A stretch of 64,000 bases of DNA from an uncultured Pontibacter sp. (GTDB lineage Bacteria; Bacteroidota; Bacteroidia; Cytophagales; Hymenobacteraceae): assembly GCA_947499125.1 (NCBI GenBank), contig CANMMP010000004.1:248001-312000 (forward strand), in the 5' to 3' direction. The notes beneath the pieces were generated by a model. It ran no database searches. It was not told the origin of the DNA and saw only the letters and a program-made list of their open reading frames with translations. Positions 1-64,000 of the stretch are shown in pieces (position 1 is the stretch's first letter; the number at the start of each line of letters is the position of its first letter). The position numbers and the translations under genes are program-made.

Positions 1-627
1 CTTGATCTGGTATTCGATAAAAAGCTATTGGAGATTATGGTTGTTGATGGGGGGAGCGCAGAAAGTATAAATGACATAGTGCCTGCTGCAGTAAAATTGC
101 TGAAAACAAGCCATGCCAGCCGTGCCGTGCAGTTAAATGCCGGTGCCCGGATGGCAACCGGGGATTTGCTTTATTTTCTGCATGCTGATTGCCTACCTCC
201 GTTAACACTGGTAAAAGATATAAACAATGCAATAGATGCAGGGCATTTAGTAGGCTGCTACAGGCTGAAGCTTAAACCAGGAAACTGGCTACTTAACATC
301 AACTCTTTTCTATCCAGGTTTAGGACGATGTTTAGTGGCGGCGGCGATCAGTCGCTGTACTTGCCTAAAATGGTTTTTGAAGAAACAGGTGGGTACAATG
401 AAGACTATTGTGTGATGGAAGATTTCGAACTGGTGCACCGTCTGATACCACTTTACGGGTATCATATTCTCCCTAAAAATATACTTGTATCGTCACGAAA
501 GTACAGCTACAATGGTTACTTTAAAGTAAACCTTGCCAATTACCTCACCTTTAGGCTCTACAGAAATAAGGTGCAGCCAAAAATAATCCAGGAGCATTAC
601 TATGCAATGCTGAAGCGAGTTAAGTAA
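1..627 (+). CDS. Glycosyltransferase family 2, rSAM/selenodomain-associated transferase 2 type (5' partial)
   Basis: Likely transfers a sugar from a nucleotide donor to an unknown acceptor. The frame stays open to base 1, reading into the GT-A motif EIMVVDGGS, so the ORF-track start at 28 (TTG) is internal and the real start lies before the window. Visible motifs are VVDGGS, the SRAVQLNAGARMATGD block, FLHADCLPP (metal-binding DxD region) and the late MEDFELVHRL acidic motif. This pattern is that of the TIGR04283 family, which is named for its genomic link to the radical SAM protein now called ArsS. An arsS lies about 10 kb downstream, so a role in arsenosugar assembly is plausible but inferred. 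The stop codon directly abuts the next ATG. Confidence 0.85.
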   Translation, partial: LDLVFDKKLLEIMVVDGGSAESINDIVPAAVKLLKTSHASRAVQLNAGARMATGDLLYFLHADCLPPLTLVKDINNAIDAGHLVGCYRLKLKPGNWLLNINSFLSRFRTMFSGGGDQSLYLPKMVFEETGGYNEDYCVMEDFELVHRLIPLYGYHILPKNILVSSRKYSYNGYFKVNLANYLTFRLYRNKVQPKIIQEHYYAMLKRVK

Positions 628-2034
628 ATGAAGATGAAGGAGGAAAAGCTTATAGGAGAGTTCTGTATCCGTTCAAAAGCACGTCATGTGGTCATTATTG
701 GTAATGGCATAGCGGGTATAACATGTGCCCGCCACCTGCGCAAGCGTGACAGTTCTTCCCGCATCACGATCGTTTCTGGCGAAACCGAACATTTTTTCTC
801 CCGAACAGCCCTGATGTACATCTACATGGGCCACATGAAGTACGCGCACACCAAACCTTATGAAGACTGGTTCTGGGAGAAGAACCGACTGAGCCTGTTA
901 CACGATTGGGTGACCCTGATCGATTTCGAAAAAAAAGAATTACAACTGAAAGGGCAGGAATTACTGAAGTATGATATTCTTGTGCTGGCCCTGGGATCCA
1001 AACCCAATTTGTTCGGCTGGCCTGGTCAGGAACTGAAAGGTGTACAAGGGCTTTATAGTTACCAGGACCTGCAAAATATGGAAGCCAGCACAACTGCCTG
1101 CGAACGTGCTGTTGTAGTGGGCGGCGGCCTGATCGGCATCGAGATGGCCGAAATGCTGCTCAGCCGGCACATTCCGGTTACTTTCCTGGTTCGGGAGCAG
1201 GAGTTTTGGGACAATGTCCTGCCTGTAGAGGAAGCACAACTGGTTGGCCGTCACATTCGGGAGCACCACATCGACCTGCGTTTGGGTGAAGAACTGGATA
1301 AAATACAGGACGACGGAAATGGAAATGTCAACGCTATCGTAACGAAAGCAGGAGAAGAGATTCCCTGCCAGTTCGTAGGCCTGACAGTAGGAGTGAGCCC
1401 AAACATTAGTTTGGTGCGCGATACGCAACTGGAAATAAACAAAGGTATTTTGGTGAATGAGCACTTTGCTACTAATATACCTAATGTATTCGCTATCGGC
1501 GACTGTGCCGAGTACCGTACTCCGCCGCCCCTGCGACGGTCTATTGAGCAGGTATGGTACACAGGCCGCATGCATGGTGAAACGCTGGCCCATAACTTAG
1601 CCCATGAGCCGGTACCCTACCAACCAGGTCCTTGGTTCAACTCTGCTAAGTTCCTGGATATTGAATACCAAACTTACGGCCTGGTAACGAACAAGTGGGA
1701 GGAACCCTTAATATCCTTTTATTGGGAACACCCGGATGGTAAAAAATGCCTGCGGTTGCTCTTCGACAAAAATACACGTCAGGTGCAGGGAGTAAATGCC
1801 TTCGGCATACGGCTGCGGCATGACTTTTTTGATAAAGCCCTGCAAAACAACATAACGGTGGAACAGGTAATGGAGCAGTTGCACAAGACCAACTTTGATC
1901 CTGAATTCTACGACAGGCATTACGAGGAAATCTTGCAGGCATTTAATGCAAAGTTTGGCACTAGCCTTCGCCTGCCTGTTAAGAGTAAAAAGAAAAGCCT
2001 GTTGGCGCTACTAGGATTTAAAACACACAGATGA
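628..2034 (+). CDS. NAD(P)/FAD-dependent oxidoreductase (pyridine nucleotide-disulfide reductase fold)
   Basis: A cytosolic flavoprotein of 468 residues. The FAD Rossmann motif GNGIAGITCARHL is near residue 25, the NAD(P) motif VVVGGGLIGIEMAEML near 165, and the second FAD motif FAIGDCAEY near 290. There is no redox CxxxxC active site, so it resembles nitrite-reductase or ferredoxin-reductase type FAD enzymes rather than a disulfide reductase. It starts immediately after the glycosyltransferase stop and overlaps the following polyferredoxin gene by 4 bases (ATGA), so the two are probably translationally coupled and may exchange electrons. The substrate is not evident from sequence. Confidence 0.85.
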   Translation: MKMKEEKLIGEFCIRSKARHVVIIGNGIAGITCARHLRKRDSSSRITIVSGETEHFFSRTALMYIYMGHMKYAHTKPYEDWFWEKNRLSLLHDWVTLIDFEKKELQLKGQELLKYDILVLALGSKPNLFGWPGQELKGVQGLYSYQDLQNMEASTTACERAVVVGGGLIGIEMAEMLLSRHIPVTFLVREQEFWDNVLPVEEAQLVGRHIREHHIDLRLGEELDKIQDDGNGNVNAIVTKAGEEIPCQFVGLTVGVSPNISLVRDTQLEINKGILVNEHFATNIPNVFAIGDCAEYRTPPPLRRSIEQVWYTGRMHGETLAHNLAHEPVPYQPGPWFNSAKFLDIEYQTYGLVTNKWEEPLISFYWEHPDGKKCLRLLFDKNTRQVQGVNAFGIRLRHDFFDKALQNNITVEQVMEQLHKTNFDPEFYDRHYEEILQAFNAKFGTSLRLPVKSKKKSLLALLGFKTHR

Positions 2035-3575
2035 AATTGATTCAGAAAATAGGTTTAGGTGTTTTCCTGGTGGCGCTGTTCATCTTTAATTCGCTGCTAT
2101 TTATGGGCAGTTATCAGCTGACTGAGCAAAAGTTAAAGCAGGTAACCAGCGAGCAGAGCTTTGGAATTCTAAAGCAGGAACTACAGCCTATGCTGGGTAA
2201 AACGTATAGCAGCAGCTTTTCCTTCGCAAGCGCCTTTAATAAGTACTTTAACGCCTATAATACGCGGCAGCAGGAAAACGAGCAGTGGGACCGTGTAATC
2301 TGGGACGACTATAAATTTGCAGCTACCAAAGCTGCAAGTGAAGGCTTTGTAAAGAACAACAGACTGCTTTTGCTCCTGCTCACAATAGGATTGGGTACAT
2401 TCGGTGCTCTAATGCATATCCTACCCAAATACAGGAATGAGCCGGCTGGCATCAAGCACAATGGGGTTATGTTCTCATCTAATAAATCCCGGGGCATCAT
2501 TGGCATTACACTGGGTGTATACCTGATCGGCATTTATGTGATGCTTTACTGGTTTCCGGAATACATGGTCAACTGGACATTGCTGGTAGACCCGCTCAGC
2601 CGGATGCTAACTGGTGGACCGGCAAGTCAATGGTTTCTTTATGGTACCATCTATACCCTGGCCATACTGGTAATGGGCGTGCGCATGTTCCGCAAGTACC
2701 GGGACAACAAGTACCAGCTGTTACGTACTTCATCAGTCATGTTCTTTCAGTTGAGCTTTGCCTTTCTGATACCGGAAATACTGGTGCTGCTCAACAAGCC
2801 CTGGCACGACTTCAAGAACATCTGGCCGCTGGACTACACATTCTTCTTCGACTACCGCGTGGACAGTATGCTGAGCAGTGGCAGCATCGGTTTATTCATG
2901 TTCATGTGGGGTATCCTGCTGATCATATTGGGCGTTCCTTTGCTGACTTATTTTTACGGCAAGCGCTGGTACTGCAGCTGGGTGTGTGGTTGTGGCGGCT
3001 TAGCCGAGACAGCCGGTGACCCTTACCGCCACTTATCTGATAAATCTTTGAAGGCCTGGAGCATTGAGCGCTGGATGGTACACAGTGTATTGGTTTTTGC
3101 CGTCGTGATGACGGGCTTTACCATAGCCAATTACTTTACAGGGTTTGAGTTGCTGGGTCAGTGGACCAATAACCTGCATGAATGGTATGGTTTCCTGATC
3201 GGGGCGGCTTTTGCCGGCGTTGTTGGTGTGGGTTTTTACCCGCTGATGGGCAATCGTGTATGGTGCCGGTTTGGCTGTCCGCTGGCGGCTTACCTGGGTA
3301 TTGTGCAGCGCTTCAAGTCCCGCTTCCGAATTACTACCAATGGGGGGCAGTGCATTTCCTGCGGGAACTGCTCTACTTATTGCGAAATGGGTATCGACGT
3401 GCGCTGGTACGCTCAGCGCGGGCAGAACATCGTTCGTGCTTCTTGCGTGGGGTGCGGCGTATGCGCTTCTGTTTGCCCACGTGGTGTGCTGAAACTGGAA
3501 AATGGTCCGGAGCAAGGGCGTATTACTGATATACCCGTGCTTACGGGTAATGAATCTGTTAAAGTATTTAGTTAA
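2031..3575 (+). CDS. 4Fe-4S polyferredoxin membrane protein (NapH/CcoG/NosR-like)
   Basis: An integral membrane iron-sulfur protein of 514 residues. It has an N-terminal TM segment, a periplasmic-looking stretch, several further TM helices, then the motifs CSWVCGCGG and WCRFGCP typical of the NapH/CcoG/NosR superfamily. Two C-terminal 4Fe-4S binding motifs follow: CISCGNCSTYC and CVGCGVCASVCPRG. Members move electrons across the inner membrane or assemble metal centres. Its coupling to the FAD oxidoreductase upstream suggests a small membrane electron-transfer module. The terminal acceptor is unknown. Confidence 0.85.
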   Translation: MKLIQKIGLGVFLVALFIFNSLLFMGSYQLTEQKLKQVTSEQSFGILKQELQPMLGKTYSSSFSFASAFNKYFNAYNTRQQENEQWDRVIWDDYKFAATKAASEGFVKNNRLLLLLLTIGLGTFGALMHILPKYRNEPAGIKHNGVMFSSNKSRGIIGITLGVYLIGIYVMLYWFPEYMVNWTLLVDPLSRMLTGGPASQWFLYGTIYTLAILVMGVRMFRKYRDNKYQLLRTSSVMFFQLSFAFLIPEILVLLNKPWHDFKNIWPLDYTFFFDYRVDSMLSSGSIGLFMFMWGILLIILGVPLLTYFYGKRWYCSWVCGCGGLAETAGDPYRHLSDKSLKAWSIERWMVHSVLVFAVVMTGFTIANYFTGFELLGQWTNNLHEWYGFLIGAAFAGVVGVGFYPLMGNRVWCRFGCPLAAYLGIVQRFKSRFRITTNGGQCISCGNCSTYCEMGIDVRWYAQRGQNIVRASCVGCGVCASVCPRGVLKLENGPEQGRITDIPVLTGNESVKVFS

Positions 3576-5045
3576 ATGAGTTTACTGCTAATTCTTGCGT
3601 TGCTTGTTTATGGTACAGCCATGTTGTTTATACTTTTCTATAGTATAGCACAGGCGCACCTGCTCTACCGTTTCCGGGTATTCCTGAAGCAGGGGCATGG
3701 TGCTATATCACCAGCGCCTGACGCATGGCCAATGGTTACGGTGCAGTTGCCGGTATACAACGAACGGTATGTGGTGGAGCGTCTGATAGATGCCGTAGCC
3801 GCCTTGGATTATCCCGCTGACAAACTGCATGTACAGCTCTTAGATGACAGTGATGACGAGACAACCAGCTTGATACAAAATAAATTAAAGCAGTATCCTT
3901 ACCTTAACATGCAGCACATCAGGCGTCCAGACCGATCAGGCTATAAAGCCGGAGCTTTGAAGTATGGTTTAGACGTGGCAGAAGGGGAGTTTGTCGCCAT
4001 TTTTGATGCAGACTTTACGCCCCAGTCTTATTTTCTGAAACGTACTGTACCCTACTTTTCTGAGGAGGGTGTAGGCATGGTACAGACACGCTGGACGCAC
4101 CTGAATAAAAAATACTCGCTGTTGACCAGGCTACAGGCAGTAGCCCTGGATGCTCATTTCTATGTAGAGCAGGTGGGTCGCAACAGTCTGAATGCTTATA
4201 TCAACTTTAATGGTACTGGGGGCATCTGGCGCAAAAGCACCATTTATGATGCCGGTAACTGGCAGGATGATACCCTGACCGAAGACCTGGACCTGAGTTA
4301 CCGGGCACAAATGAAAGGCTGGAAATTTATATACCTGGCAGAAGTAGAGTCCCCGGCAGAGTTGCCCCCGGTCATGAGTGCGCTTAAGTCGCAGCAGTTC
4401 CGCTGGACCAAGGGCGGAGCTGAATCAGCGGTAAAGCACCTGGGCACAGTGGCACGATCTGATGCACCACTTCGGGTGAAGTTCCACGCGCTTGCCCACC
4501 TGCTTAATAGCGCCGTTTTTGTGGCTGTACTGCTTGCCTCACTGGCAAGTATACCCCTTTTATGGGCAAGGGTGAATAACCAACTGCCACAGGAAGTATT
4601 CACCATTGGTGCCACTACGTTGCTGAGCTTTCTGGTTATTAGTATGGTATACTTCCAGACCTATAACCGAGATCAGGCTTCCTTATTAAAGCGTACTAAA
4701 GGTTTTATGCTTTATTTCCCCCTTTTTCTTTCAGTATCTATGGGGTTGGCCCTGCATAATACTGTGGCTGTTTGGGAAGGGTGGAGCGGGCGCAAATCAC
4801 CTTTTATTCGTACTCCAAAATTCAATCTGGATGTAACGCAGCATAAGTGGCAGGAAAATCTTTACCTGAATTTCAACATACCCTATACAACTTATTTGGA
4901 AGGCTTATTGGGGCTTCTGTTTTTGGCTGTTGCTGTATGGAGCGTGGCACAACGGGAGTATGGCTTATTGATCTTCCATAGTATGTTGGCAATGGGCTAT
5001 CTACTGGTATTCTACTTTTCTTATAAGTCTTATAAAAGATCTTGA
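3576..5045 (+). CDS. Membrane glycosyltransferase family 2 (cellulose-synthase-like)
   Basis: A processive-type GT2 of 489 residues. It has an N-terminal TM helix, a cytosolic GT-A domain with VQLPVYNE, LLDDSDDET, the DAD motif (IFDADFTP), TEDLDLSYR and the acceptor-site QQFRW motif, then four or so C-terminal TM helices. This is the layout of cellulose-synthase-like and glucosylceramide-type synthases. It starts on the base after the polyferredoxin stop, so it belongs to the same operon. The product (polysaccharide or glycolipid) cannot be told from sequence. Confidence 0.85.
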   Translation: MSLLLILALLVYGTAMLFILFYSIAQAHLLYRFRVFLKQGHGAISPAPDAWPMVTVQLPVYNERYVVERLIDAVAALDYPADKLHVQLLDDSDDETTSLIQNKLKQYPYLNMQHIRRPDRSGYKAGALKYGLDVAEGEFVAIFDADFTPQSYFLKRTVPYFSEEGVGMVQTRWTHLNKKYSLLTRLQAVALDAHFYVEQVGRNSLNAYINFNGTGGIWRKSTIYDAGNWQDDTLTEDLDLSYRAQMKGWKFIYLAEVESPAELPPVMSALKSQQFRWTKGGAESAVKHLGTVARSDAPLRVKFHALAHLLNSAVFVAVLLASLASIPLLWARVNNQLPQEVFTIGATTLLSFLVISMVYFQTYNRDQASLLKRTKGFMLYFPLFLSVSMGLALHNTVAVWEGWSGRKSPFIRTPKFNLDVTQHKWQENLYLNFNIPYTTYLEGLLGLLFLAVAVWSVAQREYGLLIFHSMLAMGYLLVFYFSYKSYKRS

Positions 5046-5413
5046 TGATAGAGCAAAAACTGATATTCGTTTACAATGCAGAGACAGGCTTCTTTAATAA
5101 GCTGACAGACTTTGCACATAAAGTAGTGTCGCCTAATACATACGCTTGTAGCCTCTGCGCCCTAACCTATGGGAAGTTTACTGTTCAGAAATCGTGGACT
5201 AAATATGTCAAGCAGTTACCAATGCCAGTAGAATTCATCTATAAAAATGAATGGCGTTTTGCGCCAGTTCGTGACACATACCCCTTGGTAGCCCTGCAGA
5301 CAGGTGATAACCGCGTAGAAGTATTGTTGGAAGCAGGAGATCTGAACAGGATGAAATCATTGAGCCAGCTGAAGGAAAGGATTGATGAAGCCTTGCAAAA
5401 AGCATGTTGCTAA
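5045..5413 (+). CDS. Conserved hypothetical protein with CSLC motif
   Basis: A 122-residue soluble protein. The ORF track starts at a TTG (5042); I prefer the ATG at 5045, which overlaps the previous stop by one base (TGATG), a common coupling arrangement. The protein opens with a beta strand LIFVYNAETG, carries CSLC near residue 36 and ends in a vicinal Cys pair (ACC). The early strand plus CxxC could suit a thioredoxin-like fold or a metal site, but I do not recognise a named family. It is the last gene of the operon that begins before the window. Confidence 0.7.
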   Translation: MIEQKLIFVYNAETGFFNKLTDFAHKVVSPNTYACSLCALTYGKFTVQKSWTKYVKQLPMPVEFIYKNEWRFAPVRDTYPLVALQTGDNRVEVLLEAGDLNRMKSLSQLKERIDEALQKACC

Positions 5414-5467
5414 GCTATGGGCTTAAGCAGTTGGAATAGCTTTCTCTATTTTTAACAAAAATAAGTC

Positions 5468-6397
5468 ATGAAACATATTTTGATTATTGCCCTATTTGCA
5501 ATTTGCACCAGTTGTTCCTCATCGAGTAACAGTGTGGAGAGCCTTGCAACCCCGCGCAGCCTTAATTTTGATGCGTTCAGCGACTACTGGTACCAGGGCA
5601 AAGCAGAGTTAACGGCTTATACCCTGGAGCAATACCGCTATGGGGAGAAACGAGAAGGAGAAGCTGTGTTGATTTTTGTAACCGAAGATCTTTCCAGAGA
5701 AAAACAGGTGAAGCTCGATGACCCCCAGGCAAATGAGCAGGATGCGCAAAAGGTGCTCAAGCTAAACCTGACGAAAAAGTTTACCACGGGCATTTACCCT
5801 TACTCTATGATGCTGTCGGTCTTTACACCGGTGTATGATAGTATTCCGGCTGTAAAAGTAACGGCCAGTTCGCAGGAGTGGTGTGGCCACACGTTCACAC
5901 AACTGAACAGGCGGGATGGAAAATACAACGCGCAATTGCTTTCTTATTTTGAGAAAGAAAGTGATCAGGAGCTTGTAATAGATGCCACGCCGGAAGATAA
6001 TCTCTGGACATTACTCCGGATAGATCCGAAGCAGGTACCGCTTGGCAACATAAACCTGATCCCGGCGCTTTTAGATCAGCGCATGACGCACAGCACCCTG
6101 CAAGCGGAAGAAGCGACCATCAGTATAGAACCAGCTACTGAAAGCATAGCAGGAATATCTGCCAGTGACTTGCGCACCTTAAAAGTGGTGTACAAGAATT
6201 ACCCCAGAGCCTTGCATGTAGTTTATACTATAGACTTCCCTTATGAAATTGTAGGTTGGGAAGAGATCAGGCCTTTAAAAGATGGTGACCAGGAAGTGAG
6301 CCGTGCCACACGTAAAGCAACCATGCTGACAGACTACTGGACAAAAAACAAAAAGGAGCACGAACCACTTCGCCAGGAGCTAAAACTAGATCAATAA
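5468..6397 (+). CDS. Conserved lipoprotein of unknown function
   Basis: 309 residues with a lipoprotein signal peptide; the likely lipobox is ICTSC with the acylated Cys near residue 16. The mature part is beta-rich, with the stretch YWYQGKAELTAYTLEQYRYGE, a pattern I associate with a Bacteroidota-restricted hypothetical family. No catalytic motif is visible. It ends 7 bases before the convergent Crp/Fnr gene. Probably sorted to the periplasm or outer membrane. Confidence 0.7.
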   Translation: MKHILIIALFAICTSCSSSSNSVESLATPRSLNFDAFSDYWYQGKAELTAYTLEQYRYGEKREGEAVLIFVTEDLSREKQVKLDDPQANEQDAQKVLKLNLTKKFTTGIYPYSMMLSVFTPVYDSIPAVKVTASSQEWCGHTFTQLNRRDGKYNAQLLSYFEKESDQELVIDATPEDNLWTLLRIDPKQVPLGNINLIPALLDQRMTHSTLQAEEATISIEPATESIAGISASDLRTLKVVYKNYPRALHVVYTIDFPYEIVGWEEIRPLKDGDQEVSRATRKATMLTDYWTKNKKEHEPLRQELKLDQ

Positions 6398-6404
6398 AGA
6401 TCGG

Positions 6405-7085
6405 CTATAGCTCACTAAACTTTTTTACGAAGATGCGGCTTCTGTCATAACTGATAAGACCGTGTTTCTCCAGGTCGTTTAATACTGTTGTAACTGTCTG
6501 CCGGCTGGTGGCTGATAGCTTGGCAATATCTTCATGTGTAAGCCGCATTTTAATAACACGCTCATCTGGATCAGTAATTAGTTGGCGACCATGCTCTTCA
6601 GCCAATTCCTTTAGCAGGAAACGTACACGCTGTTCTGCAGTTTTAAAAATAAGGCTCTCCAAGCGAGATTGTATCTTTTTTAATCTGAACCCGATAAATT
6701 TTGTGACCTGCAGATTAAACTTGGAGTTCATAGCCATCATGTTCTGAAAATCGGATATACTAACAGAACAGATCACGGCATCTTCTGTGGCTTCTGCAAT
6801 TTCTTCGCGCTTTATTTGCCCTGTGATAGAAAGCTCACCAAATATCTCGCCTGGGCCAAGTATGGCCAATATCATCTCTTTTCCTGATTCTGCAATTCGG
6901 GAGATCTTTACCTTCCCTTTCTTTAATAGAAAAACAGTATCAGAAGTATCTTCAGGAAAATAGATAACCTGGTTGCGTGGGGCATTTCGCATAACAGCCA
7001 TTCTGTCCAATGCCTGCATTTCATCTTTGGTAAGTATGTGCAGCATGCTGAAATTTTCGAGGTGCCAGAGTTTTGTTTGCGCCAT
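6405..7085 (-). CDS. Crp/Fnr family transcriptional regulator (paralogue 1)
   Basis: 226 residues: an N-terminal cyclic-nucleotide-binding fold (GPGEIFGELSI near residue 80), a dimer helix, and a C-terminal winged HTH (LTHEDIAKLSATSRQTVTTVL). There are no N-terminal cysteines of the FNR iron-sulfur type, so it does not look like an oxygen-sensing FNR. In the recognition helix the Crp/Fnr SRETV is replaced by SRQTV, and a Thr stands where E. coli CRP has the second contact Arg. The same change occurs in the paralogue at 9212. The divergent upstream region holds the inverted repeat at 7203-7220, and a TAnnTTTG-like box lies at matching distance on this strand, suggesting autoregulation. Confidence 0.9.
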   Translation of the reverse strand: MAQTKLWHLENFSMLHILTKDEMQALDRMAVMRNAPRNQVIYFPEDTSDTVFLLKKGKVKISRIAESGKEMILAILGPGEIFGELSITGQIKREEIAEATEDAVICSVSISDFQNMMAMNSKFNLQVTKFIGFRLKKIQSRLESLIFKTAEQRVRFLLKELAEEHGRQLITDPDERVIKMRLTHEDIAKLSATSRQTVTTVLNDLEKHGLISYDRSRIFVKKFSEL

Positions 7086-7174
7086 ATGATGTTAGTTCAG
7101 GACCGTAAATTACATCTTTTTGCATCACGGCTTTAGTTTAGTTTTACGCAAAAGGTGTTTTATAAGGCGCTTTC

Positions 7175-7182
7175 CGAATCTA
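7175..7182 (-). promoter_or_regulatory. Putative -7 box for Crp paralogue 1
   Basis: Reads TAGATTCG on the minus strand, one mismatch from the Bacteroidota -7 consensus TAnnTTTG. It lies exactly 20 nt from the edge of the inverted repeat at 7203-7220. Confidence 0.4.
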
Positions 7183-7202
7183 AGATATAATTAGTTTAAG
7201 TT

Positions 7203-7220
7203 TTGTCGTATCTACGACAT
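7203..7220. promoter_or_regulatory. Crp-type operator, copy 1 (TTGTC-N8-GACAT)
   Basis: Contains the perfect inverted repeat TGTCGTA-TC-TACGACA. The outer TGTC...GACA frame is 16 bp, as in the E. coli CRP box TGTGA-N6-TCACA, but with a different core. It sits between Crp paralogue 1 and the GH15 gene. A -7-like box begins 20 nt away on each side (7175-7182 minus; 7241-7248 plus). This is one of four such sites in the window. Confidence 0.65.
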
Positions 7221-7240
7221 CATCATACATGTAACTTCGA

Positions 7241-7248
7241 GAACTTTA
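7241..7248 (+). promoter_or_regulatory. Putative -7 box for the GH15 gene
   Basis: GAACTTTA, a partial match to TAnnTTTG, starting 20 nt downstream of the operator. The implied transcript start near 7255 would leave a 5' leader of about 160 nt. Confidence 0.35.
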
Positions 7249-7267
7249 GTCTGTATCTTACATATCT

Positions 7268-7287
7268 AGTATATGCGTTCATATACT
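7268..7287. repeat. Perfect 8-bp inverted repeat in the GH15 leader
   Basis: AGTATATG-cgtt-CATATACT. If transcription begins near 7255 this would form a hairpin close to the 5' end of the GH15 mRNA. It could alternatively be another protein-binding site. No other content was recognised in the 331-nt intergenic region 7086-7416. Confidence 0.5.
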
Positions 7288-7416
7288 GCTATAGTTCGAG
7301 GTACTTTGAAATACTTGGGTAAGGGTTTATAGTATATTCTGCCTGCTACAACGAACATTTGTTGCGATAGCTACCCTAACTCCAGTTCCTGAAAACAAAG
7401 ATTTAAGCAAGGAGAA

Positions 7417-9141
7417 ATGGATCATAAGAAAGTGCACATAAAAGATCTAGCCATGATAGGCGACCGCCGTACCTGTGCTTTATTAGATAAGCAAGGGAGT
7501 ATAGTCTGGTATTGTCCGAAAAGATTTGACCATTCATCTTTCTTTGCCAGTCTACTGGATAACGAACGGGGTGGCATATGGCGATTAGATTTGATGAATT
7601 TGGAATTTGAAAAGCGCCTTTACATTGAAGACAGTAGCCTGTTGCAGACTCACTTTACTGGAGAAAAAGGCAATCTGGTATTAGAAGACTGGATGCCTCT
7701 GGATGGTAGCTTTTATGGTATTTGCCGGACACTTTCAGATGCACCAGAACCTTATAGCGTGTTTATAAATCATAGCCCTGATTACGGGCGCCATTCCCCG
7801 GTACTGAAGCTAATAGACGATGGGCATGTTACATTAGAACATGATTACCATTTATATGCTTCTCACCCGCTGGTTATTGAAAAGCATGGTGTGTTGTGCC
7901 AGGTACCTGCACAGGAAAAGGCATGGTTTATTCTGGCAGAAAAAGCTGTAGATGAACCCGAAAAGCAGTTAGCTCAAACCAGGGAATTAACACTGGAAAA
8001 CTGGCGTAAGGTATCCGGCCATATTACTTACAAGGGGCCTTATGAAGATGAAGTGCGTAAGTCACTGCGGCTCTTGCGCATGCTAACCTACTCCCAGAAT
8101 GGAGGCATCATAGCAGCAGCCACAACATCGTTGCCCGAAGTATTGGGTGGTGCCAGAAACTATGATTACCGTTATGTATGGTTGCGTGATGCGGCCATGA
8201 TTGTAAGTGCCCTTGCCCGTGCAGGCAGCGATGGGGAAGAAGAGCGTATGTTCCTGAGTTTTATTTGTTCAGCCATGCACCGGATCCCGGCACCTGTAGT
8301 ACCCATGTTTACACTCGACGAGCAACCAGCAGGGTCTGAGCAGGAACTTGATTTTGAAGGCTACAGAAACAGTAAACCTGTTCGCTATGGCAACGGTGCC
8401 AATAATCAGCTGCAACTAGATGCAAACAGCAATGTTATTATTGCAGCAAAGGTTATCTACAACCGATATGATACCCGGGAACATTGGGACACGGTAGAAA
8501 TGCTGGCAGACTTTCTGGTAGAGAACTGGCAAAAGCCAGATCATGGCATCTGGGAAGAAACCGAGTTGCACCAGTATACTTCCAGTAAAGTGGTAGCTTC
8601 GGTAAGCCTTAAATATATTGCCGAACACTCACAAGATGAAATTCAGAAAAAAAGATGGCAGGAAGCTTCTGAACAGATCAGGAGGTATGTTGAAACCAAC
8701 TGCATGACACCTGATGGTGCTTATGCAGTTTATGCCGGTAGCAATGCAGTAGATGTGAGTGCAGCTCTATTTCCGATATGGGGGTTTACAGAAGCAGATA
8801 CACCTGAGGTTCTGAAAACCATCGAGAAGCTGGAAACAGACTATTGCCATAATAACTTGTATCGGCGCCATCTGGTAGAGTATGATTCGCAAAAAGAAGG
8901 CGCTTTTCTAGCCGGTACATTTTGGATGGCCCAATACTGGGTGATGCGCCACAATAAAGAGAAGTTTAAAACTATCATGCAGGCCGCACTACAATTCATT
9001 AATGATGTTGGTATCATGCCCGAAGAAGGCGATCCTGTTTCAGGTGAGTGGCTGGGGAATGTGCCTCAGGCATTTGTGCATGCTTCACTGATAGGGGCTG
9101 TAATCGATTATAAAAAGGAATTTAAAGAAGAACATGAATAA
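7417..9141 (+). CDS. Glycoside hydrolase family 15 protein (glucoamylase/trehalase-like)
   Basis: 574 residues, cytosolic (no signal peptide). The N-terminal beta-sandwich domain begins IKDLAMIGDRRTCALLD and the (alpha/alpha)6 catalytic barrel follows, with the family block YDYRYVWLRDAAMIV near residue 250. The putative general acid lies in GIWEET and the late GNVPQAFVHA block corresponds to the region carrying the base. Members hydrolyse alpha-glucans or trehalose from the non-reducing end. An AGGAG sequence precedes the start at good distance, one of the few clear Shine-Dalgarno sequences here. It stands between the two Crp paralogues and probably responds to the operator at 7203-7220. Confidence 0.9.
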   Translation: MDHKKVHIKDLAMIGDRRTCALLDKQGSIVWYCPKRFDHSSFFASLLDNERGGIWRLDLMNLEFEKRLYIEDSSLLQTHFTGEKGNLVLEDWMPLDGSFYGICRTLSDAPEPYSVFINHSPDYGRHSPVLKLIDDGHVTLEHDYHLYASHPLVIEKHGVLCQVPAQEKAWFILAEKAVDEPEKQLAQTRELTLENWRKVSGHITYKGPYEDEVRKSLRLLRMLTYSQNGGIIAAATTSLPEVLGGARNYDYRYVWLRDAAMIVSALARAGSDGEEERMFLSFICSAMHRIPAPVVPMFTLDEQPAGSEQELDFEGYRNSKPVRYGNGANNQLQLDANSNVIIAAKVIYNRYDTREHWDTVEMLADFLVENWQKPDHGIWEETELHQYTSSKVVASVSLKYIAEHSQDEIQKKRWQEASEQIRRYVETNCMTPDGAYAVYAGSNAVDVSAALFPIWGFTEADTPEVLKTIEKLETDYCHNNLYRRHLVEYDSQKEGAFLAGTFWMAQYWVMRHNKEKFKTIMQAALQFINDVGIMPEEGDPVSGEWLGNVPQAFVHASLIGAVIDYKKEFKEEHE

Positions 9142-9184
9142 TCTCTTTTGCGGGTTAGGATGAAACATAGTTGACGCTTTTCAT

Positions 9185-9192
9185 TATATTTG
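9185..9192 (+). promoter_or_regulatory. -7 promoter element for Crp paralogue 2
   Basis: TATATTTG matches TAnnTTTG exactly. Transcription would begin near 9199, which rules out the ORF-track start at 9197 and favours the ATG at 9212. No matching -33 TTTG is seen at the usual distance. Confidence 0.5.
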
Positions 9193-9211
9193 AAAAGTGA
9201 CGCGCGCAACT

Positions 9212-9901
9212 ATGACTACAACTACCCAAACTGTACATTGGTATCTGGAGAATTTCAGTTTTTTCAACATTCTGTCAATAGAAGATAGAGTGAAATTGGG
9301 TGGAGTGGCTGTAAAGCATCACATTCCTAAAGAAACAACCATTTACTGCACAGGAGATACTGCCACTTCTTTTTACCTAGTAAAAGAAGGGAAAGTTAAA
9401 ATAACCCGGAAGTCAGATTCTGGCAAGGAAATCATACTAGCTATGTTAGGGCCAGGAGAAATATTTGGAGAACTCTCTATTGCTGGACAGCAGGAACGTG
9501 AAGAAGTAGCAGTTACGGCAGAAGATTCACTGGTATGTTTATTCCAGGTGAGTGATTTTCAGCACCTAATGGAGCATAACCCAAGATTATCGTTACAGGT
9601 TACAAAACTGATCGGACTTCGGCTTAATAAAATTCAGCGGCGCCTGGAGAGTTTGATTTTCAGGACATCTGAAGAAAGAATAAAAGATTTCCTAAAAGAT
9701 ATGGCACATGAATATGGATACACTGTTGCTACCAATTCCAATGAGAGCGCTATACCCGCCCGGCTTACGCATGACGATATAGGTAAACTAACTGCCACCA
9801 GCCGTCAGACAGTTTCAACAGTTATGAAATGCCTAGAAAAAGAAGGTATCATTACGTATGACAGGCATCGTATTTATATCAAAGATCTAAGTAAACTATA
9901 A
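9212..9901 (+). CDS. Crp/Fnr family transcriptional regulator (paralogue 2)
   Basis: 229 residues from the ATG at 9212; the track's GTG at 9197 overlaps the presumed start of transcription. It is collinear with paralogue 1, sharing long blocks such as the sensor-domain motif LGPGEIFGELSI, the dimer-helix region RLESLIF and the HTH motif TATSRQTV or SATSRQTV. The altered recognition helix (SRQTVSTV) implies the same operator as its sister. FNR-type cysteine clusters are absent. No copy of the operator is visible directly upstream, so unlike paralogue 1 it may not be autoregulated. Confidence 0.9.
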   Translation: MTTTTQTVHWYLENFSFFNILSIEDRVKLGGVAVKHHIPKETTIYCTGDTATSFYLVKEGKVKITRKSDSGKEIILAMLGPGEIFGELSIAGQQEREEVAVTAEDSLVCLFQVSDFQHLMEHNPRLSLQVTKLIGLRLNKIQRRLESLIFRTSEERIKDFLKDMAHEYGYTVATNSNESAIPARLTHDDIGKLTATSRQTVSTVMKCLEKEGIITYDRHRIYIKDLSKL

Positions 9902-10003
9902 TTTTTAGCTTCTATCTCTCCTTAAAGAGTTTGCCATATTATATTTATTTAAACTACAACTCCACGGATAATTAGCTTCAACAACTGCTGTTAAGATTTT
10001 TAA

Positions 10004-10021
10004 TTGTCTTCTCTACGACAA
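10004..10021. promoter_or_regulatory. Crp-type operator, copy 2 (TTGTC-N8-GACAA)
   Basis: TTGTC TTCTCTAC GACAA. It lies in the 356-nt gap between Crp paralogue 2 and the lipoprotein gene at 10258. At the expected 20-nt distance a TA dinucleotide is present (10042) but the rest of a -7 box is poor. Nothing else was recognised in this gap apart from the CAG tract. Confidence 0.6.
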
Positions 10022-10210
10022 AACTGTAAATACACTATCGGTAAGAAGTTTATAGAGCAATGACCTGCAAATTGGTTTAGCTGTGCTTATTGCAAGTATT
10101 CGCAGTTATTGAGTCTTTAATCACGTCTTTTTTTCATGTAACTAGATTTATCCCAACCTTAACTACCCATACCTGATAGCGTACAAAAAAAGGAAAAGTG
10201 ATAAAACGGG

Positions 10211-10225
10211 CAGCAGCAGCAGCAG
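10211..10225 (+). repeat. (CAG)5 microsatellite
   Basis: Five perfect CAG units upstream of the lipoprotein gene at 10258. This could be a slippage-prone tract in the 5' leader, or simply chance. Confidence 0.6.
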
Positions 10226-10257
10226 TTTTCACAATTATTTAACTAACCAATTATACT

Positions 10258-10923
10258 ATGAAAAAATTACTTAACCTTTTAGTAGGAGGGATATTTGGAA
10301 CTGCACTTTTTGTGGCATGTTCAGATGGAAATGTAACAAATGCTAACTCAACAGAAGCAACTGCAGTTGTAGATGAGCAGGCACAAGGTACAAGTGTAAA
10401 TGTAAATGACTGGCCGGAAACTGCACAAAAAGCGGCAAAAGCTATGATAGAAAAATATGGACAACCAGCAGAAAGTACTCCTTCTATGCTTATGTGGCAC
10501 AATACAGGACCTTTTACACATACTGTTGTCTACAAAGAAGAAGTACAGCACGATTTTCCGATGCCACATAAAGACGTATTAGAGCAATTTATAAATTATA
10601 AAGTGCCTGCTGATAAATTTGATGAATTAGCCATGTACGATGGTAGTGTGATTGTAGAGAGAACAAAAGGAGTTATGTCAGCTCGTTGTGATAAAGAAGG
10701 AGCTAATATTCTGGCCCTGAACCTAGCGAATGATATAATAACAAATAAGCGAACAGTAGAAGATGCTAGAAAATTCTATGGCGATGCTATGATGCAGATG
10801 ATGCAGGGAGAGATGCCAGCTTATATCAAAAGTCTGCAATTTACTCCTGCTTCAGGTAATGTAGGAGATACTGATAAAACTACAATGGACATGTCGAAAG
10901 TAAAACAAATGAAACAGAATTAA
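10258..10923 (+). CDS. Putative lipoprotein of unknown function
   Basis: 221 residues with a signal peptide ending in the lipobox LFVAC (Cys near residue 21). A low-complexity linker rich in Asn, Thr and Ala follows, then a globular part containing MIEKYGQPAE, a pattern often seen in Bacteroidota periplasmic proteins, and a Met-rich C-terminus (AMMQMMQGEMP, MDMSKVKQM). The methionines might bind a soft metal, which is speculation. It is monocistronic: operator copy 2 lies upstream and a strong terminator downstream. It is placed between the Crp paralogues and the arsenic operon. Confidence 0.7.
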   Translation: MKKLLNLLVGGIFGTALFVACSDGNVTNANSTEATAVVDEQAQGTSVNVNDWPETAQKAAKAMIEKYGQPAESTPSMLMWHNTGPFTHTVVYKEEVQHDFPMPHKDVLEQFINYKVPADKFDELAMYDGSVIVERTKGVMSARCDKEGANILALNLANDIITNKRTVEDARKFYGDAMMQMMQGEMPAYIKSLQFTPASGNVGDTDKTTMDMSKVKQMKQN

Positions 10924-10957
10924 TATTCTGATTTCTATCAACTACAAATCAGTACAA

Positions 10958-10989
10958 AAAGCCATACAGAACTAGGACTGTATGGCTTT
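10958..10989 (+). terminator. Rho-independent-type terminator after the lipoprotein gene
   Basis: Perfect 12-bp stem AAAGCCATACAG / CTGTATGGCTTT with an 8-nt loop, followed by a T-rich stretch. Confidence 0.8.
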
Positions 10990-11022
10990 GTTGTTCATTT
11001 TAGTTCCTATCTACAGCTTCAA

Positions 11023-11040
11023 TTGTCTGCTTTCCGACAA
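11023..11040. promoter_or_regulatory. Crp-type operator, copy 3, upstream of arsS
   Basis: TTGTC TGCTTTCC GACAA. The -7-like box TACCTTTA begins at 11061, 20 nt downstream, and no -33 TTTG is found at the right distance. The operator centre would be at about -43 relative to a start near 11075, the class II activator position. Confidence 0.65.
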
Positions 11041-11060
11041 TACTATACTTTTTGCCTCAG

Positions 11061-11068
11061 TACCTTTA
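11061..11068 (+). promoter_or_regulatory. Putative -7 box of the ars operon
   Basis: TACCTTTA, seven of eight positions consistent with TAnnTTTG, 20 nt from operator copy 3. It gives a leader of about 40 nt before the arsS ATG. Confidence 0.45.
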
Positions 11069-11113
11069 TTAGTACTACGTAGAATGTATTAGTGTATAAG
11101 GAGAAATATTTCT

Positions 11114-12181
11114 ATGACGATCACATTAAAATCTCTAAAAAGGCAGGAGCACCCGTTTGCTGATCCATTCATGCAATTAAATGTTTTGCAACAACCAAGC
11201 AGACAGGGGAGCCAGTTTCCAGCTTTTGCAGATAAACTAAAAGAACAGGGATTATACCCGTTGATGCCCACTGGAACCACCATTTTGCAGGTTAACATGG
11301 GCAAAATGTGCAACCAGGTTTGTAAGCACTGTCATGTAGATGCCGGGCCAGACCGGAAAGAGATCATGAAAAGAGAAGTAATGCAGCTCTGCCTGGATGC
11401 TTTGCGCCATTCACCACAAATTACTACAGTTGACTTAACCGGAGGTGCGCCAGAGATGAACCCGGATTTCAGGTGGTTTGTAGAACAACTTTCAGCACTG
11501 AACAAGCAAGTAATTGTCAGGTGTAATTTGACCATTATCCTGGCCAATAAAAAATACAACGACCTGCCAGCGTTCTTCAAAAAGCATCAGGTACATGTTG
11601 TCTCATCACTTCCTTACTTTCAGGCTTCGCGCACAGATGCTCAGCGTGGAGATGGTGTATTTGAGAAATCAATTACTGCACTTACCATGTTAAATGAAGT
11701 TGGGTATGGCATGGGGGATTCCGGCCTGATACTGGATCTTGTATACAACCCTTCAGGAGCCTTTATGCCAGGTGACCAGCAAGCTTTGGAAGCGGAGTTT
11801 AAGCGAAGGCTTAAGTCTGGCTATAACATTGAATTTAACAATCTCTTTTGTATTACCAACTTACCTGTAAGCCGTTTCCTGGATTACCTAATCACAAGTG
11901 GAAACTATGAAACCTACATGCAGAAGCTTATCAATGCCTTTAACCCGGTCGCAGCCGCAGGTGTTATGTGTCGGAACACAATTTCAGTTGGATGGGATGG
12001 CTACCTGTATGACTGCGATTTTAATCAGATGCTGGAATTAAAAGTAGCAGGTAACGCCCCGAAGCACATCAAAGATTTTAATGTAGAGCAATTGGACAGC
12101 AGAAGTATTGTGCTGAACCAGCATTGCTATGGTTGTTCAGCAGGGGCAGGTTCGAGCTGTGGCGGTGAAACCGTAAAATAA
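11114..12181 (+). CDS. arsS: Arsenosugar biosynthesis radical SAM protein ArsS
   Basis: 355 residues. The radical SAM cluster motif CNQVCKHC places Cys at about 66, 70 and 73, followed by the GG motif DLTGGAPEMNP. The C-terminus has the family's Cys-rich tail, HCYGCSAGAGSSCGG. Some members carry selenocysteine in this tail, but here all positions are Cys codons. Known members combine methylated arsenic with the 5'-deoxyadenosyl group of SAM on the way to arsenosugars. It is first in an operon with a phosphate-type transporter (10-nt gap), arsM and a VKOR-like gene, preceded by operator copy 3. Confidence 0.93.
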   Translation: MTITLKSLKRQEHPFADPFMQLNVLQQPSRQGSQFPAFADKLKEQGLYPLMPTGTTILQVNMGKMCNQVCKHCHVDAGPDRKEIMKREVMQLCLDALRHSPQITTVDLTGGAPEMNPDFRWFVEQLSALNKQVIVRCNLTIILANKKYNDLPAFFKKHQVHVVSSLPYFQASRTDAQRGDGVFEKSITALTMLNEVGYGMGDSGLILDLVYNPSGAFMPGDQQALEAEFKRRLKSGYNIEFNNLFCITNLPVSRFLDYLITSGNYETYMQKLINAFNPVAAAGVMCRNTISVGWDGYLYDCDFNQMLELKVAGNAPKHIKDFNVEQLDSRSIVLNQHCYGCSAGAGSSCGGETVK

Positions 12182-12191
12182 AAGCTTCAGG

Positions 12192-13313
12192 ATGATAATA
12201 CTTCTATTTGCAGCCGCTTGTTTTTTGGCATTTAGTAATGGCGCCAATGATAACTTTAAGGGGGTAGCCACTCTTTTCGGCAGTGGTACCACGAACTATA
12301 AAACGGCTATAATCTGGGCGACTATTACTACACTGATGGGCTCTATGGCCGCCATCTTTTTAGCAGGGGTGCTGGTTAAGAATTTCTCAGGTAAGGGACT
12401 GGTACCAGATGCCTTACTGCAAGGCCCAGAGTTCGCTATTTCGGTGGCTATCGGCGCATCGCTAACTGTTTTTCTTGCTACACGTATTGGCATGCCCATA
12501 TCCACAACGCATGGTCTTGTGGGGGCTCTGTTTGGCAGCGGCGTAGTAGCTGTAGGGTCGGCCTTTAATTTTGTTAAACTTGCCAGTGTTTTTCTGATCC
12601 CTCTGCTTGTTAGTCCGCTGATGGCTGCAGTTTTGAGTTTGGTTGCCTATTACGCATTTCGAAGGGGTAGCTCATTGATTGGTCTTTCAAAAACTACCTG
12701 TGTCTGCATTGGTAAAGAGTATGTACCGCTACAAGAGTTACAACCTAACTACATTCCCATAGGGTCCTTGTCGGCAGTTTCTGTTGCAACCTTAAAAGTA
12801 GATTCTCTGCAAAATTGTGTGGATGTATACCAGGGTAATTTTCTTGGCCTGAACCTGCAACGTTTACTGGACGGAGCACATTTTCTGAGTGCAGGAGTTG
12901 TAAGCTTTGCACGTGGTCTAAATGACACCCCTAAAATAGCTGGCTTGCTTCTGATCGTACATGCTTTTGACATTACCTGGGGTCTTGGAATTGTAGCTGT
13001 CGCTATTGCTGTAGGTGGTCTTACCAGCGCCAGAAAAGTGGGAGAGACCATGAGTAAGAAAATAACAAGTATGAGCCATGGCCAAGGCTTTGCAGCTAAC
13101 ATGATCACAGGTGTACTTGTTACAACAGCCAGTTTACATGGTCTGCCTGTATCTACCACCCATGTCTCGGTGGGATCTATATTTGGTATTGGAACAGTAA
13201 CCGGAAAAAGCGATCTGAAAGTGGTAAAGAACATACTACTATCCTGGCTGTTAACTTTACCTGTAGCAGCCGTCATTGCTGGTTTAACTTACTGGCTTTT
13301 GAAGTTCAATTAA
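12192..13313 (+). CDS. PiT family inorganic phosphate (arsenate?) transporter
   Basis: 373 residues with about ten TM helices. The duplicated PiT signatures are visible: FSNGANDNFKGVATLFG near the N-terminus, PISTTHGLVGALFGSGV, then in the second half FARGLNDTPKIAGLLL and LPVSTTHVSVGSIFGIG. PiT transporters carry phosphate with protons or sodium, and arsenate is a known analogue. Its position between arsS and arsM suggests a link to arsenic handling, such as arsenate uptake or phosphate supply under arsenate stress. The direction and real substrate are inference. Confidence 0.9.
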   Translation: MIILLFAAACFLAFSNGANDNFKGVATLFGSGTTNYKTAIIWATITTLMGSMAAIFLAGVLVKNFSGKGLVPDALLQGPEFAISVAIGASLTVFLATRIGMPISTTHGLVGALFGSGVVAVGSAFNFVKLASVFLIPLLVSPLMAAVLSLVAYYAFRRGSSLIGLSKTTCVCIGKEYVPLQELQPNYIPIGSLSAVSVATLKVDSLQNCVDVYQGNFLGLNLQRLLDGAHFLSAGVVSFARGLNDTPKIAGLLLIVHAFDITWGLGIVAVAIAVGGLTSARKVGETMSKKITSMSHGQGFAANMITGVLVTTASLHGLPVSTTHVSVGSIFGIGTVTGKSDLKVVKNILLSWLLTLPVAAVIAGLTYWLLKFN

Positions 13314-13344
13314 TTGTATTTAAAATTTAAACAAGTTAATAACG

Positions 13345-14316
13345 ATGAGTAATTACCTGGAAGCAGCCAAACAAGTTTATGAAGAAGCGGCTAACAATCC
13401 GCAGAAAGGACTTTGCTGCACCACTACACCCGTATGGCAATTGCCTGAATTGCAGGTACCATCCAAGATGTTGGAAATGAATTATGGCTGCGGATCTACA
13501 GTAAACCCACGCGATCTGAGTCATAACCCTACCGTGCTTTATGTAGGCGTTGGCGGCGGCATGGAGTTGTTGCAGTTCGCCTATTTCTGCCGCAGACCTG
13601 GAGCCGTTATAGGTGTTGACCCGGTTGTACGCATGCTGGATGTTTGCGCAGAGAACCTGGAAGAGGCAGAGCGTTCAAACAACTGGTTTAAGAAGGACTT
13701 TATAGACCTGAGGAACGGTGACGCGCTTGAACTGCCTATTGAAAATGAAACCATAGATGTGGCTGCTCAAAACTGCCTTTTTAACATTTTTAAAAAAGAA
13801 GAATTAGAGCAGGCGCTTTCTGAGATGTACAGGGTATTAAAACCTCATGGCCGTTTGGTGCTGTCTGACCCAACCAGCGAAGATTTTATGTCGGAGAACC
13901 TGCGCAACGATGATCGCTTGCGGGCTTTGTGTCTGAGTGGTGCGCTACCGCTGCAGCAATATATTGACATGATAACGGCTATTGGGTTTGGTACAGTCGA
14001 GATCAGGGCAAGACGTCCTTACCGGGTGCTGGCACCAGGGCAATATGACACGGACAGCCTAATTTTTATTGAAAGTGTGGAAATCTGTGCCATTAAAGAC
14101 CCTATGCCAGACGATGGTCCTTGTGTGTTTACCGGAAAGCATGCCATATACTTTGGTGCCGAAGAATACTTCGATGACAAAAAAGGACATACGCTGCTGC
14201 AAAACCAGCCACTGGCCGTATGTGATAAAACAGCTAAAGCCTTGCAGAACCTGAACAGAAACGATATTTATATTACCGAATCGACCTATTTCTACGATGG
14301 TGGGGGATGCTGCTAA
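13345..14316 (+). CDS. arsM: Arsenosugar-type arsenite methyltransferase ArsM
   Basis: 323 residues. A Cys pair near the N-terminus (KGLCCTTTP) and a later conserved Cys (NYGCGS) suit As(III) binding. The SAM-binding motif VLYVGVGGGMELLQFA follows, then VIGVDPVVRML and the methyltransferase motif LFNIFKKEEL. The protein ends in a vicinal pair (GGGCC), common in ArsM proteins. It methylates arsenite using SAM. The GVGGG variant and neighbouring arsS mark it as the arsenosugar-pathway subtype. Confidence 0.92.
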   Translation: MSNYLEAAKQVYEEAANNPQKGLCCTTTPVWQLPELQVPSKMLEMNYGCGSTVNPRDLSHNPTVLYVGVGGGMELLQFAYFCRRPGAVIGVDPVVRMLDVCAENLEEAERSNNWFKKDFIDLRNGDALELPIENETIDVAAQNCLFNIFKKEELEQALSEMYRVLKPHGRLVLSDPTSEDFMSENLRNDDRLRALCLSGALPLQQYIDMITAIGFGTVEIRARRPYRVLAPGQYDTDSLIFIESVEICAIKDPMPDDGPCVFTGKHAIYFGAEEYFDDKKGHTLLQNQPLAVCDKTAKALQNLNRNDIYITESTYFYDGGGCC

Positions 14317-14402
14317 AAAGCAGCACTCTCTGACTAAAACTCTACCTGAATCACCCTTGTTCAAATTTTAAATGCACAACTAAAAATTAAAACAAGTGAA
14401 CT

Positions 14403-14876
14403 ATGGGAAAGAAAAAATCAGACATTGACAAGATCAGAAAAGATAAGAGCAAAGATGCCGAAAACAGGAGAAGCGTAGCGGCAATGGCTGCTGCCGGAGT
14501 GGTAGATTTCAGCTTGATTTCATTGTTGCAGTTAGGCTATTTTAAGAACTTGCCCGATCTACCGGGAAAGGTGTTTGACTCCAAAAAAGTAAATACATCG
14601 AAAGATGCCGTGATATTGGGGATGCCGGATGGCGTAATCAGCCTGGGTGCTTATGTGGCCATTATGTTCCTAGCAACAGCGGCAACCCGCTTTAAGAAGC
14701 GCTCCCGCCTGCTGGACCTGGCGCTTGGAGCGGTTGTTCTGGGACAAGCTGCCGGGGCGGCACAGTATCTTTATAAAATGGCCTTTGTTCAGAAAAAGGT
14801 CTGCATCTATTGCGTAGCCGGTGCAGCCATCAACTTTGCTTCTTTAAAACCGGTGTATAGCCTGATCAGGAAGTAA
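14403..14876 (+). CDS. VKOR-like membrane protein with a single CxxC
   Basis: 157 residues. A charged cytosolic N-terminus is followed by TM helices, with the active-site-like CIYC near residue 138 preceding the last helix. This resembles vitamin K epoxide reductase (VKOR) homologues that pass electrons from DsbA-like proteins to quinones. Only the two cysteines of CIYC are present, so the loop cysteine pair of full VKORs is missing. It may reduce or oxidise a dedicated partner, perhaps arsenical thiols; that is inference. It is last in the ars operon, followed by a strong terminator. Confidence 0.7.
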   Translation: MGKKKSDIDKIRKDKSKDAENRRSVAAMAAAGVVDFSLISLLQLGYFKNLPDLPGKVFDSKKVNTSKDAVILGMPDGVISLGAYVAIMFLATAATRFKKRSRLLDLALGAVVLGQAAGAAQYLYKMAFVQKKVCIYCVAGAAINFASLKPVYSLIRK

Positions 14877-14888
14877 TTAAGTTTTTTG

Positions 14889-14930
14889 CCACAGAAGGTA
14901 TAACATAGTTAAACCTTCTGTGGTTTTTTT
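14889..14930 (+). terminator. Terminator of the ars operon
   Basis: Perfect 10-bp stem CCACAGAAGG / CCTTCTGTGG with the T7 tail TTTTTTT. The reverse strand also has a T-rich flank, so it may serve the convergent egtD gene too. Confidence 0.85.
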
Positions 14931-14938
14931 AAATAAAG

Positions 14939-15967
14939 TCAATCTACAGTGAAGAGTATATCTGCAAAGCCACAAGCATCATCCTGAAAGACAGCTTCAA
15001 TGGATAAGCCACAGCTTTTTGCCATCAGTTCAATTTGATGGAGATCATATTTATGTGAGTTTTCGGTGTGTATCGCTTCCCAGGCCTTGAATTGTACTAC
15101 CTGGCCTGTTGCCTCAATGGTAACTTCCTGGGTAATCTTGCTGACGATGTAGCTTTTCATAACACCTAGCTGTGGATCGTAAAGCGGAAAATGCTTGAAC
15201 TGGTCCACTTTGAAGTTTCCTCCTAGTTCCCTGTTTATCCTGTGCAGTAAGTTTAGGTTAAAAGCTGCAGTAATACCTGACGCATCATTGTAGGCCTTTA
15301 AAATAGTGTCAGGATCCTTCATCAGATCGATTCCCATCAACAGTTTATCACCTTTGTTTAGGTGTGTTTTAAGGGTTGTCAGAAAAGTTACGCTTTCTTC
15401 ATGTTCAAAATTGCCAATGTTAGATCCTAGAAACAGAATAACCTTTTGCTGGCTTTTGTTATGATGTAGCCAACTGAGAGCATCAAAATACTCTCCTACA
15501 ACTGCTTGCGCAGATACATCTGGAATCTCTTTCTGTAGCGTACTTATTAGTTGCTGCATTGCATCACCGGAAATATCGACGGGCAGGTACTCAAAATCTA
15601 TGTCTTGATCTCTAAGTTCGCGCAGCAAAATTTTTGTCTTCAAAGCATCTCCTGCTCCAAGGTCGATCAGATGAAAGGACCCTTTGCTACTGAATAAGTT
15701 AACAATTTCTTTTCTGTTTTTTGTGAGCACCTTATGTTCGCACCGTGTCACATAATATTCAGGTAGCTTCATTATCTTTTGGAAAAGGCTGCTCCCAATG
15801 CCATCATAAAAAAAACGCGATGGTAGTCTTTTAGGCATTTGCTTTAGCCCATCTGTTACTGCAGCCATAAAAGCTGCTTTGTCAGCGCTGCTTGTATCCT
15901 CTCTAAGCAGGTTTATTATAGGTAGTAAAGTAGCTCCAGTTTCCTGAAGCGTTATAGGAGCATCCAT
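14939..15967 (-). CDS. egtD: L-histidine N(alpha)-methyltransferase EgtD-like
   Basis: 342 residues. The family block LPSRFFYDGIGSSLFQKIMKLPEYYVTRCE is near residue 55, the SAM motif HLIDLGAGDALKTKILL near 100 and FLGSNIGNFEHEE near 175. EgtD trimethylates histidine to hercynine, the first step of ergothioneine or selenoneine biosynthesis. No egtB or egt1 sulfoxide synthase gene is present in the window, so the rest of the pathway, if any, lies elsewhere. It converges on the ars operon. No Shine-Dalgarno sequence precedes the ATG. Confidence 0.88.
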   Translation of the reverse strand: MDAPITLQETGATLLPIINLLREDTSSADKAAFMAAVTDGLKQMPKRLPSRFFYDGIGSSLFQKIMKLPEYYVTRCEHKVLTKNRKEIVNLFSSKGSFHLIDLGAGDALKTKILLRELRDQDIDFEYLPVDISGDAMQQLISTLQKEIPDVSAQAVVGEYFDALSWLHHNKSQQKVILFLGSNIGNFEHEESVTFLTTLKTHLNKGDKLLMGIDLMKDPDTILKAYNDASGITAAFNLNLLHRINRELGGNFKVDQFKHFPLYDPQLGVMKSYIVSKITQEVTIEATGQVVQFKAWEAIHTENSHKYDLHQIELMAKSCGLSIEAVFQDDACGFADILFTVD

Positions 15968-16021
15968 AAGGAGTGTGTCAGTTTTTATCTTTCTGTTTTT
16001 ATTAAATACCGTAAGGCATCT

Positions 16022-16756
16022 TTACCTGTATTCTGGATTCGGATTATCAAAACGGCATCCGGCATCCCATAAGGAGCGCTGGTTACCATAGGCCGGAATG
16101 CCTTTGAGCTTTTTTAAGATGCGGGCCATGTGCATCAGGTTCCAGGTCATAAACGTGGTGTTGCGCTTTGTGAATTCATTGTCCAGGCCGGCTCCGTCAT
16201 CACCGAAAGAAGGTCCTGGTCCGGCTTCACCGATCCAGCCTGCATCTGCCTGGGGCGGAATGGTGTAACCGATATGCTGCAACGAGTAGAGAATGTTCAT
16301 GGCGCAGTGCTTAATGCCGTCTTCGTTTCCTGTAATGATGCAGCCTCCCACTTTACCGTAGAAAATGTACTGCCCTTTCTCGTTTGTTTGTCCTGAATGG
16401 CCATAAAGCCTTTCTATAACCTTGGTACATTCAGATGATTTTTCACCTAACCAGATAGGGGTGGCCAGAATCAGGATGTCTGCTTCATGTACCTTTTCCC
16501 ATATCTCCGGCCAGGCATCTTCGTCCCAGCCATGTTCCCGCATGTCCGGATAAACCCCGGGCGCTATCCTATGATCTACAGGGCGCAGCAGTTCTACAGA
16601 AATGCCATTCTCTTCCAGTATTCCTTTAGATAAATTGATCAGGCGTTCGGTATGCGATTCGGCAGGTGATTTTTTTAAGGTGCAGTTGAGAATCATAGCT
16701 CTCAGATTGGAGAAATCCCAATCACTGTTTTTTTCTACTTTGTCTCTTTTGGGCAT
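16022..16756 (-). CDS. NAD(P)H-dependent FMN reductase / flavodoxin-like protein
   Basis: 244 residues, flavodoxin-like fold. The N-terminal strand and phosphate loop read AMILNCTLKKSPAESHTERLI, followed by ADILILATPIWLGEKSSECTKVIERL, the FMN-binding signature of the NADPH-dependent FMN reductase family. The C-terminal LWDAGCRFDNPNPEYR is typical of a subgroup found in many bacteria. It probably reduces quinones or flavins in the cytosol. Divergent from the dehalogenase-like gene, with operator copy 4 between them. Confidence 0.8.
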   Translation of the reverse strand: MPKRDKVEKNSDWDFSNLRAMILNCTLKKSPAESHTERLINLSKGILEENGISVELLRPVDHRIAPGVYPDMREHGWDEDAWPEIWEKVHEADILILATPIWLGEKSSECTKVIERLYGHSGQTNEKGQYIFYGKVGGCIITGNEDGIKHCAMNILYSLQHIGYTIPPQADAGWIGEAGPGPSFGDDGAGLDNEFTKRNTTFMTWNLMHMARILKKLKGIPAYGNQRSLWDAGCRFDNPNPEYR

Positions 16757-16887
16757 ATAGGCTAGGTAAAGTGCTTTTTAATGTGTCTAAAACTTCTGGG
16801 TTAGCTTTAAATAGAAGTATCAAAGAGTATATGTATATCCTATTAAGTAGATATACGCATCGTTTAACCGTATTGAATAGACTTTTT

Positions 16888-16895
16888 TAAAACTT
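16888..16895 (-). promoter_or_regulatory. Putative -7 box for the flavodoxin-like gene
   Basis: AAGTTTTA on the minus strand, a partial match to TAnnTTTG, located exactly 20 nt from operator copy 4. It is the fourth case of this spacing. Confidence 0.35.
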
Positions 16896-16915
16896 CTGTT
16901 CAGTAAATACATGAT

Positions 16916-16933
16916 TTGTCGGATAACTGACAA
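16916..16933. promoter_or_regulatory. Crp-type operator, copy 4 (TTGTC-N8-GACAA)
   Basis: TTGTC GGATAACT GACAA, in the divergent region between the flavodoxin-like gene (minus) and the dehalogenase-like gene (plus). The best fit at 20 nt is on the minus side. Confidence 0.6.
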
Positions 16934-17035
16934 AGTGGAAATCGCAGAAATCAAATTGAAATTAACTAAACCTGTTTAGCAGTAGAATTGGTATAAGAGA
17001 GGGTATTCAACACAAATTGATCTAAAGACAAACTT

Positions 17036-17920
17036 ATGGGAAATGAAAGAACAGTAGAACAAGTAATTGAAACGCATAAGAGATCTGGCGAATTTATTCA
17101 GGTGGATGGTATCAATACATTTGTCCTGGATCAGGGAGAAGGAGAAGTGGTTTTTTGTATACACGGTGTGCCTACTTCTTCATACTTGTATCGCAAGGTA
17201 ATTCAGTCTTTAAGTGCAAAAGGAATGAGAGGTGTTGCGATAGATCTGCCTGGCCTGGGGTTTACTGACAGGCCAGAAGATTTTGAATACACATTTCACA
17301 ACTTTGCCAAATTTTGTGCCCGGGCGGCAGAAGTGATGGGTATTACTAAATACCACCTGCTTATTCATGACATAGGCGGACCAATTGGTTTTGCGATGGC
17401 AGCTGAAAACATTGAAAAAGTTCTTTCACTGACTATTCTGAACACCTGGATAGAAGTAGACAAGTTCAAAAAGCCATTACCGATGCGGCCTTTTGAGAAA
17501 CCCATACTAGGAGAAGCCCAACTGATGGCCATTCAGCATCCTACCTGGTACCTGCTTTTTTCTCAATTAGGAGTAAACCATGCAGATGCTCTCCCTAAAG
17601 AAGAGATATATGCTTATGTAGACCTGCTTAAACTAGGTGACGATGGTAAGGCCTTTCTAAAGATCATGCGCAATTTCCAGAAGTCAGATGAGTTTAAGCA
17701 GCTCTGCTACCGGGCAGTAGAGAACGTGCCTTACCCGATACAGGCCATCTGGGGAGCCGATGACCCAGCGTTAGACTATGAGCATTTCGGGAATGAGATA
17801 AAGCGGGCCGCAAACCTAAGTACGGTACATAAACTAGATTCTAAGCATTTTCTGCAGGAAGAAAAACCCGAAGAAATTGCCCGGTTAGTAGTACAACTGG
17901 CACAAAAGACCAATCAATAG
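17036..17920 (+). CDS. Alpha/beta hydrolase, haloalkane dehalogenase-like
   Basis: 294 residues. The oxyanion/cap-entry motif HGVPTSSYLYRKVI is near residue 45, the nucleophile elbow HDIGGPIGFAM near 115 has Asp as the expected nucleophile, and the C-terminal catalytic His lies in DSKHFLQEEKPEEIA. Nucleophilic Asp rather than Ser places it among haloalkane dehalogenases and epoxide-hydrolase-like enzymes. The halide-stabilising Trp next to the nucleophile (HDWG in classical DhaA) is replaced by Ile, so dehalogenase activity is doubtful. It is tail-to-tail with a haloacid-dehalogenase-like gene. Confidence 0.8.
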   Translation: MGNERTVEQVIETHKRSGEFIQVDGINTFVLDQGEGEVVFCIHGVPTSSYLYRKVIQSLSAKGMRGVAIDLPGLGFTDRPEDFEYTFHNFAKFCARAAEVMGITKYHLLIHDIGGPIGFAMAAENIEKVLSLTILNTWIEVDKFKKPLPMRPFEKPILGEAQLMAIQHPTWYLLFSQLGVNHADALPKEEIYAYVDLLKLGDDGKAFLKIMRNFQKSDEFKQLCYRAVENVPYPIQAIWGADDPALDYEHFGNEIKRAANLSTVHKLDSKHFLQEEKPEEIARLVVQLAQKTNQ

Positions 17921-17942
17921 CTTTATAGGTCGAGTTTTTTAT

Positions 17943-18740
17943 TTACAAAGCTATAAGCTTTTCAGCAATAGAAACAAGACTCTTTTCTGACAGTTGCGGC
18001 TTGTCAGCAAGCGGGTACAGTACCTGTCCTTTACGCTCAATAAAAGCACCTTGAAGACCAGCCTGCAAGGCACCGGTAATGTCCCAGCCATGTGCGGCAA
18101 TGAGCATGGCTTCATGCGCTTTTACTCCCATTTTATCCAGGGCATATTGGTAAGTGTCGGGGTGTGGCTTATACTTATTTGTGTTATCGATGCTTAACAG
18201 CTCATCAAAATACGCTGTTAAGCCAGCCGATTTCATTTGCTCTGTTACAACCTGTTTTGTAGAGTTGGTGAGCGTTATCATTTTAAAACCTGCTTTTTTC
18301 AACTTTTCCAATCCGGGTTTAATGTCCGGATGCGGTGGCAGGCTTTTGATCATACTTAAAAGCTCCTGCACTGTGCTGTCAGGTATACTTTTGTTTAGTT
18401 TCTCCTGCGTCATCTGCATGGCAGCTTTGCCAATGGTACCGAAGTCGTGGTAATTGTTGGTGACGGTATCTACCAGAGAATACTGCAGCATAAACGAGAA
18501 CCATTGATCAAAAGCGAACTCGTGATCTAGCGCTTTGTTGATACGTTGCTTCATGCCGCTTAAATCGAGCATGGTCTCATTTACATCGAATATCAGAAGT
18601 TTTGGTTTTTGCATAGAGGTAGTGTTTAAGGTTTTATCAGCGCTTGTAGCCATGGGCATGCCAGTTACAGCGAAAGGCAGCAAGGATCCTGCGCCAACAG
18701 CTGCCATGTTTCGGAGGAATATTCTTCTCGTTTTTTTCAT
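17943..18740 (-). CDS. Haloacid dehalogenase type II-like hydrolase with Tat signal
   Basis: 265 residues. The N-terminus KKTRRIFLRNMAAVGAGSLLPF is a twin-arginine (Tat) signal, so a folded enzyme is probably exported to the periplasm. The HAD motif I is FDVNETMLDL (nucleophile Asp near residue 51), motif II is TLTNST, and the C-terminal part IAAHGWDITGA matches L-2-haloacid dehalogenases. An exported type II HAD is unusual because these enzymes are normally cytosolic. It is followed 8 bases upstream by the DUF302 lipoprotein gene on the same strand, a likely operon of two exported proteins. Confidence 0.83.
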   Translation of the reverse strand: MKKTRRIFLRNMAAVGAGSLLPFAVTGMPMATSADKTLNTTSMQKPKLLIFDVNETMLDLSGMKQRINKALDHEFAFDQWFSFMLQYSLVDTVTNNYHDFGTIGKAAMQMTQEKLNKSIPDSTVQELLSMIKSLPPHPDIKPGLEKLKKAGFKMITLTNSTKQVVTEQMKSAGLTAYFDELLSIDNTNKYKPHPDTYQYALDKMGVKAHEAMLIAAHGWDITGALQAGLQGAFIERKGQVLYPLADKPQLSEKSLVSIAEKLIAL

Positions 18741-18748
18741 TTAGCGTC

Positions 18749-19693
18749 TTACTTTGTGGCGGCGGTGGCTAGGCCTTCAAGGGCATCTGTAATTTTACGT
18801 AGTATTTCGTCTCGCCCTTTGATGCCGTGCCTCTCCGCAAGGAAATAAGGATCGTTGTAGGCAACTCTCACAGTGCCGCTACTGTCCTGGTACACCAGCA
18901 TTTTCTGTGGCAGGTCTATGCCAACTGTCTGGGCAGCCTGCATCAGCGGCGTGCCCAGGTTAGGATTGCCGAAAACGATAAGTCGTGTCGGTTTGAGCTC
19001 CAGCCCTGCAGATTTGGCATTCTGTTGATGGTCCAATACTGCTATTATCTTAAGGTTTGTATTGCTCGCTATGGCCTTCTGAAGCTTTTCATAGGTTGCC
19101 GAAAAAGAATTCATACTTTTCATGCTTTTAACTCCTTCGTTCAAGGCTACAGCCTTGAACGAAGGAGTTTCTACCTGGCTATTAGTGGAACCCTCGACCA
19201 AATTTTTAAGTGCATTGTCAATTTTGGTAAGCGTGGAGACAGTGTCCAGGCCATGCCTGCCGGCAAGGTATTGTATAGAGTTGAAGGCAGCGTAGGTTTG
19301 GCCTGAGCCGTCTTCATATACCAGAATCTTCTGAGGTAAGTCGAGACCCGCCTGCTGGTTGGCTTGCATGAGCGGGGTGCCTAATATGGGGTTGCCGAAC
19401 AGTACCACACGCGTGGGTCTCAGATTCAGACCCGCTCCGCTGGCGTTTTGCTGATGGTTCACCTGGGCTACCAGGTTAATAGCGCTGTTTGCTTCCAGGT
19501 TTGAGATAAGGTCACTGTAGATGGCCTCTGCGCTCTTCTGTGCCTGAACAGAATAAGATAATCCGTTTGCTTTGAAGTTGTCCTGTATGGCTATAGGCTC
19601 AGACGCAGCCGACTGTTTTTCTTTGTTGCTGGTACACTGCACTAATAGTGAAGTAATAATCAAAACCAGGCAAGCTTTTAGGGGATGGTGCAT
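18749..19693 (-). CDS. Lipoprotein with two tandem DUF302 domains
   Basis: 314 residues. The signal peptide has the lipobox LLVQC (Cys near 20). Two DUF302 domains follow, near residues 45-170 and 195-312. Each carries the pattern HQQNA.SAGL.L.PTR...FGNP.LGTPLMQA....G.DLPQK.LVY.D, so an internal duplication is evident. DUF302 proteins are small and usually single-domain; their function is unknown, though they often accompany redox or metal genes. The linker between the domains is encoded by a perfect 19-bp DNA palindrome (separate entry). Likely the first gene of an operon with the Tat-exported HAD protein. Confidence 0.85.
   Translation of the reverse strand: MHHPLKACLVLIITSLLVQCTSNKEKQSAASEPIAIQDNFKANGLSYSVQAQKSAEAIYSDLISNLEANSAINLVAQVNHQQNASGAGLNLRPTRVVLFGNPILGTPLMQANQQAGLDLPQKILVYEDGSGQTYAAFNSIQYLAGRHGLDTVSTLTKIDNALKNLVEGSTNSQVETPSFKAVALNEGVKSMKSMNSFSATYEKLQKAIASNTNLKIIAVLDHQQNAKSAGLELKPTRLIVFGNPNLGTPLMQAAQTVGIDLPQKMLVYQDSSGTVRVAYNDPYFLAERHGIKGRDEILRKITDALEGLATAATK
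19130..19169. repeat. Perfect 19-bp inverted repeat inside the DUF302 gene
   Basis: Left arm AACTCCTTCGTTCAAGGCT, spacer AC, right arm its exact reverse complement. It encodes the linker peptide TPSFKAVALNEGV between the two DUF302 domains. No second copy was seen in the window. It resembles a palindromic element inserted in frame. Confidence 0.85.
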
Positions 19694-19954
19694 ACGTTAT
19701 GTCATGTAGTATCCTATTTGATTACTGTTATTCTATTTATTAGTTCAATAGAAACTGATTATGGCAAAACCTGGCTTTATTTTGATGGAAGGGAAAAGAT
19801 TCTAATTTATAAACTAAACCAGCTCGAAGTCTGCATAATGCAGAAAGTTTTTAGCATCGTCTCCTTGTACTTGTATGTCTATTCAGATTTTATTTAGCTT
19901 ATGCAGGTATCTCATCAATTTTGGCAGTTAGTATGAAATTATTCCTTGCGCACA

Positions 19955-20821
19955 CTACGGGCAAAGTTTATGAGATGGGTAGCGTTCCTCCCGCTTTGGT
20001 TCAGTGCCATCCGGCAAGCGCCACGCTCTTTGCTTGTAGAACGGCATCGTAAAGAGTTTAAAGGCTGTCTGCTCTGCAGGATCGCGGTAAGCAGGCACTC
20101 CAATCGTAACTTCATCCTGCGACACATGCAGCATAAGAGACTTGTGCAGGCGATCCCACCACGAAAAAATAACCGAGAAATTACTGTTCGTTTCCCTGGC
20201 CACAATAGAGTGGTGAATGCCATGCATGCGGGGTGTTACTATCACATGGCTAAGCTTTTGTTCCGTTTTAAATGGTAACCGCATATTGGAATGATGAAAG
20301 GCAGCACATCCTTCAAAGATCACTTCGTAAAATAGTACCAGCGATGCAGGCGCACCAATAAACGCAACGGCAGCACTACGGTAAGGGGCTGATGCTATAT
20401 TTTCCCCTATATGAAAGCGCCAGGCTGTAGATAGGTCCAGGTCGAGGTCCATGTGATGCACGTTATGGAAGCGCCACAACAGGTCTGATTTATGCAGCAG
20501 CACATGCCAAAGGTAATTGGTGTAATCGAGTAACAGAAAGCCTGCTATATGACGAGCCCATAACGGCAAACCAGACCAGTGCAGCAGGCCAAATCTATAT
20601 TTTGCCGCCTTTTGTGCAGCTGCATACATGCAAGGTAACAAGAGTAAGCGTAAGGCTGGAAGTGCTGTTGCTGCGACACTAGCATTTTGTTGTAATCGCT
20701 CTAATTTAGGACGTATACGTTTCCTTAAAGGTCTCTTGGATTCAAACAAAAACAACGCGATAGCCGCTGCACACAACAGGGGCATCCCGATTGAATCAAA
20801 AAAAGGAAACCTGAACTTCAT
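19955..20821 (-). CDS. Sterol desaturase / fatty acid hydroxylase family membrane protein
   Basis: 288 residues. An N-terminal TM helix is followed by the di-iron histidine motifs of the fatty acid hydroxylase superfamily: HVLLHKSDLLWRFHNVHHMD near residue 105, HHSNMRLP near 180 and HGIHHS near 200. These enzymes use oxygen to hydroxylate or desaturate lipids in the membrane. The substrate (carotenoid, fatty acid or hopanoid) is not evident. The C-terminal tail is Lys/Arg-rich. The 261 nt upstream of the DUF302 gene hold no further gene that I can support. Confidence 0.85.
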   Translation of the reverse strand: MKFRFPFFDSIGMPLLCAAAIALFLFESKRPLRKRIRPKLERLQQNASVAATALPALRLLLLPCMYAAAQKAAKYRFGLLHWSGLPLWARHIAGFLLLDYTNYLWHVLLHKSDLLWRFHNVHHMDLDLDLSTAWRFHIGENIASAPYRSAAVAFIGAPASLVLFYEVIFEGCAAFHHSNMRLPFKTEQKLSHVIVTPRMHGIHHSIVARETNSNFSVIFSWWDRLHKSLMLHVSQDEVTIGVPAYRDPAEQTAFKLFTMPFYKQRAWRLPDGTEPKREERYPSHKLCP

Positions 20822-20914
20822 CAGGTTAAGTACCAGTTATGTTGTGCTTAAGTTACAACAGCATATACTTGCTTATTTATTATTTACCGGTTACTAAATA
20901 TAGTATTTCCTGAA

Positions 20915-20942
20915 TTTGGTTTAACTAAAATGCTTACTTTTG
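20915..20942 (+). promoter_or_regulatory. Promoter of the type I R-M operon
   Basis: TTTG at 20915-20918, 16-nt spacer, then TACTTTTG (20935-20942), an exact TAnnTTTG match. Start of transcription is expected near 20949, downstream of the track's start codon at 20940, which supports the ATG at 20988. Confidence 0.55.
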
Positions 20943-20987
20943 AATAGCAGGCCAGTCCTGTGCATACAAGTACATTTTAGCTTACCC

Positions 20988-22565
20988 ATGTCTGAAAACC
21001 ACAAACGCCAATTAGAACAACAACTCTGGAACATTGCCAACACCCTGCGCGGCAAAATGGATGCTGACGAGTTCCGGGACTATATACTGGGCTTTATCTT
21101 TTACAAATACCTGTCGGAGAAGATGGAGCTGTATGCCAATAAGATACTGGCCGAAGATGGCATCAAATACACCAACATAAACGAAAGCACCGAAGAAGGG
21201 CAGGAGTACCTAGAAGCGATAAAGGAAGAAGCGCTGGCCAGCCTGGGCTATTTCTTGAAGCCGACGGAGCTGTTTAAGGAACTGGCCCGCAAAGGCAACT
21301 CCAATAGCAAAGAAGAAGGCGCGAGCAACTTTATACTGGACGAGCTGACGCAGGTGCTCAAGCACATAGAGCAGAGCACGATGGGCACTGAGAGTGAAGA
21401 CGACTTTAACAAGCTCTTCGAAGACCTCGACCTGACTTCTACCAAACTGGGCCGCACCGAAGCTGCCAAGAATGATTTGATTGCTAAAGTGCTGGGCCAC
21501 CTGGATAAGATCGACTTTAAGCTGGAAGACACCGAAGCAGACGTACTGGGTGATGCCTACGAGTACCTGATCGGACAGTTTGCGAGCGGCGCGGGCAAGA
21601 AAGCCGGTGAGTTCTATACCCCGCAGGAAGTATCAAAAGTACTGGCCAAGCTGGTGACTACGGGCAAGACCAAGCTGAAATCGGTGTACGACCCTACCTG
21701 CGGCTCAGGCTCTTTGCTCTTGCGCGTAGCCAAGGAAGTAGAGGAGGTATCTAACTTTTACGGGCAGGAACTCAACCGCACCACCTATAACCTGGCTCGC
21801 ATGAACATGATCCTGCACGATGTGCACTTTCAGAAGTTCGACATCCGGCAGGAGGACACGCTTGAGCACCCACAGCATTTGGAGCACCGTTTCGAGGCGA
21901 TAGTGGCTAATCCGCCGTTCTCGGCTAACTGGAGTGCCAGCCCGCTGCATATGTCTGACGACCGCTTCAGCCAGTACGGCAAGCTGGCCCCGAGCTCCAA
22001 AGCCGACTTCGCTTTTGTGCAGCACATGGTGCACCACCTGGCCGAGAACGGAACCATGGCCGTGGTTTTACCGCATGGCGTGCTGTTCAGGGGGGCAGCC
22101 GAAGGGCACATCCGCCAGTACCTGATCGAGGACCGCAACTACCTGGATGCCGTGATTGGTTTGCCGGCCAACATTTTCTACGGCACAGGTATACCTACCT
22201 GTATTATGGTGTTCAGGAAGTGCCGGGAGCAGAACGACAACATCCTGTTTATAGATGCCAGCCAGCATTACGAAAAGGCCAAAACGCAGTGCTACCTGCG
22301 CGCCACCGATATTGAGAAGATCATCTCAACCTACCGCGAGCGCATAGCCGAGGACAAGTATAGCCATGTGGCCAGCCTGCAGGAGATACGAGAGAACGAC
22401 TATAACCTGAACATTCCGCGCTACGTGGACACCTTCGAGGAGGAAGATGCGATAGACCTGAACGAAGTAGCCGCCGCCCTTGCCAAGCTAGAAGATGAGA
22501 TGCAAAGTACCGACCAAAATATAGCTGCGTTTTGCGACGAGCTGGGTATAGCTAAACCTTTTTAA
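20988..22565 (+). CDS. hsdM: Type I restriction-modification system DNA methyltransferase subunit HsdM
   Basis: 525 residues from the ATG at 20988 (MSENHKRQ); the track's TTG at 20940 lies inside the -7 promoter box. The HsdM N-terminal helical domain begins LEQQLWNIANTLRGKMDADEFRDYILGFIFYKYLSEK. The SAM motif is YDPTCGSGSLLLRV and the adenine-specific catalytic motif is NPPFSANW. It forms the M2S modification enzyme with HsdS, methylating adenine in a bipartite target. The hsdS gene follows after 2 nt. Confidence 0.95.
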   Translation: MSENHKRQLEQQLWNIANTLRGKMDADEFRDYILGFIFYKYLSEKMELYANKILAEDGIKYTNINESTEEGQEYLEAIKEEALASLGYFLKPTELFKELARKGNSNSKEEGASNFILDELTQVLKHIEQSTMGTESEDDFNKLFEDLDLTSTKLGRTEAAKNDLIAKVLGHLDKIDFKLEDTEADVLGDAYEYLIGQFASGAGKKAGEFYTPQEVSKVLAKLVTTGKTKLKSVYDPTCGSGSLLLRVAKEVEEVSNFYGQELNRTTYNLARMNMILHDVHFQKFDIRQEDTLEHPQHLEHRFEAIVANPPFSANWSASPLHMSDDRFSQYGKLAPSSKADFAFVQHMVHHLAENGTMAVVLPHGVLFRGAAEGHIRQYLIEDRNYLDAVIGLPANIFYGTGIPTCIMVFRKCREQNDNILFIDASQHYEKAKTQCYLRATDIEKIISTYRERIAEDKYSHVASLQEIRENDYNLNIPRYVDTFEEEDAIDLNEVAAALAKLEDEMQSTDQNIAAFCDELGIAKPF

Positions 22566-22567
22566 CT

Positions 22568-23872
22568 ATGGAAGCAACAGCAGAAATAACAGCAGCCGTG
22601 GATAACGTGCCTGCGCTTCGCTTTCCGGAGTTTGAGGGGGAGTGGGTGAAATTGAAACTTGATGAAGTTGCAGAGAAAATACAAGATGGAACACATTTCT
22701 CTCCTGTTTTACAGGAAGAAGGTAACTATAAGTATATAACTTCAAAGAACATTAGGAATGGTTATATGGATTTATCAGATGTTCCATACTTGTCTGATGA
22801 AGCTCATAGGAATATCTATAAGCGATGTGATGTACGGTACAATGATGTTCTACTTACAAAAGATGGTTCTAATACGGGAGCAGTTTGCCTGAATGAATTG
22901 CAAGAAGAATTTAGTCTTTTGTCAAGTGTAGCTTTTATTAGAGCAAAGAAAGATGTAGCCACTAATAGTTTTATTTACCAAATAATAGGTGGGCCTAAAG
23001 GTCAAAGTGAAATCAAAGCTTCTATCGCTGGTCAGGCAATTACAAGAATCACTTTAACAAAGCTTCGTAACTTCAAATTCTATTATCCTTCTCTCCCCGA
23101 ACAGAAAAAAATAGCTTCTTTCCTGTCAGCCACCGACAAAAAAATCCAGCAGCTTAGCAAGAAGAAGGCGGTGTTAGAGAAGTATAAGAAAGGGGCGATG
23201 CAGCAGATTTTCTCCCAGCAAATCAGATTCAAAGATGAGAGTGGAAATGCTTATCCAGAGTGGGATGAAAAGAAGCTAGGAGAAGTGTTTGAGTTTTATA
23301 CTACAAATTCATATTCAAGGAGCTTGCTTAACTATGATGAAGGTTCGGTAAAGAATATTCACTACGGTGACATTCATACTAAATTCAAATCTAATTTCGA
23401 CATCACAAAAGAGAATGTACCATACATCAATGAAGATGTTGATACAAGCAGAATTGCCGAAAGCAGTTACTGCCTGGTTGGCGACTTAATTATTGCTGAT
23501 GCTTCAGAAGACTACAAGGACATTGGTAAGGCAATTGAAATCATTAACTTGAATAATGAAACTGTAGTTGCTGGGTTGCATACTTATATAGCCCGTGATA
23601 ATTATAATGCATTCGCTTTAGGCTTCAAGGGCTATCTTATGCAGTCACACAAAGTAAGATTGCAGATGATGCGATTTGCTACAGGTGTTTCTGTACTAGG
23701 TATATCAAAAGGCAATATTGCTAAAGTTGAGATTGGCTTACCTACACTTGAAGAACAGAAGAAAATTGTAGGCTTCCTTACCACCATCGATAACAAGATA
23801 AACTATACTTCTAAGCAACTGGAGCAGGCGCAGCAATTCAAGAAAGGCTTGCTGCAGCAGCTGTTTGTTTAG
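22568..23872 (+). CDS. hsdS: Type I restriction-modification specificity subunit HsdS
   Basis: 434 residues with two target recognition domains, roughly residues 20-185 and 225-400. Each is followed by the conserved coiled-coil spacer (LPEQKKIASFLSATDKKIQQLSKKK and LEEQKKIVGFLTTIDNKI). The two TRD segments are visibly AT-richer than the conserved spacers and than hsdM/hsdR, as expected for recombining specificity cassettes. The recognition sequence cannot be inferred. Each TRD would read one half of a bipartite site. Confidence 0.93.
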   Translation: MEATAEITAAVDNVPALRFPEFEGEWVKLKLDEVAEKIQDGTHFSPVLQEEGNYKYITSKNIRNGYMDLSDVPYLSDEAHRNIYKRCDVRYNDVLLTKDGSNTGAVCLNELQEEFSLLSSVAFIRAKKDVATNSFIYQIIGGPKGQSEIKASIAGQAITRITLTKLRNFKFYYPSLPEQKKIASFLSATDKKIQQLSKKKAVLEKYKKGAMQQIFSQQIRFKDESGNAYPEWDEKKLGEVFEFYTTNSYSRSLLNYDEGSVKNIHYGDIHTKFKSNFDITKENVPYINEDVDTSRIAESSYCLVGDLIIADASEDYKDIGKAIEIINLNNETVVAGLHTYIARDNYNAFALGFKGYLMQSHKVRLQMMRFATGVSVLGISKGNIAKVEIGLPTLEEQKKIVGFLTTIDNKINYTSKQLEQAQQFKKGLLQQLFV

Positions 23873-23889
23873 TATGCCAAAATAAACCT

Positions 23890-26751
23890 ATGGGAACACA
23901 ACCGGAGCAGGTACTCGAAGATAACCTGGTAAAGCAGCTGCAGGGGCTGGGCTATAGTTACGTCGCCATCAAAGACGAGCAGGCCCTGCTAACCAACTTG
24001 AAAACCCAGCTGGAAAAGCACAACCAGGTATCGCTGACCGAGAAGGAGTTTGAGCGCGTGCTCAACCACCTGAACAAAGGCAATGTGTTCGACCGTGCCA
24101 AAGTGCTCCGCGACAAAATGCAGCTCACCAAAGATGATGGCACAAGCGTGTACCTGGAGTTTCTGCAGCAGGAGCACTGGTGCCAGAACCAGTTTCAGGT
24201 AACCCAGCAGGTAAGTATAGAAGGCACCTATAAAAACCGCTACGACGTAACCCTGCTTGTAAACGGCCTGCCGCTGGTGCAGATCGAGTTGAAGCGCCGC
24301 GGCTTGGAGCTGAAAGAAGCTTTTAACCAGGTAAACCGCTACCACCGCCATTCTTTCGGGGCGTCGCATGGACTATTCCAGTACGTGCAGCTGTTTGTGA
24401 TCAGCAACGGCGTCAACACCAAGTACTACGCCAACAACCGCCGCCAGTCGTTTAAGCAAACCTTCTACTGGGCTGATACAAATAACAAGCTCATCACCCA
24501 GCTCGAAGCCTTTACAAAAGCCTTGCTGGAGCCCTGCCACCTGGCCAAAATGGTGACCAAGTACATTGTGCTGAGTGAAACGCACAAGATCCTGATGGTG
24601 CTGCGCCCGTACCAGTACTACGCCACAGAAGCCATCATCGACAAGGTAAAGAACTCCGATAAGAACGGCTACATCTGGCACACCACCGGCTCTGGCAAAA
24701 CGCTCACATCCTTTAAGGCAAGCCAATTGCTCATGCAACTGCCCAAGGTGCACAAAGTCGTGTTTGTGGTAGACCGCAAGGACCTGGATTACCAGACCAC
24801 CAAAGAGTTCAACAGCTTCTCGGCAGGCAGCATCGACGGCACCGACGATACCCGCGCCCTGGTCGGCCAACTCTCCGGTGACACCAAACTTATTGTTACC
24901 ACAATACAGAAGCTGAATAACGCCATCGGCAGCGCCCGTTTCTCCGGCAAACTGGAAAAGCTACGGGAAGCGCGTGTGGTGTTTATCTTTGACGAGTGCC
25001 ACCGCAGCCAGTTCGGCGAAACCCATAACCGCATCAAGAGCTTCTTTACCAAGGCCCAAATGTTCGGCTTTACCGGCACACCGATCTTTGCCGAGAACGT
25101 GATCAAAAACGACCTGGGCAAGCGCACCACCCGCGACCTGTTCGACGAGTGCCTGCACAAATACCTGATTACGGATGCCATCAAAGATGAGAACGTGCTC
25201 AAGTTCTCTGTGGAGTATGTAGGCAAGTACCGGGAGAAAGAAGGCAGCAATACGGAGATAGACATAGAAGTAGAAGACATCGACACCAAAGAGCTGCTGG
25301 AGGCCCCACAGCGCCTGGAAAAGATCGTGGACTACATCATCGAGCACCATCCGCGTAAAACGCACGGTAAGGAGTTTACGGGCATGTTCTGCGTGAGCAG
25401 CGTTGATACGCTGATTCAGTATTACGAGCTGTTCCAGAAGCGCAAAGCCGAAGGCAAACACAACCTGAAAATTGCCACTATTTTCAGCTATACCGCCAAC
25501 GAAGAAGACAAAGGCGCTACAGGCGATTATATACTCGAAGACGAAGAAATTGCCATAGCCGCAGAACCAACTATAGCCTATACCGCCAACAGCCACACCC
25601 GCGAGAAACTGGACGCATTTATCGTAAACTATAATACGCTCTTCAATACCAAGTTCTCCACCAAAGACAGCCAGTCGTTCTACAACTACTACAACGACAT
25701 TTCGAAGCGGGTAAAGAACAAGGAAATAGACATCCTGCTGGTGGTGAACATGTACCTGACCGGCTTTGACTCGCCACCGCTGAGTACACTGTATGTAGAC
25801 AAGAACTTGAAATACCACGGCCTGATACAAGCCTACAGCCGCACCAACCGTCTTTATACCGAGCAGAAGTCGCAGGGCAACATCGTGGTGTTCCGCAACC
25901 TGAAACAAGCCACGGATGATGCTGTAGCGCTGTTTTCGAATAAGGATGCTATAGAAACCATCTTTATCGGCCCTTATGAAGACTATGTCACTAAATTCAA
26001 TACTGCCTACGCCGAACTTATTAAGATTGCACCTACCGTAGATAGTGTAAACGAGCTGCCAAGCGAGATAGAACAACTGGCTTTTGTCAGAGCCTTTCGT
26101 GAACTATTGCGCATCTGGAACATCCTGAAGACCTTTTCTGATTTTAGTTTCGATGCCGTGGATATGGCAGAGCAGGAGTTCGCGGACTACAGAAGCAAGT
26201 ACGTAGACCTGAGCCCAAGCCAGACAGGACAACCAAAAGAGAAAGCATCCATACTGGATGATGTGGACTTTGAACTGGAACTGATCCACCGCGATGAGAT
26301 CAACGTGGCCTATATCCTGAAGCTACTCGGCAAGCTCAATAGCGCCAGCGAAGAAGAAAAGGAAAAGCAAATGAAAGTGATCCTGGACACCCTGACAGGA
26401 GAGCCATCGCTCCGCAGCAAACGAGAGCTTATCCGCAAGTTCATAGAAGAAAGCCTGCCGCACATCGAAGACATAGACGACATTCCGGAACATTTCGAAA
26501 ACTTCTGGGCACGGGAGCAAATGGCAGCTTTTGAGAAGATGAGTAAAGAAGAACAACTGGACCCGGTAAAGCTGCAGTCTGTGCTGGGCAACTACCTGTT
26601 TACTGAGCGCACACCGTTAAGAGATGAAGTGCTTGACATGCTACCGGCCAAGCCAAAACTGTTGGAACGCAAGCCAATTGCAGAGCGGATCACGGCCAAG
26701 ATGCTGAGCTTTGTAGAGACCTTTATCAGTGGAATGGGGGTGAGAGCATAG
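23890..26751 (+). CDS. hsdR: Type I restriction endonuclease/translocase subunit HsdR
   Basis: 953 residues. An N-terminal PD-(D/E)xK nuclease domain contains DVTLLVNGLPLVQIELKRRG near residue 120. The SF2 translocase follows, with Walker A HTTGSGKT near 266 and motif II DECHRSQFG near 370. Helicase motif V/VI elements include MYLTGFDSPPL and YSRTNR. The C-terminal helical domain would contact the M2S core. Together with hsdMS it makes an ATP-driven restriction complex. Convergent with the HerA gene, 20 nt apart. Confidence 0.94.
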   Translation: MGTQPEQVLEDNLVKQLQGLGYSYVAIKDEQALLTNLKTQLEKHNQVSLTEKEFERVLNHLNKGNVFDRAKVLRDKMQLTKDDGTSVYLEFLQQEHWCQNQFQVTQQVSIEGTYKNRYDVTLLVNGLPLVQIELKRRGLELKEAFNQVNRYHRHSFGASHGLFQYVQLFVISNGVNTKYYANNRRQSFKQTFYWADTNNKLITQLEAFTKALLEPCHLAKMVTKYIVLSETHKILMVLRPYQYYATEAIIDKVKNSDKNGYIWHTTGSGKTLTSFKASQLLMQLPKVHKVVFVVDRKDLDYQTTKEFNSFSAGSIDGTDDTRALVGQLSGDTKLIVTTIQKLNNAIGSARFSGKLEKLREARVVFIFDECHRSQFGETHNRIKSFFTKAQMFGFTGTPIFAENVIKNDLGKRTTRDLFDECLHKYLITDAIKDENVLKFSVEYVGKYREKEGSNTEIDIEVEDIDTKELLEAPQRLEKIVDYIIEHHPRKTHGKEFTGMFCVSSVDTLIQYYELFQKRKAEGKHNLKIATIFSYTANEEDKGATGDYILEDEEIAIAAEPTIAYTANSHTREKLDAFIVNYNTLFNTKFSTKDSQSFYNYYNDISKRVKNKEIDILLVVNMYLTGFDSPPLSTLYVDKNLKYHGLIQAYSRTNRLYTEQKSQGNIVVFRNLKQATDDAVALFSNKDAIETIFIGPYEDYVTKFNTAYAELIKIAPTVDSVNELPSEIEQLAFVRAFRELLRIWNILKTFSDFSFDAVDMAEQEFADYRSKYVDLSPSQTGQPKEKASILDDVDFELELIHRDEINVAYILKLLGKLNSASEEEKEKQMKVILDTLTGEPSLRSKRELIRKFIEESLPHIEDIDDIPEHFENFWAREQMAAFEKMSKEEQLDPVKLQSVLGNYLFTERTPLRDEVLDMLPAKPKLLERKPIAERITAKMLSFVETFISGMGVRA

Positions 26752-26771
26752 GGGAATAACTACTTTTAGAC

Positions 26772-29018
26772 CTATGCAATATTATTAGTTTCTATTGGTG
26801 TTTCAATTTTTTCTAAAGACACTACCTCTCTATCAGCTTTGATTTTAGGTTCAGGTTTATAGACTAAACCAGTTACCGCTTTATCAGCCTGTTCAATAAA
26901 GTATCTTTCACCTTTTTCCCAAGCATCTGAAATGCCAATGTAATCAGGGAAGCCAGGAGGTTGTTCTTCTAACCAATTAGTGATAAATTCTGGATTATTA
27001 CTATTTGGCTTTGGATCAGCTGAGTTTATCTTTACCTGAACGGGAGTTCGAACAGCATCACCCATTATAATAGCATGTTGTTGCGGAAGTATTGGCAATT
27101 GTTGCAATATATCTTCATTAGCAGCTGACACTAACTGGCGTACATACTTTTGATCTTCTGGATTTTGAAGACGGTGAATTACAAAAGAATTACATTGGGA
27201 TAGAACTGTTTTAGAAAGCTCTGAAGGTCTTTGACTTGAAATAAGCAACGAGAGTCCGTACTTTCTACCCTCTCTTGCTATCCGCTCAAATACCCTTTTA
27301 GCTACCGATTCTCTTTCTCTTTTATTTTTCTCGGGGATATAGTTTTGAGCTTCTTCTAAAGCAATTACTATTGGTAGTTTACCTCTTTGTTCTTCTGGAA
27401 ACCTTGAAACGAAATCAAGTATAAGCCTTCCAATCAAGCCAGTTACTGTTTCTAATACTTCATAGGGAAGTAAAGACATGTCAATTATAGTGATTTGACT
27501 TGGTTTAGTGTGGTTTAATTTTTCTTGATTTGTTTTTTGATTTTGGTCCTTGCAATACTTTGTAAATATGTCTTCATCTGCATCTTGAAATACTTTGCAT
27601 ATATCCCCTAATATAAAAGCTAAGAACTTAGCCAAACTGTCAGTTATTTCAGTTCTATATCCTAGTAACAGTGGTGATGAGATCCTGTCATCGTTTAAGA
27701 AAGATTGCAAGCGTAGTCTTAGTGTAGATACAAATTCACGTATCTTATTATTAGAACCTTCTAATTCATTAATTGCATTATCTATGTGCTCTTGTAATAA
27801 CGATTTGTAATCGAACCAGACAGGTAAATCGATATTCCTATCTTCTGAAATAAATTTATCTGATATATAAAGGTTGTATCTAATAAGTTCTACAGATAAC
27901 CTTGAAGCAAAATCTGAAAACTTCTCAGTACTAAGAGGACCTTCAATAAAGCCATTTCCCTTTACTATTAAATCTTTTTTTATTGGGAAAAGCTCTCTTA
28001 AAATCCCTATAATATTAGAAGTGTCAAATTCTGTTTTTACTGCAGAAAATTCTTTCCCAAATAATTCTAAGTCATTATAAATTCTATTTTTTACTTTGAA
28101 ATTTGGTGATTGACACTCTTCAAGAAGTTCTTCAAGAAAGAAAATATATGGCCTCGGAATTAGGCCTTTGTTTTCAAATTCCTTTTCACTTTTTGCAATA
28201 TTAATTGCTCTTTTTAATACAGGGGCTTGAACGTTAGCGCTTGGCTCAAAGAGATAGTCAAAGTCATCAAAGTTCATAAACCAATATGGTACTTTAAGTC
28301 CTTTCTTATCTATATAAAACGGATTTACAACTTCTAATTTTTTATAGGGGTATTCTTGTGAGCCAATAAACGCATTCTTGTATTCCCCATTGGTATCAAA
28401 TATTATTATGTGACCATTCTTCAGGGTTTCGCCACCATAAGAGAAGTTAAATAGGCTTTGAAGTATTGAAGCTAATGTGCACGATTTACCAGACCCAGTA
28501 TTGCCAAGGATCGCAGCATGTTTGCCGAAAAACTTATCAGGATTGATTTTTATTTTGTAATCAGAAAAAGATGGAGATGTTCCAATAGGGAGGAAGAAAT
28601 CTTCAGAGTAATTAATCTTAGAGTTTTCGCTTTGGTCAAAAATTTTATCTAGATCTTTTTTTGTAACATACCAAACCGGGTTATCTAAAACAGGATAATT
28701 GTAAACACCTTGAATATATTTTTTACCATTTTCTATTGTCCCAATCATAGTGGCTACTAAGTACCTGGCAGACTTAGTTAAAAATATAGCTTCTTTGTCC
28801 TTTTCAAGCTCTGTCTCATCCAGAGCCTTTATTCTTGTAACCATTGCTACAATCTTATCAGCTCCTATTGGAATGATGATATATGAATTTATTCTAGCAA
28901 CCTCATAGATGTCTTCATAACCACTTTTATAAAGACTTTTAAGATCGTCGTCTAGTTTTATAAAAACTCTAAAGCTATCTACAGATATGACTTTCCCTAT
29001 TCTTCTCTCATTCATCAT
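26772..29018 (-). CDS. herA: HerA-like hexameric ATPase/translocase (SIR2-HerA defence)
   Basis: 748 residues. An N-terminal HAS-barrel-like segment (IGKVISVDSFRVFIKL) is followed by Walker A ILGNTGSGKSCTLASIL near residue 172, Walker B with VIALEEAQNYIP, and the HerA C-terminal block REGRKYGLSLLISSQRPSELSKTVLSQCNSF. HerA/FtsK-type ATPases form hexamers that pump DNA. Here the gene overlaps the end of a SIR2 gene by 4 bases, the two-gene layout of the SIR2-HerA anti-phage system. The coding sequence is markedly AT-rich compared with hsdM/hsdR next to it, suggesting separate acquisition. Confidence 0.9.
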   Translation of the reverse strand: MMNERRIGKVISVDSFRVFIKLDDDLKSLYKSGYEDIYEVARINSYIIIPIGADKIVAMVTRIKALDETELEKDKEAIFLTKSARYLVATMIGTIENGKKYIQGVYNYPVLDNPVWYVTKKDLDKIFDQSENSKINYSEDFFLPIGTSPSFSDYKIKINPDKFFGKHAAILGNTGSGKSCTLASILQSLFNFSYGGETLKNGHIIIFDTNGEYKNAFIGSQEYPYKKLEVVNPFYIDKKGLKVPYWFMNFDDFDYLFEPSANVQAPVLKRAINIAKSEKEFENKGLIPRPYIFFLEELLEECQSPNFKVKNRIYNDLELFGKEFSAVKTEFDTSNIIGILRELFPIKKDLIVKGNGFIEGPLSTEKFSDFASRLSVELIRYNLYISDKFISEDRNIDLPVWFDYKSLLQEHIDNAINELEGSNNKIREFVSTLRLRLQSFLNDDRISSPLLLGYRTEITDSLAKFLAFILGDICKVFQDADEDIFTKYCKDQNQKTNQEKLNHTKPSQITIIDMSLLPYEVLETVTGLIGRLILDFVSRFPEEQRGKLPIVIALEEAQNYIPEKNKRERESVAKRVFERIAREGRKYGLSLLISSQRPSELSKTVLSQCNSFVIHRLQNPEDQKYVRQLVSAANEDILQQLPILPQQHAIIMGDAVRTPVQVKINSADPKPNSNNPEFITNWLEEQPPGFPDYIGISDAWEKGERYFIEQADKAVTGLVYKPEPKIKADREVVSLEKIETPIETNNIA

Positions 29019-30421
29019 GCTACAGGCTCTTTAGAATTCTCTTTCTGGTAGTATGAGTTCAGGGTAGCCACTATTCTCTCATTGCTGTCAATATTGTAGA
29101 AGTCAGGCATAAGCGTATCAGCAAAAGTCAAGAAGTCACCAAAAAACTTACCCTGTAAAATGATAATTCTTGAATCATTCAAGTTCTTAATTCTTTCGAT
29201 ATGAGGATTGTCTGTGCCTACATAGTCAACTATAATGAGTGTAAAGGAAGGATTTGATAAAGCTTGAAAAATGATGTCATTAAAGTGTTCATCAGCAAAA
29301 GCGTATCCTACAGTAATCAAGACAGATTGGGACTGGTTTATTGTAGATGCAAACTGCCTAAAAAGCTCAGAATAAGGTAAATCTAATGTGTAGGATTTTT
29401 TTACTGCTGTTGGGTAAATAATGATCTCGCCTTTCTTCTCTTCTTTCTGGATTAAAGGTAAAGCCATTTCTTCTATACCGTAAAGGTTGTTAGAGTTCAA
29501 TTTATCTGAATTCACCCAGGAGAGGGACCCATGAAGCTTATAATAGCGTACTACTTTTTCAATTCTTTGTACTTTACCAGATGTTGTAGAACCCGGATAA
29601 AATATGTCGTATTGAAATGTTTCAGGTTTAAACAACCTTTTGTGAAAACCCGAGAAGCCATCAATGTAATGGATACCGAGTCTGTCGAAGGAGTATTCAA
29701 AGGCAAGGTCGTAATTAGATGTGAAAATATTTGCCCGTCTTAGGTTTAATGGCCTTTGAAGTAAAGCTTTCAGAAATTTCTCATGGAAAATGTATTTGCT
29801 TTCTTTCTCAAGTAAATTCCCTTGCTCAATTTGATGATCTGACCAGCTCTCTTTTTTTAATTTAATTAACCATTCAGGAACCTGCCTTTTCTCTACATCG
29901 CAAATCAAAAAGAGACCTTCTTTAATCTTTACAATCAATTCCTTGATACAATCTGTTCGAGGCGTGCTTGTATCTTCATCAAGTAGATAGTCTTTAGCAA
30001 TCAAGAAATTAAGCACTCTCTCAAATTCAGTTGCTATTTCCCCTGAACTTTCTATTCTCTTAAAATTTTCACCTTCACCTTCTCTTTGTATCTCCCATTC
30101 TTTTACATTAGTTAAAGTGCTGCTTTGAATTTTTTCAATAGTAGAAACAAATTCCTTGTAGATTTCCTTTCCGATTACCAGTTCTTGTTCTTTTAGATAC
30201 TCCTCAACTTCAACGGGGAAATTACGAATGGCTACCGCACCTAAGTGTATAGAAGTACCAGATCCAAACAGGAAGCTTACATTATCTAACTCAAGATAAT
30301 TTTTTAGAAGCAATCTAACCCTTTCAATTGTTTTTAATTCATCATCTTCATCACTCCATGATGAAATTTTATCATGGCTACCTATATAAATTTTGTTTTC
30401 TTCAGGGTTGAAATACTTCAT
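29015..30421 (-). CDS. SIR2 family NAD-hydrolase-like effector (SIR2-HerA defence)
   Basis: 468 residues from the ATG at 30421 (MKYFNPEENK); the track extends to a TTG at 30481, which is less likely but not excluded. SIR2 motifs: FLFGSGTSIHLGAVAIRNFP (NAD-binding) near residue 65, the catalytic-loop TSNYDLAFEYSF, KLHGSLSW with the putative catalytic His, and VGYAFADEHFNDIIFQAL. In known SIR2-HerA systems the complex depletes NAD and/or cuts DNA on infection. The 4-bp overlap with herA implies coupled translation. AT-rich like herA. Confidence 0.88.
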   Translation of the reverse strand: MKYFNPEENKIYIGSHDKISSWSDEDDELKTIERVRLLLKNYLELDNVSFLFGSGTSIHLGAVAIRNFPVEVEEYLKEQELVIGKEIYKEFVSTIEKIQSSTLTNVKEWEIQREGEGENFKRIESSGEIATEFERVLNFLIAKDYLLDEDTSTPRTDCIKELIVKIKEGLFLICDVEKRQVPEWLIKLKKESWSDHQIEQGNLLEKESKYIFHEKFLKALLQRPLNLRRANIFTSNYDLAFEYSFDRLGIHYIDGFSGFHKRLFKPETFQYDIFYPGSTTSGKVQRIEKVVRYYKLHGSLSWVNSDKLNSNNLYGIEEMALPLIQKEEKKGEIIIYPTAVKKSYTLDLPYSELFRQFASTINQSQSVLITVGYAFADEHFNDIIFQALSNPSFTLIIVDYVGTDNPHIERIKNLNDSRIIILQGKFFGDFLTFADTLMPDFYNIDSNERIVATLNSYYQKENSKEPVA

Positions 30422-30652
30422 ATTACTTAAAGGTGAATTCTTTAAAAGATGAAAGGCTTGAAGATAAAGATTTAAAACCAATATTCTATTTATACTATAT
30501 AGAGTGAAGTCACCTAAATAAAATTAAGTGATTTTTGCCAAGCTTATTGAAGCTTTGTGTTGCTAAAACCTAAATTAAAAATTGATAGGTAAGCTTTTGC
30601 CTAATTAGGAGGGAATGAATGTTTGTACGTAAATGTGTACGCAGATTAATAA

Positions 30653-30686
30653 AAAAAGCCCTTCAGATTTAACTGAAGGGCTTTTT
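30653..30686 (-). terminator. Terminator of tRNA-Glu
   Basis: Perfect stem AAAAAGCCCTTCAG / CTGAAGGGCTTTTT with a 6-nt loop, directly after the 3' end of the tRNA on the minus strand. It may also stop transcripts on the plus strand. Confidence 0.85.
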
Positions 30687-30688
30687 AG

Positions 30689-30760
30689 TAGTCCGTAGGG
30701 GAATCGAACCCCTGTTGCCAGAATGAAAATCTGGAGTCCTAACCCCTAGACGAACGGACC
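30689..30760 (-). tRNA. tRNA-Glu (anticodon TTC)
   Basis: 72 nt. The acceptor stem GGTCCGT pairs with ACGGACT (one G-U), followed by TC and the D arm GTC...GAC. The anticodon stem-loop is CCAGA-TTTTCAT-TCTGG with TTC at 34-36, and the T arm contains GGTTCGATTC. The discriminator is A and CCA is not encoded. It lies beside the SIR2-HerA genes, a typical integration locus, but I found no repeated 3' tRNA fragment marking the other island edge. Confidence 0.95.
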
Positions 30761-30779
30761 ATTCTGCTGAATTGTGGTG

Positions 30780-30810
30780 CAAATATAAGGGCAGATTAAG
30801 TTATCACAAA
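30780..30810 (-). promoter_or_regulatory. Promoter of tRNA-Glu
   Basis: On the minus strand: TTTG (30810-30807), 19-nt spacer, TATATTTG (30787-30780). Both boxes match the Bacteroidota consensus exactly. The predicted start is about 13 nt before the mature tRNA. This is the best promoter example in the window and calibrates the others. Confidence 0.75.
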
Positions 30811-30951
30811 CTATAGCGGCTGTTTTTTTTAATGCAAAGTATAAGCAGCTGAATGTCAGATTTTAAATTTTGTTAACTATAGCTATCAAGTATAAACTAA
30901 TAAAGTAACTATACTTTTAAACTACGTATAGTTTCCTAAAAAAGGATTCGT

Positions 30952-31380
30952 ATGAGTAGAATAGTTAAAGTATCTGCTGAGCAACCCAATGGGCTTTTGG
31001 CTGACATACAAATGGGTAACCAACGGTATGAAATAGATGAGTCTGGCATTGAATCTGGTCAGGATTCGGGGCCTACACCTTATGACTATATTATGAGTGC
31101 GCTTGGTGCCTGTACTGTTATCACCTTGCACATGTATGCCAGCCGCAAACAATGGCCGTTACTAAAAGCAGAAGTGGAACTGGTGCATGACAGAGTATAT
31201 GCAACTGACTGTGCGCACTGCGACGACAAAGAAGCCAAGATCTCACGGATAACAAAAGTATTAAAGCTGACCGGAGACTTAACAACAGAGCAGCGATCGC
31301 GACTTGAACAAATTTCGGCCAGGTGCCCGGTACAGAAAACATTACAGTCGGGTATGTTAGTTGAGACCAAGCTGGTATAG
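30952..31380 (+). CDS. OsmC family protein
   Basis: 142 residues. The OsmC fold is marked by DSGPTPYDYIMSALGACTVITLHMYASRK with the first Cys near residue 53, and the second family Cys in ISARCPVQKTL near 124. Paired Cys thiol peroxidases of this family reduce organic hydroperoxides. A further Cys pair (DCAHCDD) near residue 85 is characteristic of a subgroup and could bind metal. Likely cytosolic and monocistronic. Confidence 0.87.
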   Translation: MSRIVKVSAEQPNGLLADIQMGNQRYEIDESGIESGQDSGPTPYDYIMSALGACTVITLHMYASRKQWPLLKAEVELVHDRVYATDCAHCDDKEAKISRITKVLKLTGDLTTEQRSRLEQISARCPVQKTLQSGMLVETKLV

Positions 31381-31473
31381 GCTTTCTTTATTATTGATAC
31401 TGAGAGCGATTTTGGTATATTCGTGAACTATAACCATGCTGGCAAATCTTTTAATTTGCTGCTTCATCCAGCT

Positions 31474-32781
31474 ATGCTCAGGAAACTATCTTTCTTTTTT
31501 ATACTTTCTATAATCATTTCGCCTGGTTGCGTTCCTCTTGAAGAACAGGGGCAGAGCAGCTCAGCCGGTCAGCAGGCTCAACTCCGGTACGAAGACTACA
31601 TCTATAATGAAAGTATAAGATCGGTGCAGTGTTACCTGGCCACGGGCGTTCCTGAGGAGGTACTGGAACCTGCAGTAACCTCGTTACAGCAAAGCCGGCC
31701 AATTATGCTGGAGTTTGATCGGCTTAATGTCGGTCCGCAGCGGTTGGTTGCTAAACTGATCCATTGCAACTATAACTGGACTCCTTCTAACCTGACTGAA
31801 ACACAATACCTAAGTGATTTTAATGAGTTCTTTATAACCGATGTACAGAATTCGGTTAACACGCGTGTGCCTTATGTACACTATAAATTCAGGATGCCAC
31901 GGGTAAAGCTAAGCGGTAACTATATTATAGAAGTGCGGGAGGAGGGTGGTAACCTGCTACTGACACGCAGGCTTATGGTTTACCAGAACCTGACCACAGT
32001 AACAGCTAAACTTGGATTGCCTGCTGGTTCAACTGGCCGCGAGACAAGGCAGCCCGTTGAATTTAATGTGTTTTACCAGGACTATGAACTTATAAACCCG
32101 GCAATGGAAGTGAAGGCTGTACTACGTCAGAACCACCGTTGGGATAATGCTAAGTTTATACCTTCGCCGACATTTGTGCGCGACCACCTGAAACGACTGG
32201 AATATGTATTCTTCGAACCGAAAGATAATTTCCTGGGCATGAGCGAGTATAGGCCTTTCGACACCCGGAGTATACGCTACAATGGAATTGGTGTAAGCAA
32301 CATAAATACTGAAGCAAATCCTATTGAGGTTTATTTACAGATCGATAAAAATCGTTCGACAGAAGTATACAGTCAGGAGCCGGATATAAATGGAAAAATG
32401 ATCTTGAATAACCGCGAGTATGGCAATGGAGATGTTAATGCAGACTATACCTGGGTTGATTTTGAACTGAAGACGACAGAAGAACATACCGGGCAAGTAT
32501 ATATTCTGGGTTTATTAACTGATTGGAAACTGAACCCTGATGCACGCATGAAGTATAACCCCGAGCAAGGCGCTTATAGTGGTAAATTACTGCTTAAACA
32601 AGGTTATTATAACTACCAGTATGTACTGAAGCGTAACAATTTGTTGGATTATAGTTTTTACGAAGGAAGCCATTTCCAGACGGAGAACAGTTACGACATC
32701 CTGATCTATTATCGTCCGCCCGGCACCCGCGCTGATCTGCTGATAGGCTATGAAGAGATATTTTTTAACAGAAGAAGGTAG
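31474..32781 (+). CDS. Type IX secretion system plug protein (DUF5103-type lipoprotein)
   Basis: 435 residues from the ATG at 31474. That start begins a lipoprotein signal peptide (MLRKLSFFFILSI...SPGC), whereas the track's GTG at 31423 would place 17 extra residues before it. The mature sequence has tandem beta-sandwich domains with NYNWTPSNLTETQYLSDFNEFF and EYRPFDTRSIRYNGIGV, typical of DUF5103. The family includes the plug that seals the SprA translocon of the type IX secretion system when idle. A T9SS substrate is encoded at 36.9-38.8 kb. Confidence 0.82.
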   Translation: MLRKLSFFFILSIIISPGCVPLEEQGQSSSAGQQAQLRYEDYIYNESIRSVQCYLATGVPEEVLEPAVTSLQQSRPIMLEFDRLNVGPQRLVAKLIHCNYNWTPSNLTETQYLSDFNEFFITDVQNSVNTRVPYVHYKFRMPRVKLSGNYIIEVREEGGNLLLTRRLMVYQNLTTVTAKLGLPAGSTGRETRQPVEFNVFYQDYELINPAMEVKAVLRQNHRWDNAKFIPSPTFVRDHLKRLEYVFFEPKDNFLGMSEYRPFDTRSIRYNGIGVSNINTEANPIEVYLQIDKNRSTEVYSQEPDINGKMILNNREYGNGDVNADYTWVDFELKTTEEHTGQVYILGLLTDWKLNPDARMKYNPEQGAYSGKLLLKQGYYNYQYVLKRNNLLDYSFYEGSHFQTENSYDILIYYRPPGTRADLLIGYEEIFFNRRR

Positions 32782-32872
32782 TATTGTTAATAAATTAAAT
32801 TATACTTTCATACATACTGCAAATACACGAAAGCTTACTTCTATACATTAGTACGTTTCTATTAAAAATAAA

Positions 32873-33502
32873 ATGTCCAGTATCCAAAAAGCCTATAACA
32901 GCTGGGCCTCTCAATACGATACCAACGAAAATAAAACACGTGATTTAGAGGGTACTGCTTTACAAACTATACTTTCAACTATAGATTTTAAGCAGGTACT
33001 GGAAATTGGCTGCGGAACCGGTAAGAATTCTTTGTGGCTGTCTGAAAAAGCTGATCATGTAACTGCGGTGGATTTTTCAGAAGAGATGCTGGCCAAAGCG
33101 AAGGAGAAAGTAACATCAGATAAAGTAAACTTCGTTCAGGCTGACATTATCAAAGGATGGAGCTTCGAAAGTGGAATGTATGATCTGGTAACTTTTAGCC
33201 TGGTGCTGGAGCACATCGAAAACCTGGAGCATATTTTCAGGCAAGCTGCGGATATGTTGGTTTCTGGCGGGTATGTTTACATAGGTGAATTACATCCGTT
33301 CAAACAATATACAGGCAGCAAAGCCCGCTTCGATACGGAAGATGGCCTGCAGGTACTGGAATGTTACACGCACCATACTTCAGACTTCATACAGGCTGCT
33401 AAACAGCATGGATTTGTAGTTTCCGATCTCAACGAGTTCTTCGACGATAACGACCGCACTCAGATTCCAAGGATATTAACTATAGTTTTGCAGAAAGTAT
33501 AA
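32873..33502 (+). CDS. Class I SAM-dependent methyltransferase
   Basis: 209 residues. SAM motif I is VLEIGCGTGKNSLWL near residue 45, motif II VDFSEEMLAKAKE, motif IV YDLVTFSLVLEHIENLEHIF, and post-motif region GGYVYIGELHPF. Related to UbiE/Methyltransf_11 proteins. The substrate is unknown. It is separated from the convergent ychF by a hairpin. Confidence 0.85.
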   Translation: MSSIQKAYNSWASQYDTNENKTRDLEGTALQTILSTIDFKQVLEIGCGTGKNSLWLSEKADHVTAVDFSEEMLAKAKEKVTSDKVNFVQADIIKGWSFESGMYDLVTFSLVLEHIENLEHIFRQAADMLVSGGYVYIGELHPFKQYTGSKARFDTEDGLQVLECYTHHTSDFIQAAKQHGFVVSDLNEFFDDNDRTQIPRILTIVLQKV

Positions 33503-33506
33503 AACA

Positions 33507-33534
33507 AAAAGGGCAACTATAAAGCTGCCCTTTT
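33507..33534. terminator. Bidirectional terminator between methyltransferase and ychF
   Basis: AAAAGGGCA / TGCCCTTTT stem, T-rich on both strands, located between convergent genes. Confidence 0.75.
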
Positions 33535-33554
33535 CTATATATTAAAAGTATAAA

Positions 33555-34652
33555 TTACACGTTGAAACGGAAGTGCATGATGTCGCCATCCTGTACAACA
33601 TATTCTTTACCTTCCACAGCCATTTTACCGGCTTCTTTAATTTTAGCTTCAGATTTAAACTCCTGGTAATCTTTAAGCTTAATTACCTCCGCACGAATAA
33701 AACCTTTCTCGAAGTCAGTGTGAATTACACCGGCAGCAGCAGGGGCTTTCCAGCCTTTTTCAATCGTCCAGGCACGTACTTCTTTAACACCGGCAGTAAA
33801 GTATGTTATCAGGTTTAGCAAACTGTAAGAAGCCTTTATAAGCTTACTTAAACCAGACTCCTTTAAGTTATACTCAGCCAGGAACATTTCTTTTTCTTCC
33901 GGGTCGGTCAACTCAGCGATCTGAGCCTCAATAGAAGCAGAGATGAGAACAACCTGCGCATTTTCTGCCTTTACGTGCTCTTCCAATGCTTTCGAAAACT
34001 GATTACCTGTGTTTACAGATTCCTCATCTACGTTAGCAGCATAAACTACCGGCTTCTCAGTTAGTAGATTAAGGTCTTTCACAGTTTCCTTTTCCTCGTC
34101 CGTTGCATCTAAGCTGCGAGCATTTTGGCCTTGTTCCAAATGTGCTTTATACCGTTCAAGTGTTGCCAGTTCTTTCTTTGCTTTTGCATCACCGGCTTTG
34201 GCAGAGCGCTGCACTTTCAGCATCATTTTATCAATCGACTCCAGATCTTTCAATTGCAGTTCTGTATCGATAATCTCTTTATCAGAGATCGGATCTACTT
34301 TACCAGACACGTGTACAATGTTCGGGTCTTCGAAGCAACGCACTACGTGTATAATGGCATCTACCTCGCGTATGTTCGCCAGGAACTTGTTACCCAGACC
34401 TTCGCCTTTGCTTGCACCTTTTACAAGTCCGGCAATGTCCACGAACTCGATAACAGTTGGCAGCACGCGCTCCGGATGAACCAGTTCTTCCAAGATCTGC
34501 AGTCGCTCGTCGGGCACAGTAATAATGCCCACGTTTGGCTCGATGGTACAGAAAGGATAGTTGGCAGATTCTGCCTTGGCGTTAGAAATAGCGTTGAATA
34601 AAGTTGACTTACCTACGTTTGGCAGGCCTACGATGCCGCATCTTAATCCCAT
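33555..34652 (-). CDS. ychF: Redox-regulated ATPase YchF (OLA1/Obg-like)
   Basis: 365 residues, the normal length. G1 is GLPNVGKSTLFNAIS at residue 8, G3 DIAGLVKGASKGEGLGNKFL, and the altered G4 region (AANVDEE, in place of NKxD) explains ATP rather than GTP preference. The C-terminal TGS domain ends MAVEGKEYVVQDGDIMHFRFNV. It binds ribosomes and influences stress responses and start-codon fidelity. Highly conserved housekeeping gene. Confidence 0.97.
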   Translation of the reverse strand: MGLRCGIVGLPNVGKSTLFNAISNAKAESANYPFCTIEPNVGIITVPDERLQILEELVHPERVLPTVIEFVDIAGLVKGASKGEGLGNKFLANIREVDAIIHVVRCFEDPNIVHVSGKVDPISDKEIIDTELQLKDLESIDKMMLKVQRSAKAGDAKAKKELATLERYKAHLEQGQNARSLDATDEEKETVKDLNLLTEKPVVYAANVDEESVNTGNQFSKALEEHVKAENAQVVLISASIEAQIAELTDPEEKEMFLAEYNLKESGLSKLIKASYSLLNLITYFTAGVKEVRAWTIEKGWKAPAAAGVIHTDFEKGFIRAEVIKLKDYQEFKSEAKIKEAGKMAVEGKEYVVQDGDIMHFRFNV

Positions 34653-34863
34653 GTATTTTTAGTAGTTAATTTCAGGGTGCAAAGATAAGCTTTTTTGTTG
34701 ATTGGTTTATAGTTAGATGATAAAGTATAGTGAAGGAAACTTGGTCGGGTTTAGGCCAGATTTTATAGTTAGAGAAGACTTATACTTGAAAATTACGTGC
34801 GCTTAATGAGCCGAGTATATGATAAAGCTTACAGTTATCCTGACTGAGCTAAAGCTTTAAAAG

Positions 34864-34892
34864 AAAAGAGCCACTCGGGAAAGTGGCTTTTA
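34864..34892 (-). terminator. Terminator of the DUF4920 gene
   Basis: GCCACT / AGTGGC stem, extended by A/T pairs, with a T-rich tail on the minus strand. Confidence 0.7.
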
Positions 34893-34897
34893 GTTGA

Positions 34898-35395
34898 TTA
34901 TACTTCTATAAATTTTACCCCATTGGCTACGAACCTGAGTTCTTCGCGCGGTTTCGTAATGGCTTTAATTTCCTCCGGCGTTTTACCTGCATCTTCAGCA
35001 TAATGCCGCTGGTCCTCAACCGAAATCACTTCGCGTTTGGCTGTTCCGTGTATCGTTACGGCTTTGCCAGCCAGGTCTTCAGCAGGTACAAAAAAGCCGT
35101 AATCCCGGAAAGTTACTTTGATCTTAGTGTCATCGGCAAGTCTAAGATCCATCCAGCACCCTTTCGACTGGCAGCTTTCCACGATCTCGCCGGTTATAGT
35201 TGCCTCAACTGAATCCTGGTTTGATACCGAATCGAGGAACTGGGTTACTGAAAGCAAGTTGCTGTCATCAAATTCCTGTCCGTAAACATATGTTTCTTCT
35301 TGTGTCTGAGTAACCTGTTCGTTGGCTTGTTCCTGGTTACAGGCGGTAAGCAAAGTGGCACTCATTATCAGTACAAAAAGTAATGTCTTGTTCAT
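34898..35395 (-). CDS. DUF4920 domain lipoprotein
   Basis: 165 residues from the ATG at 35395, which starts a lipoprotein signal peptide (MNKTLLFVLIMSATLLTAC); the track's TTG at 35422 lies 9 codons upstream. The mature part has the DUF4920/OB-like pattern ATITGEIVESCQSKGCWMDLRLADDTKIKVTFRDYGFFVP with a Cys pair (CQSKGC). Family members are periplasmic proteins of unknown function; the Cys pair plus OB fold hints at metal or heme binding. Monocistronic, followed by a terminator. Confidence 0.85.
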   Translation of the reverse strand: MNKTLLFVLIMSATLLTACNQEQANEQVTQTQEETYVYGQEFDDSNLLSVTQFLDSVSNQDSVEATITGEIVESCQSKGCWMDLRLADDTKIKVTFRDYGFFVPAEDLAGKAVTIHGTAKREVISVEDQRHYAEDAGKTPEEIKAITKPREELRFVANGVKFIEV

Positions 35396-35475
35396 GTCGG
35401 CGTAGTTCTGATTAATGGGCAAAGATACTAAATCGATGTAAATACACTATAAGTAGGTACAATTTAAACTGTTTA

Positions 35476-36048
35476 TCAATACCTTTCTACCCAGCGTGCA
35501 TTACTGATGTTGATTAGAACCCTGCCGGTTAAAATACGTGTATAACGTACTGGTATACTTGCCTGAAAGTTATCCAGCATTACATCGAAGTTGGTACCAA
35601 ACGTAAGTGTGTTGCGGTCGGGTGCAAAAACAACAGGTATGCGGGTCTGATTTGTTATGCCCTGTAAAGTAATATATGTTCGTTGCCTGAGCGGTTCCGG
35701 GTAAGGTTTGCCACTGTTTATAATATCGTCGGGCACATCTATCTGGAAAATGAATTCGGGAAACTTAGCGCCATATAACACATCATAAGCCATAGCCGGC
35801 GGAATAGTATCTGAGGTGGGTAGGAGAGAGTTTATGAGCACACTGCACTCCAGTTGCTCTGTCAGGCGGTTATACCTTACCAGTAATTGTTCTGATTTAA
35901 ACTCGTAACGCCCATAGGGACTTTCCAGCACAATTGTAATGTAATTTGAAGAAGTATAGGGCTGCCTGCTCTGCGCTTCGGAATGAGAGGAAAGCCCCAG
36001 GATTACCACAACCAAGAAGAAAAAAGAAAGTATAAATTTTTGATGCAT
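35476..36048 (-). CDS. Exported YceI-like beta-barrel protein
   Basis: 190 residues with a cleavable signal peptide (SHSEAQS). The mature domain reads like the YceI/polyisoprenoid-binding fold: EFIFQIDVPDD, LQGITNQTRIPVVFAPDRNTLTFGTNFDVMLDNFQ, then a final amphipathic strand. YceI proteins bind isoprenoid or lipid ligands in a periplasmic barrel. The similarity is by pattern only, so the call is tentative. Upstream lies a 230-nt gap with no other gene. Confidence 0.6.
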   Translation of the reverse strand: MHQKFILSFFFLVVVILGLSSHSEAQSRQPYTSSNYITIVLESPYGRYEFKSEQLLVRYNRLTEQLECSVLINSLLPTSDTIPPAMAYDVLYGAKFPEFIFQIDVPDDIINSGKPYPEPLRQRTYITLQGITNQTRIPVVFAPDRNTLTFGTNFDVMLDNFQASIPVRYTRILTGRVLINISNARWVERY

Positions 36049-36278
36049 AGGTTCTGTACTTAATCTACATTGTAATAAACGGCTGGCACGAGGCAGGGTA
36101 GGTCAAATGATCAGAAAAATATGATAGAGCCCGATTTCTATACTTTATAGCTCTTTAATTTAAAAGTATAATTCTTTGACTTAGGCTAAACAAAGCCAAA
36201 ACCGTATAGGTATATAAGTATACGGATTTAAGTTGTTGTAGCAGAGGCGGCGCAGGCATGTCCGGAGGAGTTTAATAC

Positions 36279-36905
36279 ATGGATTCAGATAAGAAAAATA
36301 AGATCGGCTCTAAGCAGCTGTCTACATTTAAGCAGATAGAGCGCATGCACCCTATCCGGATACTGCTTTACCTGAGCATGATGGGTATTAGCGTTTTGTT
36401 TCTGGTGATGGTAATTGCTTTCTGGCGTACAGGCGGGTTTGAGCATCAGAATGCCGACTTTCCGAAATTCTTTAGCATCAGTACTATTATCTTACTTGTA
36501 AGCAGCTATACTATAAGCCGTGTGCCAGCTATCTATAAAAAGGACAAGCTGCACAAAATGACCCGTTACCTGGGTTTTACAGTAGTGTTGAGCTTATTGT
36601 TTGTAGTAGCACAACTGTTAGGCTGGCGCGAAATGGAGGCCGCCGGAATTACGTTTAGTGGCAAGGTATCCGGTACTTATCTGTACCTGATCACAGCATT
36701 GCATATTTTACACCTCCTGGGTGGTATCATTTTCCTCTTTTTCCTGTTCTTTAAAACAGCTCACGTGGCCACCGACAGCGTTCGCAGCCTTATCTTTATC
36801 CGGGACCCGTACCGGCGCCTGCAACTGGCTATGCTGGCCAGCTACTGGCATTTCCTTGATTTTATTTGGCTGGGTCTATACCTGGTTTTCCTGTTCTCCT
36901 TTTAA
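36279..36905 (+). CDS. Cytochrome c oxidase subunit III family protein
   Basis: 208 residues with five predicted TM helices, the short form of COX3. The C-terminal helices carry LYLITALHILHLLGGIIFLFF and MLASYWHFLDFIWLGLYLVFLF, the conserved subunit III blocks (HxxHxxxG and YWHFxDxxW). It stabilises heme-copper oxidase subunit I in the inner membrane. No other oxidase genes are adjacent, so it is a stand-alone copy. It ends 3 nt from the convergent T9SS substrate gene. Confidence 0.88.
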   Translation: MDSDKKNKIGSKQLSTFKQIERMHPIRILLYLSMMGISVLFLVMVIAFWRTGGFEHQNADFPKFFSISTIILLVSSYTISRVPAIYKKDKLHKMTRYLGFTVVLSLLFVVAQLLGWREMEAAGITFSGKVSGTYLYLITALHILHLLGGIIFLFFLFFKTAHVATDSVRSLIFIRDPYRRLQLAMLASYWHFLDFIWLGLYLVFLFSF

Positions 36906-36908
36906 GTT

Positions 36909-38792
36909 TTAGCGTACCAATGTAACATTCCCTTTTACCTGCCTGCTTCCAAAATCGATCACATAAAAGTATACACCTTCGGTAACACCATTGCCTGGCC
37001 ATTTAAAATTGGTTTCGGAGCTGTTGTATACTTCCACGCCCCAGCGGTTAAATACCTTTATGTTCCTGAACTGAGCCGTACAAAATTCAGCGGGTAAGCC
37101 AGGAATCTCAAAATAATCGTTCAGGCCATCGCCGTTAGGTGTAAATATATTGGGCGGGATGTACTCCTGTAGTTGTGGCACCCGTATTTTAAACTCCATG
37201 GATATAACAGGCGGCTGATCAGGGTTGCAGTTCTGTTCTTCAACTATAAAGTCAACTTTAACAACTCCCCGCAGCGCCATCAGGCAGTTAGCATTCAGCT
37301 TAAAAACGCCATTTGCAATTCCGTTTCCGGGCGTTGCCGTAAAACTCATCCCCAGGTCTTCTATAGAGAATCCATCCCCGATCGCTTTTAAGGTAAGCGG
37401 GTCCAGGTTCAGGTCCTCGGCATTAAAATGAGCCTCGAAGGGTTCATACAGGTCGAGTTCGTAAAGTATAGGTGCTTTGTCGGAGGTTAGGGTTGGAGTA
37501 TAGTTGATGATCTTAGGCTCTGCAATAAAACTTACCCTTAAGGTATCGAGGCGTGGAAGACTGCATCCATCATCCTGCACGATCAGGTCCAGTTGGTATA
37601 CTTCGCCATTGGTATCAAAGCAGTCATCAAAACACAAAGTAGCTTTTAAGGAGTCCTGTGTTGTTCCCTGATTTATTATACCTCGAAAAATACCCTCCAA
37701 CTCATAGTCTTTGTTTGTAAAATTAACAGGTTGCACCTTTAGCAGTACAAACTCCGAAATATCGGGGTCAGTGAAGTATACATCGATGCACCGCGAGCCA
37801 TCAGACACGATCTCGAGCACTTCACCTGCCTGGTAAAAGGCTTTATCCTTTTTTTTGCGGGCCATAACTTCAGGTGTTTGGTTGGTAGGGCAATCCAATA
37901 CCAATACCTGAAAATCGCGCCGAACTTCGCCTATCTTTTTATTATTCCTGAATTCCTGCACACGCACGCCAAATACAAACAGACCTGTCTGGTTGGGGCG
38001 CATTGTAAGCCGACCTGTTTTTCTATCGATGTTTATAGGTGGGTTACCGAGAATCTGGGTAGTTGTGCCGTAGCCGGGTTGCCATTGCACTGGCGGGTAA
38101 TCGGCTGGTTGCGGCCGAATGTGCTCGTAACCTCTGGAACCATAAGCTGGCATGGATGGATTAGTAAATCCGTTTAACGGGGTAACCATGTCGTATACCA
38201 GGGAGTCACCATCCGGATCGTGGCCGGCAAAATCAAAATAGAATAATTCGTTTACACAGGCATAATCGCTGAGGGGCGGGAAGAGACGGGGAGAAGAGTT
38301 TATAAATGTACTTCCATTCTGCAGCAGAGCCGGAAACTCGAGGTAAAAAGTTTGGGCAGCATCTCTGGGCTCTATAATGTTTGTTATTGTCTCGTTTCGG
38401 CAGCAGCGTTCCCAGGATATATAATATCCATCCGGGTTGGCATACGAGGATGGAGACATGGTGATAGATTCGTAGTAAACTATTTTGCTTGTTTTGAGGC
38501 CGCCAACTGTGCAATCTATGTTCGTATAACGCACATTCGATTTTGACCGGCTCGGAAGTATAACTTCCCTTACAAAGCGGTTAGTCTTCTTTTCAAAAAT
38601 GTTAACAATGATATAGTCGTCTATTGCCAGCGGGTCGCCGTTTATATCATCGTTGTATAAATTAAGTGTAAGCCGGTATCTGTTACCCGATTCGTAGCGC
38701 AGCTCAAACTCACCGCCTACAATATGCGTTGCCCGGGCTACCCTCGGGCAGCAAAACAGAAATACAAAAAGCAGTAGTAAAATATGCTTCAT
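36909..38792 (-). CDS. Secreted protein with gliding-motility/T9SS type B C-terminal domain
   Basis: 627 residues with a signal peptide (MKHILLLLFVFLFCCPRVARA) and an N-terminal region THIVGGEFELRYESGNRY common to large Cytophagales surface proteins. Central repeats follow with HDPDGDSL and paired Cys. The C-terminal domain IFTPNGDGLNDYFEI...NIKVFNRWGVEVYNS...GVYFYVID is the CHU_C/type B sorting signal. It is likely exported by the type IX secretion system and attached to the surface. The native ligand is unknown. Confidence 0.88.
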   Translation of the reverse strand: MKHILLLLFVFLFCCPRVARATHIVGGEFELRYESGNRYRLTLNLYNDDINGDPLAIDDYIIVNIFEKKTNRFVREVILPSRSKSNVRYTNIDCTVGGLKTSKIVYYESITMSPSSYANPDGYYISWERCCRNETITNIIEPRDAAQTFYLEFPALLQNGSTFINSSPRLFPPLSDYACVNELFYFDFAGHDPDGDSLVYDMVTPLNGFTNPSMPAYGSRGYEHIRPQPADYPPVQWQPGYGTTTQILGNPPINIDRKTGRLTMRPNQTGLFVFGVRVQEFRNNKKIGEVRRDFQVLVLDCPTNQTPEVMARKKKDKAFYQAGEVLEIVSDGSRCIDVYFTDPDISEFVLLKVQPVNFTNKDYELEGIFRGIINQGTTQDSLKATLCFDDCFDTNGEVYQLDLIVQDDGCSLPRLDTLRVSFIAEPKIINYTPTLTSDKAPILYELDLYEPFEAHFNAEDLNLDPLTLKAIGDGFSIEDLGMSFTATPGNGIANGVFKLNANCLMALRGVVKVDFIVEEQNCNPDQPPVISMEFKIRVPQLQEYIPPNIFTPNGDGLNDYFEIPGLPAEFCTAQFRNIKVFNRWGVEVYNSSETNFKWPGNGVTEGVYFYVIDFGSRQVKGNVTLVR

Positions 38793-38905
38793 GTAACTAT
38801 AGGTTTATACCTGGTTACGTATAGGTTATACTTGATTTATAAATAACAGCTTAAAAATTCAGCTTATTATACTATTGTTGCGGTGTAGTAGTGCTGTTTA
38901 CGAAG

Positions 38906-39496
38906 TTAATCGTTTTGCGTTGATGGCAGAAGCTTATCGAGCAATTCCCGGAATGGTTTAGGTTGACTGAAGTGCTGGTCAGGTATCTCTTCGGTAATTA
39001 TGCGGATATAGCCCGGCCGGCCGTTAATTTTAGTATGATCGATAAGGATATGCCCGAAACGTTGATCGCAAAGCTGAGTGCCGGGCACATCGTGCGGGAG
39101 AGGAGTAAGCAGGTAAGTTTCTGTGGCCTGTATGTCTTTATCGTAAGACAGCTTGCGTTTGTGTGCGCTTTTCAGTTTGTAACCGAGTGCTAAAGCCTGG
39201 TCTTTCAGGTAATCAAACAGAAACGAAAATTCATCTGCTTTAAGGCTTGGGTCATAAAAAAGTACCGCCCCATTACGGTGGTTCTCGTGAAGTAACTGTA
39301 CGCGATAAGCATGCCTTAAACCAGCTTTCTGGTAATGGTAAGCTTTATTAAATGCACCAACAAGTATCTGCGACTGAGTAGATTTATTCCATGCCTCAAA
39401 CCGGGCACGATAGCTTGCGCCACGGCCTATTCCAGTGCAAGCCGGAGACTTACTGAACACTCCCAACAATCGTTTAAAAAATACGTTTAACGACAT
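38906..39496 (-). CDS. Conserved hypothetical protein
   Basis: 196 residues, no clear signal peptide (basic N-terminus MSLNVFFKRLLGVF may be amphipathic). Contains HENHRNGAVLFYDPSLKADEFSFLFDYLKDQALALGYKL and FGHILIDHTKINGRPGYIRIITEEIPD. I do not recognise the family; the composition is that of a compact alpha/beta cytosolic protein. Single gene, with its own upstream gap of 181 nt. Confidence 0.65.
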   Translation of the reverse strand: MSLNVFFKRLLGVFSKSPACTGIGRGASYRARFEAWNKSTQSQILVGAFNKAYHYQKAGLRHAYRVQLLHENHRNGAVLFYDPSLKADEFSFLFDYLKDQALALGYKLKSAHKRKLSYDKDIQATETYLLTPLPHDVPGTQLCDQRFGHILIDHTKINGRPGYIRIITEEIPDQHFSQPKPFRELLDKLLPSTQND

Positions 39497-39677
39497 TTAG
39501 TAATTTATAGCGAAACTTCTGTTACCCTGTTTTGTTTACGGTTTGCCCGTTTCGGACATTATTTACATTTACTTTTATTACTCTGCCAATTTAGAGCATA
39601 CAATTGCTATTACCAGGTAGCAACCGGTATTTAAACCGCCTACTAATGGGATAGTTTAAACTAATAATCATAAGAAG

Positions 39678-40139
39678 ATGGTTGCACAAGAATTAGAACT
39701 CAAGAAAAGGTTGCTGCAGGAATGTACCAAAATGCTGAACGCACAGATTAAAGCAGCAAAGGACGCCATGGACGATGCCCAGGAAAGCGCGAATGAACAC
39801 CAGGGAGCTATGGAAGATAAATTTGAATCGTTTAGGGAAGCATGCCAGATACAACGCGATATGTATGCCCGCCAGCTGGATGAGCTGATATCGACAATGG
39901 CGGTACTAAAGCGAATTAATGCTACCAAAGAGAACAAGGAAATAGCTTTTGGCGCTGTAGTGCACACAAACGTACAGAATTACTTTATTGGGGTAAGCCT
40001 GGGCAAAGTTGAAGTTGAAGGAGAAACGTTCTTTGCTATTTCGGGTTTGTCGCCGGTTTTTAAGGCGATGGCTGGTAAAACTACCGGAGAATCGTTCGAG
40101 TTCAGAGGGCAGGAGTATAAAATTGAACACATTATTTAA
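39678..40139 (+). CDS. GreA/GreB-like coiled-coil protein
   Basis: 153 residues. The N-terminal half (residues 1-75) is a long helical hairpin with heptad-like charge (KAAKDAMDDAQESANEHQGAMEDKFESF), and the C-terminal half is a beta domain (AFGAVVHTNVQNYFIGVSLGKVEVEGETFFAISGLSPVFKAMAGKTTGESFEFRG). This is the layout of transcript-cleavage factors GreA/GreB, where the hairpin enters the RNA polymerase secondary channel. Homologues in Bacteroidota are often mislabelled 3-oxoacyl-ACP synthase. Whether the acidic tip can promote cleavage is not established. Confidence 0.65.
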   Translation: MVAQELELKKRLLQECTKMLNAQIKAAKDAMDDAQESANEHQGAMEDKFESFREACQIQRDMYARQLDELISTMAVLKRINATKENKEIAFGAVVHTNVQNYFIGVSLGKVEVEGETFFAISGLSPVFKAMAGKTTGESFEFRGQEYKIEHII

Positions 40140-40200
40140 TGAAGTCTAAAACCTTAGCCCTCAGTTAAGAGTATTAATGATGGTAAAGGGTTAAAAAAGA

Positions 40201-40228
40201 AAGGCTGGCAGTAATTGCCAGCCTTTTT
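40201..40228. terminator. Bidirectional terminator
   Basis: AAGGCTGGCA / TGCCAGCCTT stem followed by TTTT, preceded by an A-rich run; it serves the convergent Gre-like and DUF2147 genes. Confidence 0.85.
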
Positions 40229-40253
40229 TGTTTTATCTCGATAGCATTTATAG

Positions 40254-40685
40254 CTATTGTATTCTTGTCCAGTTCTGGGTGCGCCCGATAAGCGATATAC
40301 CAATGTATCCTTTTACTTCCATCTTATCCTTGCCTGTCATTTTCATGTAGCACGAATAAGTTTTTCCGCTTTCCGGATCGTAGATCGTACCTTCGTCCCA
40401 CTTATTGTCGCCTTCGTATTCAAAGCCTTTCATAAACTCCATACCTACAAGCGGGCGGTTACGATATTTCTTTTCAGGGTTGTTCTCATCAAGCTTAGGT
40501 TTGCCATTACGCAGCGGCTCTTTCAGACTTACAATTTTACCGCACATCTTGTCGCCACATTTGTAAATCTCGAAGCGGGCTTTTCCTTCTTCATTCGTCC
40601 AGATGCCAACCGGAGACATTTTCTGGGCCCAGGCTAAGGTGCTGAAAAGCATGAGCGCCACTAAAGTGAGCAGGTGTTTTTTCAT
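40254..40685 (-). CDS. DUF2147 exported protein
   Basis: 143 residues with a cleavable signal peptide (LLTLVALMLFSTLAWAQ). The mature domain carries the DUF2147 pattern SPVGIWTNEEGKARFEIYKCGDKMCGKIVSLKEP with a Cys pair, then GTIYDPESGKTYSCYMKMTGKDKMEVKGYIG. It is a periplasmic beta-barrel family (lipocalin-like) of unknown ligand. Common in Bacteroidota and Proteobacteria. Confidence 0.9.
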   Translation of the reverse strand: MKKHLLTLVALMLFSTLAWAQKMSPVGIWTNEEGKARFEIYKCGDKMCGKIVSLKEPLRNGKPKLDENNPEKKYRNRPLVGMEFMKGFEYEGDNKWDEGTIYDPESGKTYSCYMKMTGKDKMEVKGYIGISLIGRTQNWTRIQ

Positions 40686-40994
40686 GATCAGTTAGTTAAT
40701 TGTTTAAAGCAACGAAAAATAATAAAAATAATTCATTTCTGACAGCTTTTTGAACGGCTTCCATAAATATTGCAAGTATAAATTGAAGTACCGTTCATCC
40801 TGTATTATACATTAAGTCAAATTCCGTTCCTAAATGAGTAATAGTAGCCAGCTAATTGAAAGAATACCATTTGTATATTTCTGTACATCAGTAATTTATA
40901 CTTTAAAAGATGCGATTTTATACTTAGAAGGCAGTTTTGTGCAGAATAGGCGAGAGGAAAACTATTTAGAAAATAAATAAAATATACATAACCC

Positions 40995-41025
40995 TTGTGA
41001 ACTTTAAGGCGTTCTTTTATCTTTA
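40995..41025 (+). promoter_or_regulatory. Promoter of the candidate ncRNA
   Basis: TTG (40995-40997), 20-nt spacer, TATCTTTA (41018-41025, seven of eight positions consistent with TAnnTTTG). Transcription would start near 41032. Confidence 0.55.
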
Positions 41026-41127
41026 GATAATAACAGTAGCGAGTGCTACAACTCTGGTCTGATAACCTAATTCAATTTTGGTCGAAGGTTCAGGGTCTAT
41101 GTCGGACTTTAGAGAAAGGAGGTACAA

Positions 41128-41199
41128 ATGTCTAATCCCAAACAAGTTTTAATAAGCCTAAGTAATTGCATTCACCTAAACAGTGAGGCGGCTTCGTAA
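41128..41199 (+). CDS. Possible 23-residue peptide inside the candidate ncRNA
   Basis: ATG at 41128 preceded by AAAGGAGGTACAA, an unusually perfect Shine-Dalgarno for this genome, 6 nt from the start. The peptide begins MSNPKQVLISLS and ends EAAS. No known family. The ORF may equally be incidental to a structured RNA. Confidence 0.35.
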   Translation: MSNPKQVLISLSNCIHLNSEAAS

Positions 41200-41302
41200 A
41201 CGGGATTTTGCTGTTTGCACAGCTAATATTGCTTCAAGGTCTTCGGATGGTAACCTGAACCACAGGTATATCGCTTGTTAAGACTTTTTAGGATTTTTTG
41301 GG

Positions 41303-41341
41303 AACACCTGGTGTAACTTGACGGGCTACATCAGGTGTTTC
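41303..41341 (+). terminator. Terminator of the candidate ncRNA
   Basis: 13-bp stem AACACCTGGTGTA / TACATCAGGTGTT with one G-U pair and an 11-nt loop, followed by TTTCGCTTTT. Confidence 0.7.
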
Positions 41342-41362
41342 GCTTTTATAGCCATCTATACT

Positions 41363-41737
41363 TTATAGGTCGTCTTTATAGATCCTGTTATTACGCAGGC
41401 GCCTTTCCTTTATAAAGCTCCCGATAAACACTCCCGCTGTCAGCAGGCAGCTCAGGCCCATAAAAAATAATAGCGCATGTACCGTATCCCACTCTTCGCC
41501 GGCGGCATTTAAGCGCATAATAATAACTACAGCTGCTAATAAGGTAAGTGCCGTTACCGTGTGCGTTACAAAGCGGTTGTGCTTTTTTAAATGATAAGTA
41601 CTGGCCAGCAGCATAATGCCAAGCCCTGGAGCTACCAAGGCCAGCATGGGTCTTTCGGGATGTATAAAGTATACTATAAGCCCAACTATAATAAGGATGA
41701 TGGCATTAATTGAATTGATGATGTAGGGTTGTAACAT
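41363..41737 (-). CDS. Small integral membrane protein of unknown function
   Basis: 124 residues with four hydrophobic helices (about 10-25, 30-48, 57-75 and 88-108) and a basic C-terminal tail (KERRLRNNRIYKDDL). No catalytic motif and no named family recognised. It resembles small four-helix membrane proteins common in Cytophagales. Its start is directly beside the terminator of the upstream NlpC/P60 gene, so it is separately transcribed. Confidence 0.7.
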   Translation of the reverse strand: MLQPYIINSINAIILIIVGLIVYFIHPERPMLALVAPGLGIMLLASTYHLKKHNRFVTHTVTALTLLAAVVIIMRLNAAGEEWDTVHALLFFMGLSCLLTAGVFIGSFIKERRLRNNRIYKDDL

Positions 41738-41740
41738 ACA

Positions 41741-41784
41741 AAAGGGTTTTTCTGGTACATTGCTTTGTACGAGAAAAACCCTTT
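41741..41784 (-). terminator. Terminator of the NlpC/P60 gene
   Basis: 13-bp stem AAAGGGTTTTTCT / AGAAAAACCCTTT with an inner GTACA / TGTAC extension. Confidence 0.75.
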
Positions 41785-41818
41785 ATGTTATAATGTTATT
41801 GTTAAACTATATAGCAGC

Positions 41819-42433
41819 TTATAATACTCTTCTTACTTCCAGAAAACGCACATCGTAACCGCTGCCCTGTACTTTACTAACTTTAACGCCACCGTTAGAC
41901 GATGAATGCACAAAACTTATAGTATCGCCTGGTTCCGAGATAACTATACCTACATGGCCAGGTTCGCGCTTAGCAGGGTTAGTGCCTGTAAATATAACAA
42001 GGTCACCGGGGGCTGCTTCATTTTTGTTTACAAACACACCTTCTTCCGACTGCATGGCCGATGAGTGTGGTAAGCTAACGTTATAGGTATTATACACGTG
42101 GGTTATAAATCCGGAGCAATCAAACCCTGTTGGCGTTTCGCCAGCCCAGATATAAGGTGTCCCGATAAGGCTCATGGCATAATCGATCATTTCTTGGGTT
42201 GATGTTACAGAAGTATTAGCGCGGTCAGATGGAGTTGATTCATTCATCTTTATCCAGTTATCTTTAGTAACCGCCTGAGCAGAAGTAACAGGTTGTTTGT
42301 AAGAAGTGTTAACTACAGTTAAAGAAGCTTCCTGTGGGGCTTCAACCTCAGAGTTAGTCAATTCATAACCACCCATTAAAAGAGCTACAAGTATAGCAAA
42401 CGGAGCAAAAAGTAATGTTAAGTTCTTCTTCAT
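41819..42433 (-). CDS. C40 family (NlpC/P60) peptidoglycan endopeptidase
   Basis: 204 residues with an N-terminal signal or membrane anchor (LTLLFAPFAILVALLMGGY). The NlpC/P60 domain starts near residue 80: catalytic Cys in GETPTGFDCSGFITHVY, His in PGHVGIVIS (RE.GHVGI), and the third polar residue in FVHSSSNGGV. It cleaves gamma-D-Glu-diaminopimelate bonds in the cell wall. The linker (residues 30-80) is Ser/Thr-rich. Periplasmic. Confidence 0.92.
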   Translation of the reverse strand: MKKNLTLLFAPFAILVALLMGGYELTNSEVEAPQEASLTVVNTSYKQPVTSAQAVTKDNWIKMNESTPSDRANTSVTSTQEMIDYAMSLIGTPYIWAGETPTGFDCSGFITHVYNTYNVSLPHSSAMQSEEGVFVNKNEAAPGDLVIFTGTNPAKREPGHVGIVISEPGDTISFVHSSSNGGVKVSKVQGSGYDVRFLEVRRVL

Positions 42434-42618
42434 AGTATAAGTTGTAGAGTTCAGTAGGTATTATCCCAATACCATGCCAGTAATAAGTATAACTTGCTTA
42501 ATACAAGAATTCTATACTTTTACTTTACAGTATCTTTACACAACTTAATGTGGTATTCACCCTCAAAAGTTCATCTTTTACATTATTTCAGATTATTTTT
42601 GAATTAATCTGATAAAAT

Positions 42619-42652
42619 TTTGGGTTTGTTAAAGTTAAATGGTATATTTTTG
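42619..42652 (+). promoter_or_regulatory. Promoter of the first small-paralogue gene
   Basis: TATTTTTG (42645-42652) matches TAnnTTTG; TTTG elements occur at 42619-42622 and 42625-42628, 22 and 16 nt upstream. Confidence 0.45.
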
Positions 42653-42679
42653 TCATAATTAATTTAACATATCCAGTAG

Positions 42680-43099
42680 ATGAAGCTTTATAAAACAACT
42701 GGTTTTAAAATAGATGTCCCGGGAGATAAGCCCTGGATATCTATAATATGCAAAGCTACTCCTGGGTTTGATGATTTCAGGCTTGGCTTATTGCAGGCAC
42801 TTGAGCATGTGAAGCATGACCGGAGAAACCTGTGGTTATTTGATCTGCGAAAAATTGATGCACTCAGCGAAGAAGAGGAATCCTGGTGCCAGGCGCAATT
42901 TTTTCCGCAGCTTATGATGCTGGGCCAGGAAAACTATATTGCTATTGTTGTTTCTGAGAAATGCTACCAGGGAATGTTGCAGGAAGTTGGCTTATATGGT
43001 TTAAAAAGCTACAATTCTTTTATCATCATCGATACTTTTTTCCATATTCCGGATGCGCAAGACTGGCTGTTATCTCACTACAGAAGTGCCGTAGGATAA
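42680..43099 (+). CDS. Small paralogue family protein A (unknown, STAS/SEC14-like layout)
   Basis: 139 residues, soluble. Shares a pattern with the proteins at 45360 and 47540: a strand ending in a W/Y..DLR or DL motif (LWLFDLRKIDALS), an acidic E/D-E/D-xxW element (EEEESWCQAQFFPQLM), then a hydrophobic strand (NYIAIVVSE), and a W near the C-terminus (AQDWLLSHYRS). The alternation of strands and helices recalls STAS or SpoIIAA-like domains, but there is no recognisable phosphorylation Ser. Function unknown. It has its own promoter. Confidence 0.7.
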   Translation: MKLYKTTGFKIDVPGDKPWISIICKATPGFDDFRLGLLQALEHVKHDRRNLWLFDLRKIDALSEEEESWCQAQFFPQLMMLGQENYIAIVVSEKCYQGMLQEVGLYGLKSYNSFIIIDTFFHIPDAQDWLLSHYRSAVG

Positions 43100-43177
43100 A
43101 GAGCAGGAGTGGGGTTTATTTTGAAAAAAAGCATAATTGTTGTAACATGCTTTATAATCAAATCATAAACCTGAAAC

Positions 43178-44992
43178 ATGTCCCGGATACTACAACCAAC
43201 TAAACTTTATCTTTTTATACTTCTATTAGCTCTCTCGGGCTTCATTTCACCGGCATTTGCTGCCGAACTTCGCTACACACTTTCTATGCCCGAGCCGCAC
43301 ACTCATTATTTTGAGGTAACGGCAGAACTGGACGGTGCCAGAAAAAAGCATATTGATTTCACGATGCCTGTATGGGCTCCCGGCTCTTACCTGGTGCGCG
43401 AATTCGCTAAAAATGTGGAAGGCTTTACGGCTACCGATGGTGCAGGCAAAACTTTAAGATCTGAAAAGATAGACAAAAACACCTGGCGTGTGTACAGTAA
43501 CCGCGCTTCTGAAGTGAAGGTAAACTATAAAGTATACGCTTACGAACTGACGGTGCGTACCAGTTACCTCGACGCTTCGCATGGCTACGTTAATGGTACC
43601 AGCATATTTATGTACCCAGAAGGCTACGAAAAGCAGCGTGGCACACTGGTAGTTAAACCTCACCAGGATTTTACAAAAGTATCAACAGGGTTAAAAGAGA
43701 CGGGGAAGTTTACATATACTTTCCCGGATTATGATGTACTGGCCGATTCGCCCCTTGAGATCGGTAACCAGGATATTTATACTTTCGAAGCTGGCGGTGT
43801 TCCGCACGAAGTGGCTATGTATGGGTATGGCAACTATAACCCGGAGCGCCTGATGGCCGATATGAAACGGGTAGCTGAAGAAACGATAAAGCTGATGGGC
43901 GGCTTGCCAGAAATGGAGAAGTATGTATTTATAGTACATAACCTGCAGCGCGGCGGCGGCGGACTGGAGCACTTAAACTCTACAACGCTGCAAACAAGTC
44001 GTTTTAACTACGGATCTGATAGCGGCTATACTGGCTTTATGAGCCTGGTAGCACACGAATACTTTCACCTCTGGAACGTAAAGCGCCTCAGACCAGCACC
44101 ACTTGGGCCATTTAACTATAACGAAGAAAACTATACAACCCTGCTTTGGTTCTCGGAGGGTTTAACAAGCTATTACGATGACCTGATCGTGCGCCGTGCC
44201 GGCCTGATGCCAGAGCAGCGTTACCTTGATGTAGTGGGCGGAAGTATAAGCTCTGTAGAAAATACACCGGGCAATAAAGTGCAGCCGGTAAGCGAATCTG
44301 GGTTTGATGCCTGGATAAAGTATTACCGCCAGAACGAAAATTCCAGCAACGCAGAAGTATCTTATTACACCAAAGGCGGTGTTATAGGGCATCTCCTGAA
44401 CATGGAGATATTGGAAGCTACAAAAGGGCAGAAGAGCCTGGATGATGTGATGCGCTATATGTATGACCGTTACTATAAAAAGCTGAACCGTGGCTTTACC
44501 GAACAGGAAGTAAAAGCTGCCATTGAGCATGTTTCAGGCCGTAACATGGATGCTTTCTTCCGTGATTATATTAACGGTACAAAGTCTCCGGACTATAGCA
44601 CTTATTTTGATGCAGCCGGACTTAAAGTAGTAAACCAGAACGAAGGTGTAACAACCGGTAGCTGGGGAGCCAATACATCATTAAACGATGGCCGCGTAAC
44701 GGTAACATCAGTTAGCAGAGGCAGCAGTGCTTACGAAGCGGGCCTTAATGTGAAAGATGAAATTATTGCTGTAAATGGCTTCAGAATTGGCAACGACCTG
44801 GACCGCTATGTGAATGGATTGCAGCCCGGCGAGGAAGTTGAAGTATTGATAGCCCGCGAAGGCTTGCTGGAAGTATTACAGGTAAAAATATTGCCGGATA
44901 CTAAAGTAAAATATAAGTTGCAGCGTATTACCAACCCATCAGAAACACAACAAAAAATATACAGTAAGTGGTTGGGCCTTGCCAACTCGTAA
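43178..44992 (+). CDS. M61 family metallopeptidase with PDZ domain
   Basis: 604 residues with a cleavable signal peptide (ISPAFAAE). An N-terminal beta domain of the M61 type precedes the zinc motif HEYFHLWNVKRLRP near residue 293, with the downstream Glu in LLWFSEGLTSYYDD. A PDZ domain occupies about residues 500-570 (VTSVSRGSSAYEAGLNVKDEIIAVNGFRI). M61 enzymes are glycyl aminopeptidases. Periplasmic or secreted. Followed by a strong terminator. Confidence 0.93.
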   Translation: MSRILQPTKLYLFILLLALSGFISPAFAAELRYTLSMPEPHTHYFEVTAELDGARKKHIDFTMPVWAPGSYLVREFAKNVEGFTATDGAGKTLRSEKIDKNTWRVYSNRASEVKVNYKVYAYELTVRTSYLDASHGYVNGTSIFMYPEGYEKQRGTLVVKPHQDFTKVSTGLKETGKFTYTFPDYDVLADSPLEIGNQDIYTFEAGGVPHEVAMYGYGNYNPERLMADMKRVAEETIKLMGGLPEMEKYVFIVHNLQRGGGGLEHLNSTTLQTSRFNYGSDSGYTGFMSLVAHEYFHLWNVKRLRPAPLGPFNYNEENYTTLLWFSEGLTSYYDDLIVRRAGLMPEQRYLDVVGGSISSVENTPGNKVQPVSESGFDAWIKYYRQNENSSNAEVSYYTKGGVIGHLLNMEILEATKGQKSLDDVMRYMYDRYYKKLNRGFTEQEVKAAIEHVSGRNMDAFFRDYINGTKSPDYSTYFDAAGLKVVNQNEGVTTGSWGANTSLNDGRVTVTSVSRGSSAYEAGLNVKDEIIAVNGFRIGNDLDRYVNGLQPGEEVEVLIAREGLLEVLQVKILPDTKVKYKLQRITNPSETQQKIYSKWLGLANS

Positions 44993-45015
44993 ACGTTTAA
45001 TTATACTATAAAATC

Positions 45016-45059
45016 AAAAAAGAGAAGTATAGCCTGATATGGTTATACTTCTCTTTTTT
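45016..45059 (+). terminator. Terminator of the M61 gene
   Basis: AGAGAAGTATA / TATACTTCTCT stem with flanking A and T runs. The rest of the gap to 45296 holds nothing I can identify. Confidence 0.85.
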
Positions 45060-45296
45060 GTTTGTGTAAGTTGCAATGCATAATTTTTGTATCAAATAAA
45101 TTCTGCAAAGTATACAGAATATGTAAGTACCCTATATTTAGCCTGATGCCGGAATTAAAGTATAAATCCAGTTAGCTTATAGGTAGAAATGACTTTCTGT
45201 ATTTCTGGAATTTTAATAGGATTGTCAGCTTTTTGAATGCAAATTGGCTATTAAACATATAGATTAGGATATTCTTTAACTAATGCAATTCAAATG

Positions 45297-45327
45297 TTTG
45301 AACTCTCATTTTTAATGTATATATTTC
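45297..45327 (+). promoter_or_regulatory. Promoter of the second small-paralogue gene
   Basis: TTTG (45297-45300), 19-nt spacer, TATATTTC (45320-45327), one mismatch from the -7 consensus. Confidence 0.5.
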
Positions 45328-45359
45328 GTTCAAAATAGTTAAAGTTTACATGTAATGGC

Positions 45360-45812
45360 ATGGTAGTATTTGCTTCTCCATATTCAGAGCTGTTTTATGA
45401 CGGCGATAAAGAAATATTGCAGGTGACCTGGAAAAAGCGGCCTACCAACAGTGCTTTTACTGAAATGTACCTGCAGGGGCTGGCTTTTGTAAAGGAGCAA
45501 ACACCTGTTAACCTTTACTGTATTGACCTGACAGCAATAGGCCCTTTAAATCGTGACCAGGAAGACTGGTTGAGTACTGAGTTTTACCCTAATCTGCTGG
45601 CAACTCTTAACACCAAAGTTTTTGTAGCTGTCGTGTTCACGGATGTGCATTTTAATGCGATCATTACAAACTATACGGCTACAGAGCCTGCCGAAACCCA
45701 CGAGCAATTGCTGTTTAACTACTTTACCGACAGGGAAGAGGCCAACCATTGGCTGGAAAGCGTAAAAAAAGGTCAGGATACTGTACTTCTCCCGACCTCT
45801 TTCTCAAATTAA
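45360..45812 (+). CDS. Small paralogue family protein B (unknown)
   Basis: 150 residues. Aligns by pattern with proteins A and C: LQVTWKKRPTNSAF at the start, then YCIDLTAIGPLNRDQEDWLSTEFYPNLLATLNTKVFVAVVFTD. The invariant-looking positions are the Asp-Leu pair after the second strand, the Asp/Glu-x-x-W element and the F-Y/F-P-x-L helix. No signal peptide and no enzyme motif. It has its own promoter and is convergent with glutamate dehydrogenase. Confidence 0.68.
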   Translation: MVVFASPYSELFYDGDKEILQVTWKKRPTNSAFTEMYLQGLAFVKEQTPVNLYCIDLTAIGPLNRDQEDWLSTEFYPNLLATLNTKVFVAVVFTDVHFNAIITNYTATEPAETHEQLLFNYFTDREEANHWLESVKKGQDTVLLPTSFSN

Positions 45813-45827
45813 AATCAAATCTATACT

Positions 45828-47252
45828 TTACGGGAAAATACCCAGTGCTTCGTAGCTTACGCCGATCTTTTCGATGGCTGTAAGGAAGGCTGCTGTGCGC
45901 ATATCCGATATATTCTTCTTGCGCATCGTTTCCCTGATTTCATGATAAGCATTGATCATGGTATCCTCTAAACCGGAACGTACCAGGTCGATCTCATCTG
46001 AGCCGTGGATCAGCATTGCTTTTTCCTGGGTATTCATGCTTTTGCCGGTAGCCGTTTCGATGGCATTTACTAGACGGCGATAACTGGCCTCCTCTGCCCG
46101 TTTGCCCATACGGCCAAAACGTACATTCGATAAATTCTTAAGCCATTCAAAATAAGATACCGTTACGCCACCAGCATTCAGGTACAGGTCCGGAAGTATA
46201 ATGATGCCGTTCTGTAAAAGGATCTCTTCCGCTTCTTGGGTAACAGGGCCATTGGCGCCTTCTGCTATTATCTTCGCTTTAACTTTGGCAGCGTTGTTTA
46301 TATTTATCTGGTTCTCAAGTGCCGCAGGTATCAATATGTCGCATTCTGTCTCCAATAGGTCCAGAGAGTTCTCTATGTTTTTGCTATCCTTAAAATCCAG
46401 TATCGAGCCTGTTTCGCTGCGGTGTTTAAAGGCTTCTTTTACATCAATGCCATTCTCGTTATAAATGCCTCCTTCGCGTTCGGCTATACCTACTATAAGT
46501 GCGCCATCCTGCTGACAGAAATAAGCCGCGTGGTAACCAACATTACCTAAGCCCTGCACAATAATGCGCTTGCCCTGCATAGTGTCACCATCCAGGTTTT
46601 TGCCTTCCAATAACTCTCTGTCGGCTAATGCTTCTCTTATGCCAAAGTATACACCCAGGCCTGTTGCTTCGGCACGTCCACGAATACCGCCCTGTCCAAC
46701 CGGCTTACCAGTTACGCAACCAAGCGCATTTGTTTCGCCATACTTTAACGCCTGGTAGGTATCTGCGATCCAGGCCATTTCGCGGCTGCCGGTACCATAG
46801 TCAGGGGCAGGCACGTCCATGCCAGGGCCTATCAGGTTCTTCTTTATCAGTTCAGCTGCATAGCGCCTGGTAACTTTCTCCAGGGTTTTTACAGAGCTTG
46901 TTCTCGGGTTTATTTTAACGCCGCCTTTAGCGCCACCGAAGGGCACATCTACTACAGCGCATTTAAAGGTCATTAAGGTAGCAAGTGCTTTTACTTCGTC
47001 CTCATCTACCTGCATGCTGAACCTGATACCACCTTTAGAAGGCAGCTTATGGTGGCTATGCTGTACACGTATACCTTCCACCACTTCAATTTTTCCATCT
47101 ATCTCGATCGGGAAAGATACTTTGTACACACTGTTGCAGGCTTTTATCTGTTCCAGTATACCTGGTGCCAGGTTTGAGAATTTAGCTGCATTATCAAAAT
47201 ACTGATGCACGCTCTTCAGGAATTTAGCTCCTTCGTTGTGGTTGTCTGCCAT
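45828..47252 (-). CDS. Glu/Leu/Phe/Val dehydrogenase (glutamate dehydrogenase type)
   Basis: 474 residues from the ATG at 47252 (MADNHNEGAKF); the track adds 27 residues back to an upstream start that look non-coding. The catalytic Lys lies in FKCAVVDVPFGGAKGGVKINPR and the substrate-binding block is KGGIRFSMQVDEDEVKALATLMT. The NAD(P) Rossmann motif is IVQGLGNVGYHAAYF, and ANGPVTQEAEEIL follows. It interconverts glutamate and 2-oxoglutarate with ammonia. The coenzyme specificity is not settled by sight. Confidence 0.93.
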   Translation of the reverse strand: MADNHNEGAKFLKSVHQYFDNAAKFSNLAPGILEQIKACNSVYKVSFPIEIDGKIEVVEGIRVQHSHHKLPSKGGIRFSMQVDEDEVKALATLMTFKCAVVDVPFGGAKGGVKINPRTSSVKTLEKVTRRYAAELIKKNLIGPGMDVPAPDYGTGSREMAWIADTYQALKYGETNALGCVTGKPVGQGGIRGRAEATGLGVYFGIREALADRELLEGKNLDGDTMQGKRIIVQGLGNVGYHAAYFCQQDGALIVGIAEREGGIYNENGIDVKEAFKHRSETGSILDFKDSKNIENSLDLLETECDILIPAALENQININNAAKVKAKIIAEGANGPVTQEAEEILLQNGIIILPDLYLNAGGVTVSYFEWLKNLSNVRFGRMGKRAEEASYRRLVNAIETATGKSMNTQEKAMLIHGSDEIDLVRSGLEDTMINAYHEIRETMRKKNISDMRTAAFLTAIEKIGVSYEALGIFP

Positions 47253-47539
47253 ACAGGTTATGTATTTTAGGTTCAATAATAGTTGGTTTAAGAACGATAG
47301 TAGCAGCGTTTTGTTCGGTTTTGAACCAGCCAAAGCAAATCAGGCGGTTTTGCCTATACTATAGCACCGGAAGCTGCGTTAGAATAATATTGATAAACTT
47401 AGTAAAAAGTATATTATACATGAACATAAGTTAATATTATCTTGCTTAGTAGCTATTATTACTTTATTATTGTCTAGTGCACAATCTACCAGTTTTCTGT
47501 ATAAATCTTAATCAGTCAGTTTAAACGCTTAGCCAAACT

Positions 47540-48028
47540 ATGTTAAATTCAATTGTGTATCAGGCACGATATGGGCATGATATTTCAGATAATGTATATC
47601 CCGACGATATACATTTCTCCGAGAACCTGCATGTGTTCTATAATTCTGCCACCCAGATCCTGCATGTTAAATGGCAGGGAGAAGTAAGTACAAAAGATTT
47701 CAGAGAAGGGTATACCCACATAATGCGGATGGTGCGGGTTTATAAGCCAACCAGATGGGTGCTCGACCTGCAGGAGCGTGAAGGTATACACAGAGAAGAC
47801 CAGCGTTGGGTGTTTAAAAATATTTTCCCGCAGATATTACGCTTATTACAACGCGATGTATTTATAGCTGTTATACTTCCGGTATCGCTTTACGAGAGCC
47901 TGGTGCACGACATGGATGGCGACGACCTGATCGTAAACGACAACCTGCTTATAATGAACCATTGCCTATACTATGAAGAGTGCCTGCGTTGGCTTAACGA
48001 GGTAGAGAAAACAAACCATAAAGTATAA
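47540..48028 (+). CDS. Small paralogue family protein C (unknown)
   Basis: 162 residues. Carries the family pattern LHVKWQGEVSTKDF, WVLDLQEREGIHREDQRWVFKNIFPQILRLLQRDVFIAVILP, and a late W (CLRWLNEVE). It has a longer N-terminal extension than A and B. Function unknown; three divergent members within 5.4 kb suggest old tandem duplication with unrelated genes between them. Followed by a strong terminator. Confidence 0.68.
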   Translation: MLNSIVYQARYGHDISDNVYPDDIHFSENLHVFYNSATQILHVKWQGEVSTKDFREGYTHIMRMVRVYKPTRWVLDLQEREGIHREDQRWVFKNIFPQILRLLQRDVFIAVILPVSLYESLVHDMDGDDLIVNDNLLIMNHCLYYEECLRWLNEVEKTNHKV

Positions 48029-48048
48029 CCTTATAGCTGTAGAACTAT

Positions 48049-48088
48049 AACAGAAAGGCCGGGCTATAAGTAGCCCGGCCTTTCTGTT
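48049..48088. terminator. Strong bidirectional terminator
   Basis: AACAGAAAGGCCGGGCT / AGCCCGGCCTTTCTGTT stem with a short loop, between convergent genes. Confidence 0.88.
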
Positions 48089-48112
48089 TAGCCTTTGTAT
48101 GTGTATTTCTGC

Positions 48113-48712
48113 TTAGTGAACAGAGATCAGTTCAACATCAAAAATAAGTGCTGCATTTGGCCCTATAACATCGCCTGCACCCTGCGAACCATAAGCCAGC
48201 TCTGAAGGAATGTATAATCTCCATTTAGCACCTTCTTTCATTAACTGTAAGGCTTCGGTCCAGCCGGCAATTACACCATTAACCGGGAAAGTTGCCGGTT
48301 GGCCACGCTCATAAGACGAATCGAAAGTTGTTCCGTCTATAAGTGTGCCATGGTAGTGCGTCGTTACTTTGTCAGAGGCAGAAGGCGATTTGCCAGAACC
48401 TTCGTTCAGTACTTCGTATTGTAAGCCGCTTGGCAGCGTTTTAATTCCTTCTTTCGTTTTATTCTCAGCTAAAAATGCTTCGCCGGCTTTCTGGTTTTCC
48501 GATGCAGCAGCACCCTGTTTAGCACCCATTTCCTGCTGTAGTTGCATCATGGCCTGCTGTATCTCTTCCTGCGATAAAGAAGATGGCTTACCATCAATGG
48601 CTTCTTTCATGCCTTTAATAAAAGCATCCGCATTCACGTCGATTCCTTGTTTTTTAAGGTTTCCAGCCATGTCGCGGCCAATAATGTAGCTGATCTTTTC
48701 TTGTAATGTCAT
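48113..48712 (-). CDS. FKBP-type peptidyl-prolyl cis-trans isomerase
   Basis: 199 residues. The N-terminal helical dimerisation segment (KISYIIGRDMAGNLKKQGIDVNADAFIKGMKEA) matches the FkpA/Mip type. The C-terminal FKBP domain has VTTHYHGTLIDGTTFDSSYERGQPATFPVNGVIAGWTEAL and KWRLYIPSELAYGSQGAGDVIGPNAALIFDVELI. It accelerates proline isomerisation during folding. There is no signal peptide, unlike periplasmic FkpA, so it is probably cytosolic. Confidence 0.94.
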   Translation of the reverse strand: MTLQEKISYIIGRDMAGNLKKQGIDVNADAFIKGMKEAIDGKPSSLSQEEIQQAMMQLQQEMGAKQGAAASENQKAGEAFLAENKTKEGIKTLPSGLQYEVLNEGSGKSPSASDKVTTHYHGTLIDGTTFDSSYERGQPATFPVNGVIAGWTEALQLMKEGAKWRLYIPSELAYGSQGAGDVIGPNAALIFDVELISVH

Positions 48713-48833
48713 TTATCTTCTGGTTTGTATGAAAGTGTAAAAGTATAATTTATGTTAGTTTTAACCTAATTCCTTTTAAACGGCAAAAGCGAACCAGGGG
48801 CCCGCTTAAACTTTTATTTATATGTGAATGATC

Positions 48834-48965
48834 TTACAGATACATGTGCACATCTTCATCAGTTAAATCTATGTGAAGATCGTGAGTGGAAAGCCAGCCC
48901 TTCATAAAGTAGCCGAACGTTGTGCCTATCAGCAGCAACGATGATATCGTGGAGAATCGTTTCAT
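48834..48965 (-). CDS. Small membrane protein, 43 residues (below the ORF track cut-off)
   Basis: ATG at 48965 opens a 43-codon frame: a basic start MKRFST, one hydrophobic segment (ISSLLLIGTTFGYFM), then a short polar tail with an acidic end (HIDLTDEDVHMYL). It is the only open frame in the 424-nt gap between the FKBP and mutase genes and has ordinary codon use. It could be a single-pass membrane peptide. No family recognised. Confidence 0.5.
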   Translation of the reverse strand: MKRFSTISSLLLIGTTFGYFMKGWLSTHDLHIDLTDEDVHMYL

Positions 48966-49084
48966 GGTGTATAGGGTAAAAGGGTTAATTTTTCTTCTTA
49001 ACGGTATAAGAGGAGCAAGGTTTCAGCTTCGTTTAATCATATTGTTAAATAATTAAACTGCTGTTATGTAAGTGGTATATAACA

Positions 49085-49114
49085 AAAAAGGAGCCAGATT
49101 TCCGGCTCCTTTTT
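49085..49114 (-). terminator. Terminator of the mutase gene
   Basis: AAAAAGGAGCC / GGCTCCTTTTT perfect stem with an 8-nt loop. Confidence 0.88.
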
Positions 49115-49136
49115 ATGCTGTGTTATAGTTAATGCA

Positions 49137-52100
49137 TTACATGTTTCTGCGGTACTGTCCGCCTACTTCAAACAGCGCATTTGTTATCTGGCCAAGCGAG
49201 CAGAATTTCACTGTCTCCATCATTTCCTCGAAGATGTTACCGTTGTTGATCGCTACCTGTTGAATACGTTTCAGCATTTCGTCAGTTTTACCATTATTGC
49301 CTTTTTGCAATGACTGCAGCATCGAGATCTGGTACTGCTTTTCCTCTTCAGTAGCACGGATAACTTCTGTTGGCAACACCGTAGGAGAGCCGGTTGAAGA
49401 AAGGAACGTATTCACCCCGATAATCGGATACTCGCCGGTATGCTTCAAAGTCTCATAGTATAAGCTTTCTTCCTGTATCTTGCCACGCTGATACATGGTT
49501 TCCATCGCACCCAGAACGCCACCACGCTCTGTTATTCTGTCAAACTCAACCAGTACAGCTTCTTCCACCAGGTCAGTCAGTTCTTCAATGATAAACGAGC
49601 CTTGCAGCGGGTTTTCATTTTTAGCCAGACCTAGTTCACGGTTAATGATCAGTTGAATGGCCATCGCGCGACGTACAGAAGCTTCTGTAGGCGTAGTGAT
49701 GGCCTCGTCGTAAGCGTTGGTGTGCAGCGAGTTACAGTTGTCGTAAATAGCATACAACGCCTGCAGCGTAGTACGGATATCATTAAAGTCGATCTCCTGT
49801 GCATGCAGCGAGCGACCTGACGTCTGGATGTGATATTTCAGCATCTGTGAGCGGGCATCTGCGTTATACTTGTGCTTCATCGCCTTCGCCCAGATTCTGC
49901 GCGCCACACGACCAATTACCGCATACTCCGGATCGATACCGTTAGAGAAGAAGAAGCTAAGGTTAGGAGCGAATTTGTTGATGTCCATGCCGCGGCTCAC
50001 GTAGTACTCTACAAAAGTAAAGCCGTTTGCCAGCGTAAAAGCTAATTGTGAAATCGGGTTTGCGCCAGCCTCTGCAATATGGTAACCGGAGATAGACACC
50101 GAGTAGAAGTTACGAACGTTCTTATCAATAAAATAAGCCTGCACATCACCCATCAAACGAAGCGAAAACTCTGTAGAGAAGATACAAGTGTTCTGTGCCT
50201 GGTCTTCTTTCAGAATATCGGCCTGTACCGTACCGCGAACAGCTGCCAGTGTTCGGGTTTTGATTGGCTCGTATACTTCAGCAGGCAATACCTGGTCACC
50301 GGTTACGCCTAATAGCATTAAGCCTAAACCATCATTACCTTTTGGCAGCTCACCCTGGTATCTAGGACGCTCAACACCTTTCTCCTTATAGATAGCCTCG
50401 ATCTTTTTATTGATCTCATCTTCCAGACCATGCTCCTTAATGTATAGTTCGCATTGCTGGTCGATGGCAGCATTCATGAAGAAGCCGGTAAGTATAGCAG
50501 CCGGACCGTTGATTGTCATCGAAACCGATGTCATCGGGTCGGCCAGGTTAAAGCCGGAGTATAGTTTCTTGGCATCATCCAGGCAGCAAATACTTACGCC
50601 GGAGTTACCAATTTTACCATAAATATCCGGACGGAAATCAGGGTCTTCACCGTAAAGTGTTACCGAGTCAAAGGCTGTAGAAAGGCGCTTGGCTGGCATA
50701 CCTAAACTTACGTAGTGGAAGCGACGGTTAGTACGCTCTGGTCCGCCTTCGCCGGCAAACATACGGGTTGGGTCTTCGCCTTCGCGCTTAAACGGGAACA
50801 CACCCGCTGTGTAAGGGAATTCGCCTGGTACGTTCTCCTGCAGGTTCCACTTTAATAAGTCACCCCAGGCTTCGTAGCGCGGAGTTGATACCTTAGGAAT
50901 TTGTAAGTGAGAAAGTGACTCAGTATGCGTCTTAATCTTCAGTTCCTTGTCACGAACTTTGAACACATAAAACTCATTCTTGTAAGCCTGTACTTTGTCT
51001 TTCCAGTTCTCCAGTATCTTTTTGTTCTGTCCGTCAAGGCGCAACTCAACTTCAGCGTAGGCTTCATCCAGTTGCTTTACCAAACGGTCTTTATCAGCAA
51101 TTTCTATACTTTGAACTGCTTCGATAGACTTCTTGATACCGTAAAGTTTCTGTGCTACTTCCGCCTGGTCTTTTGTCCATTTGTCGTAGTTACGGATGGT
51201 CTCGGATATCTCAGAAAGGTAACGCGTGCGGGCAGGAGGGATGATGAACACCTTCTCCGACATTTCCTTAGAGGTCTTCAGGTTAGAATTGAATTCCACA
51301 CCTGTTTTTTCCGAGAGGGTAGCCATAACAGCACGGTAAAGCTGGTTCATGCCCGGGTCGTTAAACTGCGACGCTATAGTTCCAAAAACCGGAATATCAT
51401 CGTCGTTTATATCCCAAAGCTGGTGGTTACGCTTGTACTGTTTTTTCACATCGCGCAAGGCGTCTAATGCACCGCGCTTATCGAATTTGTTCAGTGCAAT
51501 AACATCCGCAAAATCCAGCATGTCGATCTTCTCGAGCTGTGTGGCGGCACCATATTCCGGCGTCATCACATACAAACTCATATCCGAGTGCTCAATGATC
51601 TCAGTATCAGACTGGCCTATACCTGAAGTCTCCAGGATGATCATGTCGAAGTCGGCAGCTTTAACGATATCCACGGCATCCTGCACATACTTGCTCAGGG
51701 CCAGGTTACTTTGGCGGGTTGCCAGCGAGCGCATATAAACTCTGTCGTTTGAGATCGAGTTCATACGGATACGGTCGCCCAATAAAGCACCACCGGTTTT
51801 GCGTTTCGATGGGTCTACAGAAATGATAGCAATTTTCTTTTCAGGGAAATCAAGCAGGAAGCGGCGAACCAACTCATCTACTAAAGACGATTTACCGGCA
51901 CCACCTGTTCCGGTTATACCTAAAACCGGAGTTTTCACTTCTTTGGCCTGCTCTCTTACTTGGTTAAGTATAGCTCTGGCTTCTTCCGGGAAGTTCTCAG
52001 CAGCCGAGATCAGTCGGGCAATCGCTTTTGGATCTTTATCTCTTAAATGCTTTGCCTCGCCGTTCAGGTCTTTACCTGTCGGGAAGTCGCATTTCTCCAG

Positions 52101-52523
52101 CATATCATTTATCATGCCTTGTAAACCCATGGCACGGCCATCGTCCGGTGAGTAAATACGGGCAATACCGTACTCGTGCAATTCTTCTATTTCAGTAGGA
52201 AGTATAACCCCGCCACCGCCACCGAAGATTCGGATATGGCCACAACCACGCTCTTTCAGCAGGTCGTACATATACTTAAAATACTCCAGGTGACCACCCT
52301 GGTAAGATGTAATAGCTATAGCCTGCGCATCTTCCTGAACGGCGCAATCCACTATTTCCTGTACCGAACGGTTATGGCCTAAGTGTATCACTTCTGCTCC
52401 TGAGGCCTGTATAATGCGGCGCATGATGTTGATAGACGCATCGTGGCCATCGAAAAGAGAAGCGGCTGTAACTATACGGATATGGTTGACAGGCTTATAT
52501 GGTTCTACTGTAGTAATTTGCAT
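49137..52523 (-). CDS. icmF: Fused acyl-CoA mutase IcmF (B12-binding, MeaB GTPase and mutase domains)
   Basis: 1128 residues. Domains in order: a cobalamin-binding domain (residues 15-150) with [13 protein letters not shown], a G-protein chaperone domain with P-loop [17 protein letters not shown] near residue 202 and NKFD near 350, and a mutase substrate-binding barrel from about 560 with [10 protein letters not shown]. This fusion is isobutyryl-CoA mutase fused (IcmF). It interconverts isobutyryl-CoA and n-butyryl-CoA, and related enzymes use isovaleryl or pivalyl substrates. The built-in GTPase repairs inactivated B12. Single gene with its own terminator. Confidence 0.93.
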
Positions 52524-52871
52524 ACTTTAGTAACAAGTTTTATCAGAATTTAATGCGAAGATAGGGTTAAGATTTATAAGATTAAAGCCTGCACGAGAGT
52601 TTGAAATATCTGATAGATTTAAAATTATAGGTTAAAAGTCTAGAAGTGATAGTTCTACCACGCTCCAAACGGCAACTTCTTTATACTTATAGTATACATA
52701 CCGAGCCTTTAAATCTTAACTAAATACTGGTATGTAGGTATTGTTATATAGTATTGGTTTACTTATACTTGTCAGATTTTTGTGTTTTTAAAGCAAGCAT
52801 AAACGCTTAATATCTACTACTTTAAACGCAGTAGGCTAAACAAGTAATTTTCCAACTTAAACCTATATTTT
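52524..52871. other. Intergenic region, no gene recognised
   Basis: 348 nt between icmF and the GldL-like gene. It is AT-rich with many ACTATA/AGTATA words. No conserved ORF, RNA or strong hairpin was found. Confidence 0.5.
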
Positions 52872-53054
52872 ATGAGATTGACTGTTTACGTATTTGGCGC
52901 TCTTGTAGCGATGCTGATCATTTTAGGATTCCTGTTTAAAATGATGTACTGGAAAGGCGCTGACATGCTGATTGTAATAGGCCTGGCTTCGGCTGCGCTT
53001 CTGTATGTACCGGCGTTTGCCATCTACAAGTATAAAAAAGGCAGCCTGGTATAA
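52872..53054 (+). CDS. GldL-like short two-helix membrane protein
   Basis: 60 residues, two TM helices with a basic C-terminus (IYKYKKGSLV). The first helix and loop, ILGFLFKMMYWKGADMLIVIGLASAAL, recall the N-terminal hairpin of GldL (FKIMHWPGA...GL), the gliding motor component, but the rest of GldL is absent. Such stand-alone hairpins are common in Cytophagales and their function is unknown. Followed by a strong terminator. Confidence 0.7.
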   Translation: MRLTVYVFGALVAMLIILGFLFKMMYWKGADMLIVIGLASAALLYVPAFAIYKYKKGSLV

Positions 53055-53071
53055 GGTTTACCTGCCTTTAC

Positions 53072-53107
53072 AACAAAGCCGGATAAGTTAACTTACCCGG
53101 CTTTGTT
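53072..53107 (+). terminator. Terminator after the GldL-like gene
   Basis: AACAAAGCCGG(a)TAAGT / ACTTA(c)CCGGCTTTGTT stem with T-rich 3' flank. Confidence 0.88.
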
Positions 53108-53140
53108 ATTTTAAAACTATAGTTCACCGCTTTATCCTGA

Positions 53141-53248
53141 TCAGGCTTCGCGCCCCAGCGATACAAGGTCAGCCACATTGGCAGTGCCAAGTTTTTGCTG
53201 TGTGTTTTTGCGGTGCGAGCTAACGTTATTCAGGCTGATGAAAAGCTT
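53141..53248 (-). pseudogene. Remnant of a LuxR-family HTH response regulator
   Basis: On the minus strand 35 codons read LFISLNNVSSHRKNTQQKLGTANVADLV..., the end of a LuxR-type HTH (recognition helix plus last helix), ending in a proper TGA. Directly upstream in frame is a TAA (53249-53251), and no response-regulator receiver domain or start can be read beyond it. The rest of the gene appears lost or degraded. Confidence 0.7.
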
Positions 53249-53457
53249 TTATATGATCTATTTAGTTCTGTTGGCTTGGCAGACCAGGTCCGGAATATCG
53301 GGTTCGCATTTGCGCAGGCAATATTAAAGTATAGGGTAAATATTTATGAAGTTGCAGGCAGGAAGTTTATAGTTTTGGCAGGTATTTCATCGATTTTCTT
53401 TCCGGAAGCAGCAACAAACGCACTTTCTTCTTAACTTTGTTCTTCGTATAGATATTT

Positions 53458-55242
<1,785 letters not shown>

Positions 55243-55247
55243 CATAC

Positions 55248-55281
55248 CAAGCCCCGACGTGCACCTGCGCGCCGGGGCTTG
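55248..55281 (+). terminator. Terminator of lepA
   Basis: CAAGCCCCG / CGGGGCTTG stem with a GC-rich loop. Confidence 0.75.
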
Positions 55282-55386
55282 TCGCTTATAATCTCTTGAC
55301 AATAGATGTTTTTGACAAAAGACAAATGACTTATTTGAAAACGAATTTTCTATTGTGGTGTGTCACAAAATCTTTTGTCAGTTAAA

Positions 55387-55887
55387 ATGTACGCCGATAT
55401 AACTATAAAAGCCCGTTGCCTTAGTACTGCAGACGCTGAAGCTATACTTCAACAACATAATGCGGAATACAAAGGCCTGGATGTGCAGACTGATACTTTT
55501 TATGATGTTGACTTCGGTAAGCTAAAGTTAAGAAAAGGCACTATTGAGAATGTACTTATACATTATAACAGGGTGTGGGTAGGAGGAGCGAAGCAAACTG
55601 AAGTGATGATGTACCTGAAGAACCCCGGCGACGAAACTATGAAAGCTGTTTGCGGAGACCTGGAAGTTATTTCAGAGCTGAGGAAAATGCGGAAGATATA
55701 CTTTATAGATAACGTAAAGTTTCATCTTGACCAGGTAGAAGGGCATGGGCAGTTTATAGAGATCGAAGCGATTGACCTTGATGGTTCGATTGGTACAGAA
55801 ACACTGAAGCAGCAATGTGATTACTATAAAGACCTGCTCCAGATAGAAGACGACGACCTTATAAATGACTCTTATATTGATCTGTAA
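55387..55887 (+). CDS. CYTH domain protein (class IV adenylate cyclase/thiamine-triphosphatase fold)
   Basis: 166 residues from the ATG at 55387, which starts MYADITIKARC, the expected CYTH first strand (E/DxExK variant: ITIKARC). The track's GTG at 55360 adds 9 residues before it. Later strands KLKLRKG, KIYFIDNVKFHLDQVEGHGQFIEIEA line the triphosphate tunnel. Usual activities are triphosphatase or adenylate cyclase; substrate unknown. It sits in front of folD with a short gap. Confidence 0.8.
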   Translation: MYADITIKARCLSTADAEAILQQHNAEYKGLDVQTDTFYDVDFGKLKLRKGTIENVLIHYNRVWVGGAKQTEVMMYLKNPGDETMKAVCGDLEVISELRKMRKIYFIDNVKFHLDQVEGHGQFIEIEAIDLDGSIGTETLKQQCDYYKDLLQIEDDDLINDSYIDL

Positions 55888-55908
55888 TAAATACATAACT
55901 GTAAAACT

Positions 55909-56790
55909 ATGATACTGCTCGACGGCAAAAAGACATCGGAAGCCATTCAACAAGAAATTGCTGCGGAAGTAGCTCAGATAAAAGAGAATGGAGGCAAAGT
56001 GCCACACCTGGCAGCCATACTTGTTGGTAACGACGGAGGTTCAGTAACCTATGTAACGAACAAAGTACTGGCTTGCGAAAAAGTTGGATTTGGTTCCACG
56101 CTTATTCGTTACGAAGATGATGTTACGGAAGAAGAGCTGCTGAACAAGATACAGGAACTGAATGAGAGCGAAGAAGTAGATGGTTTTATAGTTCAGTTGC
56201 CCTTGCCTAAGCACATCGATTCCCAAAAGGTATTGGAGGCGATCGATCCTAAAAAGGATGTAGATGGATTTCACCCTGTAAATGTGGGCCGTATGGTTGC
56301 CGGTTTAAGTACTTTTCTGCCAGCTACGCCGGCTGGTATACTTCAACTGCTGGAGCGTTATGAGATTCCTACCGATGGTAAGAACTGTGTTGTTATAGGG
56401 CGCAGTAATATAGTAGGCTCACCAATGAGTATATTAATGGCTAAGGCTGCATACCCGGGCAATGCTACAGTTACGCTTTGCCACCGAAACACTATTAATC
56501 TTCCACATTTCACGCAGCAGGCGGATATTATTATTTCAGCGGTTGGCCGGCCCGGCTTAATTACAGCTGACATGGTAAAAGAAGGCGCTGTAGTAATTGA
56601 TGTAGGCACAACGCGCGTATCGGATGCTACCCGCAAGGCTGGTTACCGTTTGCGCGGCGACGTAGATTTTGATAGTGTGGCACCTAAGTGCAGCTATATT
56701 ACACCAGTTCCAGGCGGAGTCGGTCCATTAACTATAGCCATGCTGTTAAAGAATACTCTGAAAGCTGCTAAACGCGAAGTATATGCATAA
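55909..56790 (+). CDS. folD: Bifunctional methylenetetrahydrofolate dehydrogenase/cyclohydrolase FolD
   Basis: 293 residues. The substrate-binding and catalytic part includes [14 protein letters not shown] (with Tyr-x-x-x-Lys) and [15 protein letters not shown]. The NADP domain has [17 protein letters not shown] and the end motif [20 protein letters not shown]. It supplies 10-formyl-THF from 5,10-methylene-THF. Followed by a strong hairpin terminator. Confidence 0.97.
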
Positions 56791-56811
56791 CTATAGTAAC
56801 TAATTCTTTAG

Positions 56812-56848
56812 AAAAGGCCCTTTCCCTGTTTTGGGATAGGGCCTTTTT
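56812..56848 (+). terminator. Terminator of folD
   Basis: AAAAGGCCCT / AGGGCCTTTTT stem with an inner TCCC/GGGA extension. Confidence 0.88.
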
Positions 56849-56880
56849 GAGTTTTGTTATTGTTCTTATCTTTATTAAGG

Positions 56881-56919
56881 ATAACCCACCCCTGCCCCTC
56901 CGAGGAGGGGAATTTCTGC
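56881..56919 (-). repeat. Dispersed repeat type 2, copy 1
   Basis: On the minus strand gcagaaattcccctcctcgg and onward. 34 of 39 bases match 60632-60670 on the plus strand (hand alignment). It contains an internal CCCCTCC/GGAGGGG hairpin. It lies in a 508-nt gap that carries no gene, only repeats. Confidence 0.75.
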
Positions 56920-57047
56920 TTTTGGTATAATTGTGTTATAATTCTATAGTTACAGCCTATGAGCTGACAGGTTGCGATTCGTCCCGACGGAGTAGCAATG
57001 TAGAGACGCAATACTTTGCGTCTTGTTTCTATATATTATATCCTTCA

Positions 57048-57090
57048 ACTATAAGACACATAAGATTTCTCGACTAACGCTCGAAATGAC
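57048..57090 (-). repeat. Dispersed repeat type 1, copy 1
   Basis: On the minus strand gtcatttcgagcgttagtcg and onward. 38 of 43 bases match 60038-60080 on the plus strand (hand alignment); the differences are transitions. Confidence 0.8.
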
Positions 57091-57298
57091 AGTAAGGAAA
57101 CAATTGATACACTACAACAATACTTCAACATAACAACTAACGTTAAATACACTGACCTAACGGAACAGAAGCGCTTGTAAACGATGTTGCAATTTTAGTT
57201 ACCTTTGCAAGTTATGCAGCGAGTTTTAAACCTAAGCTGTAACAACTTTATTAAAGAACAAGCATCAGGTTGAATGGTGCACGAGGTAAAAGAGTACA

Positions 57299-57955
57299 GT
57301 GGAATCTACTATAAAAAATTACAAAAAAGCATCGATACACCAGGTACCCAAAGATGGCAGCCAGCTGCCTTTAATGGAGGCCTTTTACACCATACAGGGC
57401 GAGGGTGGCAACACCGGCACAGCAGCGTATTTTATCAGGCTGGGAGGCTGCGATGTAGGTTGCCATTGGTGTGATGTAAAAGAGAGTTGGGATGCTGAAC
57501 TTCACCCTTTAACGCCTGTAGAGGAAATCGTTGAGATGGCTCTGCCATTCCCGGGTAAAACCGTGGTGGTAACAGGTGGCGAACCTTTTCTTTACAACCT
57601 TGTCCCTTTAACAGCACAACTACAGGCAGTGGGTATAAAAACTATGATCGAGACTTCGGGAGCTTACCCAGTGAGTGGTTCCTGGGACTGGATCTGCCTG
57701 TCGCCGAAGAAATTTAAAGCTCCGGATGCCTCTGTATATCCATTTGCAGATGAGCTGAAAGTGATCATATTTAATAAAAACGACTTTAAGTGGGCCGAAG
57801 AGCATGCTGCCCTTGTTGGAGAGAATTGCAAACTCTACCTGCAACCTGAGTGGAGTAAAGCCAACCAATTGATGCCGCTTATAGTAGAATACGTGAAAAA
57901 TAACCCCAAATGGCGTGTGTCGTTACAAACGCACAAGTACATGGATATTCCGTAA
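57299..57955 (+). CDS. queE: 7-carboxy-7-deazaguanine synthase QueE
   Basis: 218 residues starting at a GTG with AAAGAG 6 nt before it. The radical SAM motif is CDVGCHWC near residue 51, preceded by MEAFYTIQGEGGNTGTAAYFIRLGGC, the QueE substrate-binding block, and followed by VVVTGGEPFL. It converts 6-carboxytetrahydropterin to CDG on the path to queuosine and 7-deazaguanine DNA modifications. No other que genes are in the window. The next gene begins 7 nt after the stop. Confidence 0.94.
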   Translation: MESTIKNYKKASIHQVPKDGSQLPLMEAFYTIQGEGGNTGTAAYFIRLGGCDVGCHWCDVKESWDAELHPLTPVEEIVEMALPFPGKTVVVTGGEPFLYNLVPLTAQLQAVGIKTMIETSGAYPVSGSWDWICLSPKKFKAPDASVYPFADELKVIIFNKNDFKWAEEHAALVGENCKLYLQPEWSKANQLMPLIVEYVKNNPKWRVSLQTHKYMDIP

Positions 57956-57961
57956 CAACTT

Positions 57962-59887
57962 ATGTTTAAGCACCTGCTTGTTTTTTTCCTGAGTTTTATG
58001 CTTTCTGTAGTCAGTTTTGCCCAGCAGCAACGCCTCTCTACCACCTCTAAAAAAGCGGAAAGTTTATACTTAAAAGCCGATAACTACGCCCGTACCCGTG
58101 ACTTTAATAAGGCGCTGGAATTGCTGGCGGAGGCGATCGAAAAAGATCCTCAATTTGCTGAAGCCTACCTTAAAGCCTCTAACCTGAACAAGATGATGGG
58201 CAACAAGGGACTTGCTTCGCAGCAGCTGGAGCAGGGCCTTAAATTAATGCCTTATAACCCGGGTTTTGCGAATTATTATTTTGAGCTGGCTGAACAGACA
58301 TTCCAGAAAGGAGATTATGAAGGAGCCAAATCGAATTACGAGGCCTTTCTGAAAGCTAAATCTAAGAATAGCCGTGCCATTGAGCGTGCCAACCAGCAGC
58401 TTTCTGTTATAGCGTATGCTTTGGAGGCCATGGCCAACCCGGTAGAATTCAATTCGGTGGTGCTGCCCAGAAGTATAAATAAGTTTGGCCTGCAATATTT
58501 CCCATCTACTACTGCCGATCAGCGCTCTCTTATATTTACAGCACGACAAGGCAGCCTGCCCGATCATGACGAAAACATATATATCAGTCAGCGAAAAGGA
58601 GAGGAGTGGCAAAGTCCGGTTTCGATATCGGATGCAATAAATACTCCCGCCAACGAAGGTGCCGCTACTATATCCGGCGACGGTAAAACACTGGTATTTA
58701 CTTCGTGCAGCCGCCCCGACAGTTTCGGAGATTGCGACTTGTATATTTCGTATAAGACTGGCAACGACTGGAGCCAGCCCCGCAATATGGGCACATCCGT
58801 AAATTCAAAATCCTGGGATTCGCAACCTAGTCTTTCTGCAGATGGGCGTACGTTATACTTTAGTTCGCAGCGCGGCGGCGGCATTGGCCGTGAAGACATC
58901 TGGGTAACAACCCTCAAAGCAGATGGTACGTGGGAAAAGCCTCAGAATATGGGAGCAACCGTTAATTCGAAAGGCCGCGACCTGGCACCGTTTATACATG
59001 GCGGTGGCGCTACTTTATACTTTGCCAGCGACGGGCACCTGGGTTTAGGTGGCCTTGATGTTTTTATGACAGAGATAGGCACTAACAAGAAGTGGGAACA
59101 GCCTAAAAATCTTGGTTACCCTTTGAATACCCATGCTGACGAGAGCTCTTTGTATATTACCCCGGATAACCAGTCTGGTTTTTACTCGCGCAGCATGAAT
59201 ACCGATGCTGGTGCTTTTACTGTGCAATTATACTCGCTGGATGTGCCGGCAGCATGGCAGAGCAAAGTAAAAAGTACCTATGCGCAGGGCCATGTGTTTA
59301 ATGCAGAAACCAAGAAGCCACTTGGTGCTACCGTGCAGTTGTATGATGTAAATACCGACTCGTTGGTGCAACAGGTAAATTCCGATAAAATTACAGGCGA
59401 GTACACGGTGGTGTTGACAGAAGGCAAGCAATATGCCCTGTATGTAAGTGCGCCTAAGTTTATGGTTAATAGCTTGAGTTTCGATTATACTTCAAAGCAA
59501 AACCTGACACCTGTCGCACTTGATGTATACCTGGATCCGGTTCAGTCTGGATCTGTAGTTGTGTTAAGTAACCTCTTCTTCCCGACGGCAAAGTATAACC
59601 TGGAGCGTAAATCCAAAACGGAACTCGATAAACTTATCTCTTTCCTGCAGCAAAATAAGGAAGTGAAGATAGAGATAACTGGCCATACAGATGACGTCGG
59701 TTCTAATGCTGCTAACCAGGTTCTGTCCGAGAAAAGAGCTAAATCTGTGGTGGATTACCTCATTAAAAATGGTGTACCCGCGCAACGTATCCAGCACAAA
59801 GGCCACGGCGAAACCAAACCAGTAAAAGCTAATTCTTCTGAAGAAAACCGACAAGCCAATAGAAGGATTGAAATGCGGGTTTTATAG
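57962..59887 (+). CDS. OmpA family protein with TPR, PD40 repeats and a carboxypeptidase-regulatory-like domain
   Basis: 641 residues. Signal peptide (FAQQQR) then a TPR-like region (residues 30-130), PD40/WD40-like repeats with FVFTSCSRPDSFGDCDLYIS and SQRGGGIGREDIWVT, then a beta domain (YAQGHVFNAETKKPLGATVQLYDV). The C-terminal OmpA-like domain has EITGHTDDVGSNAANQVLSEKRAKSV and NRRIEMRVL, which binds peptidoglycan. An outer-membrane/periplasm tether common in Bacteroidota, related by layout to T9SS component PorE. Confidence 0.9.
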   Translation: MFKHLLVFFLSFMLSVVSFAQQQRLSTTSKKAESLYLKADNYARTRDFNKALELLAEAIEKDPQFAEAYLKASNLNKMMGNKGLASQQLEQGLKLMPYNPGFANYYFELAEQTFQKGDYEGAKSNYEAFLKAKSKNSRAIERANQQLSVIAYALEAMANPVEFNSVVLPRSINKFGLQYFPSTTADQRSLIFTARQGSLPDHDENIYISQRKGEEWQSPVSISDAINTPANEGAATISGDGKTLVFTSCSRPDSFGDCDLYISYKTGNDWSQPRNMGTSVNSKSWDSQPSLSADGRTLYFSSQRGGGIGREDIWVTTLKADGTWEKPQNMGATVNSKGRDLAPFIHGGGATLYFASDGHLGLGGLDVFMTEIGTNKKWEQPKNLGYPLNTHADESSLYITPDNQSGFYSRSMNTDAGAFTVQLYSLDVPAAWQSKVKSTYAQGHVFNAETKKPLGATVQLYDVNTDSLVQQVNSDKITGEYTVVLTEGKQYALYVSAPKFMVNSLSFDYTSKQNLTPVALDVYLDPVQSGSVVVLSNLFFPTAKYNLERKSKTELDKLISFLQQNKEVKIEITGHTDDVGSNAANQVLSEKRAKSVVDYLIKNGVPAQRIQHKGHGETKPVKANSSEENRQANRRIEMRVL

Positions 59888-60037
59888 CGAGGTTTATACT
59901 TGTCTTTTTGCTTGAGGGGGATCTTATGAGTTTTATAGTTTTCTGATTTACCCTATCCCAGCCTTCCCCTTTTAAAGAGGGCCCCTACCCCCAAAACAGG
60001 GGAAGGAGCTTAGTTTAAGTTCTATAGCTTCTCTATT

Positions 60038-60080
60038 GTCATCCCGAGCGTCAGTCGAGGGATCTTATGTGTCTTATAGT
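60038..60080 (+). repeat. Dispersed repeat type 1, copy 2
   Basis: gtcatcccgagcgtcagtcg and onward; partner of 57048-57090 in opposite orientation. Confidence 0.8.
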
Positions 60081-60364
60081 CAAGCAGTCTTCAACTTGAA
60101 CCAAGCTATCCTTTTATAGTTGCTTCCCATCCTGGGAGCTTTACTTGCCTACAGTTTTATAGTTACTTTGGCTCGCTCACGGCAGCGAGGCCCCGCCTTC
60201 GGGCATCGCGCGGTGTACATTTCTTTTGCTCGTACCTCGCAATGCCTGACGGCACCAGAAATCTACAAGGCGCTCAACCCAAAGACTGATATCTTTCAAT
60301 AGCAACTTTCATTTATAGTTTGAGACTAAAAGCTTCGACCTTTCTCGTGGTTATACTTCCGTAG

Positions 60365-60384
60365 GGACAGGTCGCGACCTGTCC
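60365..60384. repeat. Perfect 20-nt palindrome
   Basis: GGACAGGTCGCGACCTGTCC; fully self-complementary. A degenerate related piece (gacaggttgcga) occurs at 56969-56980. Confidence 0.85.
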
Positions 60385-60631
60385 GCTCTTGGTCTGTAAC
60401 TATAAAACTATAAATCCAACTTATAGCTATAGCAGAAGTGTCCCCTTGAGGGGACTACAGGGGTGTTAATACCCCAACTAAAAACATCTCCCTACCCCCT
60501 TCAAAGGGGGACTCTGTTCGGGTCTAATTCGCCACATTAAACAAGTCGCAGATCCCGAACTTGCTTCGGAAGAGGGATTAAGGGTGGTTGGACTACGGTA
60601 ACTATAGAACTATTAAGTAACTATATTGATA

Positions 60632-60670
60632 GCAGTAATTCCCCTCTCGGGAGGGGCAGGGGTGGGTTAA
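60632..60670 (+). repeat. Dispersed repeat type 2, copy 2
   Basis: gcagtaattcccctctcggg and onward; partner of 56881-56919 in opposite orientation. Confidence 0.75.
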
Positions 60671-60728
60671 ATACTTCAACTATAAAACTATAGCCAAGGC
60701 TACTACCAAACTTGTCCCTGCCGGGCCA

Positions 60729-60778
60729 GTTGAGTCGGGAGACTCAACACCATTTTAAGTCACGAGTCTGGAGACTCG
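60729..60778. repeat. Pair of gagtc/gactc hairpins
   Basis: GTTGAGTC-ggga-GACTCAAC (60729-60748) and CGAGTC-tgga-GACTCG (60763-60778), two perfect small hairpins with related stems. Confidence 0.8.
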
Positions 60779-60837
60779 CGCAAGTTGGTATAGTCAAGGC
60801 TAGTCGGCAACAGGCCACGGCCAACTATAAAAACAAA

Positions 60838-60861
60838 AAGGCTGGTCGTTAAACCAGCCTT
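60838..60861 (-). terminator. Terminator of citrate synthase
   Basis: AAGGCTGGT / ACCAGCCTT stem, T-rich on the minus strand (TTTTTGTTTTT). Confidence 0.8.
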
Positions 60862-60886
60862 CTGCATTATCTCATTAGCGTATAAA

Positions 60887-62173
60887 CTATCTTTCGTTCA
60901 TCGGCACATAATTGCGCTCCTGCTCACCGGTGTAAACCTGGCGCGGACGACCGATTGGCTCTTTCTGCTCGCGTAGCTCTTTCCACTGTGCGATCCAGCC
61001 TGGCAGGCGGCCAAGTGCGAACATAACAGTAAACATATCGGTTGGGATACCCAGTGCACGGTAAATGATACCAGAGTAGAAATCCACGTTAGGGTACAGC
61101 TTACGATCTACAAAGTAAGGATCAGTAAGTGCTGCTTCTTCCAGTTCTTTTGCGATGTCCAGGATCGGGTCTTTAACTCCAAGTGCAGTCAGTACTTCGT
61201 CGGCTGCTTTCTTGATGATAGTAGCACGTGGGTCGAAGTTTTTGTACACACGGTGACCGAAGCCCATTAAACGGAACGGATCGTTCTTATCTTTTGCTTT
61301 CGCGATAAATTTCTTAGAGTCGCCGCCATCTGCAATGATCTGCTCCAACATCTCGATAACAGCCTGGTTAGCGCCACCATGAAGTGGACCCCATAGCGCT
61401 GAAATACCAGCAGAAACAGAAGAGTATAAGCTGGCGTTAGCCGAACCTACCAGGCGCACAGTTGATGTAGAGCAGTTCTGCTCATGATCAGCATGCAGGA
61501 TAAGCAATTTATTAAGCGCGTTTACAACTACCGGGTTGATCTCATAATCTTCGGTAGGGTATGCGAACATCATGTGCAGGAAGTTCGAGCAGTAATCCAG
61601 TTTGTTTTTTGGATAGTTAACCGGATGCCCGATAGAGTTCTTGTATGACCAGGCAGCGATCGTCGGCATTTTAGCCATCAGGCGAACGATAGAAAGGTCA
61701 AGCTCTTCTTTTTTCTGGTTCGGGTTAAGCGACTCCGGGTAGAATGCAGTAAGCGAACTAACCAGTGCAGACAGGATACCCATCGGGTGCGCAGCTGACG
61801 GGAAACCGTCCAGGATCTTGCGCATATCCTCGTTAACCAGTGTATGTATCTTTATCTTGTTAGTGAAGTCATTCAGCTGCTCCTCTGTAGGCAGTGAGCC
61901 ATAAATAAGCAGGTAAGCTACTTCAATAAAGCTTGATTTCTCAGCAAGTTGCTCAATCGGATAGCCTCTGTAACGCAGAATACCTTCTTCGCCATCCAGG
62001 AAAGTTATAGCACTCTCGGTAGCACCAGTATTTTTATAACCTGAGTCGAGGGTAATGTAACCGCTCTCTGCACGCAGGCTGTTTATATCTATTGCTTTTT
62101 CATTTTCGGTACCTTCTACAATTGGCAGTTTGTATGATTTACCTTCTAAAATAATCTCAGCGAAATCTGACAT
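60887..62173 (-). CDS. gltA: Citrate synthase
   Basis: 428 residues from the ATG at 62173 (MSDFAEIILEGKSY); the track's start adds 20 residues that look untranslated. Family motifs: the His in LILHADHEQNCSTSTVRLVGSA, GPLHGGANQAVIEML, and the second catalytic His in MGFGHRVYKNFDPRA. It condenses acetyl-CoA and oxaloacetate to open the TCA cycle. Type II length and layout. The 376 nt upstream contain no gene. Confidence 0.97.
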   Translation of the reverse strand: MSDFAEIILEGKSYKLPIVEGTENEKAIDINSLRAESGYITLDSGYKNTGATESAITFLDGEEGILRYRGYPIEQLAEKSSFIEVAYLLIYGSLPTEEQLNDFTNKIKIHTLVNEDMRKILDGFPSAAHPMGILSALVSSLTAFYPESLNPNQKKEELDLSIVRLMAKMPTIAAWSYKNSIGHPVNYPKNKLDYCSNFLHMMFAYPTEDYEINPVVVNALNKLLILHADHEQNCSTSTVRLVGSANASLYSSVSAGISALWGPLHGGANQAVIEMLEQIIADGGDSKKFIAKAKDKNDPFRLMGFGHRVYKNFDPRATIIKKAADEVLTALGVKDPILDIAKELEEAALTDPYFVDRKLYPNVDFYSGIIYRALGIPTDMFTVMFALGRLPGWIAQWKELREQKEPIGRPRQVYTGEQERNYVPMNER

Positions 62174-62549
62174 CGTTATTATGGGTTTATATCCGTGTTT
62201 GAGTCTTTTTTTAACAAAGGCGAAATTATGCAAAAATGTAATAAAATGAAATTTGCATTGCCTTAAATATCTGATTTATGCCATATTTTAAGCCAGTTCA
62301 GGCTATACTTATCACCTTAAACGGCCAATAGTGTAAAAGTTTGCAATTCGGGGAAATATAAAGTTAAGCACCGTTGCAACAAAGTATAAGCAATGGCAAT
62401 TATAGGTTTTTCCTAAGATGGCAATTCTTTAACCTTCAACCAGCGTCATTATTTCATAATATCTGTAACATGGCGGTCCGGAAGTATAAATTATACCTGA
62501 TTTAACAGCTTGCATTACAGGCATCTTACAACTATAACATGGCTTATAC
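62174..62549. other. Intergenic region upstream of gltA
   Basis: 376 nt with no conserved ORF (the track's 62429-62710 minus frame is a shadow of the next gene). It should hold the gltA promoter; I do not see a convincing match. Confidence 0.4.
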
Positions 62550-62876
62550 TTACCACACAGGTGGTCTGTCCTCGTCCTCATTATGTGGGCCGGCGAAGCC
62601 ATCGCGCGGATTGTAAGGTGTACCACGGCCTTCGAGGTGATTGCGCAGGTCGCGGTGCAGTTTAATTCTGTCGAGGTGTATGAACTCGCGCCACATTTCC
62701 AAGTCGTCATCCGAAAAACAATCGATCAGATCCGAAATATCCAGGGATTTACCTTGTTGCACCAGGTCCTTTATGTTCGGGTCAGAATCCAGCAAAATCT
62801 GTATGCGCACTCTGAAATACGAGTTCAGCTCCAGGTAACGTGCTTCGTCCCAATCCGCTTCCATATCAAACTCCAT
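62550..62876 (-). CDS. Acidic hypothetical protein
   Basis: 108 residues, strongly acidic (DADWDEARYLELNSYF...SDDDLEMWREFIHLDR) with a C-terminal Pro/Asp tail (HNEDEDRPPVW). Helical by composition, no named family. Chosen over overlapping plus-strand frames because it is acidic, Trp-containing and in line with the minus-strand neighbours. Confidence 0.6.
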   Translation of the reverse strand: MEFDMEADWDEARYLELNSYFRVRIQILLDSDPNIKDLVQQGKSLDISDLIDCFSDDDLEMWREFIHLDRIKLHRDLRNHLEGRGTPYNPRDGFAGPHNEDEDRPPVW

Positions 62877-62928
62877 ACTATAGCTATACTTGTATTGCTG
62901 CCAACTGTTCGTTTATACCGGAACAGGC

Positions 62929-63396
62929 TTAGCTGTTAAAGTGGTATAAAAAGGTGATGATGCCCGAAAATGCCGGCTTCTTCTGGTCTTTAATCTCCAT
63001 TGTAACTTCTATCTGGGTTTTAGCAATACCACGCAGGTCTTTTATAGATAGTACTTTAGCTCGCAGGCGCACTTCGCTGTTTACGGTTACAGCCTGGTTA
63101 AAGCGCAGACTTTCTATCTCGTAGTTTACCTGCATTTTAAGGTTGTTTATAGTCACGATCTGGTGCCATAGGTAGGGCAGAAGCGAAACCGTAAGATAAC
63201 CGTGTGCAATGGTAGCCCCGAAAGGTGTTTCTTTTTTTGCCCGCTCTTCGTCGAGATGAATCCATTGGTGGTCGAGGGTGGCGTCGGCGAACTGGTTTAT
63301 CTGTTTCTGGGTAATGGTGTGGTATTCCGATACGCCCAGTTCGTTGCCTTCCATGGCGGTTAGTTCGGATAGGCTGTTAATTGTTATTGCGCTCAT
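62929..63396 (-). CDS. MaoC family (R)-specific enoyl-CoA hydratase-like protein
   Basis: 155 residues, hotdog fold. The hydratase motif is ITQKQINQFADATLDHQWIHLDEERAKKETPFGATIAHGYLTVSLL, with catalytic Asp (ATLDHQ) and His (DHQWIH) in the expected places. It hydrates or dehydrates 2-enoyl-CoA. Single-domain length. It may share a transcript with its neighbour at 63416. Confidence 0.9.
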   Translation of the reverse strand: MSAITINSLSELTAMEGNELGVSEYHTITQKQINQFADATLDHQWIHLDEERAKKETPFGATIAHGYLTVSLLPYLWHQIVTINNLKMQVNYEIESLRFNQAVTVNSEVRLRAKVLSIKDLRGIAKTQIEVTMEIKDQKKPAFSGIITFLYHFNS

Positions 63397-63415
63397 AAGG
63401 TATAGTTGTGTGTTA

Positions 63416-63849
63416 TTACTTGTCGTCTTGTTGGTCGGGGTGTATGCCAGGTGGATTGAACAGGCCCCAGTCGTCGGCTACATAATTCCAGGGGTCGAAG
63501 CTTTTTACCCATTCCCGGAACAAAAGTTTATAGACCTCGATTGCTTCCCGGATAAGTACCAGGTAATGCGTGTCGTTAAAGCTATACATTTCGAGTGTGT
63601 GGCAATGGCTGCTGAGGTCGCGGGCTGCCTTGCGTATCAGGGTGGCATTCTCCATCCGGATATCATAGAGATCTCCGGCTTCGGCACCAGATACTTTAAC
63701 TGTAAGCAGCGCGGCATCTTCCAGCATCATGCCCTTTATATGGCTTAATATCTCGTCGCTGTCGGGCACCAGGCTATTATCTTGGCAGTGATCTCGAATA
63801 TCTCCTGGCCTTTCAGGTAAATGGGGAGCTGCCTGGCGTGTTCGTGCAT
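63416..63849 (-). pseudogene. Hypothetical gene with an apparent -1 frameshift
   Basis: The track's frame starts at a GTG (63769), but a second open frame begins at an ATG at 63849 and reads MHEHARQLPIYLKGQEIFEITAKIIA, which continues naturally into LVPDSDEILSHIKGMMLEDAALLTVKV of the other frame. Inserting one base near 63772-63778 (gcctgg to gccctgg) would join both into one protein of about 144 residues. Either a true frameshift or a base missing from the sequence. Function unknown. Confidence 0.6.
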
Positions 63850-63918
63850 AGGGGAACGGTGATGTTTATTTTACAACTCCCGAATGTATAAAATTATTTG
63901 TTGAGACGCAGCTTTTGA

Positions 63919-64000
63919 TCAACTATAGTGTACCTGCAGTTCCTGGCTGGACAAGCTAAATGCAATGGCGCGCAACAGAATGGCACCGCCTGGATGGCCG
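63919..64000 (-). CDS. Possible 3' end of a minus-strand gene (partial)
   Basis: Minus-strand frame open from the window edge to a TGA at 63919, reading GGAILLRAIAFSLSSQELQVHYS. Too short to identify; a plus-strand ATG frame also exists at 63966. The coding assignment is weak. Confidence 0.3.
   Translation of the reverse strand, partial: GHPGGAILLRAIAFSLSSQELQVHYS

Follow-up and report, generated by a model that had tools for sequence, protein, structure and literature searches.

A stand-alone RNA gene, delimited by its putative promoter and terminator, occupies positions 41031..41345 (+) of the window, i.e., the whole 64-kb stretch of Pontibacter DNA that was analysed, and is a core gene throughout the family of Pontibacter and Hymenobacter. 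Judged from its sequence, the centre of this RNA is not non-coding and is a translation start, in which an extended Shine-Dalgarno (SD) sequence, exactly complementary to the 3' tail of the 16S rRNA of the same genome, precedes a conserved start codon and a mini-ORF whose first half also belongs to a covarying long-range helix. The architecture is well supported; the regulatory function proposed here, with a probability of about 0.5, is that of an RNA that would dock on the 30S subunit through the extended SD and so sense, trap or soak up subunits whose 16S tail is exposed.

The RNA Gene and Its Signals

The original prediction described a discrete, hairpin-rich structured RNA with its own promoter and terminator in a gene-free gap of 677 nt, and blastn, alignment and a covariance model all support such a gene. 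The gap is ORF-free over exactly 677 nt, between the ORFs at 40254-40685 (-) and 41363-41737 (-). The predicted Bacteroidota-type promoter is found at 40995..41025 (+), with TTG at 40995-40997, N20 and TATCTTTA at 41018-41025, and transcription is expected to start near 41031; this TTGTGAAC...TATCTTTA arrangement is kept across the aligned Pontibacter copies and is similar in the copies of Hymenobacter, Adhaeribacter and Rufibacter. The segment 41028-41345 folds with -97 kcal/mol, corresponding to z = -3.9 against 100 dinucleotide shuffles. Folding predicts a 5' hairpin A (GUAGC-GAGU-GCUAC; 41036..41049, +), whose stem covaries in the alignment of relatives (GTGGC/GCCAC, GCGGC/GCTGC), a hairpin B (41052..41114, +) with a variable loop and a 3' strand extending into the SD and, together with the alignment, an internal hairpin D (41195..41217, +, limits approximate) that contains the stop codon of the ORF (41197-41199). 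The intrinsic terminator with its T-rich tail was located at 41302..41345 (+) by sequence, folding and alignment; the Pontibacter alignment shows its hairpin (about 41302-41341) to be kept, with substitutions compensated, and it is probably bidirectional, given A/T-rich sequence on both flanks and a convergent downstream gene. The terminator loop ACTTGACGGGCT (41316-41327) is near-invariant in Pontibacter, which exceeds what a terminator requires.

In agreement with the claimed absence of RNase P, tmRNA and SRP hallmarks, Rfam gave no match in 40686-41400 up to E = 10, the sole gathering-level match in the window being a tRNA. What the original prediction missed are the 16S-complementary SD, the mini-ORF and the long-range helix.

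Distribution

The region was found by blastn in 37/37 genomes of the genus, and the covariance model R1, whose E-values are rough, detected exactly one copy per genome in 79/79 sampled genomes of the Hymenobacteraceae-like family, among them genera resembling Hymenobacter, Rufibacter and Adhaeribacter; such conservation greatly exceeds chance. Also positive were seven genomes from a second family and two further families of Cytophagales, and R1 had no match in about 300 other genomes of the order. Hosts recovered by the collection scan are Chryseolinea, Ohtaekwangia, Dawidia, Adhaeribacter, Rhodocytophaga, Cesiribacter, Nafulsella and Anditalea. In Bacteroidota outside Cytophagales, hits of a relaxed pattern were no commoner than those of the reversed control and sit within or ahead of ordinary genes.

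Copies of the same type were also met in Gemmatimonadota, and five metagenome bins labelled Gammaproteobacteria (L098, L130, L139, L159, L170) that carry a Gemmatimonadota-type copy are probably mislabelled. A SAR324 contig (L171, ~1738-1627, -) has the same SD-ATG-TCTAGTCC start, which opens a frame of 20 codons, and an internal helix; it scores 34.9 bits with R1, shows no visible terminator and is followed by a dehydrogenase gene.

The Extended Shine-Dalgarno and the Start Codon

The extended SD AGAAAGGAGGU (DNA AGAAAGGAGGT; 41113..41123, +) is complementary without exception, over 11 nt, to the part ...GGATCACCTCCTTTCT of the 16S rRNA 3' end of the same genome (GGCTGGATCACCTCCTTTCT). The computed duplex energy of -17.8 kcal/mol lies within the range of the extended-SD regulon (about -14 kcal/mol or stronger), and reaches -20.1 kcal/mol for the Pontibacter consensus and -25.4 kcal/mol in Gemmatimonadota. 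Only two AAAGGAGGT-N2-6-RTG sites are present in the entire 3.98-Mb genome, one being the RNA gene. The second, a AAAGGAGGT-N-ATG site (G000:C8:12150-12166, -), lies upstream of a gene for a sodium/calcium-exchanger-like membrane protein.

The most conserved stretch of the RNA is AGAAAGGAGGU-N(3-6)-[AG]UG-UCU-A[AG]U-CC. The 136 distinct copies start with ATG (85), TTG (42) or GTG (9) and never with CTG, the first base of the start codon being free in the collection pattern and one part of the set having been gathered with A/G only. Copies that were detected by the model and not by the motif keep the start codon and the frame, with an in-frame insertion of a Ser or Asp codon (MSSSP..., MSDSP...) and, in two, a synonymous TCC.

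Copies of the Chryseolinea group (L095, L101, L107, L108, L123 and others) have a conserved UUAUGU... about 28 nt upstream of the main start, which is often a mini-frame ATG-NNN-NNN-TAA abutting the SD; an upstream ATGT element is found again in Gemmatimonadota, where it is not invariably an ATG.

The Mini-ORF

The mini-ORF (41128..41199, +), recognised from the sequence and its conserved start codon, consists of 23 codons plus stop and would encode the hydrophilic peptide MSNPKQVLISLSNCIHLNSEAAS. Pontibacter frames measure 22-23 codons, those of other Cytophagales 18-23 and those of Gemmatimonadota 14-21; they are closed by three different stop codons, whereas in the +1 frame, used as a control, the first stop occurs anywhere from codon 4 to beyond codon 59 and, in the GC-rich Gemmatimonadota, the frame is mostly open past codon 26. 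The frame is short by selection, its lengths being tight and the +1-frame stops scattered.

The test for purifying selection on the amino-acid sequence, based on synonymous rates in three clades, was negative: synonymous changes amounted to 0.220 vs 0.241 for random, 0.200 vs 0.173, and 0.200 vs 0.209, the middle comparison alone being slightly above random. Since synonymous changes are no commoner than random, the peptide does not seem to be the selected product. Between phyla, peptide identity is limited to M-S (MSNPSVVLVSLGNSVHLNGELA, LSSPSTLSSLARASDRRSGS, VSHCLTPRSNALVTWMLASGEACAA), and some copies tolerate frame shifts in the C-terminal part. These comparisons indicate a constraint on ORF length (14-26 codons) and not on peptide sequence.

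The Long-Range Helix P0/P1

The coding segment is also one side of a helix that closes with the region preceding the terminator. In P1, the 5' strand GUUUUAAUAAGC (41146..41157, +), within the ORF, pairs with the 3' strand GCUUGUUAAGAC (41273..41284, +), joining codons 6-10 to a segment shortly 5' of the terminator; in P0, AAUCC (41134..41138, +), corresponding to codons 3-4, pairs with GGAUU (41291..41295, +), directly 5' of the terminator. The conservation of P0 is partly built in, as GGATT was the 3' anchor on which copies were delimited. The SD lies outside the P0/P1 helix.

Covariation in P1 is extensive: in 42 diverse copies, 11/12 pairs are altered on both sides, with 59 doubly changed cells, a result reached by 0/500 shuffles, and sliding the partner lowers pairing from 92% to 30-51%. 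Among 58 distinct strand pairs, own strands pair at 11.5/15 positions vs 9.7 +- 0.17 for swapped partners (0/2000), the register in this test having been picked by best pairing. In Gemmatimonadota an independent helix joins codons ~9-12 to the pre-terminator segment, with 5/9 pairs doubly changed and 0/500 shuffles.

Relation to CC2171 and Other Known RNAs

The RNA had been called unidentified, which is correct in so far as no Rfam family matches it; its layout is nevertheless that of CC2171 (RF01867), an alphaproteobacterial sRNA. Both carry a complement of the 16S tail followed by NTG-UCU, in the window RNA AGAAAGGAGGU...AUGUCU at 41113-41133; both have a helix joining early codons to the pre-terminator segment (CC2171 copies L239-L243); and both are stand-alone intergenic genes. 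In particular, CC2171 copies from Methylobacterium and Azospirillum replicons, scoring 69-84 bits to RF01867, have a 16S complement of 15-16 nt (-27 to -30 kcal/mol), a GUG-UCU start, a frame of 24-26 codons (22-26 for CC2171 in general) and a helix in which CAUUGYC at codons 3-5 pairs with GRCAAUG in the pre-terminator segment. The window RNA differs in being longer, with two extra 5' hairpins, a complement of 11-12 nt and other helix sequences.

At the level of scores, RF01867 (gathering cut-off 75 bits) gave no match in 40686-41400 up to E = 10, and its search of the same genome returned antisense 16S alone (13.3 bits). The nearest link is the Gemmatimonadota copy L148, which aligns full-length to RF01867 at 25.4 bits (cut-off 75), or E = 0.0013 when 361 nt are searched, a score that owes much to the 16S complement, which alone gives weak antisense-16S matches. 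Common descent over Alphaproteobacteria, Gemmatimonadota and Cytophagales is, from the layout, likely rather than proven. An RF01867 member is among the listed sRNAs of Mesorhizobium, where all annotated non-riboswitch sRNAs were detected by RNA-seq (PMC5596092). Most Caulobacter ncRNA regions are reported to be untranslated, two earlier-predicted ncRNAs being exceptions (Schrader 2014, PMC4117421).

The window RNA also recalls other RNA classes, starting with those in which coding and structure are combined. Type I toxin mRNAs and dual-function sRNAs (hok, SgrS) have a short ORF, a strong fold and long-distance pairing between 5' and 3' regions. The window RNA has the same short ORF in a strongly folded molecule with 5'-3' long-distance pairing; unlike them, it has a hydrophilic and unconserved peptide, a single copy at a fixed locus and an SD outside P0/P1. 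The RNAs 6S, tmRNA, RNase P and SRP are likewise stand-alone, structured and of similar size, but their covariance models do not match, and a conserved start codon with SD is foreign to them.

Comparison with rpsU

In Bacteroidia ribosomes the 16S tail is buried under bS21, bS18 and bS6 (PMC9976891). The rpsU mRNA, encoding bS21, is autoregulated in Bacteroidia via ribosomes lacking bS21, which initiate better on its extended SD and form unusually stable complexes (McNutt 2023, PMC9976891); the bS21-regulated rpsU duplexes range from -14 to -21 kcal/mol (PMC9976891). The window RNA resembles this mRNA in having an extended SD of equal strength class and normal start spacing in a phylum otherwise not using SDs; it differs in that it encodes no bS21, has a very short and unconserved frame and is a structured RNA of its own.

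The organism's own rpsU (G000:C6:98572-98730, L244) lacks an extended SD, contrary to the reported rule for Bacteroidota. On rpsU, the extended SD is mostly present in the Cyclobacteriaceae-like family f19 and in family f22 and absent in the Hymenobacteraceae-like family and f5. Within Cytophagales, it occurs in 0/27 RNA-positive genomes of the two main families vs about 20/63 RNA-negative genomes, a trend confounded by kinship; among further RNA-positive genomes with an rpsU match, 22/25 show no extended SD or are readable so. A strict replacement of the rpsU extended SD by the RNA is rejected, as Cesiribacter, Nafulsella, Cesiribacteraceae YIM B00369 and Anditalea carry both, three of them with two rpsU copies. 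Cesiribacter, Nafulsella and the Cesiribacteraceae isolate (L366/L389, L370/L390, L371/L391) each carry a pair of bS21 genes, of which one or both are preceded by an extended SD.

Proposed Function and Alternative Explanations

In the mechanism proposed, the extended SD would pair with the 16S 3' tail, with the initiation codon at the usual distance, and ribosomes would translate a frame of about 20 codons. The first half of this frame doubles as the P0/P1 strand that closes with the pre-terminator segment; because the first codons are this strand, ribosome occupancy and the closed fold would be mutually exclusive in vivo. Since bS21, bS18 and bS6 normally bury the tail, the RNA may preferentially engage subunits with an exposed tail, i.e., bS21-poor or immature ones, and so work on these as a sensor, trap or sponge, the functional event being the act of initiation or translation and not the peptide. 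The RNA may act in trans, and its sequence reveals no strong partner other than the 16S rRNA 3' tail. Several points stand against the docking reading: most Caulobacter ncRNA regions are reportedly untranslated, the RNA does not strictly replace the extended SD of rpsU within Cytophagales, the logic of tail exposure holds for Bacteroidota in particular although the layout is shared by Gemmatimonadota and Alphaproteobacteria, and the SD-start unit could simply serve the translation of the peptide.

The latter point leads to a plain mRNA for a protein of 14-26 residues, with a fold that shields the messenger, which would account for the conserved start codon and strong SD and for the highly alike peptides of Hymenobacter (MSSSP[KN]QILPSLSNVVR...), together with the recurrent M-S-[SN]-P start. 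The missing synonymous excess in three clades, the cross-phylum identity restricted to M-S and the frame shifts tolerated at the C-terminus make this explanation unlikely, all the more so as helix covariation accounts for the 5' half of the frame. Slightly less likely still is a classical trans-acting sRNA that would base-pair with mRNAs through AGAAAGGAGGU or through a loop, with an incidental ORF: a single-copy, strongly folded RNA with a promoter and terminator of its own suits this reading, as do the filing of RF01867 as an sRNA and its detection by RNA-seq in Mesorhizobium (PMC5596092), but start codon and ORF length are conserved among clades otherwise sharing little sequence, and a G-rich SD would target CCUCC sites, among which the 16S tail far outnumbers all others.

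It is very improbable that the RNA is the 5' leader or attenuator of a gene further downstream, with the ORF as leader peptide, although attenuators, too, combine a short translated frame with mutually exclusive helices behind it. In Pontibacter the RNA is flanked by a DUF2147 gene and an opposite-strand gene, which in the window is, according to the ORF list and the neighbour survey, the convergent gene of a 124-aa membrane protein (weak DUF6320; 41363..41737, -). Almost every Pontibacter copy is followed by a gene on the other strand, the genes that follow copies elsewhere lie on either strand and have unrelated products, no co-oriented downstream gene is conserved across copies, and the strong terminator is always present. 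Because downstream genes are often opposite-strand and unrelated, the leader reading was rejected, for Pontibacter on orientation alone; the small ORF of the earlier suggestion is real, and the status of a large leader falls with the gene orientation. Chance hairpins in an intergenic gap, with no real RNA, are practically negligible in view of the 79/79 family genomes and the covariation.

Significance

With the docking RNA as the preferred reading, an anonymous hairpin-rich gap becomes a core RNA gene of an entire bacterial family and contains by far the most rRNA-like SD context of a genome whose ribosomes supposedly disregard sequences of this kind. The orphan CC2171 gains an anatomy, consisting of a 16S docking site, a start codon, a mini-ORF and a long-range helix, as well as probable relatives in two further phyla, and the common layout suggests an overlooked class of ribosome-docking RNAs. 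More tentatively, and with less than even confidence, this class would extend over Alphaproteobacteria, Gemmatimonadota and Cytophagales and combine docking on the 16S tail with a throw-away frame of about 20 codons, the ribosome being the ligand of the switch, in order to report or buffer small subunits with an exposed anti-Shine-Dalgarno. The finding raises a testable question, i.e., whether cells maintain a dedicated RNA for sensing or trapping such subunits.
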